DNA of 64,000 bases from Asterias amurensis. Taxonomy: Eukaryota; Echinodermata; Asteroidea; Forcipulatida; Asteriidae. The stretch covers positions 11,704,335 through 11,768,334 of the forward strand of contig NC_092669.1 in the NCBI RefSeq assembly GCF_032118995.1, written 5' to 3'. The position numbers and the translations under genes are program-made. Shown piece after piece: positions 1 through 64,000 of this stretch; position 1 is the first letter of the stretch, and each line of letters opens with the position of its first letter. Under the pieces are notes generated by a model. The model ran no database searches and was not told the origin of the DNA. It saw only the letters and a list, made by a program, of their open reading frames with translations.

Positions 1-119
1 CCTTTTTTTGAGGTTTTGAGGAAATAAATATAGAAAAAAAAATAGGATTAAACGGTTCGAAAAACAAAATGTATATTCAAAACATTAACTTCATTTTTTT
101 CCCCTGTTTTTTTTTTCAG

Positions 120-218
120 GAAGTGCTACCCACACAACTTGCCAAATTTGAGGAAACTCAAGTTGACTTTGACAATTTTGTCCAGTCACTTCAACGAGAT
201 AGTGAAGAAAGCGACTGA
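120..218 (+). CDS. Terminal coding exon of an unidentified gene
   Basis: A long pyrimidine tract ends in CAG at 117-119. A 33-codon open frame follows, starting EVLPTQLAKF and ending QRDSEESD with TGA at 216-218. The upstream exons are outside the window. The peptide is acidic and I do not recognise the family. A second frame (KCYPHNLPNL...) is also open past 218. I prefer the EVLPTQ frame because the duplicated exon start at 2575 keeps that frame open too. The gene converges tail to tail on FERRY3. Confidence 0.55.
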   Translation, partial: EVLPTQLAKFEETQVDFDNFVQSLQRDSEESD

Positions 219-379
219 CGAATGAAAGCAATGCCAGTACTAAATCAAGTATTATAAGGAAGTTGTCCTGACGATGACTAGAGCAAGCTATAGTCGAAAT
301 GATGAGACCTAAGAACTGACTCCTCGGTAGTGCAGGTAATAACGACCCTTTAAGCTAAAGTAGTAGTCGCAGCCGATAT

Positions 380-560
380 TCTACCTTCCGCCCGCGTAGT
401 TGTTAAGAAGCAGAACAGTTCTTCTCAGAACTGAGAATTCTCCCAAATTCTGAAAATCTCCTCCGCGGTAGTAGAATATAAAGCAAGACAGCTCTCTAAA
501 GAACAAAGTCTACCTGGCAAGTAGATACAGGTACTACCGCAACAGGCTGGGACTACCTTT
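380..560 (-). repeat. Dispersed repeat family E, inverted copy
   Basis: The reverse complement matches 28515-28715 over most of its length, including the blocks CTGTCTTGCT, TCAGTTCTGA and AAGAACTGT. The 28.5-kb copy also carries a GTTTGCGGTAACACCATG end that recurs at 38.0 and 62.9 kb. It is a non-coding dispersed repeat of unknown class. Confidence 0.6.
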
Positions 561-659
561 GTTTGCCATGATCTACAAAACAAAACTCAAATTATTTGGT
601 TGTTTCTTACATTCACATCCTTTCCTGCTTTACATCTTAACAAGTGACTAGCCCCTTAA

Positions 660-1019
660 AGCCATTGGACACTTTCGCGACAGTATTGTCCAAGGCCCAC
701 ACTTCGTGTATCACAACTTCTATATAAAATAACAAACCTGTGAAAATTTAGGCTCAATCGGTCATCGGAGTCCGGAGAAAATAACGGGAAAACCCACCCT
801 TGTTTCCGCACGTTTCCTATGGTCATGACATGTGTTCAAAATAAATTTGTAATTCTCGCTATCGAGAATTGATATTGTTTTAATGTTTTCTCAAAAGTTA
901 AAGCATTTCATGGAATAATATTTCAAGAGAAGTCTTTCACCATTACCTTCTGTAAACCCTGTAAGTTATTTGTAAATCTGTGAACTTTTTTTTTTCTGTA
1001 CCGAAAGTGTATAATGGCT
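660..1019. mobile_element. Family C MITE, TTAA target site, complete copy
   Basis: Left end AGCCATTGGACAC, right end (inverted) GTATAATGGCT, with TTAA on both sides at 656-659 and 1020-1023. The interior is largely self-complementary, and the centre contains CTCGCTATCGAG. Other copies lie at 15313, 20037, 26221 and 39079. Short length, long terminal inverted repeats and a TTAA duplication fit a Kolobok- or piggyBac-type non-autonomous DNA transposon. The RRG-like start favours Kolobok. Confidence 0.85.
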
Positions 1020-1562
1020 TTAAATTGTACATGATTGGGGACATGATCAAACCAATTTTGTAGTTGCAACTATTTTCTAAAAGAAAACAACTTTTGTTGC
1101 CCAGAGTTTTCTCAAAAGAGAGTGTCATATTTGTATTTCGCTGCAGCCACTGTTCGTGTTGGGGAAACTGTAAGCGAGAAATGAGGCTGATGTTGTTGGG
1201 GTTTGGATGGGGGTTAGTGGTTGGGGCGGGGAGGGGGGTGAGCGCTCCGACATCCGTTGATCGAAATGTAAACTTTAGCACTGTTGTATCGGTACATTGT
1301 GACGGTCGAGTGAAAATAAGGTCCTACATTGTAAAACTATTTGTTTGGACAATAAACAATTACAGTAGAAGTTTTGCTCAGAAGCTTCAGTGTTGATTTA
1401 CTCTTAGCCTACCTTAGGCCTCTTTAGTTCTTGAATCTGCATCTCCTCGGGTGTGTAATTGTTGGGCATGGCAGAGTTTGCAAAGGGCACCAAGGCAATG
1501 AATATGGGCATCATGGATACATTTGCCTCTTTCTTCTGTGAAGTATTATGAATGCAGTGTTC

Positions 1563-2065
1563 TAACTGCTTGACTATTCAATATCATCCACTGCTGTTTT
1601 GGATGCATCAGAACAGTACACAGTCAACCCTCCTACTGTCTGACCATTCATTATCACCCACTTTTGTTTATAATGCATCTACACAGTCAACCCTCCTACT
1701 GTCTGACCATTCATTTTCATCCACTGTCATTTTGGATGCATCAGAACAGTACACAGTCAACTCTCCAACTGTCCAATAGTTCATTATCATTCACTGTTGT
1801 TGTGGATGAATCTGCACAGTACACAGTCAACCCTCCTACTGTCTGACCATTCATTATCACCCACTGTTGTTGTGGATGAATCTGCACAGTACACAGTCAA
1901 CCCTCCTACTGTCTGACCATTCATTATCATCCACTGTTGTTGTGGATGAATCTGCACAGTACACAGTCAACCATCCTACTGTCTGACCATTCATTATCAT
2001 CCACTGTTGTTGTGGATGAATCTGCACAGTACACAGTTAACCCTCCTACTGTCTAACCATTCAAC
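1563..2065. repeat. 70-bp minisatellite, about 7 copies
   Basis: The block GTCTGACCATTCATTATCA recurs at 70-bp spacing (for example 1841, 1911, 1981), separated by TGTTGTTGTGGATGAATCTG and CACAGTACACAGTCAACC. The last three or four units are nearly identical and the first ones are diverged. Short open frames across it are repeat artefacts. Single related blocks occur at about 17,110 and 24,165. Confidence 0.9.
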
Positions 2066-2574
2066 AACAAAATCACTCTGAGGCTTATTGTAAATTTCCA
2101 ATTGATTTTTAATTGCTCTAGAGCGCACCTGTGATGACCAATGTTAATAGCAATCTTAGTTGAACTTCACTTGATATACAAAGAACATCATGCACATGAG
2201 CTAATGCTTCAACTTTTTAATTTTAACAAAGTGTTAACATTTTAATTAATGTTCAAAGTTAATCACTGTTTTGTCTGATGACAATTTTGTACTGTGTGTA
2301 TATATTATTACATTGATGGAAGTGAATAAAAATGTTGAACAAATAATTACAAAATAATGATTTCCCAGTATGTTTGCTTTTTCTTTTTATGATTGTTTCT
2401 GAGCGGGTTGGAACTCAAGATGCTGGGTTCAACATTCCATCTTGTATTTTATGCTAGTTCGTCGGGAGGCTGTGTATTTGTTTATATTTCAACCTTTTTA
2501 CAAATAATACATATATACATGTAGTACTTTCCTTTTAAAACATTAAATTCTTCTTTTTCCCCGTTTCTTCTCAG

Positions 2575-2667
2575 GAAGTGCTACCCACACAACTTGGTAA
2601 ATTCGTAGAGAACTTTGCAAAACATTTAAAAGGCAATTTTTTCATTAAAGGCAGTGGACACTATTGA
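2575..2667 (+). pseudogene. Duplicated terminal exon start with MITE-supplied stop
   Basis: The intron end and first 25 bases of the exon at 120 are repeated here: pyrimidine tract, CAG at 2572-2574, then GAAGTGCTACCCACACAACT. The frame stays open (EVLPTQLGKFVENFAKHLKG and on) and ends at TGA 2665-2667, which lies inside the family A MITE that starts at 2649. It could be an alternative last exon or a decaying duplicate. Transcript data would be needed to decide. Confidence 0.5.
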
Positions 2668-3033
2668 TAATTGTCAAAGACTAGCCTTCACAGTTGGTGT
2701 ATCTCACTATATGCATAAAATAACAAACCTGTGAAAATTTGAGCTCAATTGGTCGTCGAAGTTGTGAGATAATAACAAAAGAAAAAAGCACCCTTGTCAC
2801 ATGAAGTTGTGTACTTTTAGATGGTTGATTTCGAGACCTCAAATTCTAAATCTGAGGTCTCAAAATCAAATTCGTGGAAAATAACTTCTTTCTCAACAAC
2901 TATGTCACTTCAGAGGGAGCTGTTTCTCACTATGTTTTATACTCAACTGTCAACCTTTCCCCATTACTTGTCACCAAGTAAAGGTGTATGCTAATAATTT
3001 TTGTTGAGTAATTACCAATAGTGTCCACTGCCT
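2649..3033. mobile_element. Family A MITE, TTAA target site, complete copy
   Basis: Ends are AGGCAGTGGACACTATTG and its inverted form CAATAGTGTCCACTGCCT. TTAA flanks it at 2645-2648 and 3034-3037. The internal palindrome contains GAGACCTCA...TGAGGTCTC. It lies between the duplicated exon and the FERRY3 stop, so it may be part of the FERRY3 3' UTR. Other copies are at 29433, 36434 and 43964. Confidence 0.85.
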
Positions 3034-3114
3034 TTAACTTCTGATAAGTGTTGGAGCTAGTTTGTGTGGAGTTGGCGTAGCTCACTGTGGACTTATAAAT
3101 GTACATTCATTCAT

Positions 3115-6100
3115 CTATTTATGTTGTGAGAGGTCCAGTGTTCGAGACAGTCTGAAGATGTGAGGCAACATTCCACTGAGCTGGGAGAACAAATCGTCCG
3201 ATATTCCCTGCAAGTAAAAAAAAAATAAAATCAGTTAGATTTCATATTTTCATGAAGGCCTTCATGAAAATAGTTGCTGATGAAACGCCATACAATTCAG
3301 ATATCTAGGGGAGAGTTAGTGTGTTGTGTATATTTAAAATGTGTTTTCAAATGTATTTTCAAAATATGGCAAAACCCCGGACAGAAATGTTTTTAACAAT
3401 TAGTCTGTTTATAAAAATGATTTAAACTTGTAGATTGTTTGTAGGTACAATGTACTCAGTGCCTTGACAAACTGAAATATTTAAGACAGGATTTTGAATT
3501 TTTTGAACTATGAGACCGATTATTGTAGCCACCTTACAAAGGTTTACAGTGAAGGGAAACAATATAAATGTAACAGACGAAAAAGTGAATTTGTTATTTT
3601 TACCTTCGGAACGACAAACTGAATTGTTCGACTCTCACTGCCTCCCCACTGTGCCATCTCCATCATGAACCCCTTCACACACTTCAAGACAAGCTCCGCC
3701 CTCTTTACACACCATGGGATTGTCATTTCCTGAATAAATTAATAAATTTACATAAGTCAATTGATTTGCATAACTTAGACTATTTCCTGAGACTTATTCC
3801 AGCGTATTCTGAGACTTATTCCACACATCTGCTGTGATTTAGCAACTTCCGCCCAACTTCCCCCAAGACACATCAATGAATATTCATGAATGTTAATCTT
3901 ATCCACTTGGCCATGACACTACAATGAATATTCATGATTGTAAATGTGGCTCACCTCATACATCTCATAGAGCAAGAATAGCGGCAAGGTGACGGAGAGA
4001 ACATCAAACCGAACACAGCTCTTGAGGATGTTCCTAAGGGCAAGGATGCATGGATGACGAGAGTTGATGTCTCCGTTACGAAGGTTGTCATCAGTGACGA
4101 GATGGAACAGAACGTGAACCTCCGCTAAGTTAGAATGCTTAGTGATGTAGAAATCCCCTGAAAAAGTAATTATTGATGTCCTTCGTTAAAGGGTTTGGGG
4201 ATTTTTGTATGACAAAAAAACATACTAAACGTCCAAAGGTTTACACCAAACACAAACGTCCACAGATTTACAGTAAACTTACCGGTTTAAAAACAATAAT
4301 TGTAGAAAGCTCCCCTGAAAATATTATTTGCTGAGGTGCTGTAGTTTTTTAAACATGAGTAAATTTTGATCAATATTTAATAGTTTTTAGTTTCACCCTT
4401 CACTATAAAATCCTGAAAAAAAACATTAATTCTGCGCTTTTAATGGTGTCCGCCATTTATCAAAATGTAGGCTAGTAATTGGCCTCAACTTTTCAACTCT
4501 TCAAAACTCGTTTGTACCTGCTTTGAGGTTCGATGTGATTTCTCCATCCTCGGAGGATTGTCTTGACTCGCTAGATGCTACCGATCGCCGGTCACCCCCA
4601 CCATTGCTGGAACCTAACCAAAAAGAGGAAACACAATTGTAAATTATAACTCTATGCCTAGCTTCCAGCTCTACGATACCCTACCAAGAGTATCTGAAAA
4701 GATCAGGGACAGGAGGATGAGACTGGATGGCTACTGTTTCCGCCAACCAGAGCTAGCTGTGAGCCCCCTAGTTCTTTGGGAACCCATCGATGGAAACAGG
4801 AGCAAAGGCAGGAGGAGACTTACATTCGCAGATAAGCTGAAGAAGGACGCAACTCAACAAGAAACAATTGAGCTTAGGACGTTGATGCTGGATCGAAATG
4901 CGTGGAAGACGACCATTAGAGTTTCCTGAGAAGGCGTCGGCTGAAGACAACCTCTCGCTAAACTCACTCATACATTAATGTTCCTCAGACAATGAGAAAA
5001 CCAAAAGAACAAAAGGAAAATATTCTGAGGAACACGTCAAGGGTTTTCAACTAATATTTACCATCTTGACTGAGTTTTTCGGCCTTCCTGGCCCGGCGTA
5101 GTGTATTAGCTTGCACAGCATGCTGCTGGATCACACGTAACTGTGTGTCCAAATCTGGAAAGTGGAAATCTGTAGACTGCTGACAGACAGCTGCAAAGTC
5201 TACAAATGAAAAATACAAATAATTCATTATTATTTTAAAGTTATAAAACTCCTAACCTATGAAGGTTTGTATAGTTGGTTCTGTAGGCCTACCCCTTAAC
5301 CACCTATCTCTTAGCAAGAAGCCAGGTACATCAATCTTATCAGAGTCTAAACATTTGGTTGTTCAGTTACCATAGTGTGGAGTATTTTTATTGATTTTTG
5401 TAGCTTCTATACACCAGAGGAAGTTTGTAAATTGTACATTTTAAAATTTGTCAGAATTTCTTTTATAAAAAAATAGGTCACTTTTTGGAGTCAGAGGAGC
5501 AGCGACCTTGCTTTGCTTCTGTTCACATTTATGCAAGCCAGAGTGAGGCTGGAAGGAAAAACAGTCTGGTACCCCTTTCTGGCTTGGGGGGTTATTTACC
5601 ACAATTGTCTTAGGGGAACATAGCCCAAAGAGTAAGCTCACCTCGTTTGATTCCTGTGTAGGAATTGATCCGGTCATCCACCATGAGTATAAGCCCGGAC
5701 AACGAACCAGAGAACAAGGACATTGCTGTCTGTAATCTCTGGGGTTGAGGTTGAGGAGTTCCCCTGTAAAGGTTAAAGGTGAATGAGCTGATGAAGGGGA
5801 AATACACCTGGGTAAAGAGGAGCAATTATGGTTAAGTGTTTTGCTCAAAAACACAAGTAATATTACCCCTCTGATGATTCAACTATCAGAACTTAAGTTT
5901 GAGGCAGTTGACCATTGATCCAGTCATGGCAAGTCACCGTCTTAAAATCTTGAGAAACACTCATTCACCCAAAAATAGCAGCACTCACCCATCTCTGTTG
6001 GGCTTGTGTTTACACAAATCCAAGACGTCTCTGGACATCAGACGTATGTTATGCATCGTCTTCATTTGGGCACCTGGACGTGAAAACAGGTTAAGGAAGT

Positions 6101-8960
6101 TGTTTAATATATTTTCAAGCAAATGGTTTTGTTAATCTTCACCAGATAAAAAGATATTCTTAACTTGAGTCCTTTTTGTTTTCAATTACCAAGATGAATT
6201 GTAAAGCTCTCCTCAAGTTTGGGTTCTTCAACGATAACTTCTCTCCTTGTTGGGGGCAGCAAATCGGACATGGCTCGGATACGCCGACTGACGGGTCCCT
6301 CTGTCCCATTCTCCATGTCATCTCGTATCTGCTGGATCCACGTCCTGAATTCTTCTCTCTGTGAGTCTTGTAGGTTCTTCAGCTCGCTGTGCCATTTCGC
6401 TTCTTCACGCTGGGAAAAATAAAATCAAATAATAAATAATTTTGTTTCATTCTTCTTAAAGGGTTTGGGTACTTTTTATACAACACAAAACACAAATGCC
6501 GCAGATTATTATTAAACTTACACGGTTTAAAGATAATGATGGTAGAAAACATAACTTGCTGAGGTGCTGTAGTCTTTGAGAGATGAGTAAAACAACTTCA
6601 TGAAAATAATTTGTCTCAGTGAGACCAAAATTATTTTAGTATGGAAGACATTGCTATGTGGTTTTCACTTTTTTTCTCAAAAACTTGACGACTAATGGGG
6701 CTAAAACTTCTATAGGTAGGGTACTTCAGTCAATGTAAGACCAGTGCAATGTGCACTGGATGTCTTGTCCACTACACCACCACAACAATACATACCTGTA
6801 TATTCTCAAAGTGTTGCGCAGCTAGCCTGTTAACTTGCTGGTCATTGTGAGTGTAGTCCAGGTTCTGCACTGCTTGTTGTATTTGCACTGCTTGCCTTAA
6901 AAAAAAATAATAATAATAATAACTGCATAGTTAATACTTTTTTTCAGACAGTGTAATTGTTAAAAAAGGGAGTGAAAACTGCCAATTTCACATCACTTTG
7001 TAAAACATTTTTCCATTTTCTTTGATTCTATTTGAGCAGCGTGTGGGGTTGAGTCCTGGCCCCGAAATTCATTGCTTCTCTTAACCGTGGTGTATAAGGA
7101 GCCTGAGACAGTCTTGTCGCTTAGTGCTAACTGAAGCAGCTAGGGGTTGTATGTGCCAATGTGTTGAGAAAGTTAAAGAAATTATCTAAAAGTATGCCTG
7201 ATAAACAGGGACTAGCGCCTAGATCTAGTTGCTAGGATAAGTGCATTTTATTATAAGAACCAATTAGTAGGTGGGCGTGGATAAACCCTCTTGTAAAGTA
7301 TAATGAAGACCGTACCTTTCTTGAAGTTTAGCTAAAGCTTGATCTCTCTGTATCAGAACATCCTCAACGGCCACAGCGTAAGTGTGTTCCAAACGAAACA
7401 AAATCTCCAATGCCGGTGAGTGTATAAGCTTGTGGTACAATTCCGCAAATCCCACTTCTGGTTTGGGCTTACTGTCTGGTGCATATGCCACACACTCCTG
7501 TTGTCCAAAAGAAATAGAGAGTCTTAAAGTTAATCTCAAAGTCATGAACAATTTATTTGAAAGGCCTTTCATAGTAGCAATTACGTTCTCTATAAAACAA
7601 AATTAAAAGGTTGTATGGCTTCTGACTGGCACCCTGAAGAAAATACTGACAAAATAGGGAGACTGTCCACATAGGGCTAGGTAGAAAGCTCAGTTGGTAG
7701 AGGGCTGGCACGTTCATCCGGAGGTCATTGTTTCAAATCCCAATCTTGTAAATTTGTCATTGTTCACCCCCTATTTACTTAAAAAATTACCCAGTAAATC
7801 CTTGTGAAAATGTAAAAAAACAACAATTATGTTTATTTTGATTGTCGGGATTCAGATGTGTTCTTTAATTCTTAGTTACAAGTTCCAAATACCTGTGTGT
7901 AAGCCTTTGCCCATTTGTCAGCAATATTTCCAATGTCGTCATCACCGGCTTTCTGTAACGATTCAATGGCCTCCTGGGCATTGTTATCATGAAAGGTCGT
8001 AGTTTCCTTGGCAACAAATTTGTCAAGCTTTAACGTTATGTCTGTAAAACAAAGATAACAAAAAGTGATAGAAAAACATTACAAATTGATACTATTTCAT
8101 AAATGTATGATGCTGGAATCTTAAGACTTAATCTGCGACCATCGGGAGGAGGGAGGGGGATGTTAAAGTTATGATTATTGCAATTATCACAATTAATTTT
8201 GTGGCAATAGACCTATGGTTTTGATTGTTTATACATACATTGTTTAACACTGAAGATGGAATAAAATTAGGTTCATGTTTGTGAACAGTTATTGAGTCAT
8301 TAATTAGACTCAGCATTTTAGTAACTGGAGCGCTGTACTCCTCTTTCCAACTCTTCATTAAAAACACAGGGCTAGCTCGAGCTTGGTGGTCGACATTGTT
8401 TAGGACATCTGCTCTGCAGCAATGCAAAGGTTGTGGGTTCGAAACCCACCCGAGTGATTTACCAGTAATTTTTTTCACAGAACCTGGGTAAGTACTGAGC
8501 ATATAGTGCTTAGTGTAATGGTAAACAAAAATCACAAATCCAGAGGTACAGCAGTAGTCAGGGCACTCCGTCCCATCCCATTCCCAGTCACATCAGGTCA
8601 GTTGTCACTCACTCAGTCAACTCAATTGTTGACTTTTTGTTGGGTCTAGTTTTTAAAGAAGCTAAATACATGCGTTTGAAGCTACCAACACTTTAAGTTT
8701 GCATCCATAATATTATCATGAATATCAATCATGTCTTTAGATTTTCAATCCGCAAGCAAAACCACATACACTGACAGGGCGTTTGTTTACATTATTATAC
8801 CTTCCTCAACAAAACACGGTAGATTGTGGGCGGTGACCAGCCTCCCGACAAACTCTCGAGTGCTGATTCCAAGAGGGATTGGGACTGGAACTCGGAGCTT
8901 AGAATATAATTCCTTCGTCTTGAACTGAAATTTGAACTCTTTATCTACCCCTGCCGACAT
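3115..8960 (-). CDS. FERRY3: FERRY3 / C12orf4, endosomal FERRY complex subunit
   Basis: Subunit 3 of the FERRY complex, a Rab5 effector that links mRNAs and ribosomes to early endosomes (family knowledge). Twelve coding exons with consistent phases: 8801-8960, 7893-8041, 7316-7497, 6796-6895, 6190-6409, 5989-6073, 5642-5763, 5062-5199, 4518-4613, 3955-4157, 3604-3729, 3115-3207. They total 1674 nt, 557 aa; the human protein is 552 aa. Conserved blocks matched from memory of the human protein: LPCFVEED near residue 47, [61 protein letters not shown] near 487, and a C-terminal [11 protein letters not shown]. The start codon is the first ATG in the most 5' exon and fits the human N-terminus. No breaks were seen. 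A LINE fragment (4650) and two SINEs (7672, 8385) lie in introns. Confidence 0.96.
4650..4935 (+). mobile_element. LINE 3' fragment: reverse transcriptase C-terminal tail
   Basis: An open frame on + contains [20 protein letters not shown], then [21 protein letters not shown] and [12 protein letters not shown]. This arrangement (RI/KIRxRRxRxxGHCxRxPE, LVLWEP, GRPxxTF) is the usual tail of non-LTR endonuclease-reverse transcriptase proteins in marine invertebrates. It is 5' truncated and lies antisense in FERRY3 intron 8. Confidence 0.8.
7672..7810 (+). mobile_element. tRNA-derived SINE, family T
   Basis: Contains an A-box-like stretch AAGCTCAGTTGGTAGAG and a B-box-like GTTTCAAATCC, followed by a non-tRNA tail with GTTCACCCC and AATTACC. 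The same layout recurs at 33836 and partly at 55365. It lies in FERRY3 intron 2. It is not a tRNA gene, because there is no acceptor stem. Confidence 0.75.
8385..8515 (+). mobile_element. tRNA-derived SINE, family S
   Basis: B-box GGGTTCGAAACCC preceded by CTGCTCTGCAGCAATGCAAA and followed by TTTTTTTCACAG and AAGTACTGAGCATATAGTG. It shares the body with 25312-25420 and, inverted, with 13560-13765. It lies in FERRY3 intron 1. Confidence 0.75.
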
Positions 8961-9414
8961 TTTGATGAAAATCCCCCGTCGCGATGACAGTGAAAAGGGA
9001 GAAAAACCAGCGAGTTTCTATTACACGATGAAGGAATGGGAAGGTTGACCTTTCAAAGTGAGGTCAAATTTAGAGGCACAGTCACTATTTCCAAAATAAC
9101 ATTGTTTTTTTAATTTATTAAAATAAAAGTTAAAACGTGCTTTTGAAATAATAAATAATATTTTAATATCAAATCATTTTTTTAAATTGAAATAATGTGA
9201 GTTATTTGTCAATAATTGTTTTTAAAATTAAGTTTAAAAAGAATTATTTATTACTGACCTCTGACCTAAATTATATTTCGGTCCGAGTCGCGCGAACTTA
9301 CAAATTCTTAGCACAAAATGTGAAGTTTGTTTACTTATTTTTCATACATCAAGCGGCTTAATACATTGATAGAATTGTTTCGAGTTTAATATAAGGGTCA
9401 GGAAATTAAGGAAT
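8961..9414. promoter_or_regulatory. Bidirectional promoter between FERRY3 and RAD51AP1
   Basis: 454 bp separate the two divergent start codons, with no repeat or ORF inside. The centre is AT-rich, flanked by short CpG-containing segments near each gene. Visible motifs: TGACCT at 9046-9051 with AGGTCA at 9061-9066 (half-sites in inverted order, 9 bp apart, around CTTTCAAAG); TGACCTCTGACCT at 9255-9267 (a DR1 layout); and TCGCGCGAAC at 9288-9297, an E2F-like core. The motif calls are by eye. The shared promoter role follows from the geometry. Confidence 0.75.
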
Positions 9415-12400
9415 ATGTCAGACAGTCGCAAATCATCCAGGTAAGCCTTTTATTCTAAATTTAAAGTATAATTTTGTAATTCCTTGACTCTTATTCAAAA
9501 ACTATATTCACAACTTACAAGTTACACCTTTTGAGACTATGAATCATAGTCTCAAAAGGTGTAACTTGTAAGTTGTGTTGGCCTTGTCTCATTGTCTTGT
9601 CCGCTTCCTTTGTCCTTTGTCCTTTGTCCTTTGTCCTGCTTCACCTTACTCCTAAATGTTGTCATTCTGCCGATTATTATTGATTCATTGTGCACCAAAT
9701 ATATTTATTATCTCGTGTTACTGTGTTTAGTGTGTTACTTGGGTAATTTCAACTTATTGTGCTTTTTTTTGTAATGAAATTGCAGCATTGAAATAAATGT
9801 TACTGAATGAATGAATTCGTTGGCCTGAAGTTGAACTGAAGCTGACCGACTTTGGTAAAATAATTTCAATATTTTGATATTTAAAAAATTAATTTTCAGA
9901 TCAAGGAAGACGGTGTGCTATTCAAAATTTGGTGAAGATGACAGTGATGGTAAGGTTTCTTTTATTTCTCGGAGTTAGACCCCCTTTTTTGACCAAAAAA
10001 TGTGAACATTTTGTGATGATTGTTATTGTTTTGTAAATGTTTTGTAACTTTCCTCTCTGCAATTTTTATCTCTGTTGATTGACCCCACCCCAAAATGTGT
10101 CTGAGTATTGAAAAAGACATTTTTATTTTGTCAATACTGAGCAGTGTCTTGAAACAATTGGTGACAAAGTGAATAATTGAAATTTGAAGGGTGTTGTAGG
10201 TCTAATAATGATGATTTATTTGCTGTTGTTGTGATAATTCATATTTGTATTTGTTTGTTTTTGTATATTTCTTCCTTTTTAGGTTTTCGCGTGCAGCATT
10301 CTGTAAAAATGTTCAGTAATCGGTCAACTATAAATTGTTATAAATTTGATTTTGCTTGCATTGTTTTGCTTTAATTTATATCTCTCCCAGTCCCAACCCA
10401 ACCCACTCTTTCCTCCTGATTTGTTTTAAAGGAGTTTTGTTAATTGATTTTAGTTTAGGGTAGGCTTACTTTGTAGTGTGCATTTTTTTACTCCTATTTT
10501 CACGAAATGTATTAAACGTCTTTAAATTCACAGCAATTCTTTTTTGTTTCATTATTTGCTCATAAGTGTGTATTTATAAAATCTCTTCGTCTTTTCTTCT
10601 GAAATTTGAAAGAAATTGTTCAATTGTTTTGGTAGTAATGTGCATTGTCATGTCTTGTTTTTGGGGGCGATATTTAAGCCTAATTTTAACAGTTACTATA
10701 GGCCTACCCTAAATAGATACTTTAATTTTATTTTCCATATTTCTTAAATCAATTTTATTATCAACTGCAGTAGTTCAACTGTACTACATCCAGACAGGAA
10801 CAAGTTAAATCTATGATATTTTGTTTCCCTTCAAGATGACTTTGCTCGAGCGACACCTCCGCCGAAAAAATCTAAGGTGGAGAAGAAAGACAAATTATCC
10901 AAGACCAACAGGAGCAAAGAATCAAAAGAGAAGAACTCGGCAGTTACAAATGACGACAACAACAGGGCTGACAGATGTAGTAAGAGGACAGAGAGGTATG
11001 TGTGTCCCACCTCCCACCCCCCCCCCCCTCCCCACAAAGAAATTTTCAGGCATGCAAACTTTTACTCCTAGAACTATGAGGTTAGTTCCACGATCCTTCG
11101 TGGAGACGATAGAGGAATAAAACTCATAGTTCTAGGGGTAGCAACTTTTCAGCTTTACAGCTGAGTTTCTCTTAATTTCTTCAAAAAGGTTTGGTGAATT
11201 ATACTGTCTGTTGTTTTCTGCCAATTTGTTTTCTTTATAAACAAATTGTGTTCCAGGCAAGGAGGAGCAGATGATTGGGTCCCAGCTGCTTAAGCACAAA
11301 AAAAGCTAAGCAGTTTGAAATTTGGCTACCGCAATAAGGTTACCAGCCAAACTACCATGTCACATTTACAATTTGTGACTTGGTATTCTGCTAATTCCTG
11401 CTTAGCAGAAAATTGAAACACTATTTGCTGGTTAAGCAGCAGCTCTATGAAATTGAGCCCTTCTTTTCTACCAGGTCTTCCTCGTACACTACATACACAG
11501 ATTGTCAACTAATACCCCCTTGTATCCATTTCTCCTTCTGTGTTCTGGTTTTAGAATCTCCCCTGATGATAAAGCCTTTGATCGTGAGTTGCAACTTGCT
11601 CTGGAGCTATCAATGCACGACTCTGAAGAATTGCAACCGAATGAAGCGCCCTCAAACCATCCTACATGCGGCAAGACGAAGGACATTGAAGCGCAAATAC
11701 ACTTAACAGGTAATTCCCTTCTTAAAGGCACTGGACAATATTATTGGTGATAACTCAAAATAGTTTTAAAAAACTTATTTTGTAATGAGCAATGGAGAGC
11801 TGTTGATAGTATAAAGCAAAACGGCTCACTCTGAAGCATCATAGTTTTTGAGGAAGAGGTAATTTCTCACTCAAATAAAAGACTTTAGCTGAAGCCTTTT
11901 ATTTTGCATCTGAAAGCACACAAATTTGTGCAACAAGAGGTTTTTTTCTTGCAACTTTGATGACCAATTGAGTCCAAATGGGCACAGATTTGTTATTTTA
12001 TACATTTGTTGGGGTACACCAAGTGAGAATACTGGTCTCTGACAATTACCAAATGTGTCCAGTGCCTTTCAGAAAAACCAAAGGTATTACATTATCTCTA
12101 ATAATAATAATAGTAATAAATGAGTCAGTAAGAATACGAAGAGCGAGTTGAAACAATTTTTTAGAACAGCTTTGACCAAATCTTTAATTTTATGTTTTTC
12201 TGACAGCACCAAAAACAGAAAACTCATCAGCCAGTGATTCCACCAGTGAAGTCACAGACAACAAGGAAAACATAGTTGTCATGACAACCAAGCCACCACC
12301 CTCCTTCCAAGAACCCGATGATGAGATCGTCTTTGTGGAATCTCTGGATGAGGATGAGGTTGTTGGAGGAAGGCGGAAGAGGAAAGCGGCCAAGGAGGCT

Positions 12401-14008
12401 GTTGCTAAGCAACGGAAGATGGCCGGTGAAGAGTGCGAAGAGACAGAGGACACAGAGTTTACAGTTGGTACGAGAAATAAGTCTTTTATTCAAATTGCCT
12501 TGGGTTAGTTTTGGGTGCTCAATAATTCTAATTATTATTTATTATTATGAACATTAATTAACGATGGCTATTAATATATTCAACTATGTAAATTTGTATC
12601 TGATATTAGACTGCACAGCAGCAATCAGTTCTGATGAATTTGATAGTGGCGACGCCGACAGCGATTATGAAGAATTCACTGCATCAAAGAAAAAGACGAA
12701 ACGAGCTGTCAATGGCAAAGGAAAGAGTCCCAAGTCTGCAGAGAGGGGCAGGAAGGCTCCAGCAATCGGGAAGAAGGGTGCTGGGGACAGCAAACCAAAA
12801 CCAACACCTAAAAGAACGGCCATTACAAGTAAGTTGATGAGGTTGGAGGCGCTTAAGGGGCTCAATTTTTGAAGTTTTCCTTTTTTTAGCAGACCTGCTT
12901 CTTGTCATTTTTCCCAAGTCTTCACACAGAATATAAGATCCAGCAGAAAACTACTTTAAACTTACCCTAAAGTTCTGGACGTAAATTCCCTCCACACAGC
13001 ATATATTTAATGACAAGTGGTGAGAATTATGGTTCAACAACAAAATTGCGCTGTGTTCAAAGTTTGCGCCCCAGCTATTCTGAGCAAATATTTAAATCAG
13101 TCAGATTTGAGAATTGGATGTACTTAAACTTACAAAAGACTCCTTCTTGATGGCACTTTTCTATTTTTCCCACTGTTTTTCTTTAGGTAAGACAAATAAA
13201 CCTTCCACCCCGGTGACCCCCCTAGCAAGACGCCCCCAGGCTGCTGGTCCAGTGAGCACCCCGATCACCCCCCTAGCAAGACGCCCCCAGGCTGCAGGTC
13301 CAGTCAGGGGCTTCACACCGCCAGGGAGCCTCGAAGGGAACAAGCGGGCGACCCTACCATCCCCGCTACCCGTCAAACGAACGACTTGGTCTTCACCATC
13401 AAGTGAGTATTATTCAAGACAAATAATTATTCAGTAATAAAAGTTGATATAAAATTAAGTTGAGGTAATAAATGTGAATTTGTTGCTCAAGAAGTTATCC
13501 AAATAATACCCAAAGCCCAGTTTGTTAATACTAATTTTGGTTTTTTAACCTTTCACCGATATGTGTTGGCACTGTGTACTCCGTACTTTCTCGAGTTCTG
13601 TGGGGAACAAATAATACCCAAAGCCCAGTTTGTTAATACTAATTTTGGTTTTTTAACCTTTCACCGATATGTGTTGGCACTGTGTACTCCGTACTTTCTC
13701 GAGTTCTGTGGGGAAAAAATCACGGGCATATTACTCAGCACGGATTCGAACCCAAAAGAGATATTACAAGTTTATTTATCTATCTATCTATCTGTCAAAA
13801 CATTTATGTATCTCCTTAACCTTTGAAAAAAACAAAAACATTTTGAACAAAAATCTCATTTTCTCAACTTTGTTTGTGTTTTACAGGTTCAAATGAAGCC
13901 AATCCACTGGGCGGAGTCAAACTAGTCTCCCCCAACCAGCACATCAGACTCGGGCTGTCCAGAAATATAAGGATAAAACCACTGCATCCGAATGCTAAGG
14001 CAATTTGA
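9415..14008 (+). CDS. RAD51AP1: RAD51AP1, RAD51-associated protein 1
   Basis: DNA- and RAD51-binding accessory factor that promotes D-loop formation in homologous recombination (family knowledge). Eight exons: 9415-9440, 9900-9949, 10836-10995, 11555-11709, 12207-12467, 12610-12828, 13187-13402, 13887-14008, giving 1209 nt, 402 aa (human about 335-352). N-terminal KTVCYSKFGEDDSDDDF matches the vertebrate KxVNYSxFxxSDSDDDF region. The middle holds DRELQLALELS and RKRKAAKEAVAKQRK. The C-terminus (residues about 376-399) has VSPNQHIRLGLSR and IKPLHPNA, the RAD51-interacting end. Exon 7 carries a 17-residue tandem duplication. The rest is low-complexity, acidic and lysine-rich, as expected. The reading is unbroken. 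Confidence 0.96.
9509..9577. repeat. Perfect 33-bp hairpin with 3-nt loop
   Basis: Arms 9509-9541 and 9545-9577 are exact reverse complements around AAT at 9542-9544. It lies in RAD51AP1 intron 1, 69 bp after the first exon. It is followed at 9600-9638 by a short CTTTGTC heptamer array. The perfect arms suggest recent origin as a foldback or MITE core. Confidence 0.9.
11066..11142. mobile_element. Tiny foldback element in RAD51AP1 intron 3
   Basis: Ends CTCCTAGAACTATGAG and CTCATAGTTCTAGGGG are inverted repeats about 77 bp apart, with a central CCACGATCCTTCGTGG hairpin. The element ends 412 bp upstream of exon 4. Confidence 0.65.
11276..11463. mobile_element. Family B MITE
   Basis: Left end CCCAGCTGCTTAAGCAC, right end CTCTATGAAATTGAGCCC. 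The internal block ACCATGTCACATTTACAATT is shared with copies at 34738 and 39785. The consensus ends GCCCAATTTCATAGAGCTGC are best seen in the copy at 25584. It lies in RAD51AP1 intron 3. Confidence 0.7.
11726..12067. mobile_element. Family G MITE, TTAA target site
   Basis: Left end AGGCACTGGACAATATTATT after TTAA at 11722-11725; right end TGTGTCCAGTGCCT. The right TTAA has decayed to TTCA. The interior holds CGAGCAATGG-like, GAGCTGTTGATAGTATAAA, TGCATCTGAAAGCAC and CAATTGAGTCCAAAT blocks shared with other G copies (15268, 45513, 49148, 57893, 58866). It lies in RAD51AP1 intron 4. Confidence 0.8.
13500..13715. repeat. Recent 108-bp tandem duplication
   Basis: 13500-13607 and 13608-13715 match over about 107 consecutive bases with no visible difference. 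The unit contains part of an inverted family S SINE, whose remainder (TTCGAACCC at about 13745) follows at 13716-13765. A TATC microsatellite follows at 13776-13795. It lies in RAD51AP1 intron 7. Confidence 0.9.
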
Positions 14009-14360
14009 CGCCTTGAATGAAGACTAGCTGCAACTTAGGGTTGAGGGCGCCCTTCAATCTCATGAAATTATGTTAGATGCATTTTTAGCTTCTTTTTTTA
14101 GCCTGTCTTTTTCATGCTTTTCATTTGATTCACTATGCGTATTTGATGATGATAAACAACTGTAACAATAGAAATGTAAAGTGTACATTTTTATGGTGAC
14201 TGCTTTATATTCTTCCAGTCTCGAACTGTATAGTCTTACTCAGTGCACTCTACTCATATTTTATCTTCTATGTAAATATTTGTAAATAAATTACTGTAAA
14301 TAACCAGACGGCCTACTAGCCGGACCAAATCAAACTATTGGAGTGACAAATAAAAAATGG
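14009..14360 (+). other. RAD51AP1: RAD51AP1 3' UTR
   Basis: AT-rich sequence directly after the stop codon. Candidate polyadenylation signals AATAAA lie at about 14284 and 14348. No repeat is seen. Confidence 0.55.
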
Positions 14361-14479
14361 TGTGGTGAAAACTTTTCTCTCATACAGGACTATCATTGGT
14401 GTTGTCTGGCCTCAAGTGTCAATTAAATTCAATTTAAAAAGCAAAACAAATAAAGAAAATAAAAAATTAGTTCTCTTAA

Positions 14480-14925
14480 GAATTGGTACTGGTATATACT
14501 TTTTCGGACGGAAACTTAGCTCTCGAGGTTTGGTATTGGTATGAACTTTATAACTAGTAAGCTTTAAGATGGAAACTTGGCTGTAGAGGATTGGTAGTGG
14601 TATGAACTTTATAATCGGTGAGCTTTCAGATGGAAACTTAGCTCTGGAGGATTGGTACTGGTATGAACTTTATAATTTGTGAGCTTTCATGGAAACTTAG
14701 CTCTAGAGGATTGGTACTGGTATGAACTTTATAATCGAGTGAGCTTTCAGATGGAAACTTAGCTCTAGAGGATTGGTACTGGTATGAACTTTAGAATTAG
14801 TGAGCTTTCAGATGGAAACTTGGCTCTAGAGGATTGGTACTGGTATGAACTTTATAATTGGTGAGCTTTCAGATGGAAACTTGGCTCTGGAGGGTTGGTG
14901 CTAGTATGAACTTTAGAATCAACGA
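14480..14925. repeat. 61-bp minisatellite, 7-8 copies
   Basis: The units share GGTACTGGTATGAACTTTA, then GTGAGCTTTCAGATGGAAAC and TTAGCTCTAGAGGATT, with 59-62 bp spacing (14543, 14603, 14664, 14723, 14785, 14847, 14908). It sits between the 3' ends of RAD51AP1 and GCC1, which converge here. Confidence 0.9.
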
Positions 14926-15267
14926 TATGAAAAGGTTTGCGGTATTTCTACCATGCAAAGTTTCAAACCCTACTTAACTTTAGAATAAATAAAGTTTCAG
15001 TTCGAATCCAACAATATGATTGAAGAAAAAAATGAACAAGCCGTTTCTTTTTCGTATAACCTTAACCTTTATTATGATCATCAACATAAATATTTCATAA
15101 TGCGATTAAAATAATGTGCTTAATAAAAATAGGAAGACGCCATTTAAAATCTTTCCCCAAAATTAAAATTGCCAACTCCTAAAACATACACTATGTTTCT
15201 GTTCTGCAGGGAGTTCAGTTAGGGTACTAAAGAGCACATAATTCAAATACAATTTCCAAAGACTTAA

Positions 15268-15985
15268 AGGCATGTGTACTTTTGGTAATAACTCTTCAAG
15301 TTTGAGCATTAAAGCCATTGGACCCTTTCGGTACAGAAAAAAAAAAAAAAAGTTCACAGATTTACAAATAATTTACAGGGTTTACAGAAGGTAATGGTGA
15401 AAGACTTCTCTTGAAATATTAGTCCATGAAATGCTTTACTTTTTGAGAAAACGGTAAAACAATATAAATTCTCGTTAACGAGAATTACGGAGTTGTTATA
15501 AACACATGTCATGACACGGCGAAACGCGCGAAAACAGGAGTGGGTTTTCCCGTTATTTTCTCCCGACTCCGATGTCCGATTGAGCCTAAATTTCCACAGG
15601 ATTGTTATTTTATATATAAGTTGTGATACACGAAGTGTGGGACTTGGACAATACTGTTTACCGAAAGTGTATAATGGCTTTAAAACATACTCAGTACCGA
15701 GCACTGTAGAGCTGTTGCTAGTATAAAACAATGTGAGAAACAACTCCCTTTGGAATTATTTAGTTTTGGTAGACTGGTGTTGTTCACCCCAAAATTTTGG
15801 TTCTGAGAAGGCATCTGAGAGCACACAATTGTTTGCAAAAATGGTGTTTTTGTCTTTTTCTTTTCCTGCAAATTGAGGGCCAATTGATCCCAAATTATGA
15901 CAGATTCTTTATTTTATGCATTGGGGATACAGCAAATGAGAACACTTATCTTTGACAATTACCAAAAATTAAACCCTTGCTTTTG
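15268..15985. mobile_element. Family G MITE split by a family C MITE
   Basis: The left piece (15268-15308) starts AGGCATGTGTACTTTTGGTA after TTAA 15264-15267. The G sequence resumes at 15684 with GTAGAGCTGTTGCTAGTATA and runs to about 15985. The interruption is a complete family C element at 15313-15679 flanked by TTAA on both sides. C is therefore younger than G. A further diverged right half of an A/G element covers about 15995-16125. Confidence 0.75.
15313..15679. mobile_element. Family C MITE nested in family G
   Basis: Starts AGCCATTGGACCCTTTCGG and ends GTATAATGGCT, with TTAA at 15309-15312 and 15680-15683. It contains CTCGTTAACGAG at its centre. Confidence 0.85.
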
Positions 15986-16581
15986 TTTAAAAAAGATGCA
16001 AGCTCTGTGTTTTCTTGCAACTTTGATGGCCAATTAAACCCACATTTTCACAGATTTGTTTTGTCATTCATTTGGGATAGACCGAGTGAGGATACTAGTA
16101 TATGACATTTACCCAAAGTAAACCCTCGTCTTTGAAAGATTTACTCTTTACAGTGTATGACACTTTTTTATTTCAAATATTAAGTTAGTTTCCCTTGTGG
16201 TTTCTAACTTGATATGAAAGGCGAATTCTATTGGCACACAAACATTATGCAGATTTTGTTTGAGTAAATTTGGTTGTGTTGCCGCAAAAACATAACAAGT
16301 TATTTTATAATTAAAAAACAGATGCCCGGTGCTTAAACAATGTCTCTTGGTGCCATAAATAAAAACTTCCATTTTACTTTTTTTAACAAAGTGCCAGATT
16401 TCTAAATTATTATTTTGGCATGGGTGTCACATTTATGCTATTGAATGACAAAAGAGGCGGCTATTTTTTTAGCGATACAATGTGGTGTTTGCAGTTGTGC
16501 TTGGTGTGGGAAAAATAAGATATGAATTAACTATAATTAATAAGCTTGCAGGTGCAAATCTCTTTTGGAGACAAAGCCGTT

Positions 16582-16688
16582 GTGGTTTTGATATTTCGAA
16601 CAGTACACTCTGCTCATCTTCAGGAGAAAGCCAGAATATTCTTTCTCCTGAAATAAGCAGAGTATACTGTTCGAAATGTTAAAACCAC
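16582..16688. repeat. Hairpin of the GTTCGAAA/TCTTCAGGAG repeat
   Basis: Arms TGGTTTTGATATTTCGAACA with CATCTTCAGGAGAAAG, and the inverted CTTTCTCCTGAAATAAGCAG with TGTTCGAAATGTTAAAACCA, face each other across about 10 bp. A single diverged arm is seen near 59,380-59,425. The remainder of 16130-16911 shows no other recognisable feature. Confidence 0.75.
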
Positions 16689-16881
16689 ATTTCAGAGCCA
16701 ACACTCTTAAAAAAAGAGATTTTACACAAAATGGTTCCCGCAAGTTTTGTTTTTGATCGTTCCTTCCTATCTTGATTTTGCACTAACAAAAGGCTTAGCA
16801 AAAGATCAACATAAATACGCCCCAAAGTTTAGCTTTTTGGTACCATTAACCGTTATTAATATGATAAAAAAAATATATTAA

Positions 16882-16887
16882 TTTATT
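16882..16887 (-). terminator. GCC1: GCC1 polyadenylation signal
   Basis: AATAAA on the minus strand 24 bp after the GCC1 stop codon (16912-16914). This would give a very short 3' UTR. Confidence 0.55.
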
Positions 16888-16911
16888 TAAGATGAATAAT
16901 AATTTGGAGGG

Positions 16912-19900
16912 TTATGTGGTCCCATATCCCCACCAGGATGCGCCTTGTTTCTTCAGAACGCCTTCTTTCTGTACAAAATAGAAATAAAACAGAAACAAAA
17001 TATTTGTCATTGATCTTTTATTACTCATTGTGTTACTGTTTGATCAATGACAATGTTTTTGAATAAGATATATACTATGACAGCCTGCAATATGATCGTG
17101 TCATAAATACCACAGTTCACAGTCAACCCTCCTACTGTCTGACCATTCAATATAATCATCTGTGGTTTTAAAGGATATACCCTATGCCAGCCTACAATAT
17201 AATCTTGTGCAATGATTACCACAGTACACATGTTTGTGTTTTGTTGTACAAAAAGTATCCAAACCCTTCAAAAAAGTAGAACAAACATACGTAATTTTCT
17301 GAAAAGAATTGTGGTTTTAAAGTGTAGAAGACCTTTACCTCTCTACGTGTAAACTGCAAGATGGTTGATATAGCACTGAACATCTGTTGTCTTTTGGAGT
17401 GGCTCTCTGTCTGTAGGTAACACAGTACCACGTTCTTCAAGTACTCCAAGTTTGTTCCTTCCCTAGACCTGGAGTAGACACAATCAAAATATGCAAACAA
17501 TATTGATTGTTCGAAGGAACATTTTGGGCTTAGAACTATAATGTCATTGGGGGAGTTTGTATGGATTTCAAAAAATTGCTTTTACATGTTGGTGAGCTTT
17601 TGGTAAATGGAGTTTATAGATGAGGAGTGGACTTCAGAGTAATTGTTTGGTTCTGTTTATCATGAAAGAATAGCGGTTAACTAAACCCCAGTGTCTGGTT
17701 CACATAGCAAGCACAGGTTTCCTCAGGCTTGCAAGCTACAGTGATAAAAATCACTACAACAGGCATCCTTGGTTTCATTACAAGAAATATAGAATAATAA
17801 AATGGCAACAAATTAGTCTGGATCCTTTTACCATCTACATGTTTAAGTATTTCGATCACTTATGGACACGGGGGCCTTGACTAAAAGACGCACCTGTTCC
17901 TTTTCCACCTTTCTGCCTCGTCCCTCAACTCGTCCAACTGCTCCTCGTGAAGCTGAACAGCCATTGCGTGTTTCTCCTGCAGTTGGCGTAGAGCACCCTC
18001 TACCTGCTGTTTCTGTTTCTTTATCGTAGAGAGCTCAACCTCGCGTCGGGCGCGCTCCTCGGCAAAGTGGAGCAAGGATGGGTTATTACTCTGAACCTGT
18101 AGGCAATGACATACTTCAGATTAATTTCACATTTTTTTTACTCTACCCTGAAATAAGAACATCAAAGAAAAATGGCATTCAAAATTCTTTCTAACAGGGA
18201 TGTGATAGGCGGTTTGATAGAATAAACTTAAAGAAAAAATTGGCCTTAACACGTTGTCCATGAAAGAACCGATGGTGTAAGTTCTCAACATTTCGTTTGT
18301 TATGCTCAAGTGTCTTCAGGAGAAAGAGTGCACTTTCAGTGATTGAAGTTGAATTTCTTTAAAAAAAAAATGTTTTACCATGGACACCTGGAGTTGTGAG
18401 ACTGTTTCTGCTGCTTCGGACCTGGGCTTGTCTTCATCGTCTGTGAAGACGTCACTAGAAGTCTGTCGGGACAAACTGTAGTCACTAAAAATAATATATA
18501 TATATATAAACAATATTAAAAATCTTTTATTTTGAGTGGTGTCTTTGGTCAATGACAATAGCAGTGACCTTCAAACTCATAGAGTTATATACAAGAACTA
18601 GAGGGCGCACTGGCCTATATACGCGCCCTGTATGCGCCCAGGCGGCCATTTTCTAAGTTGAACAAACAGGCATTGCTTAGCGTGTGTTTGTGCGGCCATT
18701 TGTAAGTTGACAAAACAGCATCGCGTCAGTTTTCAATAAACACAAACTCCATTGTATTCTTTATATTCAACGCGTGTGCAGAATGGCGCTCGTGTCTCCT
18801 TGCGGTCCTGCCGCGTTTGTGCAAGAAGCATCACCAGTGCGTCCTCTAGTTCTTATATATAACTCTATGTTCAAACTGGACTCTTCTTGTGCAGGTTTTA
18901 GTACTAAGCCTTGGAAACCTGAGATAGAGATCTGAGTTTGACAGTGATTGACTACCCTTGAGTGTATGCTTGTCTTGCACCCAGACCCCATTGGGAATGC
19001 ATATACCTTTCCATGGTAGTCCCACCAAATCGGTTGTTGAGTTGTTGTCGTAGCAAGTCAATCTCTTGAGCTTTCTCAGCAAGTAGCGCCATCGTTCGGT
19101 CTCGTTGCCGATGGATCTGCTGCTCCATATCGGCTGCTCTGTGCTAAAGTCGCAAAAACAGATACCAGAAAAACAACAGGTTACTATGGTAAAAAAATGT
19201 AATCTTTTGAGTTTCAATTTTTATCATGTAAAAATGCAAATTTTGCCGCAAATGAAAATCTGGAGAAAAATCGTGACAATGAAGAGCACAAGAAAATTTG
19301 TATCTTGCGGTTTAATAAAAAAAAATGTCATGCAACAATTTGTTTTCTTTCTGAAAACTAAGACATACATTTGTGGATTTGGATGTACATACACAAGTGA
19401 GGTCCATTCCTTTTTTGTTGGGTTGGGGGGGGGGGGAGGGGAGGGGAAGGCCTTTTGACTAATATTTGAAAATGTAATCAGAATATCATGTGACAAGGTT
19501 TACAGGTTGGTTTAAACAGTGGCAAAAAAGGAAATTTGAAAACAGAACTTCTTTGGATTTCTAAGCGTCACAGTCGCAGTAACATTGACTTATCGATTAA
19601 TGAACTACCTTATACTCTGATTCTGCTTGACTTAAGGCTGTGCGATGTTGCTCCTTCAATTTGAAAATCTTGTCCTCGTAATTTGTCACCTAAAGAAAAG
19701 AGAAAAAAACAAAGCTTTAGTTTACTCGATACTTGAAAATGGTTGAACAGCTGTTTTTGGAGGAGTGAATTTGGAAGTAACCTTTTTTTGGGGGGGGGGG
19801 GGAAATGCAATGTTTTGGCAATTACAAATTCTTGTTTCAGTAAGTGCTATTTTAGAACATGTACCGTTTGTTTGTGGTTGGCCTCTTCGTCGTCGAGTTG

Positions 19901-22900
19901 TTGTCGTAAAATTGAGATGCGTTCCCTCATCTCACTAACCTGGTTCTGCAATGCCTCAATCTCCTTATTACTGGATGTATCCTACCAAAAAAACATGTGG
20001 TTTTAGTACACTACACTCATACCCTCTCTTCCTTAAAGACATTGGACACTTTAAACAGTATTGTCCAAGGCCCACACTTCGTGTATCACAACTTATATAT
20101 AAAATAACAAACCTGTGGAAATTTAGGCTCAATTGGACATCGGAGTCGGGAGAAAACGGGAAAACCCACCCTTGTTTTCGCACGTTTCGCCACGTCATGA
20201 CTTGTGTTTACTATAAATCCGTAATTCTCGTAGTCGAGAATTGATAATTGTTTTAATAATATTTCAAGAGAAGTCTTTTACCATTACCTTCTGTAAACCT
20301 TATAAGTTATTTGTAAATCTGTGAACTTTAAAACTGTATAATGGCTTTAAAACATAGGCCACTTTAGTCAAATGCACTCATACCACCCTCTTCCTAACCA
20401 TTATGAATTACTTCAGGGCATGGAGTCAAATTGATACTTGCTCACAGTTGAAATAAATACTAGTGCCATTTAACCCATACAACAATACCTAAAAGCACAC
20501 AGGGAACAAGACCAACCTTGACTGTTTTATTCTTCAAGACGCCCTGAGCCCTAAGCTTGTATCGCTCAAACTCATCCTTCAACTGTTTCAACTCTTGCTG
20601 GCAAGACCTATGATTAGGGTGGCCCTCTAGACTTGCATGGTCTTCAATGTTACACAAATCTATGGAGAGTAATGAAAAAGAAGATTAGGCAACAGACTAA
20701 AGAAAGAGGTTAGAATAAAACATTCCTTTCATCTGACAACTAACACCTGTCATCTCTATGTAATTCCTTTTGCGAAAAGTGGACCTATTTGGATTATGCA
20801 CAGACAAGTAAGGCACTGTATGACCTGCCCCAGGCAGATTTGACCCTTCATCTATAAAGTTTAATGACCCAAGTAATTTAATGTAAACACACCAACTGGT
20901 GAAAGGATGTGTAGTTTTTGAGTTTTTGTGAGTGAAACTTGAACGGCGTTTTCCCGTACTGAACAAAAACCATCAGAATGCAGCGGTGATGATTTTTCAT
21001 AGATGGATCTGAATTTGTTGGCTATAGCTATTGCTACAACTCACGCTGAAGGACGTCCCATACACCAATCCAGGAACGCAAGTATTGGGCACCGTGCGCC
21101 ACTTGCTGCTGTGTACCTGTGCCTATTTTTGTGCACAAAGACATGAGAAAATTGGTGTATACTTCAGCACATAATGACGGGCGATGAAGCCATGTGGCCT
21201 TACCATCTATGTCAACAGGTTTTTCAGACTTCTGACTGGCCAGCTTCAGAAGTCCTTTCAAGTTAAGGATTTTCTCCGTCAGTTCGGACACCGTTGCGTC
21301 TGGGTTGGTAATCTCTTCTGGTTGATTGCTCTGAAATTTGTTGACCGCTTTGGCTAGGGCCGTGTTTTCAAGATCAAGTTGAACGATGCGCTCTTTTAAT
21401 CGTCTGCAAGCCAAAATAATAAAGTGTAAGAAATACAAATATATGAGGAGTTGATTTAGCTTAGTGCTCTATTTATTTGGCAGCACAGGTTGAATAATTC
21501 CAAGGGAGCTGAGATGGGTTTAAAAGGAATGAAATAAAATGGCCTAGTGACCAGGATAATAATGATTAAGTGCTCTGTGAGCGTCTGTGAGTTACGGACC
21601 TGAGCGCTATATAAGAAGCCACTTTTATTACTGTTATTATTATTAAAACCCACATACTGTATAGCTTGCAGATCTTGTTGTTTAACTCGATCATAACTTC
21701 CGACAACCTCCGACAACTCAGCGAGTTTACTCTCCAGGGTAGCGACTCTCTCCTCTTCAGCTTCCCGGAGCCGCTTTAAGATCTCTCTCGACTCCTTCGC
21801 CTTCAACTGTTCTGCTTCCACTTGTATCCGATGCTGTGCCTACATAATAAGAAGAAGACGAATAACAGGATTTCTTTAGCGCCAATCCATCTACAATCCC
21901 GGCCCAAAATGCTTAGGCCACCCTTTCCTCGTGTTATATACAGCAGGGGGGCCCAACGAGATATGGCCAGGATTGTAGATCATGGCGCTCAGCAACAAAC
22001 AATGAAATCAAATACATTTAGAGAGCAGGTGGAAACAGGCGACTTTTCAAGTTGTTTTTGAATGACCAAACAGTGTCCATTGACCTGATATGAGATGGTA
22101 TGTTGTTCCACAGTTTTCGTGAAGTCTTTGTGCGTGTTAGTGTTCTTGGACCTTTGTTCTGACGGCAGTGTACCATCCTAGCAGGGTCGCAGACGGGATC
22201 GACCAGATGCATGGAACTGGATTACAGCGATCACGGTTTCCAAATCAGAAGTTATATTCAGAGTTTCAAAATGCCAAAATGCGTGGGCCAACCATTTGCA
22301 ACGTTACCATAATAATTTCCTGTTGGAAGGCATAAGACCGTGCAACGAGAGCCAACATTGAAAGAAGCCACAGGGGCCACGCATGGCCAGGACAGACGTA
22401 CCTTCATCTCGGCCATTTCCTTCTGGAGTTGTAGGAGAAGTGGGGAGGGTCGTGAAGCTTTCTCTTCGGCCGTTCTCAACTGAGTTTTGAAGATCTCAAG
22501 ATCTTTAGTCAAACGCTTCACATGTTCTTCATATGCTGCAGACCTTTGCAAAAAAAGGGGAGCAGAAAATAACCAAATTGAAATGGGTGGTAGGATCATT
22601 TATCATGGAACAAGATCAATTATACAGTGCACATCATCCTAGTTACAATGCTAGCGAATACATTGGGAAGTAGAATAAGACTGGCTTACTTGTCCGGCTG
22701 TGATTGCGCAATCGCTAATCCATCTTCCAAGTCACTCAACTGCAAGAAAACAAAAATTGAAATAAATAAACTCCTCTCTCGAGTCAACAGAGCTTGTAAA
22801 TATCTGATCATCACCTAGTCTGTTTGTCTATCAACCTAATGACTTGTCAGTCTGTCTGTCTAATGTATGTATCTGTCTGTCTGTTTGTCTGTCTAATGTA

Positions 22901-25900
22901 GTTATCTGTCCCACCTTGTTCTCCAATAGTTCTTTATCACTTCTCCCTCCCTTCAACACATGGTCTGTTTGTTTATCATGCTAATGACCTGTCTGTTTGT
23001 CTATTAATCTAACAACCTGTCTGCTTGTCTGTCTAATATATTTACCTTGTTCTCCAATAGCTCTTTATCACTCCTCTCTCGAGTCAACAGCGTTTGTAAC
23101 TCTCTGATCATCACGGCATGGTTGACTTGTTCAGCTTCTCGTTCTTGCTGTTGGAGCCTCAACTTGTTCCGGAACTGCAAGTACAAAAACAAAATCGTTT
23201 TAAGTCGCTGTTTAAAACTCATTTGTTTGAAGCTGCTTACTTGTTACCTATCTTTCATTCTCTGTATATTTTATTGATCTGTTTATGCGCTTAGAGGCAT
23301 AGTGCTTTACAAATGTCGCTATATTATAATATTTTATGGGAAACATTTTGTCTTGACTTGACTTGTTTCAGTGTTGCCTTTCAGACTGCTCATGTCTTAC
23401 CTCGTTGATTTGCTCCTGAAGTCTGGTTTTGGTTTCTTCAAATTGCTCCCTTCCTTCTTGTTGACTTCTTAAAGACTCTTCATATTCTTGCTGCAGACCA
23501 AGAAAATTGTCAGCAAATAAATAAATTTGACTTGAGTGGGATTATTTGACAATTAATTTCTACAAATAGGTCAACAGATTCAGTCAATAAATTCAGAAGT
23601 CAATAAAACTTTTAATCCATAAATCAGTAAACTAAGAAATCTTGAAGTAAAACAAACCCAATAAATCTTTCAATCAATAGATCAAAATACAATCAATCCT
23701 AAACAAAAAAATCAATAAACCATTCACACAAAAAAAAAATCAACTATAAATAATCAACCTAAATAAATTTGTGAATAATCAATAGTCACCAACCATGAAT
23801 AAATCAATAAATATTTAAATCAAGTAACTAATCAACAATAATTTTGTCAATGAATTAATCAATGAACCAATAAAAACATAAAATAAAACAATAAATCTTC
23901 AAAACAGCATTCCTACCCTAAGCTTCTTCTTGTCTGCTTGGAAGCTTGCCTCCATCTTGGATTTCTGTCCGGTAACCGTTGCTAGGGCGGTTGTGAGCGT
24001 GCTCAGTTGGTCCTTAAGCTGCTGGTAGTTGACGTGATCTTCTTTCTCCATTGATTCTGTATCTGAGCCATCTTTACCCTAAAAATTGTAAAAAGAAAAA
24101 AACAAATACTCACAAGAAATTTCTCAAAAATGAAGCACAGATTGAAGCATCTTCACAGCACATGGTCAACCCTCCTACTGTCTGACCGATTAACACCGCG
24201 CTACTTTCCCAGTTTTTTCTGAAGCATATATGGTCAAGTGCCTTGCTCAAGTGCACAAGTCTCATGACTGGGATTCAAACCCACACGCTAGAGCTTGGGT
24301 CTAATGAGCTGCAATGCCTCAACTCCCATAACCTGTTTCTGTTAAGCATTACTATTATGTGCTTAGCATTTTTTTGTGCTTATAGGAAAGTTGAGCCCTG
24401 CAGTTGATTTTACTAAACACAGGATTTATCCTATCTTGAGTTAGGTACTGAGTTCATTGCGCATCCTTTTGTCTGAGGATACAGAACTTAACTTGTCATA
24501 AGTCCTAAGATAGGAAGAGTTTGGTAAAATCGACGGTTGGACTGTTGGCCATGATACGCCGCCACAATGTTTAAATGCAAGGTCTCTACACGTACCTCAT
24601 CTTTGGTACCTTTCGGTTCGCCGCCTCCCTCCTCCTCTTTCCCTTCTTCTCCATCTTTCTTCTGCCCCTGGGGCTTGGATCCTTGGGATGCGCCTCCCAA
24701 TCTCTGAGGGGGTGCATTACTCAAGGCTTGGACGCTTGCCTCCAGAGCTTCCTTCTCTTTACTCAGGCTCTTGTAGGCCTGGACGACATCTTGAGTGCAA
24801 GGAAAAAAATAGACTAGTTACAATATTAAATAATAGACCACTTGATCAGGTTTTGATGAAAGACAAAGTACAAAAGGTTATCAGCAAGGAGAAAAAAATC
24901 ACAAGGAGAAAAAAATTGTTAGTTTCAGTCTCAAAGCTCATTGATTATATAAAGTTCATACTACAACCGATCCCAATACTATGCAAAAAATACTGTCAAC
25001 GTCATTAAATCGCAATGGCATAGTTTGGCTACAGCGATTTAATTGACGAGCAAAAAGTCAATTCATATTTCTCTGTTGGAGAAGTGAGAGTTTTGGAGTT
25101 GCTACACTACATGTTTAAATTAAAGTAACGAAGGTTGATAAACAACTACAGTTCGCTCTCGTTATAAAGTGCATTGTTTAAAAAAGATTCTGCTTATAAT
25201 AAAGAGTACATTCCAAAATCCTAAATCTCTCTGCTTTGAGTATCTTTGTTTTAATAGATGTTAAATTTGCATCGGGGATAAAGAATATTAATTTTTGGTT
25301 TTTACCACACTGCTCTAGAATTGCAAAGGTCGTGGGTTCGAATCCCACCCGAGTAAAATGCCTGTGATTTTTTCACAGGACACAGGGAAAGTACTGAGTA
25401 TACAGTGCTACATATATCTTTGTTTTGCTGTCCTTTTATGTTCCTGTTTAACAACGCTCCTGTTATACGGAGGTTCTTCTTATAAATAATTACAAGAGTA
25501 CATTCTGAAGTCCCAAGTCTAATTTCTGCTGTGTTTCTTAGTTTTGCTGTTTTCTTATTTATTTGACCAGTCCCAGCCACCTTGGCCCAATTTCATAGAG
25601 CTGCTAAGCACACAAATTTGCTTAGCATGAAATTTCTTCCTTGATAAAAACAGGATTACCAACCAAATATTCATGTGATTTTCAGGATAAGCAAACAACA
25701 GCTGAATACCAGTAACATGGAAAATACAACAAATTGAAATTTGGTTGGCAATCCTGTTTTTATCAAGGAAGAAATTTCATGCTAAGCAATTTTGTGTGCT
25801 TAGCAGCTCTATGAAATTGGGCTCTTGTTTTAACAAGAGTTGCCTGTGTATTCTGTTGTTTCTCATGGCCTAACCAACCTCTAAGTCTGCCTTCGTATCG

Positions 25901-25963
25901 ACCCAGTTGATCCTTCTGCTTCTCTATCGTTTCTAACAAATCTTTCCGAGTTCCTCTGTCCAT
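16912..25963 (-). CDS. GCC1: GCC1, GRIP and coiled-coil trans-Golgi golgin
   Basis: Coiled-coil tether recruited to trans-Golgi membranes by ARL1 through its GRIP domain (family knowledge). Seventeen phase-consistent coding exons: 25879-25963, 24596-24789, 23917-24078, 23401-23490, 23046-23174, 22690-22739, 22402-22543, 21658-21839, 21204-21403, 20517-20659, 19865-19981, 19609-19689, 19007-19143, 18379-18484, 17894-18096, 17339-17468, 16912-16968; 2208 nt, 735 aa (human 775). N-terminal KDLLETIEKQKDQLGRYEGR and VVQAYKSLSKEKEALEAS match vertebrate GCC1. The body is almost all coiled coil. C-terminal NLEYLKNVVLCYL (key Tyr about 683) and SAISTILQFT form the GRIP domain; the protein ends SWWGYGTT. 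Start: MDRGTRKD, in a good context (AAAGGATGG). The exon continues 17 nt upstream to a splice acceptor, so a short extra N-terminal exon remains possible. Confidence 0.95.
18578..18869. mobile_element. hAT-type MITE with 8-bp target duplication
   Basis: Terminal inverted repeats of about 38 bp: CATAGAGTTATATACAAGAA and ACTAGAGGGCGCACTGG against the inverted right end, with about three mismatches. The direct repeat TTCAAACT flanks it at 18570-18577 and 18870-18877. An 8-bp duplication is the hAT hallmark. It is 292 bp with no ORF and lies in GCC1 intron 13. Confidence 0.88.
20037..20346. mobile_element. Family C MITE in GCC1 intron 10
   Basis: TTAA at 20033-20036 and 20347-20350. Ends are AGACATTGGACACTTT and TATAATGGCT. 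It is slightly shorter than the 660 copy and contains CTCGTAGTCGAG centrally. Confidence 0.82.
21540..21650 (-). mobile_element. LINE 3' tail fragment
   Basis: TGAGCGCTATATAAGAAG followed by a TTATTATTATT run, a common 3' end of CR1/L2-like LINEs. It lies in GCC1 intron 8. No coding part remains. The strand call is uncertain. Confidence 0.4.
22018..22215 (-). mobile_element. LINE fragment: reverse transcriptase C-terminus
   Basis: The minus-strand frame contains RTKTSRKLWNNIPSHIRSMD and SFKNNLKSRLF, the typical end of CR1/L2/jockey-type reverse transcriptases (LWNxLPxxIR...FKxxLKxxLF). It is heavily truncated and lies in GCC1 intron 7. Confidence 0.75.
22771..22946 (-). pseudogene. Duplicated fragments of GCC1 exon 5
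   Basis: 22771-22815 repeats the middle of exon 5 (CTCCTCTCTCGAGTCAACAG on +), and 22912-22946 repeats its donor end (CCTTGTTCTCCAATAG). Both lie in the adjacent intron 5. They are separated by a TCTG-rich stretch also found between 22955 and 23040 before the true exon. This looks like a local duplication with decay. Confidence 0.7.
23195..23345 (+). mobile_element. LINE 3' fragment
   Basis: The + frame reads FKSLFKTHLFEAAYL, then GCGCTTAGAGGCATAGTGCT and CGCTATATTATAATATTTTA. This is the C-terminal FKxxLKTHLF motif plus 3' tail of a CR1/L2-like LINE. It lies in GCC1 intron 4. Confidence 0.7.
23500..23910. repeat. Degenerate CAATAAAT-type simple repeat
   Basis: The stretch is made of variants of AATCAATAAAT spaced irregularly through GCC1 intron 3, and is very A-rich on +. 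No coding or structural signal was seen. Confidence 0.6.
24400..24545. mobile_element. Family I MITE copy
   Basis: Blocks ATCCTATCTTGAGTTAGG, GAGGATACAGAACTTAACTT and GTCCTAAGATAGGAAGAGTT match 60664-60835 and 63325-63487. It lies in GCC1 intron 2. It is preceded at about 24165 by one copy of the 70-bp minisatellite block and by a decayed family B end at about 24345-24405. Confidence 0.55.
25312..25420 (+). mobile_element. tRNA-derived SINE, family S
   Basis: TGCTCTAGAATTGCAAAGG, B-box GGGTTCGAATCCC, TTTTTTCACAGG, then AAGTACTGAGTATACAGTGC. It lies in GCC1 intron 1. Confidence 0.8.
25584..25824. mobile_element. Family B MITE, near-complete palindrome
   Basis: Ends GCCCAATTTCATAGAGCTGC and its inverse are about 80 bp long on each side, including AAATTTCTTCCTTGATAAAA and CAGGATTACCAACCAAAT. 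It lies in GCC1 intron 1, ending 55 bp from the first coding exon. Confidence 0.85.
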
Positions 25964-26220
25964 CCTTTGAATCTTTTTACCTGAAGAAAAAAAGGATAAT
26001 TTGGTTACAGAATTGTCATATATTCTAGAATATGAATTGGTTGTTCCCAACATTTGAACCAATTAATCAGTAGATAGAGCTGCTTAGCAGAACACAGCAG
26101 CTAAAGCCGCTTGTAAAAAAAAATTATATTTAGCTTACCACATCAGCCAAGCATTGTTGTGACTGGTATCATTTCCATTTTCGCTTAGCATAACATTTTC
26201 AAGCAATATTTTCTGCTTAA

Positions 26221-26578
26221 AGCCAGTGGACTCTTTCGGAAAGAAAGAAATAAAAGTTCACAGATTTACAAATAACTTACAGGGTTTACAGAAGGTAATG
26301 GTGAAAGACTTCTCTTGAAATATATTATTCCATGAAATGCTTTACTTTTTGAGAAAACATTAAAACAATATCAATTCTCGATATCGAGAATTACGGATTT
26401 ATTTTAACACATGTCATGACACGGCGAAACGTGCGGAAACAAGGGTGGGTTTTCCCGTTATTTTCTCCCGACTCTGATGACCGATTGAGCCTAAATTTTC
26501 ACAGGTTTGATATTTTATATGCAAGTTGTGATACACAAAGTGTGGGGCCTTGGGCAATACTGCTTACCGAAAGTGTCC
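26221..26578. mobile_element. Family C MITE, right end decayed
   Basis: TTAA at 26217-26220, start AGCCAGTGGACTCTTTCGG, centre CTCGATATCGAG, right end GCTTACCGAAAGTGTCCATG with the last bases lost. Left of it (26070-26216) is a family B remnant. Confidence 0.75.
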
Positions 26579-26982
26579 ATGAAGTATGATCTAACAAAGC
26601 AGTTCCAAGTTTGTTTGATTTTAATTAAAATAAAAACACCATTTCAATTTTTCTTATATAAATATAGGACTCAACATAATCTGACATGCCTGATAAATAA
26701 CGCCAAGACACATCTCCGAGTCCAGTAGTAATTGACACTATTCAGCTATTAAGCCTTCTTAACCTAGTTTAGCTTAGGGTCAAAACACTTGTTTCACGTT
26801 ACTTGCATTGGCAAATACACAATAAATAGTAAAATACACAATACAAACAACAAACAGATCATTTATTTAAAAAACACTGATTGAAAATGAATGTAAACTT
26901 TTATTTAGAAACAGGTGAAGATCACCTGAACTAAAATTAAAATCCTATTCTATTCAAAGTCAATTAACTCAGATGCACTTAC

Positions 26983-27240
26983 AACTTCATATCTCCACGT
27001 ATTTTGGGCCGAAATGATGAACTTAAATGTGAGATTTCCAAGTCAATGTTCCACGTCATATGGTTTAAAAGGTTGTTACACCGTCGATAATCAGGAGACT
27101 GTTTATGATGAACAGCGCCCTCTTTTGAAATTAGTTCCTTTCTCCATGATCCGACGGCTATTTAAAAAAAAAAGTTGGAAATGGAAAGTGAAACGGATTA
27201 AACAATGGAGGTCTACCTCCATGGAGGTCTACACAATTGT
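26983..27240 (-). promoter_or_regulatory. GCC1: Possible GCC1 5' UTR exon and promoter
   Basis: A strong donor (GAAGTT/GTAAGTG on minus, GT at 26981-26982) follows a stretch that could be a non-coding first exon. The phase does not fit coding from its only nearby ATG. A short hairpin (TAAACAATGGAGGTCTAC with ACCTCCATGG repeated) lies at 27198-27242. The real 5' end cannot be placed by eye. Confidence 0.3.
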
Positions 27241-28444
27241 TTAGTTTGTGGGTGAAGACCGAAATAATCGTTATAATGGCTGAATTTGTGGTCTAAAATT
27301 AACTATGGATGAAAAGTCAGTTCAAAAATCTCATCAACTAATTTGTTTACTCATGTATGAGAGACAACCGAAAGAATACCACATCTTTTTATTGTAAACA
27401 AAATTAATTATCAAACTGAAAAGTTTTGCATTCGTTTTCTTCCGAATTCCCACCACACCCGGCCCCCACATCCACAATGAAAATTGTGTAAACGTATACT
27501 GTAGTAGTAGGTCTGGAAGATATACGTCCACACCCATTTCAAACTTCCAAAACCCCTCATGCATATAAATGCCATTGATCTATATTTATATTATTGATAA
27601 AAAGTGATCATGCATACCGCCCGTAAACCAAATAGAGCAAAGCAACTGTTCGACCGGAAACAGTTAAAAAACCTGCCACCAAAGAGTCGTGTGCAGAGAT
27701 TTTTTTTTAACTTTGGTCCAATTACGAAAACTACCCATATGCGAACACGGATTCATTGAATATAACGTTTCGTGGATTCTCAATCAGGCGTAAAGTTGCA
27801 ACTTGGCAAGAAATCTTAAATCCTTCTGCAGAAGGCAACAGCAGAACACACACACGGACGACGTGTCCAAAACATCGCAGACACAATGTAACTTCCGATG
27901 ATAAATATATGGAGGAAAGTAAGCTTTTCATGGCAAAATGAAGGAACATGTTGAAGAAAAATGTTGGTGTGTATAGCAGACGATAAAGTGAGGTAAGTTT
28001 GGTAGTTTTAAGGGTGTAAATTTGGGCAAAAGTCATAACTGGGTTTATAAAACTTAGCATGTGGATGTTCCAAACCAGTTAAAACCGGCTTTAATTTGGT
28101 TTTACCTCAGTCACCAGTGTCGTGACCATGGAGGTAGATTCATTCATGATTTTACCATGGATACTGACGACTAAAATGTTAAGTTACTAATTGTTAAATA
28201 ATGTTCTCCTGTCCTGTCTAGTGTCTGTCCTGTTTTCCTGCCTGCTGCCAAATGAAATACTGAAATTCATAAACATGCTTAACTTTTCATTTAATTAATG
28301 TTTTACAAACTTGTAATTTTTTAGTTTTTTATTAAACCACACTAAATCAATACAGAACATTGTATTTTACTACTTACTAACATGACATAAACAAGTAAGA
28401 ACTATTTAGGCCAGCTCACTCTTCTAAAATTAAAACATCTTTAG

Positions 28445-28446
28445 GG

Positions 28447-28481
<35 letters not shown>
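28445..28481. repeat. GTT microsatellite
   Basis: About 12 uninterrupted GTT units. 27245-28440 otherwise shows no gene or recognisable repeat. Confidence 0.9.
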
Positions 28482-28514
28482 CAAACAAACATGACAACAG
28501 TTGGTTTGCAGCGG

Positions 28515-28715
28515 TGGTTTGCGGTAACACCATGTGTGCATAGATGTGTGTATCTAACTTGCCTGGTAGAGTTTGTTCTTAGAGAACTGTCTTGCTATAG
28601 ACAGAGTAGATGTTCGGGGGATTGGGAGATCTCTCAGTTCTGAAAAGAACTGTCCTGCTTTTTTAACTGTTACTCGGGCGGATGGTATAGAAAATAGGCT
28701 AGCTGGGACTACTAC
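28515..28715 (+). repeat. Dispersed repeat family E
   Basis: GGTTTGCGGTAACACCATGT, then TAACTTGCCTGGTAGAGTTT, GAGAACTGTCTTGCTATA, CTCTCAGTTCTGAAAAGAAC, and a GGGACTACTACT end. It is the reverse complement of 380-560. Further right (29020-29110) is a GGGTCGAAACGTCAGGCC block common in LINE-linked repeats. Confidence 0.6.
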
Positions 28716-29432
28716 TTAAAAACCGTAAAGCGCAAAACAATGTGCTTACTGGAAAAACAAAAAAACAATAACATGTCAGCAGAAGTCATCTGTATAAAAT
28801 GCCTGTAATTTGTTACTGGCTTCAATTCAAAATAGCCCACAACACCTACAACAATTGCCTTGGTGCCCTGTGCTTAATTGCTGTGGTGCCCTCTGCAAAG
28901 TTTCTGTACAAATTTACATCGTCCTCATATACATGTAGCTGTGCCCCTTCATGAATGAAATTCAGGGCCTGTTGTTGGCAACTATCTATCTAGTATGGTT
29001 TTAGCCTTCAAGAAAGACTCTGCTAGGGTCGAAACGTCAGGCCACTAACTATTTTTTGCATTTATACTCTTGGTCCATTTGGTTGGTAAGTTGTTTGCAA
29101 CAGCTAATTCTATTTTCTTATCTAGTATGAAAGTAGACATTCTGGCTTTCTGGCCAAAATGACAAATGAATGAGAGAGAAAAACAATTAGGCCTACACAC
29201 AGTATTGATTCATTAAATTTTGCATTGTGCAGACTTCAGTAAACTGTTTGCTGAACTAGTTGTGAATTGAATGCAGTGCACCATGTGGTATGGCAACTCA
29301 AATACACCAATCAATGGTAACAAATGGTGGTTGCGTGAACAAATAATGTTGCTCTGCTCCATCTGCCGTTTGTACAGGCCTTACTCATCTATTGTTTGGA
29401 GTTTTATTGTGTTGTTTGTCTATGCAGTTTAA

Positions 29433-29763
29433 AGACACTGGACACTATTGGTAATTGTCAAAGACCAGTCTTCTCACTTGGTGTATCTCAACACATGCAT
29501 ATTAATAACAAACCTGTGAGAATTTGAGCTCAATTGGTAGTCAAAGTTGCAAGATAATGAAAGAAAAAACACCCTTGTCACACGAAGTTGTGTGCATTTA
29601 GATGCTTGATTTTGAGACCTAAAATTCTAAATCTGAGGTCTTGAAATCAAATTTGTGGAAAATTACTTCTTTCTCACAATGTTTTATACCATCAACCTCT
29701 CCCCATTACTCGTCACCAAGTAAGGTATGCTAATTGAGTAATTACCAATAGTGTCCACTGCCT
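29433..29763. mobile_element. Family A MITE, TTAA target site
   Basis: TTAA at 29429-29432 and 29764-29767. Ends are AGACACTGGACACTATTGG and CAATAGTGTCCACTGCCT. It is shorter than the 2649 copy because the second half carries deletions. Confidence 0.85.
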
Positions 29764-30239
29764 TTAAAGGCAGAGTACTTGATTAGCAGAACTTAATTAG
29801 AATAAACGAATCAGTTTCTCTGGTCCTGAATGAAGATGACTGACAGAAAGTTTGGATACAACAAGGAACATCTGAAGAATAGATCAGAGATGAGGGTAAA
29901 TTGAGTAAGGACAGAAAATAGGGTGGGAGAGGGAACATCGGGAAAAATGTTTTATTGACTTTCAGTATAGTTAGTGTGGCGTCTATGAATAAAGGAATAA
30001 ATGTGTGGTGAATAGGTTTTCAACTAGTGGTTTAATCCCAACAAGGCCTGATTCTTGATGACTTTACCGATACGGATTCGAGGTAAATTATAAAGAACCA
30101 GGCCGTGGCGGGTTTAAATCACTAGTTGGAAACCGATTCAACACGCTTTGATTCCCATTCACAAATACCTTTTCTGTCAAAAACATCATCACTTTTTGGT
30201 CAAAAAGTAAAATAAGCGCAACAATTATAGTTGTTAAAT

Positions 30240-30570
30240 GATTTCTTTCATCACGACACCCCTCCAGCTATGAAATGGTAAAGCCCTCCGCCGCCCTCGG
30301 GTAAACAACTCCTTATAAGGGAATGCTGTGCGCGTAGCGCGTAGCGCGTTATGTGGCACAACTGTTTCAGCAGTTGCTTTCGACCAATAGGAATGAAGAA
30401 ACTGTCTTATACAAACAGGTGCAAGGTCGTGTGTCACGCCCATGAATTAACACTTTTTACCGGTCATAAACAAAGGTTTATACACACCCACGTGACGCGC
30501 TCTCCACCAATAGGAATAGCGAAACTGTCTGAGGTATTTATGAATAGATGTTCGGTTGCCAACAAGTAGA
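30240..30570 (+). promoter_or_regulatory. Candidate promoter of the SLC45A3-like gene
   Basis: A GC- and CpG-richer island in AT-rich surroundings, with a GCGCGTA triplet repeat (about 30331-30349). Two CCAAT boxes in similar context (CCAATAGGAATGAAGAAACT at 30385 and CCAATAGGAATAGCGAAACT at 30510) are each followed by GTCT, so the segment looks internally duplicated about 125 bp apart. It lies about 0.9 kb before the first mapped exon of the transporter. The promoter role is inferred. Confidence 0.4.
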
Positions 30571-31119
30571 CTTGTTTCATTATCTGACTGTGACATTACA
30601 TTGTCTATTGATTTTTTGTTACAATTGTTCCGTTAAAATAATCACCTGCTCGTCCAATGAATATATTTGCTATTATAATATTAATATCAATAAAGGTTTA
30701 GGCTTTCAATTTGCCAATGTATTCTAATTCGCTACAGCTGTCACAGGAAAACTGTTAATTACATTACCCCATTAGTTTTAGAATTATTATTCAGTTCCAA
30801 TTCATTATTTGCTGGTGAAACTAAACTTTGGTTGGACGGTGGATGAAATATCTCGCTTAAGAAATTGTGTGATGTATGTAAATTGTTACAATTTGTATTT
30901 TAAAAGCATGGCTTGAATTTAGGGGGAAATCCACACAATGGAGTGTGGCTAAAAATGTGCTGAAGCTTACATAAAAAAAATTTGTGTACAAAAATGCGCC
31001 TTTTGGATCTACATTATACACGGGAATTGACTATGCAAAATTTGAAGTTGTTTGTAGATCAATTTCTGGGGGAGAAGTTGTCTTACTGCAAGAAATTGTT
31101 TTTATGATGTAGAACCCAA

Positions 31120-31312
31120 TATCATAGTAAAAGCTTGTAAGCACAAACTCTTGTTAATATTAGGCACAGAATAGTATTGCTTAGCAGAGTCAAGGTTTCG
31201 AGCCCAAATTAAATTAAGTCTTCATTGCTGTTGCTGGTGCCCAACTTAATTTCGTCTTAGCAAAGAAAATTTTGCAAGCTGTGCTTAACAGCTTAATAAA
31301 ATTGAGCCCTCT
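31120..31312. mobile_element. Decayed family B MITE
   Basis: AGCTTGTAAGCACAAACTC on the left; GCTGTGCTTAACAGCTTAAT and AAAATTGAGCCC on the right. It ends about 70 bp before the acceptor at 31380. Confidence 0.55.
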
Positions 31313-31475
31313 TCCTGTTTTGAATGAGTTTTGATGATTTTTTTGGATGATTAATGGTCTGAAAATATGCCTCCTTACAGATACGGATTGGAAGTGGAGT
31401 CCTGGCTCACCTGCATCCTTGCGACCCTACCGACTACGAGACCCACCGCCTTGAGCTTTGCCAGAAGTCAGAATC

Positions 31476-34303
31476 ATGGAGAGGGACACCATTGGCCAGT
31501 TCACCTACACCTACCTCGTCACGGTGAATTTATTCACGTGCGGGGTGGAGCTGTGCGTCTCAGCAGCGTTCAGCTACCTTCCTCCCATGCTCCTTGAGAC
31601 GGGCTTCTCCGAAACGTGGATGAGTATCATCATGGCGACCGGTCCCCTCTTGGCGCTTTTTGTTCTTCCTTGCGTCGGAACAACGAGCGACCAATGCACC
31701 AGTCGCTACGGGCGGAGGAAACCAATCATCTTCCTGGTCATCCTCTGTATTGTTTTAGCGCTGATACTGCTTCCAAATGGAATACTCTTGGGAGAGAGGT
31801 TGAACACCTGGATCCCAGGGAGGCATGTGGGTCTCGCGATTGTCGCTTTCTCCGTCATCCTTCTTGATTTTGGCTCCCAGATCGCCTTGATGCCCATCGA
31901 ATCTCTCCTGTCCGATCAGAGCAAGACTGAGGATCAGTTGAACAAGGCGTACTCAGTCTTCAACTTCATGCTCAGTCTTGGCTCTTGCTTTGGGTACTTT
32001 GTCCTCTGCATGGATTGGAACAAGACATACTTAAGTCAGGTCCTAGGTGGACAGGAGCACATGCTTTTCGCAATCTTACTTATTCTATTTCTCGTCACTG
32101 CCGTACCTTCCCTCATTATTGCTAAAGATAAGCCGCTCAGCATCCAGACAACGGACCCACCACAAGATGCGCATCCTCACGGCAAACAAAACGGGATATC
32201 AACAACCCTCAACGGTAACCCGCCGAACAACTCACTGCTGAGCGAAGAGATCCCCCCGAAACTTTTACCCACCACGCCTTCCTCAATCCACCTCAGCATG
32301 CCTGTCGTGAGAACAATCAGCCGCCCCTCTCTTCCAACTCAAATTATGTATCAAATTATTAACATCCCAATAACGTTCGTCTGTGGTTTATTTTATTATC
32401 TCGTTCCAAAATCGTACAAACTGTATCTGGCTGACACCATACAGAGCGTGAGAACTATGCCGGCAGTTTTGCGTAAGCTCTGCTTGGTGAACTTGTTAAC
32501 TTGTATGGCCGTGATCGGCTTCAGGATGTACTTCACTGATTATGTTGGGGAAGCGATGTACCATGGTAACCCGGAATCGCCTGTGAACTCGTTGCCAAGA
32601 AAATTATATGAAGAAGGTGAGTTAGCCTAATGCACAAGATCAAATCATTAAGTAATGTTATGGCTTAATCGAATTTTAAAGAAAGATACAGAAACAATTT
32701 TCAGCTGAATACTGAGTTTCTTGTTGAGCAAGGTTGTAGCTAAAATCCCGGCCATATCTCGTTGGGCCCCCCCCCCCTGTCCCCTTTCAATGTTGGTTCT
32801 GATTGCACAGTCTTCTGCGTTCCAATCAACATTGATCGGGGGGACAGGGGATGGGGGAGAGAATGGTTATTGTCAGTGGGAAGTGCACAGGGAATGGTTT
32901 TATGTATTCGTTAGGAATGGGTGGCCCAAGCATTTTGGCCGGGATTGTAATGTATCAATTTTTTTAGAAGTACACTAAGAGTGAGTGGATCAAAAAAATT
33001 ATTCATGTTTAGTTATGGCCACGAGCCATTTTTCTTCATTATTTTTTTTCTCAGCCACCATTGCTGATACTGTTTCTCCTAATTTCATTCAAATGTATTC
33101 ATCCCCCAAGAATAAGAATGGCAGACGTTACTCCTGCATTTTTCCACAGATTGTTGATACTGTTTAAGTTCCTAATTTCTTCAAATTAATTTACCCCCAG
33201 GAATAAGAATGGCGAGTGTTGGACTACTCTTCCAGAGCATCACATCTGCCTTGTTTTCCTTTGTACTGAACCATCTGATCATCTCGTATGGTCCAATCGC
33301 GACGTATTTCTTCGGCATGGTGACGTTTACGCTGATGACTGCCCTGATGCTGGTCGTCGAAGACATCTCCATGACGATGCTACTCGTAGCCTTCACGGGG
33401 TTTGCGAGTGCGACAACGAATTCACTGCCGTTCACACTGTTGTCGGCCTACCACCAGAAGAAAGAGGTTAGTGTTCTATTATAATAGGGTTTATTCCGAC
33501 TAGGCCTAGGCAACTAGTGAAACTTACTACTCGACTAGACGCATAGTCGTGACTTTGACACTAGTTGAGACTGATTTTTAGTTCTCAAAATGCATTGTGG
33601 CAATGTGTGCTGCAAGCGCAATAAGGTAAAATTCAAGCTGAAAGGATTGCAGGATTGTTTCGCTAATGTCTGATTCTGTTTTGTAAGTAAATTATGTTGT
33701 CGTGAACAGTGGTGAGCCACAAAATTGGTTCGCCAAGCAGGAAGTCGCTACTGTTTTTGAAGTACATGTAGTCTCGACTGTCTTTGTAGTCCAGCGCATT
33801 GATACGGTTATTGTAATAGGGACACCACCGATATCGGGCTAGATAGCTCTAAGCTCAGTTGGTAGAGCACCGGCACATTAATTCTGAGGTCATTGGTTCG
33901 AATCCCACTCTAGTTGGTTCTTTGTTCAACCCCAAAAATCATTTAAAAAGTTACCGAGTCAGTTCCCTTGTGGTTTATATTGATAAAATGCGTTTAATAA
34001 GAACTTGTTGTTATCACCTGCAAGTCCGGCTCCACTCACTTTTTTCTTTGTTCGACCCAAATTTTATTTATTTTTCCGTTTTTGCAGATGTACTACACGG
34101 ACGTAGAGTTGCAAGACTTCAGGCTGCATGGCATCGGCTCCAACATAGCCCTTCTGGACAGTGCGTACGTCCTGTCCGAAGTACTGTCATCATTTCTGTT
34201 TGGTATGGCAGTGGAATTTACTGGCACGACGTCGTCGTACATCTTCTGCTCTTGTTTGTGCGGCGTGTTCAGCTGTTACTTCATTCTACAACTGAAGAGT
34301 TAA
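31476..34303 (+). CDS. SLC45A3-like proton-linked sugar transporter (MFS)
   Basis: Multipass plasma-membrane transporter of the SLC45 sucrose/H+ family (family knowledge). The first mapped exon starts at 31381 after TTACAG, with 95 nt of 5' UTR. Coding exons: 31476-32616, 33201-33466, 34088-34303; 1623 nt, 540 aa (human SLC45A3 553). Start at ATG 31476 (MERDTIGQ). Residues 15-30 NLFTCGVELCVSAAFS and 77-83 RYGRRKP are SLC45 hallmarks. LLDFGSQIALMPIESLLSD and AYSVFNFMLSLG follow. A long cytoplasmic loop lies at about 215-290, then FYTDFVGE-like YFTDYVGEAMY, the EEGIRMASVGLLFQ junction, and a last exon with IALLDSAYVLSEV as in vertebrate SLC45A3. About 12 hydrophobic segments. Intact; closest to SLC45A3 by pattern, orthology untested. 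Confidence 0.93.
33062..33200. repeat. Duplicated exon-2 boundary in transporter intron 1
   Basis: 33060-33118 (TTGCTGATACTGTTTCTCCT ... CCCCCAAGAATAAGAATGGC) resembles 33150-33213 (TTGTTGATACTGTTTAAGTT ... CCCCCAGGAATAAGAATGGC). The upstream copy has CAAG in place of the true CCAG acceptor. Confidence 0.7.
33500..33790. mobile_element. Family H element, degenerate copy
   Basis: TAGGCCTAGGCAACTAGTGA start. It shares TGCATTGTGGCAATGTGTGC and GTAAGTAAATTATGTTGTCG with the copy at 50857. The terminal CGACTAGT-type repeats resemble hAT-derived non-autonomous elements. It lies in transporter intron 2. Confidence 0.65.
33836..33985 (+). mobile_element. tRNA-derived SINE, family T
   Basis: AAGCTCAGTTGGTAGAGCAC (A-box-like) and GGTTCGAATCCCA (B box), then GTTCAACCCCAAAA, AAAAGTTACCGAGTCAGTT and TCCCTTGTGGTTTATATTGA. 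It lies in transporter intron 2. Confidence 0.8.
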
Positions 34304-34737
34304 GTATTGGTCTTGAGGCAATTTTAAAGTAACTGGACACAGTTGGTAATTAGTCAAAATATCTGTCGGTCCTTTGTTCTTATTTGGTGCATCAAATTTT
34401 TACCATATTAATTGGCATAAGGACCTTCAAACTTATACACATTTTGCATATAATAGACAATGAAGAGAACTGAATTCATAGTCGAGGCTATACAAAATTG
34501 TTCTTCCACAAAAATGTTTGCATTATAAAGAAATATTTCAACACTGCTTCTTCCTTTTGACCCGATTCAGCTGGGCCAATATTCATACACACCAATCTGG
34601 GCGTCACAGGGTGCGCAAGTGTTGAGTACCTCGCGTCACTTGCTACGGTGTCTTCAGCTCCTAGATTATGCACAAAAAGACACCGCATTGTTATTTTTGT
34701 CATTAGAGGGCTACCAATTTGTTTTCGTCGGATTGGT

Positions 34738-34881
34738 GTTTAAGCGCAACAAGTACAAGGTTCACAACAAGATTATGCTTATCAGAATATGGTTACCAGC
34801 CACACTCATATGTCACGTGTACAATTTGTGACTGGTATCCTGCTCATTTCAAGCAACTTTATGAAATTTGGCTTGGGGGCC
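34738..34881. mobile_element. Family B MITE fragment
   Basis: GTTTAAGCGCAACAAGTACA, ATGGTTACCAGCCACACTCA, ATGTCACGTGTACAATTTGT and ACTTTATGAAATTTGGCTTG. 34304-34737 is transporter 3' flank with an A/G-like remnant at 34325-34400. Confidence 0.6.
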
Positions 34882-35394
34882 AATTTTAGTGTATGTGCAC
34901 TTTAGGCCATGAACTCCACCTAGCACTTCCCCGCTTGCTGAAATTTTTAAGTGCAATTTGACCCCCCAAAATGGCAGGCATGGCATACAGTGCAGTATCT
35001 CCATACGACGTTTGGTGCAAAGGGGTTAATAAAAACTGGAAATCTTCTGAAAAACGTATTGTTAAAACATTTACTAGTTATATTTATCGGACAAAAACAT
35101 GGTGCAGCATTAAAATACCAAGTCACAAATTGAGACAAGTTGAGATGGGTAAAGGTCGTGATTGTTCATTTTACGGAATAATTTCTTTGAGTAGTTAAAT
35201 TTTCTTTGCATGAGAGTTTTATGATACCACCATAGCTAGGGTCGTTGGTAATGGCACTGTATTCGTTCCAGATCCACTTTACATGATATGGTTTAAAAAA
35301 ATAATTGTTGAAGTTTGAGACCCTGTAGAGGGCCCTTGGTTATTATTTCACAAGGATAGCTTTCACACGAGAGGACAAGTGCTATTTCTTTTTT

Positions 35395-35545
35395 AACATT
35401 GGATGGTGGCCAATAAACTCAAACTAAACGTGGATAAAACGGATTTCATCCTAATTTCCTCCAAAACTGCCAGTCAAGCTCTTGGTCATCTCAAGTTTAC
35501 TTTTGGAAATGCAACTATCTCACCTGCCAAATCTTTCATTACAGG
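35395..35545 (+). mobile_element. LINE reverse transcriptase fragment
   Basis: The + frame reads WMVANKLKLNVDKTDFILIS, the NKLxLNxxKTxxxxxS motif just after the catalytic region of jockey/CR1-type reverse transcriptases. It is interrupted at 35545 by a GGTCGCCCGGTCGCC-containing repeat whose inverted block GCCCGCCGGGCGAG lies at 35621-35634. A LINE-like GGCGCTTCATATAAATG tail follows at about 35847. Confidence 0.75.
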
Positions 35546-36250
35546 GTTCGAAATTAGCGGTCGCCCGGTCGCCAAATGCGAGTAAAAATAGCGGCGGGCG
35601 AGTGAAAACCCTTTCTCACTAGCCCGCCGGGCGAGTCAAATAATTATTCCTTTTCACATATAAATGAGGGTTCAGTGGCAAAATCCCAGGCAGTCTATTT
35701 TCGTCGTCCACGCTTGTCGCCTAAAACGAACCAGGTCCTAGACGGACGATGCCACCTCAGAGCCTAAATACGTTGACATTACATCTTGAGTTTGGACTTG
35801 TTTGTTGCATCTTCTGTAGGCGCTTTGTAACCTTAGGAAAAAGGCGCTTCATATAAATGGTGATATGTATACATGTTTATCTTCAAGTACGCGCTAATCC
35901 TCCAATCAGATTCGCAGAATGGAGTAGTGATAAAAATGTATATTGCGGGCTAATATCACTACCTGCGTCTTGTGTGTTCTATGGTTACGGGCCAAGTTTG
36001 CTTGAAGATAACTCGTGGAAATACGGAAAATTTAGCGCGTCTGCGTCCCATATCCAACTCGGCCTTCGGTCTCGTTGGATATGGGACGCAGAGGCGCTAT
36101 ATTTTTCCATATTCTACTAGCGCTTGTGTGATAACTGATAATGTATGTATGTGTGATTGTTTTTAGTCAGGGTCTCTCGTTAAAAATTGTATTGTGTGAA
36201 ACGTACTTATCACTGTATGTATTGGACTACAACAAGTGTATATATTATAT

Positions 36251-36878
36251 AGCCCTTTTCACACGACAGTAATTTAGCAGGGGTCACTTGTTAATTTAGC
36301 AAGGCTGTGAAAGTTTAAAAATTTCCACTTCGTGTGAAAGGACAAAAAATGTTTGGATGGTCCAAGGTCCCCAGTGAATCAGTGTAAACATTTTTGTCCT
36401 TTCATACAAGTTGCATTTGGTAAAATGTTTTATAGGCAGTGGACACTATTGGTAATTGTCAAAGACTAGCCTTCACAGTTGGTGTATCTCAACATAAGCA
36501 TAAAATAACAAACCTGTGAAAATTTGAGCTCAATCGGTCATCAAACTTGCGAGATAATAATCATAATGAAAGAAAAAACACCCTTGTCACACGAAGTTGT
36601 GTGCGTTAAGATGGTTGATTTCGAGACCTCAAGTTCTAAACCTGAGGTCTCTAAATCAAATCCGTGGAAAATTATGTCTTTCTCGAAAACTATGGCACTT
36701 CAGAGGGAGCCGTTTCTAACAATGTTTTATACCATCAATTTCTCCCCATTACTCGTCACCAAGAAAGGTTTTATGCTAATAAATATTTTGAGTAATTACC
36801 AATAGTGTCCACTGCCTTTAACCATGCTAAAATTAAACAAGGGACCCTTGTTAAATTGCTGTCGTGTGAAAAGAGCTT
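36251..36878. mobile_element. TIR element interrupted by a family A MITE
   Basis: Outer ends AGCCCTTTTCACACGACAG and inverted CTGTCGTGTGAAAAGAGCT agree at 18 of 19 bases. Inner parts (ACTTGTTAATTTAGCAAGG, TTTTGTCCTTTCATACAAG) continue the palindrome. The centre is occupied by a family A MITE at 36434-36817, so the outer element is older. Confidence 0.8.
36434..36817. mobile_element. Family A MITE nested in a TIR element
   Basis: AGGCAGTGGACACTATTGG to CAATAGTGTCCACTGCCT. Right TTAA at 36818-36821; the left site has changed to TTAT. It contains GAGACCTCAAGTTC and CTGAGGTCTC. Confidence 0.85.
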
Positions 36879-37254
36879 AAATGTAAACTCGACAGTCTAT
36901 TTATACTTGTTGGTTGTATAGAAATGGGGAACTGACACTGCCTTCCTACTCAACAAACTTAAACATTTTGCTTTTAATGAAAATTTGTTATATTTTATGA
37001 TATTTAGAACAAGAGAAAACAAGGTACAACATATATTTTTTACCCGTGTGGTATCATAGAGGTTTATCTATTTTATGTTCATTCTGAACAAATAATGCAT
37101 GCTTTCAATGTTTTTGAATTATTTCCTTCAGAACAGTCAATATAGTTAATAGAAATATTTGCTAGTATCTTTTATGCATTATGTACAGTATGTTTACAAA
37201 AATAATCGGCAACTGAAATTCCTTTTTTTATACTTTTTATTTGAACATTTTAAA

Positions 37255-37322
37255 CTTCCTTCAACACATTCAAGAACCAACTGAAAAGCCACCTCATCAC
37301 ACCAGCTGCTTAACAAACTTGG
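37255..37322 (+). mobile_element. LINE fragment: reverse transcriptase C-terminal end
   Basis: The frame FNTFKNQLKSHLITPAA ends with TAA. FxxFKxxLKxxL is the usual last motif of CR1/L2-type proteins. The surrounding 36880-37980 is AT-rich with nothing else recognisable. Confidence 0.6.
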
Positions 37323-38013
37323 TTTAGAGGGGCCTGTTTAAGAAACAAATCAAACAGAAACTATGTACAGTTTTAATTGATCAGAAGTGCCCCCTCGCCC
37401 CCTAGAAAAAAATGGTCTAATCCTTTAAATGTTACCATACTTTTTGTTGCTGATACGAAAATCTGATTTTTGGTTTTAAATATGAAATGTGCTGCAAGAT
37501 TCTTTTGTTAAAAAGTCATATATAATTAAATATATATATAAAAAGTGTGATGACATTTTGTGTGGGGTAAATTTAAATTAAGTTCAAATCAAAATATGAA
37601 AGTTATGATTTTTTAATGTGAAACAATCGATCATTATACAGTGTATGTGAACATTTATTTGCCAAAATGTAAACCAAATTATGAAGTTTAGAATTTTATC
37701 AAAAATATGATTATGCATCTTGTTACAACTGTTTTACGAACTGCCGAAGAAATTTTACGTATTTTTGTGTGAAAATGCTAGACCCAAAAAGGGAAACTTT
37801 TTGGTAATATTAAAAAGTATTTCAAGTAAGGCGATACCTACTGGGTAAATTCAACACAGTTTGGGCTGATATAAGAAAAAGGTTGAATTAAATCGGTTCT
37901 AGTTAATGTTTTTTTGTTCACCAAATGTAATAAATTTTGAGTGTTTCAGTAAATTTTAGAAAAAATATATTTTCTTTCTTACAATAACCATGTGTGTTGT
38001 GTAGAAAGACTGG

Positions 38014-38154
38014 GGTAACACCATGTAATGACTATCTCTAATGAGTTGGGGTGGTTGTGAAAAGATCTGTTGGTTTCAACCGTTGGAGTAGAAACCAACG
38101 GTTCTTTTCACAACCACCCCAACTCATTAGAGATAGTCATTACATGGTGTTACC
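38014..38154. repeat. 64-bp-arm hairpin with GGTAACACCATG ends
   Basis: Left arm starts GGTAACACCATGTAATGACT and runs through TTGGGGTGGTTGTGAAAAGA. The right arm repeats it inverted and ends CATGGTGTTACC. The loop is about 13 bp. The same terminal GTTTGCGGTAACACCATG occurs at 28515 and 62938. CACCATGCAAAGTTTCAAAT, just to the right, recurs near 14950. Confidence 0.85.
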
Positions 38155-38470
38155 GCAAACCTTTCTATATCGTATTTTCACCATGCAAAGTTTCAAATCC
38201 TACTTATGTGTGTTGTAATGTTAGAAAATATTTTATTTGAAATTTATTTTTTTATAATATTTGTTTACTTTAGAACATAGACTTGTTGTATAATAGAAAT
38301 ATTATTTGTTTATTTTTATGGATATTTATTACTTGTTTTTGATTTCAGGTGTTAAAGTAAATATTAAAGAAAAACATTTACTTTGTACAAAAAAAAATAC
38401 ACATATATCTTGTCTGATTGGATGTCAAGTTTTGTTGTTGTAATCGTTACTGTTATTATTTTTTTAACTT

Positions 38471-38634
38471 AGACCCTTTTCGAATCCACGGTTTGGATTC
38501 GGCTTCAGGCTCTGTTCTCTCGTCTGATGAAGCCCTGAGCGCGTACAACCAGCACGTGCAATTGTCAAAACAGCCGCAGGGCCAAGCTAGCCTGAGCCTA
38601 ATCTGGAGTCGAAGCTGTGGTTTCGAAAAGGGCC
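38471..38634. mobile_element. Family F MITE
   Basis: GACCCTTTTCGAATCCACGG against GTGGTTTCGAAAAGGGCC; GGATTCGGCTTCAGGCTC against GAGCCTAATCTGGAGTCGAA. Shared with 50455-50616 and, more diverged, 59098-59225. Confidence 0.8.
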
Positions 38635-38928
38635 TGTGTGAGACACACCCACAAAAAAGAAAAACATTTTGTGGTGATGTCGCCCTCTATCGCCTTGTAA
38701 TCATCCGTCTTTTCGTTTCCGACGGCTGTTTTATGATGAGTAAATAAAATAATATTTTATTCTTGCCACGTATTATTAGTCTGACGCCCTCTTTCGCACA
38801 CCCAATGCCATGCGAGTATAAAAATGGAAACCCGAACTACCACTGCAAAGAGTAGAATAGAATGATATTATTATTTTATTCGTTTACAAGTTTTATCAAA
38901 ACTTTGACGGCGTGCCGTGGAGTAGGGG

Positions 38929-39408
38929 CCCAATAATATTTATGAAACTGCTTTGCTAAGCATAAATTGAGTGTGACATGTGTCCAAATGTGTCCAATAG
39001 CTCTCCATTGCTAGTTAATACAAAGAAAGTTTTCAAACAAGTATTTGAAGTAATTACCAAAAGTGCCCTTTAACTTAAAGCCAAATTTGACACTTTCGGT
39101 ACAGAAAAAAAAAATTAAAAGTTCACAGATTTACAAATAACTTACAGGGTTTACAGAAGAATGGTGAAAGACTTGAAATATTATTCCATGAAATGCTTTA
39201 CTTTTGAGAAAACATTAAAACAATATTAATTCTTGATATCGAGAATTACGGATATTTTCTCCCGACTCCGATAACCGATTGCGCCTAAATTTTACACAGG
39301 TTTGATATTTTATATGTAAGTTGTGATACACAAAGTGTGGGCCTTTGACAATACTGTTTACCGAAAGTGTCCAATGGCTTTAAAGCAGGTCTATGAAATT
39401 GGGCCCAG
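38929..39408. mobile_element. Family B MITE carrying a G fragment and a C MITE
   Basis: Left end GGCCCAATAATATTTATGAA with GCTTTGCTAAGCATAAATT; right end GCAGGTCTATGAAATTGGGC. Between them lie a family G piece (about 38985-39074, with TCCAATAGCTCTCCATTGCT) and a complete family C MITE at 39079-39379 flanked by TTAA. Three insertion layers. Confidence 0.7.
39079..39379. mobile_element. Family C MITE (innermost of a nest)
   Basis: TTAA 39075-39078 and 39380-39383; ends AGCCAAATTTGACACTTTCG and GTGTCCAATGGCT. Internally deleted. Confidence 0.82.
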
Positions 39409-39784
39409 GTATTTAATGGTAAAACGTAATTATATTTTGACAAAAAGGTTAAGTAAAAGTGCTTTTTTTAATTGGCCCTAAACGTAATGGAGCTGGTTGG
39501 TCGTGATCGTACATTCAACGCTTATGATTATGTGTGGTGTAGTGTTACGGTGAGATGAGTATTTTGCCCGAGCCAGTGAATTTGTGTATCGAAAATCGAC
39601 ATTAAGAAAGTGGGATGGCCTTCAAATAAGACAAAATAAAGAGTACGAAATGCAAAGTGATAATAAAGCTAGAAAGGTTGCAAGAAATGAGTCATTGTTT
39701 TTGTTTGGTTGAGTTATTTTCTTGGTGAGTTAGTGTGAGGAAATTGAAAGTGGTTTAGAGAAACTTTGATGTCGAGTCCGTGGC

Positions 39785-39910
39785 CAATAGAGCTGCTTAA
39801 GCGTAAATACTAGATTAAGGTTACCAGCCAAAATACCATGTCACGTGTACAATTTGTGATTGGTATCCTGCTCATCTGCTTAGAGTGTTTATGAGCAAAA
39901 TTATCTGCTT
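39785..39910. mobile_element. Family B MITE fragment
   Basis: AATAGAGCTGCTTAAGCGTA, AAGGTTACCAGCCAAAATAC, CACGTGTACAATTTGTGATT, GCTCATCTGCTTAGAG. It closely matches 34738-34881 in the core. Confidence 0.65.
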
Positions 39911-42770
39911 GGGTCCACCGGGTGGTTGAACGATCTTTTACCCATGAAAAGAAAACCAATTTAAACAAAAACAAAGAAATATTTTTACATTAAACAGCTA
40001 AAGGGTATTGTGTCCAGAACATTTTGGGTGGAGGTTTTCTTTGTTTTCTTTTAGTTTGGGGGGTTGGGGGGGGGGGGGGGGACTTTACTTTTTGATTTAA
40101 TTCACCTTTATTGAGGAAAACTCTCATCAGCGCCAAGCACTGCTTTCCATGGAGGCCGCAGCACAAAAACTGTATTGATCAATAGTAGTACATTATTACC
40201 ATCAAAATTATTGTTAAAAAGGAAATATTATACCATGGTCGGCCTGAAATAGCCGCCGTAAATCTTTAATGATACAGAATAGGAGATTGCCTCATACTGA
40301 ATTTGTGTTGTACCCCTCTCTCTAAAAAACCACATTCCTTTCTGTTTCTAAAACTTATATATATCAACAGCTGCAGTTTTTCTTATCAATTTGGTTTTAT
40401 GTTCGTTAATTTTTGGAGTAATTACCAAATGTATCCCCCTTTACTCATTCTCTATGCCCCGTTGTTGTCCCCAAATCAGTGTACAGTTGCCCATGTTGAT
40501 TCTCCGTTAGCTATGCGTGGAATGTGTGCTCCTTTTGTCCGGCCGAATTTTTCGAATGCCAACCAGGTGGTTTCTTAATGCAGTCAATTTAAACTACAAA
40601 AGACCCCCACGACGCTATATGCAGTATTAGCACGTTGTATACACACAACATGGCGCCGGAAATGTGCACATGCTACTCAATGCTGTTGTCTAAAATTGCG
40701 GCATTTGTTTCTTGAGCTGGGATTTAAACTCTGTCATGATGGAAAAGGATTGGTCTCTCCCCATAGACGTCACTGTTTCTGTTTTTACTGCAAAGAAATT
40801 GAGGTAAGACCCTTTTGTTTTGAAATGTTGTGAGTTCAGAAAAGCAGACGATAATGTTTGCTCGACGGTCGAGAACACAATGTTTTTGTGCTATGTATAG
40901 TGCTAATTTTCTCATGCTTTTCTCCCAACGAATTCTGTAATTTTGTTCGACATGAGCTTAACAAAATCTTGGAACTCAACTAATGCTTACTCTTGTTTGT
41001 TGTGCAAGGAGTATTCTGACCAAAAATACCTAACTTTCTCTTTTTATTGCATTATATAACCATTTTGATAAAATATATATTTTTTGTTAACTGCAGTACG
41101 TCCGTCAGTGGTCAGTCATAAAGATTGGTATTCTTGCGCAGTATTTTTTTTTTTTTTTTTGCATCCACATCATTATAGTCAAAGTAACAGACAACGCGGT
41201 CAAGAAATGTAATGTTTTTCTCGCTGTGAAATTGTTGATAAGTGTTTATGAAGTATATAGAATAATTAATAGTGTCCCTTTTTATTACGTTTCGTTGACA
41301 GAGAGTGCAGGGGGGTGGGGGGGGGGGGCGTTGTCCTAAACGATTTGTATCCATTGCATTCTTTGCTCTCCGTGTCCGTGGTCAGCATGACCAAAAAGGT
41401 GACGGGGTTAGAAACATTTAGCAAGTTTCTTACATAGCCTTTTAAAAGCGCTCAGTTATTGACATTAAATTTAAGGACAACATTGAGGCATTTAAATCTT
41501 AATGAATAATAAACTCGACAATGTGCAGTAGTGTCCTTTGCATTAAAATTGTAGATTTTGCATGGCATGTCCATTCCCAATTAATTGTGTCAAAGGTAAC
41601 TGTTTTTGACAGGAAATAATCAGTCTCAAGACATTTGACATTCTTAGAAGTCCACATTGTTAAAATGCCAGGGTGACCCCTGGACTGGTCAGTTTAACCA
41701 TAGAGTAAGGTTTAACCCCGAGGGTCGCAAAAACACAGTGGTTGGTCGGTCGTCAAAATAATGCGTGGGTGAAATTCATGGTCACAGACTCACAAGAGGG
41801 CGTGAAATTCATGGCACAAGAGGGCTCATTGTTAGGCTTTCGCGGCACCCGTTCTCAATTTTTTTTTTATGTCAGCGAAACTGACACTGTCATAGAGTGC
41901 TTTTGGGGGATTTTTTGCGCACCTTTTTCTAGAGTAACCTTTTCGAACTAATTACTGAATGAAAGTAATCGCAAAGTGATCGCTCCCCGAATCCACATTC
42001 GTGAGGTTTAAAGTAAAGCAGGACATTACGTCACTGTAAAGCACAAATTATTCTGCAATTCTTTAACAAATTAACCACAGGTTCTTGTAAACATTTGAAT
42101 AGAAAAATCTGATGAAGCCACTGGTGTAGTGGTGGTGAAATGTCAATTAAATATTAATATTAATTTGTGAATTTGTATTCTATTTTCATCCATTACTATT
42201 GGAATTGGTATAAATGAACATCTTTACTGAAGGAAACATACCCCAAACTGAATTTTATATCACATCAACAAATATTCTAGGAGTGTGAAGTGACCTTATT
42301 CCCCTCGAAACTCAGTAGAAGTTCTGCTGTATTAAACACAAATTGTACAACCCATCACCCCTTGAATATTAATAACATTGGGCTAATATGATCATCATTG
42401 AGCCAGAAAAAGAAAATGTGTTTACAAATAAACCTAACATGTTGTCCCGCCCCAAAGGCGTCAGTTTACATCTACAAATCCAAGTACATGGAAAGTGTGT
42501 ACTGGAATGCGAGTAAGCCTCCGTTCGATTTACGCCTTTACCTCACACGTCCTGGTATTACAATCCCTCTAAGCTGATTTAAGTGGCAGGTTTTAAACCT
42601 GTTAGATTGGATAAGTTGTTAATCTCATGAACGATTTCTCCAGAGCCACTCCGGCTTGTTACCGAAAAAACGTCACCATCTTAAAGGCACTATAGACGAA
42701 ATTACTAAAAGCAACTGTTATCGCAGGGGACTGTAATAACACGCATGCCTCTTGACAGTTGCCCATGGGC
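39911..42770. other. Intergenic stretch without recognisable genes
   Basis: Contains homopolymer G tracts at about 40058-40081 and 41310-41330 and a T tract at 41144-41160. Short ORFs here have no family features. A GATGAAGCCACTGGTGTAGT block at 42113 resembles repeat-linked sequence. Nothing else is supported. Confidence 0.6.
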
Positions 42771-42962
42771 CCAATTTCATAGAGCTGCTAAGCACACAAA
42801 TTTGCTAAGCATGAAATTTCAAAGTAATGCAACAAGGGTCTTTTTTCTTTATGCAAATTAAATGACCATTTGAGCCCAAGTTTTCACAAATTTGTTTTTA
42901 TGCATATGTTGGGATATACCGCGTGAGAATACTCATTGACAATACCCAGTGTCTTCCAGGAG
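42771..42962. mobile_element. Family B left half joined to a family A right half
   Basis: GCCCAATTTCATAGAGCTGC and TTTGCTAAGCATGAAATTTC up to about 42822, then an A-type right half: TTTTTTCTTTATGCAAATT, CATTTGAGCCCAAGTTTTC, TGTTGGGATATACC and CAATACCCAGTGTCTTCC. Confidence 0.6.
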
Positions 42963-43162
42963 TTGCGAAAGAACCAGTCATAAAACCACAATAGACCAAC
43001 GCGTCTCGGTTGAAGGGTCTGGCTAATCTAGCTCGAGGCCAGCTCTGCCGATTTACCTTTGACCTTTCGTTGGTGTCGCCACGAGATTTATTGAGGCTTT
43101 AAGAGTGCGGGCACCAGGCAGTAAAACCCACGCGTATATTATGCAAAACACTCGACCAATGA

Positions 43163-43700
43163 AACCACAGATTTCTCAAACCAAGGATTGCAAGGGACTG
43201 TTATTTGAAAAGGGTACTTGAACTTGTGATTTAGTGCCCTTGTTGCAGAAGTGGACTACAGAAAGAGTGTTGGAGGTGCGTCATGACATGCCCACTTGAA
43301 GAAGGGGGGGGGGGTATCATCAGTACGGTCTTTGAAGTTGCTGCTGAAAGCTGGTACTTGCGAATGTAAAATTGCTGGTCGTCTATTTGTGGAGAAACAC
43401 ACTTAGATATTCAGAAAGAAATGTGATATGCAGGAACACTGCATCAGTGAAACCACATTATTTCTAGTAATGCCTGTAGCTTCATGATGATTAGGAGACA
43501 AGTATTTGAAAAGTAGGCCCACTTGAACTTGGCATTTGCCCTTGTAGAGAAGTGGACCAACAGAAAGAATGATGTTGGTACGTCATGATACTTGGGGGGG
43601 GGGGGGGGTAGTATCCCTTCGGTGTCTTTGAAGTTACTGTCCAAAATTGGAACCTCATAAAGTGTGACGTGCGATTGTGATAATACTGAATAGGTCAACT
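43163..43700. repeat. Diverged ~285-bp tandem duplication
   Basis: Both halves contain GAAACCACA, TATTTGAAAAG, ACTTGAACTT, AGAAGTGGAC, ACGTCATGA-like, a GGGGGGGG(T)A tract (43302 and 43595) and GTCTTTGAAGTT, in the same order. The G tract differs in length. Confidence 0.7.
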
Positions 43701-43849
43701 ACCACGGACAAGGAAGTATAGGCATTTGCCTTTGAACAACCATCTGTTTAAGGCGGTCAGACTTGGGTAGTGGTGTCTTGCCTTGCCTTCCTCTTCTGGA
43801 AGGTTCAAATCCCACCGAGGGTACTACGTGTAATGAGTTTTCAGTCCTC

Positions 43850-44640
43850 ACCTGCTGACTGCGTGGGTTTTCCAAACAATACTTATCCTGGGTTTTCCTC
43901 CGCACATCTAAAGCTGGAAATGTTTTCTCACCATTTGGGTTAGTGGCTAAGTAAAGTGATTAAAGGCAGTGGACACTATTGGTATACTCAACATAATTAT
44001 TGTCATAAAACCTTACTTGGTAACGAGTAATGGGGATAGATTGGTTATATAAAACATTGTGAGAAACGGCTCCCTCTGAAGTGGAGTAGACTTGAGAAAG
44101 AAGTAATTTTCCACGAATTTGATTTCGAGACTTCAAGTTTAGAATTTTAGGTCTCGAAATCAAGCATCTGAAAGCACACAACTTCGTGTGACAAGGGTGT
44201 TTTTTCTTTCATTATTATCTCGCAACTTCGATGACCAATTGAGCTCAAATTTTCACAGGTTTTTTTTTTATGCATTTGTTGAGATACACCAAGTGAGAAG
44301 TCTTGTCTTTGACAATTAGCAATAGTGTTCATTGTCTTTAAAATTCTGCTTTTCCGGACTTCACGTCCAGAATTAGTAATTGAATGACAAAAATGTAAAA
44401 GGTCCGTATTGATAATACATGCTTCCACCAAAGCCAGTTGGGTTTTCTTCCGCACATCTAAAACTGAAACTTGCTCATTGCTTTCTCTCCATTTGGGTTT
44501 TTGGCTTTTTTTTTTACTATAGTAAAGTGATTAACATTTGCTTTTCCGAGAGTCCTTGGCTTTCTTCACGTCACAAAATAATTAGTAAATAAATGAAAAC
44601 AAATGTGAAGGTCCGTATCTGACGTGGTTTTCACCAAAGC
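43850..44640. repeat. Paralogous pair: one copy with, one without, a MITE
   Basis: Copy 1 (43880-44435) and copy 2 (44440-44640) share TTTTCCTCCGCACATCTAAA-type, CCATTTGGGTT, GTAAAGTGATTAA, TGCTTTTCCG, CTTCACGTC and GGTCCGTAT in order. Copy 1 has a family A MITE at the TTAA of GTGATTAA; copy 2 keeps the empty site (GTGATTAACATTTGCTTTT). Confidence 0.8.
43964..44337. mobile_element. Family A MITE with a paralogous empty site
   Basis: TTAA 43960-43963 and 44338-44341; ends AGGCAGTGGACACTATTGG and TAGTGTTCATTGTCT. The empty site at about 44531-44549 shows that only one TTAA was present before insertion. Confidence 0.88.
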
Positions 44641-44944
44641 CTGTTTTGGATGGAAACACAGAAAACGGATTTGAAATGGATCATTGGATCTGTATGCTAA
44701 ATTAATTATTCAGTCGAACTGGGTGCATGCCTACTGTACGAATTTGTTTTGCATGTTCGGGCACTCTGGCTGGCCTTCTACGTTTTAAGCCTTTGCATCA
44801 AATGGAATAAAATGCGATCTTGTTAATCCTGGTCGAGAGAGAAATTAAAGCAGGATTCCGTTCGGGAAGTAAATTTATAATTGCATATTATTTAGGGACA
44901 ACAACTGTTGAGATGCTGTAGAAACAGTAACTTTTACTACACTC

Positions 44945-45175
44945 TTAAAACTCCCGGGTCAAAATTGACCCGGATTTTGGTCCAAGGGGGGCCAGACCCA
45001 TTTCTGGGTAAGTTTGACCCGGAATCTGTGTCAATGTGTCCCGGAAACCGAGTCAAAATCCCCGCTTTTAACCAAATTTCTGGTCACAAAGACATGGATT
45101 AAGGGTCAAACTGAAACCGTTTCCGGGTCAAACAGACCCAGAAATGGGTATGGCGCATAGGACCCAAATCCGGAT
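44945..45175. repeat. GACCCGG-rich inverted element
   Basis: Starts ACTCCCGGGTCAAAATTGAC and holds repeated GGGTCA/TGACCC blocks in both orientations (CCCATTTCTGGGTAAGTTTG left, CCAGAAATGGGTATGG right). Probably a non-autonomous TIR element. It is followed at 45221 and 45340 by two copies of GGGGCTGTTTTGGGGT. Confidence 0.6.
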
Positions 45176-45512
45176 GTACGGTCTCTAAACCAACGCTTCT
45201 GTTCACGTTGAAAGGTAATGTCTTGTTCCGCAGGGGGCTGTTTTGGGGTCTTTTTACTGTACAATCAGTAACCATAGGATTCGATTCATTAATTTTACCA
45301 TAGATTTTTTAACATACGCTTTTGTTGAAATGAGTTGTGTTGTTCCGCATGGGGCTGTTTTGGGGTTTTCGACGATTAAATGAATGATAAAAATGGTTGA
45401 AACTGTTGAAATGGTGTCAGATCAACAAAGCAATACTGACTTTAGTCTATAACAAATACTGAGAAAATATCTCTAAGGAATGCAAATGCATCCGCTATTC
45501 CCACAGACTTAA

Positions 45513-46895
45513 AGGACACTATTATTTGGTTATCACTCAAAATAAAAACTAACTGGTTATTAAACGAGCAATGATGACCTGTGACGTCATGCTATTGTTA
45601 AATCGCTCCATTATTTTGCACAAATGGCGCGATGGGTACATCTATTCACCCATTGTGCATAAAAGAGTTAGGGAACAAAGTAAATCAAGTCAATGACGCC
45701 ATGGACCATATATTATTTTGTTTTTAGTGGTTTTTAACACAGGTTAATAGAGCTACACATGTATTGCAAAATGATCGTTAACACTTTCCACAAGTGAACA
45801 GCTACATTATTAAATTGGTATTTAGCTGAGATGTTAAAAAATAATTATAGAACTACAACAGTAATTTAAGCAGGTCTTAAAGTCAGATAAATCAATTTCA
45901 TTTTAACCAGTATTTTTGTTTTTTGTTTTTATTAATTCAAAATGCTTAATTTATCATACACAAACATGGTAAGTGAGTAAAGTCCCTAAAATTTAAGATT
46001 GCAAAGATACTTTTTTCAATATCATCATAAAATAACAGGAATTCAACTGAAATTGTTGATCATAAAGGTAGCTTAAATTTGTTTATTAAAAACAAATCTG
46101 AAACTACAGGCTTGTACGCGGGTAGGTCACTTCTTTTATCTTCACCTTTTGGGTTTTTTGTAGACCGAGAAAGTCGGCTACAACATCATCTGATAGTCTG
46201 TTTCTATCACTAACTTGTATAAATTTACTTAAAGTCAAGAAACAAAATCACTTATCTGCTGCCACTTTCGCTCCCGATCTATGATGCCACTATCGAAGGA
46301 ACGAGCATATTTCCTAAATGTTGGTCTTCGTCCATTGTTCACACACCACCAGTGGTGTTTACTGGAGTGAACAAGCTTACGTAATACATACAAACAATTG
46401 ACTTAAAAATTAAACAATATCGCGCCATTCGTGCGAAATAATGGAGCGATTTTAACAATAGCATGACGTCACAGGTGTGGGTTAAGCCGCATAATGCCCT
46501 CGGTGAACGCGCCATTCGTGGGTACGAATGGCCTTCGTGCTTCGCCCTCGGGCCATTCTTACCCACGAATGGCGCGCACCTCGGGCATTATCCTATACAT
46601 AAACCATTATGGGAAACGGCTCCCTCTTAAAGTAACGCAGTTTTTTTATTAAGAGGTAATTTCTTATTCAAATGTTAAACGATTTCAGGCCTGAAGCCTA
46701 TTTTGATTGGGCATCAAAAGCACAAACATCATTGCAAAAAGTGTGTTTTTTTCTTCTTGCACTATTCTCTTGCAATATCGATGAAAATTGAGTCCAAATT
46801 TTCACAGATTTGTTATTGTAGTTGTATGCATAATAATAGGATACACACCAAGTGAGAACACTGGTCTTTGCAGTTACCAAAGATATCCAGTGCCT
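45513..46895. mobile_element. Family G MITE split by a ~1-kb insertion
   Basis: Left piece 45513-45576 (AGGACACTATTATTTGGTTA to AACGAGCAATG) and right piece 46607-46895 (GGGAAACGGCTCCCTC to TCCAGTGCCT). TTAA at 45509-45512 and 46896-46899. The insertion point falls between CGAGCAATG and GGGAAACGG of the G consensus. Confidence 0.75.
45579..46474. mobile_element. Inverted-repeat element with ~55-bp arms
   Basis: CTGTGACGTCATGCTATTGT with TAAATCGCTCCATTATTTTG at 45579-45632 is repeated inverted at 46419-46474, about 780 bp away. Just right, 46500-46585 is a GC-rich hairpin (CGCGCCATTCGTGGGTACGA against TACCCACGAATGGCGCGC). The insert contains no long ORF. Confidence 0.75.
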
Positions 46896-46899
46896 TTAA

Positions 46900-48280
46900 G
46901 CAAGGCGTTATAACTAGCCTTCAAACAATAAGCCATGTTGATCGAAAACAACCTCTCTGATAATCTTCATTAGTTAGTAATTTACACTTTAATGTATTTA
47001 TGCTAATAATCCAACCACCCACGTCTCATATCCGGAAGCCATACTACTTTGTGTCTATTTATATCCGTCAACGCTGTGCTAATGGCGTTTTGTTGTTTTC
47101 GTCTAGCTCCCGTCTCTCTTCACACACTTTCACTGGCAAATTATTAATTGTGTCAGGTTTAATCGAATCAGCGCCCTTGAACTGCAGTCACGGAAACCCC
47201 TAAGTGGTATGACGTCACACATAGAGTGTTGCTGCGCAATTGTTGACCCCCTTTTATATAATATTAATATTCCCGCCCTCGCACGCCTACAACATGTGGT
47301 TGTGTTTGAATGAATCGAGTGGTATGCTTTCAGAAACATAAACAAGTATTAATTTTTTAACAGAAGTTGTACTTTGTATAGGTTTACTTTATACTGCGAG
47401 TAGTAAGACCCTTTTAAAATGTCTGAAATTGAAAAGAAGTCGACTACAAAAAAAAGTGTTTATCCCTAATAAAAGATTATTTCCCACAATTATACTGATC
47501 CAGTCATTTTAATCGTTTGAAGACCCAAAACAATCCCCTGTGGTGCATTGCCTTTCCAGAAATAGGAGCTTTTATTTATACAAAATAGTACATTTTATTG
47601 TTTCGAATCTCATGATCTACACTGCAAAAAAACCAGGATGTTTAAAACATTAATACCATAGATGGTGTTACATGCAGATAATAAATACCATGTGTTATAA
47701 AAACACCATTTCTGTCAAAACAGTTTGGCTATTATAACAACATTATGTTAATTTTGATTCTCTGTTCGGTATCTATGACAACACCAACGGCGACAATACT
47801 CATATTAAATAATAATAACAATTATTATTCATCGTTTATACGGCGCCTCGTAAAAGAAAAAATGAAGTACATAATTGGCGTTTGATTAATATAAATTTTA
47901 GCTTCCAACTGAAAGCTCATCTGATCATAAAATTTCCAGTTCTTCCGGTTCCAAATAAAAAAGGCCCTGACGAAATACTATATGAACATCGAGAAAATAT
48001 TATTTAACAAATCCCAAATAAATACTGCTTATTTCAGTTGCCTCGAGCAAAGCAAGCAAGTTCATATTGAATAAAAGGCAGTCTCTGCTGACAAAACATA
48101 AAGCGTTTTCGTGGTATTTATTTACTGGTCAGAATTAAAACGGAGCGTTACCACTTCACTTGACGGCATTTGAAACCGTTTGATTAGATGTTCTGTGTGT
48201 TAATTGAATACCAGCGAAATAATACTCTACCCAAAACCAATTATACCTTTTAATAAAGGAGAAAAATGTATCTAAAACAG
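46900..48280. other. Intergenic stretch without recognisable features
   Basis: No gene and no clear repeat. Short open frames have no family features. A TGTTAT/ATGGTGTTA-rich patch lies at 47640-47720. Confidence 0.5.
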
Positions 48281-48830
48281 ACTTGGTTTAAAGTATGTGA
48301 TCGTAGCTTTCGGTTAGCCAATAGATACAAATGATGTGTGTGCAGGAGATGAAATATAGTCACTATGTTCTCAGACTTGAAATTAAGTCTAAGCCTATCG
48401 GTAATGAGAAACTGTACATCACATATAATAGACTTGCTTTAAAGTCTGTGATCGCAGGTTTCGGTTTGCCAACAGACACACATGATGCGATGCAGGAGAT
48501 GGAATAAAGTCACTGTGTTCTCAGACTTGAAATTAAGTCTAGGCCTATCGGTTATAAAGGAGAAACTGTACATTTTATAGACTTGTTTTAAAGTCTGTGA
48601 TCGCAGGTTTCGGTTTGCCAACAGACACACATGATGCGATGATGAGATGGAATAAAGTCATGTTCTCAGACTTTAAATTAAGTCTAGGCCTATCTGTTAT
48701 GGATAACCCTCAGAGAAACATTACGGTCTGTGATCGTAGGTTTCGGACACAATTAATGGCATGTGTGTGCAGGAGACGGATTCAAGTCACTGTGTTTTCA
48801 GACTTGAATTAAGTCTAGGGCTATCGGTTG
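48281..48830. repeat. ~150-bp satellite, 4 copies
   Basis: Unit starts at 48281, 48432, 48581 and about 48715. Shared blocks: AAAGTCTGTGATCGCAGGTT, TCGGTTTGCCAACAGACACA, GTTCTCAGACTTGAAATTAA and GTCTAGGCCTATCGGTT. The inner two are most alike; the last is truncated. Confidence 0.88.
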
Positions 48831-50454
48831 GAGTACAGAGTACCACAGGCCTCGGAAACGAGATCGCGTGTTTTTGAGAAGAGCAAAGCCTTGAGCGAGT
48901 ACAGTGTAACAGATGTCAAAGGACAGGCCATTCCTCCGCCCAAATAAAATTACATATGATGCAATTAAATGTCCGGTAAGAGGATGTAGCTTGCAGTCAC
49001 AACACGAAGTTTTGGTGGAAAATACGACCGCGTGGTCACCCGTCGTAAACGGTCCCCTTCGGCATACTTGTTTTCTTTCTGCACTGTGAAATTTCCGCTC
49101 GTGCTGGCTCGTATAGTGCTTTTCAATTGGGCAATTCTGTTGTTTAAAGGCCTGTACACTGTTGGTTATTACTCAAAATAGCTGTTAGCATAATAACTGA
49201 CTTGGTATAAACGAGCAATGGAGAGCTGTTGATAGTAAACACGGCCCCCTCTGAAGTAACGTAGTCTTTGAAAGGAGGTAATTTCTCACTTAAAGGAACA
49301 CGTTGCCTTCGGGCTGCGCTTTGTTGGGCGTTTTTGGGCTATGACAAGCGTTTGATGTAAAATGATTACGGTTGGAAAGATGTTAAAAAAGTAGAATATA
49401 ATGATCTACACAAACATGCCTTAGAATTGCTTCACTTTTGTTGACTTTCTCGAAACAAAACGCTCCGCCATTTATGGGGGTCAAGATTTTGACTCCCATA
49501 AATGGCCGCCAAATTCACTAGTCTTATTTCCAGTCGCAGCCGTTGAACTATACGACTGAGCATTTATTAAAACCCATTTGTATCTATCTCTTCCTCCATG
49601 GTTACTCCAACAACAACAAAACAGTTCATGAACAAAAATAAAAGGGCCTACGTTGAATTAACTTTTTATTAATCTATCTAAGCAGCAAGTTCAGCCCACG
49701 TCCCGGGGCCGAGCGGCTGCCGTCCAGCGGGCCATCATCCCCCGCGGCCAGACCTCCCCAGACGCAGTGAACTCCCCGTTCTTGCTCGTACGATGTAGGA
49801 TTTTAGCGGGGCCAGTCTAGTAATGCGAACACTTTGTACACGAAAGAATGTCTAGTACCCGTATACTAACTAGCGAGTGGAGTTGAAAATGGACGTGTCA
49901 TGACCTCCCACACCAAAACTCTGCTAGAGAATTCATCCTCTCGATAAAACATCTGCTCAGACATGTCAGAGGCGTTTACCGTGTTTACCGCGTAAGTATA
50001 GTATGCAATTGCGAGTCACATAGGCCTATACCCCACAGTTCGTTTTTAGATACAAAATTACAGGGACTTTACTTCTCTGTCCTTTCTCTATGCTGTTTGC
50101 ATGTACGTATGTAGAGTCACAGGGCAACAGGACAGTGGTGTATATTACTAATACTAGTCCATCGCCATAGGATAGATGATGTCACTTGTCTTATTTGCCA
50201 ACATGATCCTTTCTTCGGGGTATACATTCATTATTTTATAAAATAATGTTTATGTCTATTATGGGGATGTAATTCCTTGACCTTGGTCTTGGACAGTACT
50301 ATTTGAGGTAGCTCCTGTTTACATTGCTCAGAATCATTTGACAGCAAAATTTACGGTGCGATGCATCTGAACAGGGAGCACATACTGCAAATGGTAGTTG
50401 GCAAGGAAAGCTAAAATAAATTAATACTCTTGTCCACAAAAATGAAGCTTCCAT

Positions 50455-50616
50455 AGGTCCTTTTCAAAACCACGGCATCGGCTATGGATTCGGCTTCAAA
50501 CTCCGTCCCCTTGTCTGAATCCCTACGCAAAGCACGCTCAGTTTTGTTCAAACATCTGCGGGGCCAAGCTAGCCCTAGCTGAATCCAAAGCCAAAGCCGT
50601 GGTTTCGAAAAGGGCC
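50455..50616. mobile_element. Family F MITE
   Basis: GGTCCTTTTCAAAACCACGG against CCGTGGTTTCGAAAAGGGCC, with CGGCTATGGATTCGGCTTC against GAATCCAAAGCCAAAGCCG. It matches 38471-38634, including GGGGCCAAGCTAGCC near the middle. Confidence 0.8.
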
Positions 50617-50730
50617 ATAGTCTAGAAGAACTCTTTTCAAAAATTACAAAACAAAATCAGAAACGGGGAACAATTTTATTATTTTGTAACATTTTTGTAT
50701 TGATACTTGATTCCCAGGTCACAGTGAAAG

Positions 50731-50853
50731 TTGGGTGGCGATGTGATTATTGAAGCCGGTATGGACAAGAAAGAGTACACGTACATCAAAGAAGTTTTCC
50801 AAGCACGGTTAGATGACAACCAGCTTCTTCGCAGGACAGGAAAACTCTGCTAA
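50731..50853 (+). CDS. Orphan 41-codon open frame, exon-like
   Basis: LGGDVIIEAGMDKKEYTYIK then EVFQARLDDNQLLRRTGKLC and stop TAA at 50851-50853. Possible acceptors CCCAG (50717) and AAAG (50730) precede it. The composition is protein-like and unlike the surrounding sequence. The family is unknown. It may be a remnant of a gene carried by the 5.2-kb element. Confidence 0.3.
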   Translation: MGGDVIIEAGMDKKEYTYIKEVFQARLDDNQLLRRTGKLC

Positions 50854-50856
50854 TTA

Positions 50857-51223
50857 GGCCTGGGCGACCAGTGAAAATTACTAATCGACTAGTCGCACCT
50901 CCATCCAATAATTGCGACTACGACACTAGTCGCAACAAAATTTTAATTATCACGATGCACTGTGGCAATGTGTGCCGCAAGCACAATATAGTCTAATTCA
51001 AGCGGAAAAGATTGAAGATTTGTGTCACTGATGTCTGACTGTGTTCTGTAAGTAAATTATGTTGTCATGAATAGTCATGAGCGACTAAATTGGTTCACCA
51101 AACAGGTAGACGCAATTTTGTTTAAACTATTTTTGTAGCACGTTTAACCGAATAGTTGAAAACAATAGTCGCGACTCGACTCAGGATTCAATAGTTGGAG
51201 TGCGACACTAGTCGCCCAAGCTT
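50857..51223. mobile_element. Family H element
   Basis: GGCCTGGGCGACCAGTG at the left, CACTAGTCGCCCAAGC at the right. Internal repeated CGACTAGTCGC-type blocks. It shares TGCACTGTGGCAATGTGTGC and GTAAGTAAATTATGTTGTCA with 33500-33790. A poly-C tract and ACC repeats follow at 51268-51306. Confidence 0.7.
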
Positions 51224-51599
51224 ACCGCTAATGGTGCAAGGATAGCCTCTACCCGCAGCCGCCATCACCCCCCCCCCCCCCTCCCAATACCACCACCACC
51301 ACTACTACCAACAGAAGAACTTGTAGCAAAACACAAATCCAGATTTTCCACTTCTTAAATTTAATTTCCATGTAACTTTCCACAATTTGGCTACAAAATT
51401 GTCTGTACAGGTGTGCATAAGATATAAGGTCAGTGCATTATTAGCATTATTGGCAAGTTCTAGAGTTTGTATGTAATCAAAGAGAATCTTTGTCACAAAT
51501 TAATAGGAACTTTATAAAAAAATATGGACAATTTATTGAATGTTTTTACAATTCACAGCAGTACACGATGTATTTGCAAACATTAATTAAATTTGTCCT

Positions 51600-52085
51600 T
51601 TGCCAAAGAACACTATAGTCCCATGCAGTATCCTTGGTAATAGTTGGTGTATCTCCTCAATATTTTAGCATACAATAATAAACCTGTGACAATTTGGGCT
51701 AAATTTGGCAATATACATGTAAGCTGCAAGAAACAGTGAAAGAAAAACACCATTGCAGTATAGAAACAAGTCCTTTGACATGCCTCTCATCATGTAGACT
51801 TTATCAAGTGAGTTTTATGATCACAAATTAGTAATTACCAACATCTAAGGTATAAAGTCCCTTTAGAGAGACCAATGCCTTAGATCAAGTGATTTGGTTG
51901 TAAAATGCATATGGTTAGAAAGGATGTTTTAAAAGTAGAATAGAATGATCAACACAAGTATGACTTGAAATTCGGTGGTTTTCCTTTAAAACTTTTACTT
52001 ATTCGAACTAACATGGTCTGCTAGTCAACAATATGACTAGTTCTAAAACATCATTCTGACCATGCATTTCATAACAGGCATGTGG
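51600..52085. repeat. Remnants of A- and D-type MITEs
   Basis: 51640-51800 carries A-type blocks (GTTGGTGTATCTCCTCAATA, AATAAACCTGTGACAATTTG, GTGAAAGAAAAACACC). 51880-52085 is a D-like palindrome (TAAAATGCATATGGTTAGAA, AAAAGTAGAATAGAATGATC, GTGGTTTTCCTTTAAAAC and inverted CATTCTGACCATGCATTT). 52090-52600 shows nothing recognisable. Confidence 0.5.
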
Positions 52086-52599
52086 TTGAAATCAAAATAT
52101 ACTTGCAAGGGTTAAGGTTAAAAATTTGAAATGGCACTGTGTTTATCAAACTTGTTGCATCTATGATCCATGTCTCTTTATGAATACAGAATAAAGATAT
52201 TTCAGATAAATTTATTTGAATACAGATTCTTTATGTTTTTGTATTTGTTGTTCTAGTGTGTTTTTTGTTACAAAATATCGAAATCTCAAATAAATAATAC
52301 AATAAATATGATGATTGTATAAACAATTGGCCATGTACTTCAAATTAAACTTAATCATATTATGTCGTTGTGATGAAAACAAACTCTGCTCACATCACAT
52401 TCAATGATTTGTTGACATAAGTAATGTGCAAAAGAAAATAATAAGTTGAAATATTGACATTATGTGTTAATTTAGGAATAAGAATCTACTTGTTGAAAAC
52501 AGGAAATATTGCCATTTGTAAAACCTGTTTTGCATAAATCATGTGTACATGAAAGTTGAAACTATCTGGAAATATATCCCTGATTTTACAAACAGTAAC

Positions 52600-54155
52600 T
52601 AGGTAGTGTTACTCTATTTCCAGTACCATTCTGACACAACACATGTTGTCTGTGAAGGCTGGCTGGGTGGCAAAGTCGTTTGTTGTGTACATCATGCTCC
52701 CCTGGTGTACATGTCATTCCTGTGATGTCGTGCCAACTCTAATGGTGGTCCAGAACAAGGTGCCTCAAGATCTTTTCAAATATAAACACAAACATTTTTG
52801 AAACAATTAACAAAATAAAAATTGGTTATTTGTACATGTATATGGAATATAAAACCCATGCACTTGATGTTGATTCATTAAAGTGACATTTTTGCAAATA
52901 TTACCTACCTGCAGCCGATTTCACGAAACTTTACGCAACTGCGTGAGTCCACTTGCGCAATTTTAATGGCGCAAGTTGCTTCATAAACGTTGCACAAGTG
53001 GACTTACGCAGTTGCGTAAAGTTTTGTGAAATCGGCTGCTGGTCAAAGACATGATGTTATTCAAATTTGGGATGTGGCTGTTCAGTGTAAAGTTTTTTGG
53101 TAATGCAACGTTGGCGAAGGAGGCCGTTTACAAGTAACTACAATGAATGAAAGCTTAAATTTGTGTTTCCTTATAAAATGTGTGTTTACACATTTACTTT
53201 GTTTTTCCTTTTTTTTTTGGGGGGGGGGTGGACAGATCAAAATATCATATAACAAAACTGGACTGCTTTGACAGTACATGTGTATATTGTTATACATGCA
53301 CATGCCATTGACAGTATGAAATAATCAGTCTCTTACTGCCAAGTTTGAGAAGCATTCATCCGGGCTTTGTTTGCAGCGTGACCTCTCCTGTTGTGTTGGC
53401 ATCTCCCTACAGTTGGTACAAACACACCAGCTTGGTTGGGTTTGATGAGGTCTCCAAGATGTTTACGCCAAGTCCTGGCATCTGCTCACATAGTACCTTC
53501 AACAAGAAATTCATAACCATTGATATAACTTATTAGTTCTCGACAATTTTATTTTTTATTGTTTGAAAGGTCACACTTCTTTGAAAGAATTCGGGTTGAC
53601 TTGGGTACGAGTTGACTTGGGTACAATATTTTGGGTAAACTGTTAAAAATATACAAAAACATTTAATAAATCTGTACTATTTAGTATTTTTAAAATGTAT
53701 TTCTACAATTTTTACAAAAGTCCTCCCCTTCCCAGCCAGATAAACGACTCTTTTAATTGTAGCATCAAAGTAAATTAGGGTAAATTATGCCAAGTCATTA
53801 GGACGCTGGACACTCGATTCAAATCCCCACCCCCATCTATGCACCGAGTGAATAGATCTACAAAATTACATGTAAACTAGTCATAGTACATGTACATTTA
53901 TGTACTCTCACAACTCAGTGCTGCGGCTGTCATAGCTGTGAATTTACGTGTCATGTCCACAATAATAACTAACAATAACATTGCATTGGGTATAAACAAT
54001 CACGGTCCGTTCACTATCTCTCGTCGGCTAGTCCATGTCCCACTACATTATTCTTACCCTGATTGGCGAGGTGTCCGTTCCTTCTTTTTGGACGTGTCTT
54101 CAATCATCTCTTTGCGTAGAGCAATGAGCTGAATCTGTGTTTTTCGGCGATCCAT
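52600..54155 (-). pseudogene. Decayed gene with P2X7-type cysteine-rich domain
   Basis: Exon 1 54058-54155: ATG then MDRRKTQIQLIALRKEMIED and KKERTPRQS, with donor GG/GTAAGA. A second exon (about 53337-53447) reads SWCVCTNCREMPTQQERSRC then KQSPDECFSNLA before GTAAGA. This WCxCxxCxxMPTxxE pattern is the zinc-binding start of the P2X7 intracellular domain, found as many stand-alone proteins in marine invertebrates. A third block (52600-52790) continues the family pattern (LVLDHH, ELARHHRNDMYT, then QNGTGNRV) but in three different frames, so the gene is disrupted there by at least two frame changes. A 129-bp palindrome sits in the intron. It reads inward from the right end of the 5.2-kb element. 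Confidence 0.55.
52911..53039. repeat. Near-perfect palindromic MITE, ~60-bp arms
   Basis: GCAGCCGATTTCACGAAACT and ACGCAACTGCGTGAGTCCAC on the left; GTGGACTTACGCAGTTGCGT and AAATCGGCTGC on the right. The core TGCGCAATTTTAATGGCGCA makes a second hairpin. Confidence 0.85.
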
Positions 54156-55364
54156 TTTGACAGCAAAATGGTGTGTTTACATTTCACACAACGTCGTCTG
54201 GTAGAGAACGGTATGTTACCTCGTGTTCTTCTGGTAGGTTTACCAGGCTATTGGCTACGGCGCCAGCCTAACTGCTGTGCATCGCGCATAAACGGACGAT
54301 CGTTTTGACGGCTTGAAAAACGTATATATTTCGCGGGCCGTGTTTCGGGGTCAGAGGTCAGTGTTTGTTTTTTTTAATTGCCATTCACTAATTACAACAC
54401 ATTAAATGTGTTTTATTGCAAGAACAACTCTTAATAAGTATAAGGAACACCCTCAAACGTGAAATTTTGTGAAATCTGAAGGCAACGTGTTCCTTTAAAT
54501 AATAATATGCATCTGCAAGCATAAGTTTGCGCATTCGTTAATGGTGTTTTTTCTTTCATTATTCTCAACATTAATTACCAATTGAGCCCAAATTTTCACT
54601 GGTTTGGTACTTTATGCATATTGATTTGGGATACACCAAGTGGGAATACTGGTCTTTGACAGCTACCAAAATGTGTCCAGCTTCTTAAATCGTTTAAAAA
54701 ATTTAGTCCTTTATTAAAAGATATCAGGAAAATTGTTAAGGATTGCAAATATAAACTGCAGAAAAAACTGCCCCACCCCATTGACCATTGCCTCTTGGTG
54801 TTCCCAACCGGACATACCTAAAAGTAGGCTACCGGTACAGGACATGTCCGAAGTACTTTAGCGGTTTGACAACCGGACGGTATTGTCTCCATTTTATGGT
54901 TTTAAAGTCTGGACACACCGGATAATAGAAAGTTTGAAATCCTTGTGTTTATAGTTTGGACGGAAGGGGGGCGTTTCCTAATGGCCGAAGGTTAACCAAT
55001 GCACTTATGGGTTGTTAGGCCTGTGGCCGTTTGCGTTCGCTTGAAGATTGTAACTAATTAATATTTTGTATAGAGAGCCTTTTGTTTAATCTTTTAAGTA
55101 CACAATACGATATACACAACGATATTAAAATTTGCTTCTTATCCGTCATTTAGTGACGTCCAAGGCGCTTTAACTTCAGTTTTTCCTGCAAGGTATATGG
55201 GACTATCGTTTGCAGTATGAGACCGTATAGCACCTAACCTTAGCACCATGCAAAAGGTGCTGTGTGGCTAAATTAAATATGCTGCCAATCAAAACCAGGA
55301 ATACCAGCCGAACCTCTCTTTTTTTTTTTATAAGCGCACGGGGTTATTTCACGTCGTATTTAAT

Positions 55365-55440
55365 CTGGAGTTCGTTGGTTCGAGTCCCAAAAGTAAACTG
55401 TCTTTGTTTAACCCCAAATCATGATAACAGTCCACCCATC
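55365..55440 (+). mobile_element. SINE family T fragment
   Basis: GAGTTCGTTGGTTCGAGTCC (B box) then GTCTTTGTTTAACCCCAAAT, matching the tail of the 33836 copy. The A-box part is missing. Confidence 0.55.
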
Positions 55441-57890
55441 AACTTTGATTGAAATTAAAGAATAACTAACATGAAAACCGAATCGCTCCATAGAATGAAA
55501 TTTGAAAGCTTCTGAAATGAAATGATTTGCTCCTGTGAACGATCACATGCGCCCTCTTGTGACCCCATCGTCGTCAGCTTATAACATCTTCATTTCAAAC
55601 CAGTGTAGATCAAGGGGTCACAGCTTTTGCTGCACATCAGCTTAATTGATTTGCCGATAAAGTCGATTGAATTCAAATGTTCAAGATTTTTTCCTGAAGA
55701 TTGCTGTATTTTGAGCCACATTCGAACTAAACAACTTTACATGGCACCATTTCGGTGCGTTATGTTTGTTACTTGAAACACATTTCCGGCTTTCGGTCTA
55801 TGGTTGTATCGCAACTTTTAAAACTTCCCTTCTCAAAACCCCGGCTTTTAATGGGTTGCGACTTCGTCTGCCAGATTGATACCCCTTATGAGGGCAGTGC
55901 ACATATCTCCAAACAACTGATATAGAGCTAGAAGCCCAAACCGTGTTTTCGAAAATGGTCCTAAAATGGCGCAAGCAAATTCGATTGCGTCCTTATGACG
56001 TCATGTCAGCTGACCTTTTTGTAAGAGTGAGTCAATCTTTAGTTCTTTATACTATTGCAACCGAACCAAGGCTGGACTCGGGATTTGGAAAAGTCAGAAC
56101 CCTTTTCGGCCTTAATGACGAACATGTGGTCATTAATGCTGTTGTACACAGGGAACAAGACTGATTGCTCCTGACCACCGAAAATCAAAATGGCGGCATT
56201 ACAGACAAATACAAGAAAACACCAATTTGAGTCAAATGTTAAGTTATTTCAGATGCTTAGTGGTTTAATAGTTATTCTATTTATATACGCTTTGTCAGTA
56301 CATGAAAACATGTTTCCACGTCATTATGTCAATAGTTACGTGTTTAGGCCTACAGACAGGTTCTAAGGGTCAGAACATTATCAAATAAAAATAGATGACT
56401 TTTACAAAATGCAACTTTTTCTCCCCTAAACTGTTAATGGCCCCCTTGGGCGTTTGAAAACTTGCTTATAATTGTTTACTACAATTTGGTCTTGGTGCAC
56501 GCGTCCTCTCGACTCGCCGGCGGGGAAAATGACAACATTTGACGGGTCTAGTTTCTGTCGGTAGAGTGAGGTTGGCGAGATTTGTAACTCAACCGTTGTG
56601 ATAGATTTACTGCTTGCTAGAGATAGTGAAACTTTTTTTCACGTATTATATGACAGAAATGCACTTTCATTGGGCACACTATTTACGGACGTATATTGTG
56701 CGTTGAGGCTTTTTCAGTCAATCTACAGCTCGAGGTAAAAGTGCACAGTCTGTCAGGCACACCAGAAAAACAGGGCATAATGGCGATCAAGTAACACATC
56801 GACTTGTAGAATTTTATTCAATTTGCGGCAGTTAAATGTGTTAAGGGGACGCGGCGTGCTACATCACCAATAATGAAGTGGTGTTTACGGTGAAAACTCT
56901 ACCCTGGCGTGATTTCAGGGCGGTTTTGGAGGGTGCGAAAGGGCCTTTCATCGGCAGGGATTTTCGGTGCCACATTTTGACCGTTGGCATCATCATCATG
57001 ACATCATAAATGACACGCGGCACGGTAGGCCCGGCCTAATATTACTTACAAATATAATTCCATTAAGGAATTGAGTTTCGGGGTTGAGAATCTTCTGCAA
57101 ATATGCTATTTCCCCCTTCAAACTTCCGCCTTATGCCACGATAGTTTTTGGGGAAAAACGTCTTTCTTATTATGTATAAACAACAGTTTTTAATAAGCAA
57201 GCTCGGTCGCTACGTGGGGGGAAACCACACCGTTGTTTGTCGATCATCGGCAACAGAAAACATGGGTAAAAAGATGTGTCATTTAGTACAGTCGACGACA
57301 TATTAACTTTGAACAAATTTGGTTTTCAATGTTGGCGCCTAAACAACTGTCGTCTACATGCGGACAAAATAATATGGGAGACGAAAGCTGGCCAAACAGA
57401 ACACCATTCGTGCAGTTTTACACAGCGATGCGAAAAAGGGGAAACGGAAAACGTACCTATAGACTTGAAATCTAGTCGTTGAATGCGGTAATTTTCACAC
57501 TCAAGTCAAATGTGCTACTTAAACACGAACGACCTGAACTCACGTCTATACTGAGACACGGGAAACTTAACATGAATTATGTTTAAAGGAAAATAAAAAC
57601 GTCCTTAAAACTATCTTTTTCCTCGCGCAGTACTGGTGGACATTATTAAAATATACTCTTTTATACTTTTATAGAAAAGTACATGTAAACAAAATGACGT
57701 CATTCCTGGAGCGTCCATTTTGATTGTGGGGGAAATGTTATGGAATGTGATATTTTAAATCACAAACAACTAGACGGTGGCACAAAATGCAGTTACAAGA
57801 GTCAACTGAGAAAATGCATGTGTTCGTTAGCGAGAGCAAGGCAATCCAAAAGTAAGAATAATGTTAAATTAAAATTAACCTTACAGGAAC
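55441..57890. other. Intergenic stretch without recognisable genes
   Basis: 55920-55960 carries a family F-like end (AAACCGTGTTTTCGAAAATG). The base composition becomes more GC-rich at 56450-57000, but no exon pattern is seen on either strand. It could be part of the long 3' flank of the minus-strand gene at 60415. Confidence 0.5.
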
Positions 57891-57892
57891 TG

Positions 57893-58239
57893 GATACTAC
57901 TGTATTGGTGTTTGCTCAAAATAATTGCTAGAATAAAAACTTACTTGTTAGTGATCAATGGATAGGTGTTGATAGTAAAACAAACATTTTGAGAAACGGC
58001 TCCCTCTGAAGTAACGTGGTCTTCGAAAAGGAAATTATTTCTCACTAAAATAATTTTGAGTTTGAGACCTCAGAATTTGATTTTGAGGTCTCGAGAAATC
58101 AAGCATCTTCAATTATTCTCTCGCAAGTTTGACGATCGGCCAACTGGATTCAAATTTTCACAGGTTTGTTATTTTTGCATTTTTTGAGATACATCAAGTA
58201 AGAAGACTGGTGATCGATTACAGAAGGTGTCCAGTGTCT
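57893..58239. mobile_element. Family G MITE
   Basis: Left end decayed (CAGGAACTGGATACTACTG). Right end GTGTCCAGTGTCT with TTAA at 58240-58243. Inside: GAGAAACGGCTCCCTCTGAA, TTTGAGACCTCAGAATTTG and GATTTTGAGGTCTCGAG. Confidence 0.75.
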
Positions 58240-58865
58240 TTAAATGAAAAGAAATAATATACAAGATAAAAGTAACATTCAGCAGCAAAATATTGTTTTA
58301 ATAGGGAGTTAAATAAAATATAATATTTCGAACCGATTATATCGGTTCGTTAGAATAATTTATACAGCTTTTTGTGCAGATAAAAACCAAATATCTATAT
58401 TATATATATATCCGGAAAATAGCATTATTATATACACGCTCTTAAAATTGATTAAACGTAAGGGCTCAAGTGCACTCTAATTATGAGCATATCTGGTACC
58501 TTGACCGGCAATATGAATAAATACAGTATTGTAAACGCACCACACTATTTCGGACATTGTGGCCTCTTTTATCGCATGGGTTTTTCAATGTAAAGTCAAT
58601 TGCAGGTTCAGAATGCTACCCGAAAACTTTGTATTTGTGTTTGAATTCCCAAGTATACACGTCAGGGAGCCAGACATGACCCGTCTATTATGAAGGTCCC
58701 AGAATAACTTATGAATACATTTTGGTGACAATAAATAAAACTGTCCATCTTATGAAACCTCGTTCCCAAGGGTGAACCATTTATCTACACCGTTTTCTTT
58801 AACGAGAGGGACGATACGGTGGACTACATTATGGGTACGAGGTTGCATATGTTGGTACTTAATGG

Positions 58866-59090
58866 CACTAGCCGGTCACTATTGATAATTACTCAAAAAA
58901 ATAAAAAATAAGCATACAAACCTATTTGGTAACGGGCAATGGAGAGCTGGTTATAATGACATGGTGCACATAAATGTGCAAACGTCATCACTTAACAGAC
59001 TTCAGGCCTGAAACCTATTATTAGGCATCTGAAAGCTAACAAATTTGTTCAACAATTTTTTTTTTTACCAAACGTGTCCTGTGCCTTTAA
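58866..59090. mobile_element. Family G MITE, internally deleted
   Basis: GGCACTAGCCGGTCACTATT start, GGTAACGGGCAATGGAGAGC, GGCATCTGAAAGCTAACAAA, GTGTCCTGTGCCTTTAA end. 58245-58860 is unannotated AT-rich sequence. Confidence 0.7.
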
Positions 59091-59097
59091 GGCCGTG

Positions 59098-59225
59098 TCC
59101 AAAGTTACGGCTACGGCTATGGCTTTGACTGCATGTCATCCTGCGATGAAGCATAGTATATCCAATGGAGAAAGGCTATCCTTAGCAACAGTCGTATAGC
59201 CGTAGCTGACAACTTGGATAAGGCT
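59098..59225. mobile_element. Family F-like MITE, diverged
   Basis: GTGTCCAAAGTTACGGCTAC and GGCTATGGCTTTGACTG face inverted TATAGCCGTAGCTGACAACT. 59380-59425 holds the CGACGTTTCGG/TCTTCAGGAG arm also seen at 16582. 59430-60414 shows no gene. Confidence 0.55.
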
Positions 59226-60414
59226 TAACATAACTTAACAAATGTACGGAAGCTTACAATGAACATGGAAACATACCAAACTCTTAGTTAGAAACAATAA
59301 ATAAATAGTAAAATTGCAGGTACAACCATTGTGTGAATCTCTTTTGTGGGAATGTTGGCTCTGAAAAAAAACCCGGTGTGGTCTCGACGTTTCGGAAAGT
59401 ATACTCTGCTTGTCTTCAGGAGAAGAATCTAACTCTAGATGAATTTTGTTTAAGTATTTCAAGTCGCTAAGAGAGAGGCTTGTTCTTGTGTACATGTTAC
59501 CCTGACAGGAGGGGCTAAGGTAGTTAACGGGCCGATTTTTTTTCTTCTGTAGTATAGAAATGCCATCCTCAAAAAAATTTCAATTCTATTTTTAAGGATT
59601 CCATTTTTGACTCGATTTAGAAATCGATGGTGTAGTGCAATTATATAGCATATTACTTAAACACATTAATAAGCCTACATTCATTAAACGTCATAAGTCA
59701 TTGAGGTCGTCTATACTTTGAGTTGTAACACAGATTTTGTATCTTTTAGCGTTAAAACTATTCGTTTTCAATAACTTCTAAAGCACTTGAACACCACAAT
59801 AAAAACATAAGCCAAAAATATACATATTCTGCAAGGTTTGGAAACAAAAAATGTATAGGGCACACGTGTTTTACTTACGCCACTAATAGTAGTGCACTAT
59901 ATACATAAATTTACACGCTCCCTGATGACGTATGAAATAAATGACGTATCAGTTGCCATGGGCAACAATTGTATAAATAATGAAGCAATATAATGTACAA
60001 CCTACGGTGGCCGACAAAACAAAATCCCGTGTCGCTTTGGCGAACCGCGAGGTGATTTCAGTCTCAAAGAATTGAAGGGAATAACTATTTGATTCAAACG
60101 CTATCCGGTGAGTGCGCATGCGTCGTGACCCCTACAGGAGACATGCGCACATGGCAAAGTCATTGTAAAGTTCCTTGTTGGGCGTAAGTGTCACTATGAT
60201 AAATTAAGCACGTCTTTGCTCTACAGGCTAAAACTATATTCCTCTGACGTCACAGCACCGACGATGCGAAAGGCTGAACTCATGAGCCGGGTGCAGTCCC
60301 GTTGTCGTTTAAAGTCACTTTGTACTGACATTTTTTTAGGCGGTCCTTTTTTTTAAATCTAGAACTCCAAGCCGACGAAGGTTGAAAGAAAACATACAAG
60401 CTCGCCGTTGTCGG

Positions 60415-60593
60415 TTAACCTAGACGCTCCATAAGGTTCCGAGTCTCGCTTGGTACCCTGACGACTTGGTTGTTTTCATCGATAACTCCCATAGCTCTTA
60501 GTTGTTGGAGTTCCCGCATGGCGTCTGATCTCTGTTCGGCCGCCGTCTTGAGCTCACTAACGAAACGCTGAAAAGCAGACAACGATGAGCCAT
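60415..60593 (-). CDS. Terminal coding exon of an unidentified gene
   Basis: Acceptor ATTCCAG on minus, then two bases completing a codon and 58 codons: GSSLSAFQRFVSELKTAAEQ, RSDAMRELQQLRAMGVIDEN, NQVVRVPSETRNLMERLG and TAA at 60415-60417. The peptide is helical, charged and coiled-coil-like, with a typical coding codon mix and no stop in frame. I do not recognise the family. No matching upstream exon was found in 60.6-64 kb, so the rest is probably beyond the window. The ~1.9 kb of lower coordinates would be its 3' UTR side. Confidence 0.65.
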
Positions 60594-60663
60594 CTGGAAT
60601 GGGGAAAAGGAAAACAAAATGGCGGGAAATTAGTAATCTTTCTTATTTTTTTGTATTTTTCAT

Positions 60664-60835
60664 GAAACGCTAGGATTAATCCTATCTCGTGTTAGGACGA
60701 GTTACTCGTCCTAACTTAGGATGGGTTCAATGGCGTCCTAGCGTCTACGGATACAGAACTAAACTCGTCTTAAGTTCTAAGATTAGTCCTAAGTTGAGGA
60801 AGAGTTCGTTGAAATAGACGGCTGGACACCTGTCC
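60664..60835. mobile_element. Family I MITE
   Basis: GAAACGCTAGGATTAATCCT, CGAGTTACTCGTCCTAACTT, CGGATACAGAACTAAACTCG and TAAGATTAGTCCTAAGTTGA, ending GAAATAGACG. Matches 24400 and 63325. It lies in the intron just upstream of the exon at 60593. Confidence 0.65.
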
Positions 60836-60844
60836 TTTGGCATT

Positions 60845-60993
60845 TTGTCAAAGACTAGTCTTCTCACTGGGTGTATCCCAACATAAGCATCAAATAACAA
60901 ATCAGTAAAAATTCGGATTCTCTGGTCATCGAAGTTGCGAGAGAATAATGAAAGAAAAAACACCCTTGTGCGCAAGATGCGTGTATTCAGGCA
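60845..60993. mobile_element. Truncated family A MITE
   Basis: TTGTCAAAGACTAGTCTTCT, GTATCCCAACATAAGCATCA, GGTCATCGAAGTTGCGAGAG and AAAAAACACCCTTGTG. Both TTAA ends are lost. It abuts the family D MITE. Confidence 0.7.
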
Positions 60994-60999
60994 CCTTAA

Positions 61000-61381
61000 A
61001 GGAACACGTTGCCTTGGATCGGTGAGTTGGTCTTTGAAAAGCGTTTGTAACCGTTTGTTATAAAATCGATATGGTTAGAAAGATATTGTAAAAGTAGAAT
61101 ACAATGATCCACACAAACATACCTTGGAATTGCACGGTTTTCCTTTTACCTGGTCGACTAACACGGTCGGCTATTTATGGGATTCAACAATTTGACTCCC
61201 ATAAATGGCCGACCGTGTTAGTTCGCAATGTTAAAGGAAAACCACGCAATTTCGAGGCAAACTTGTGTGGATCGTTGTATTCTACTTTTAAAACATCTTT
61301 CCAACCATATGCATTTTATAACAAACGGTTACAAACGCTTTTTTATAGACCAAGTCGTCTGATCCAAGGCAACGTGTTCCT
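61000..61381. mobile_element. Family D MITE, complete palindrome
   Basis: TTAA 60996-60999 and 61382-61385. Ends AGGAACACGTTGCCTTGGAT and inverted ATCCAAGGCAACGTGTTCCT. Nearly the whole length is self-complementary around AACAATTTGACTCCCATAAA. The left half matches the left end of the 5.2-kb element at 49294. Confidence 0.88.
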
Positions 61382-61389
61382 TTAAGGCT

Positions 61390-63320
61390 TTCTAGGAATT
61401 GAATACCTTTATCAGTAATTCTGTCAACGACTAGGTTGAAGTTGTTTGTTTACATGTTATTGGCGCTCTCAAAAGACACCCCCATGCAATTCCAGTTTCC
61501 AACGCTAATGGCCGACCTACAAATTAGAATTCCGTTTAGCAATTTTACGTCCGTTATGGATGATGAACTGTTCGCTAAGCGTTTTCTGGGCAAAGTGAGG
61601 GTAATTTTATTAGCGAAGGTGTCGGTACGTTTGAAGCTATTCTAGAGAAAAAACGAGCAAGGCGTGGGTGGAAAAATGTGACCCCATTTTTGAAGCGAGG
61701 ACATGGTCAAATTGGGAAGGAGTGGATGTAGAGGTTAATATACATTGACAATGGTTCAGCCATATTTCCCCTATCCAAATCATAGAAATGAAACCGATGT
61801 TGGAAGGGTCAACAGTCTGGTACCATTTTGGTATCGTATTCATTTACTATTTATAGCCTCGAACCGAAGGAACGTGACGCATAAAATAATGATGAACCGA
61901 TAAAAAAACTCGATTATCAAAAAGGGTTAAAAAAGACATCTGACCCAAACGTTGAGAATACATCGGTTCTCGGTTCTGAATTGGTTCAAAATTGGTTCCG
62001 CAAGCCTTCCGTTCTTAGTATTATCAAGCTCAACGGTTAAAAAATGAAATAAATCAAACAAAAACAAGAGGTATTTTCTCGCAAAAACCATATGAAAACT
62101 GCAGACTTTGCACTTGTAGGCTTTGCGTGTTAACGACTTCGTCCATGGGGGCACTAATTTCGCAGTGATTTGCGAAGAATGCAAAACAAACGTGCCGCAA
62201 AACCTTGAACTACGCGTTGGTAAGATACCAATTTTTATAGTTTCCGAAAATAATTAAAAAGAAATAGGCCGGTCATCACTTTTGATCGCTGAGTCTTAAA
62301 AAACGAGTGTGACAAACCATGGCAGAAGCATTTGTAATCGGGACTTATAAACATTTTACTATTATTTATTTATAGCTATTTCCATTCCAAATGATATAAA
62401 TGTAATTTTCGTTCTTCACCTGACAAAATTGTTAAAGCAAAAACCCTTTACTCAACTCAAGGTTTTTTACCCAAGAGAGTAGAGTATCCGGGTAAAGAAA
62501 ACACGATTAGAAAATAACATTTCCCAATTATGAAAAATTCTCCCGACTGATGTGGCCCAGATACTGGTATGATTTTTTAATATTTTAATTTTAATTTTTG
62601 AAAGAGACAGAGATAAAACTAAGTTAGTGTGCATGGACAGATCCACGCCCATAATTGGTTTGGTTATGAAGTTACGCTCAAGCGAAGGCACATAGCTGTT
62701 GCACTTACTGCAGGCGAATCAATTTAAGTGGCATTTTAATTAAATTGAAATTATTGACATGGTTGTGCTGCGAGCTGAAATAGGGGAAGGTATTACCCAA
62801 CACGTCAGTTTCTTGCCGTGGTAACTGTGGGACGGCGTGTACAATATTTTCAAGTGTTCAAGAGAATTGTCCAAGTGTAAAAGTTGACTTGTTCTATGGG
62901 GTTTAAGGCTTTGCATGGTGAGGTATCAATATATATTTGTTTGCGGTAACACCATGTATATGTCTTCCATGTGTAGAACTGTCTTGGCTTTTTTGTGATA
63001 AATTTGAATGGGAGTTGCCGTAACTTGCATTACTGGATACGACTTTTGTTGACAAAGTAGAGAATGTTATTAGCTGACATGCTACTAAGATGGTGTTTTA
63101 AGACCATTAAACTTGCACATCAAAACATGAGTTTATAACTAAAAACATTGATTTACCATTTATGATATAAGGTGGTGGAATGAGCTATGCCAAAGCATTT
63201 TTGTGTGAATTTAAATGTGCGCCAAGAAATTGACCAAAGGTGATCTGCCCTGTCGCAAAGTCTGCCCCGTAACAGCGCACCGTTTACCCCGTACTCATTT
63301 TGTAAAGTTGCCACCCGTTG
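61390..63320. other. Stretch without recognisable genes
   Basis: Presumed intron or flank of the minus-strand gene ending at 60415. Only a GTTTGCGGTAACACCATGTA repeat end at 62938 is recognisable. No exon with good splice sites was seen. Confidence 0.45.
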
Positions 63321-63324
63321 ATCA

Positions 63325-63487
63325 CTCCAAACTCTTCCTAACTTTAGGATAATTAGGACTTGGGACGAGTCATAGCCTTGCACGGTAACATGTAAACATT
63401 AAGATTAGTCCCAAGTTATCATGGAGGAGGGATTAACTACTCGTCCTAATTCAAGATAGGATTAATCCTAGCGTTTCTTGAAATCGG
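63325..63487. mobile_element. Family I MITE
   Basis: AACTCTTCCTAACTTTAGGA, GGACTTGGGACGAGTCATAG, TTAAGATTAGTCCCAAGTTA, TACTCGTCCTAATTCAAGAT and AGGATTAATCCTAGCGTTTC. Internal rearrangement relative to 60664. 63490-64000 shows nothing recognisable. Confidence 0.65.
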
Positions 63488-64000
63488 GTACTGCCTTGGG
63501 AAATACAGTGGCCGTCTATCGCTCTAATAACCCAGTTGTCAATCACGGCACCCCGCCAAGGGGGCTATCTATTTCCTTTCTACTTCCCACATTCCCCCCG
63601 CGATTATGTCTTGCGACTATTTAACATTCCAACCTCGAAAGGGTGTGAAAAATACACCAACAAACATTGCACTCGACATACCATCACCCGCCACGCGCCT
63701 AAACGGGCAACTTAATAGCTATTGTTGCATTGGAATTTACCGGTTGGACATTGAAAGATCGCTGTGCAGCCTTCCCCTTGGCTATAGGGGGTTCAAATTG
63801 GCACACGCGAAAATCCACAGAGATTAACATTCTTCGGGAGTATTTACCCATTAGTTGTTGAAACATTCCTTGGTTATCAACTCTAATTGATAGTGATTTG
63901 TGTGACTCGCTGCTAAGTGTCAAAAACACTACAGGTGGACAAGGTGGACCATGCCTCTTTATGCACAGAGGAATGGTTAAGAAATGCGCTTTTTGTACTA

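Follow-up and report, generated by a model that had tools for sequence, protein, structure and literature searches.

A probable nonautonomous Kolobok-type element with remnants of a P2X7-type gene in the sea star Asterias amurensis

The element and its insertion site

The window, here the whole stretch of 64,000 nucleotides of Asterias amurensis DNA that was analysed, contains at 49294-54494 one single element, flanked by TTAA and bounded by exact 17-bp inverted repeats, lying between the two halves of a family-G MITE:

49294..54494, + strand: candidate nonautonomous Kolobok-type element, D long form (5,201 bp; from its ends and from 14 further copies that agree with it in ends and interior)
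49294..49310, + strand: left terminal inverted repeat, 17 bp, starting 5'-AG (RR) (end scan)
54478..54494, − strand: right terminal inverted repeat, 17 bp, the element ending in CT-3' (YY) (end scan)
49290..49293, no strand: left copy of the TTAA target site
54495..54498, no strand: right copy of the TTAA target site
49144..49293, + strand: left half of the family-G MITE, outer end approximate (empty-site alignment)
54499..54680, + strand: right half of the family-G MITE, outer end approximate (empty-site alignment)
51894..52076, no strand: degraded D-MITE fragment nested within the element

The preliminary description of this DNA had reported the same end sequence in opposite orientation with TTAA beside both copies, and this is borne out: AGGAACACGTTGCCTTC occurs exactly at 49294-49310 (+) and 54478-54494 (−). 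Matches to the 17-bp end motif with up to three mismatches numbered four in the window against 0.10 expected from shuffled sequences, and none of 100 shuffles contained four; the inverted ends exceed what chance would give. The claim that the halves of the family-G MITE rejoin once the element and one TTAA are removed, indicating a single insertion, was likewise upheld by empty sites elsewhere in the genome. When the flanks were joined with one TTAA and aligned to eight non-self genome loci (40 matches were listed and 10 fetched as loci, two of which were the window itself), six of the eight spanned the junction; CTCACTTAAATAAT was kept across it in three of these six (L060, L063, L064), and the other three differed at the TTAA. 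A paralogue within the window (11722-12062) also spans the junction, without TTAA.

Copies in the genome and the family D MITEs

Fourteen other copies of 4.4-5.7 kb, fetched and aligned, have the same ends and interior as the window element, at 92-99.9% identity over gap-free columns, and their flanks differ in all 14 cases; the preliminary description had proposed looking for full-length copies of 4-6 kb with TTAA on both sides, and these are such copies. Two of them are approximately 99.9% identical to the window element, so movement was recent. The 4-bp TTAA duplication, a Kolobok trait, flanks both sides of the window element and of all 17 other elements (the 14 aligned copies, two longer elements of the 5.2-kb type, and a 12-kb relative described below). 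Among the 100 places listed, of 134 in the end scan of the genome, no intact autonomous element was seen that could partner the 96-99.9% identical group.

Exact TTAA-plus-16 D-MITE ends are extremely common in this genome (8,919 and 8,908), a circumstance that would favor two separate D MITEs flanking an unrelated host P2X7-type gene by chance; this explanation is refuted by the 14 other copies, which have the same interior between a TTAA pair at different sites, and the closure of the interrupted family-G MITE also speaks against it, so that its probability is negligible. Family D MITEs, unlike the 5.2-kb element, are approximately 390 bp long, near-palindromic and present in thousands of copies. 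At each end their outermost 20 bp, TTAA counted, are identical to those of the element; on the left they match it at approximately 75% over the next 200 bp (75% between the left 220 bp of the element and the D MITE at 61000-61381), whereas the right end shares the 20 bp only. A D MITE composed of both element ends joined does not agree with this pattern. The earlier proposal that the element is the parent of the D MITEs thus holds for the shared ends and the left 220 bp or so, but not for the right end beyond 20 bp; judged by sequence, the D MITEs are cousins sharing ends, rather than simple deletion products of the 5.2-kb element.

Remnants of a KolX gene

Kolobok transposons of the Kol0 type encode KolX, a protein with the P2X7 C-terminal domain, in diverse animals (Kojima and Bao, 2022; PMC9587614). 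The following parts of the window element concern this gene:

53328..53505, − strand: KolX (P2X7-type) exon A remnant, which includes the cysteine-rich stretch and is frameshifted in the middle (matched to the 12-kb relative by tblastn, E=8.7e-19)
52589..52789, − strand: KolX exon B remnant carrying small deletions and a stop codon in its interior (tblastn E=5.8e-13 to the 12-kb relative)
52907..53043, no strand: fold-back of 137 bp with 68-nt arms at 87%, between both exon remnants

Pfam scans of whole frames of the window element (six frames, E<=1) found neither a P2X7 domain nor a transposase; the KolX exons came to light only when the element was compared piece by piece with the 12-kb relative. 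The sole whole-frame Pfam match, to a plant cysteine-rich domain (E=0.019), is read as chance. The 39-aa exon A piece alone matches Pfam P2RX7_C at E=0.0018, below the cut-off; exon A of copy L013 clears it (27.1 bits vs. 23.5). Homologous remnants of both exons occur in the window element and in 15 of 16 other 5.2-kb-type elements; P2X7-type remnants occupy the same position in all 15 aligned copies, the window element included. In the remaining element (L023/L024) the stretch is missing and the KolX match is absent. An inverted repeat matching the fold-back is present in all 14 other copies, in shorter form in L012 and L022.

The frameshifted layout of exon A is common to 12 of the 15 copies, and the exon B stop is likewise common to 12 of 15; a functional KolX in the 5.2-kb family was rejected on account of these shared frameshifts and stops. 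The second protein of Kol0-type elements, KolX with its P2X7 ballast domain, is represented at the level of sequence, and the window copy is a pseudogene. The preliminary description, which saw a P2X7-type gene and no recognised transposase, was correct that the P2X7-type sequence is real and that the transposase is missing, but the gene itself has decayed.

The 12.2-kb relative and the missing transposase

The 12.2-kb relative, C8, has the same 17-bp ends as the window element and, measured at the ends, is only approximately 80-87% identical to the 5.2-kb group. One of its strands carries transposase-like exons; the opposite strand carries, in convergent orientation, a P2X7 C-terminal ("ballast") gene, whose exons match Pfam P2RX7_C with E-values of 2e-7 and 3.9e-18, one of them also matching solved P2X7 at E=3.5e-14. 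The Kolobok superfamily has a DDE transposase with C/DxxH between the second D and the E. The C8 pieces read, in order, GDARNDSPG, CTDSHTT, DVWH and LESFH, which we take to be motifs of such a transposase; the motif roles are our own reading, with no database match, and Pfam returned only sub-threshold, unrelated matches for these pieces and the scanned frames. The Kolobok or piggyBac transposase sought as a check on the preliminary description is thus absent from the window element and represented by transposase-like pieces in its 12-kb relative. A THAP domain was not found in the scanned C8 pieces by Pfam; Xenopus Koloboks carry one in their transposase, according to the accessible part of PMC6004289.

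Matches between C8 and the window element run in order, repeated pieces apart, and a C8 gap (542-6997) holds the transposase-like pieces; the corresponding place in the window is:

49823..50313, no strand: stretch with the putative deletion boundary (C8 has approximately 6.5 kb, 542-6997, between the flanking matching pieces)

Very probably, the window element arose by internal deletion from a Kol0-type Kolobok and, being nonautonomous, was moved in trans. Its ancestor would have carried a DDE transposase and KolX as convergent genes between 17-bp inverted repeats; the transposase part would then have been lost, and the KolX remnant would have decayed before most copies dispersed. A transposase acting in trans may then have moved the shortened element into TTAA sites by cut and paste, with one such hop hitting the family-G MITE in the window. 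Since pieces matching C8 account for just 2,032 of the window element's 5,209 bp, we can only infer the deletion history, and this coverage, together with the one element without KolX, slightly lowers confidence in the deletion-derivative reading.

A piggyBac-type element with a KolX-like gene would share the TTAA target sites, and a few piggyBac families carrying such a gene have been published (PMC9587614); in their proteins most of the conserved cysteines are missing, whereas the copies of the window element preserve WCVC..C and CC. The AG...CT termini fit the Kolobok rule, 5'-RR...YY-3', which differs from piggyBac (PMC9587614), and the Pfam piggyBac transposase domain is absent from the six window-element frames and from the scanned C8 frames; a piggyBac origin is very unlikely.

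A second family and the abundance of P2X7-type domains

A second TTAA family with P2X7-type exons occurs in the same genome (14 loci), with ends unlike those of the window element. Frames beside its P2X7-type exons give a weak THAP match (E=0.00078, 20.6 bits vs. a cut-off of 23.9); a PDB search with the THAP-like frame gave no match. These observations bear on a recent capture of a host P2X7-type gene by a transposon that then spread, as might be suggested by a window element with the P2X7-type gene alone and no transposase. The diverged relative C8 has the gene in the corresponding position, the separate family also has it beside the THAP-like frames, and the association of KolX with Kol0 is published for diverse animals (PMC9587614); all three argue against capture, which is highly improbable. 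The window gene is best read as the accessory gene that Kol0 Koloboks carry, KolX. Of the earlier suggestion that a transposon lineage mobilises or captures such genes, the carrying of the gene by a transposon stands, and the capture probably does not.

Variants in second-family KolX were counted against expectation, with nearby noncoding DNA as control. All 14 loci gave 17 nonsynonymous to 8 synonymous variants (17.5 to 5.2 expected), and without L038 and L048, two copies in which a more distant noncoding stretch was misaligned, the count was 14 to 4 (10.7 to 3.2 expected); exon diversity was not below that of nearby noncoding DNA, so there was no sign of constraint. On at least two occasions, this genome seems to have produced derivatives that lost the transposase or its core and kept KolX sequence. 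KolX might aid transposition in cis, or such derivatives might scatter ballast-domain exons into new genes, which, if true, would close the gap between Kol0 transposons and genes like P2X7; this is very unlikely, its odds being lowered by the absence of constraint on second-family KolX.

In total, 21 of 27 Pfam P2RX7_C places fall within the two families, with TTAA ends in the copies checked; five further places lie in sequence that has a related copy among the compared loci and may be of transposon origin. For this genome, the idea that a transposon lineage could explain the numerous P2X7-type domains is supported, and the gene-carrying lineage goes far to account for their abundance. The result gives an in-genome picture of why these domains abound in a marine invertebrate, most detected copies lying inside TTAA elements; where such genomes are surveyed for "P2X7-domain proteins", the genes counted need to be screened for an origin in transposons. 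The carrier-transposon idea is right, but was already published in 2022 (PMC9587614) and hence is not new.

Comparison with known systems

The window element adds a good new case to an already known type, in which an accessory P2X7-like gene travels with Kolobok transposons. It resembles Kol0 (type Kolobok-1_XT) in its TTAA duplication and RR...YY ends, and C8 adds a transposase-like gene and a KolX gene; it differs in that the window copy lacks a transposase and its KolX is a pseudogene, and no THAP was detected in C8, whose transposase was assigned from motifs. KolobokP, whose reported hosts include the bat star Patiria miniata (PMC9587614), belongs to the same superfamily and shares short terminal inverted repeats and short target-site duplications, but has long terminal direct repeats of approximately 450 or 660 bp, of which alignment to the copies revealed none in the element; its His-Me nuclease domain was likewise not found in the Pfam scans. 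The P2X7 C-terminal zinc domain or ballast, as treated in the accessible part of Rump et al. (2020; PMC7016195), where the string "transpos" does not occur in the main text, is homologous in sequence to the KolX exons, although the domain described there forms the tail of a receptor or a protein of its own. Kojima and Bao (2022; PMC9587614) named KolX as the likely donor of the P2X7 tail, and the present result fits this published view of the origin of the ballast domain.

Ends and Insertion of the Window Element

The 5.2-kb element at window 49294-54494 carries AGGAACACGTTGCCTTC exactly at both ends, in inverted orientation and with TTAA adjoining each; allowing up to three mismatches, this 17-mer matches the window four times (0.10 expected), the remaining two matches being the ends of a short family-D MITE at 61000-61381. 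When the outer flanks are joined with one TTAA, the junction is spanned in six of the eight non-self genome loci aligned and by one further copy inside the window, so that the single insertion proposed in the preliminary description is borne out; the TTAA context is kept in three of the six junction-spanning loci, and the other three differ there by at least one base.

Copies in the Genome

In the 491.5 Mb searched (23 contigs, the window lying on C22), the 17-mer occurs at 73 + 61 places, and family pairs were drawn from 100 of these 134. Among the places listed, 14 plus/minus end pairs lie 4.4-5.7 kb apart; all were fetched, and all share the interior of the window element, with 92-99.9% identity over gap-free columns. 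Locus L012 is the outlier at 92%, and two copies (one on C1, one on C11) reach ~99.9% identity with the one in the window. Each of the 14 has TTAA on both sides, within 14 different flanks. Two more end pairs, of 11.1 and 12.3 kb, represent 5.2-kb-type elements with large extra sequence. The element at L025/L026 is a nearly complete 5.2-kb type; the 11.1-kb, D-ended element at L023/L024 (C2:6129482-6140553) keeps both 5.2-kb ends, and its alignment gave no match to an interior stretch of ~2 kb that takes in the P2X7-type part (KolX, an accessory gene of Kol0 Koloboks), several kb of other sequence standing in that place.

A longer relative with the same 17-bp ends was recovered by its 17-mer end pair:

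C8:19884266-19896495; 12.2-kb relative of the window element

Its left end is ~87% and its right end ~80% similar to the corresponding end of the window element. On its plus strand, open frames read GDARNDSPG, CTDSHTT, DVWH and LESFH, in that order, motifs that we read as matching a Kolobok transposase at D, D, DxxH and E; no Pfam transposase match was obtained for the frames and pieces scanned. Convergent to these frames, the minus strand holds two exons matching Pfam P2RX7_C, the P2X7 C-terminal domain profile (E=2e-7 and 3.9e-18), one of which matches solved P2X7 at E=3.5e-14. Repeated pieces aside, the matches between the two elements are collinear, with a gap at 542-6997 of the C8 relative that contains the transposase-like pieces. 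Of the 5,209 bp of the window element, only 2,032 bp fall within matching pieces, the remainder being too diverged for comparison or unrelated. A D MITE, 85% identical to that of the window and perhaps intronic, lies between two transposase-like pieces of the C8 relative (its 5093-5478; L027:5389-5774). Pieces related to the transposase-like frames also occur at C4:6427765-6433841 (L068-L071) and at L067, beside fragments resembling, by our reading, a non-LTR reverse transcriptase element; identity is only 41% for one piece of this set, which may represent a second transposase type.

KolX Remnants

Counterparts of both C8 exons are found in the window element, with a fold-back between them:

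53328-53505; minus strand; KolX exon A remnant
52907-53043; fold-back, 137 bp, arms 87% complementary
52589-52789; minus strand; KolX exon B remnant

The fold-back has a counterpart in all 14 other copies, shortened in two. All 15 aligned copies (window included) and L025 have both exon remnants; neither was found in L023/L024. Exon A has one frameshifted layout in 12 of the 15 copies; L012 and L015 differ, and in L013 it is open throughout. In exon B, 12 of 15 carry a stop at one shared codon; L010 and L019 lack this stop and have another further on, and for L016 the scripted frame search gave no scorable frame. These common lesions show that KolX had already died by the time most of the family spread, which makes it most likely a passenger of the 5.2-kb family rather than its engine.

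A Second TTAA Family

L072:2969-8697 (C21) and 13 further loci among L037-L049 and L052; second TTAA family, ~5.7 kb

The 14 loci L037-L049 and L052 are 95-99% identical, matching over ~3.1 kb in 12 of them and in two pieces in L038 and L048. The left end, TTAA|AGTGCGTGGAAAATGAG, is unlike the D-type ends; AGTGCGTGGAAAATGAG has 13 exact genome matches, all beside second-family loci (L048 is without one), and in L072, where the right end was seen, a TTAA-flanked inverted-end match with four mismatches lies 5.7 kb off. P2X7-type exons occupy one strand; the opposite strand shows a weak THAP match (E=0.00078, below cut-off) and a stretch that, in our reading, reads like a transposase C-terminus, with too little room between them for a DDE core. 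Of the 16 matches to a 481-bp probe spanning this junction, 14 are contiguous, each of the 14 loci contributing one, so that the transposase catalytic core seems to have been lost here as well. Exon 1 fits the reference frame without indels in 2/14 loci; exon 2 is open in 6/14, stopped at one codon in 7/14 and frameshifted in one; exon 3 lacks stops and indels in 13/14. Variant counts detected no constraint on these exons.

Genomic Context of P2RX7_C Domains

A six-frame search of the genome located P2RX7_C at 27 places, a lower bound, and a related copy exists for 26 of them. The second TTAA family holds 14 and D-type elements seven (two each in the C8 and C10 elements, one each in L050, inside copy L013, L054 and L055); only these 21 places are tied to TTAA ends, tentatively so at L030/L051, L054 and L055. 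A third repeat (L031-L033) holds three; L034 and L036 have a common 569-bp stretch (92.6%); for L053, no partner was found among the loci compared. The element at C10:10229878 and L030/L051 is a divergent D-type with stop-bearing P2X7-type exons, and the exact opposite end at C10:10229878 was not among the 17-mer places listed. The third repeat, 96-99% identical among its loci, has P2X7-type exons and, on the opposite strand, a frame that we read as resembling the stretch taken for a transposase C-terminus in the second family.

Relationship to D MITEs and to Known Koloboks

The D-end 20-mer (TTAA + 16 bp) has 8,919 + 8,908 = 17,827 exact genome matches, so that the D MITE family has thousands of copies; a count by eye of 100 listed matches placed 70 of them in 35 pairs with spacings of ~300-400 bp. 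The proposal that the window element is the parent of these MITEs is only partly supported: its left 220 bp match the D MITE at 75%, but its right end has just 20 bp in common with it. The two are best regarded as cousins that depend on one type of transposase.

The P2X7 C-terminal domain has been described across animals by Rump et al. (PMC7016195), in whose main text the string "transpos" does not occur. Kojima and Bao (PMC9587614) report that Koloboks of the Kol0 lineage code for KolX alongside a transposase. They match KolX to the C-terminal ballast of P2X7, name it as the probable source of this P2X7 domain, and give TTAA targets and RR...YY termini as rules for Koloboks. Among top-ranked titles and abstract openings, no further report linked P2X7 to transposons, Kolobok or KolX. 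The earlier suggestion that a transposon lineage explains the abundance of P2X7-type domains is supported in this genome but is not new, being already in print; by comparison with these published elements, the window element is very probably a Kol0-type Kolobok derivative that arose by deletion and carries a dead KolX.
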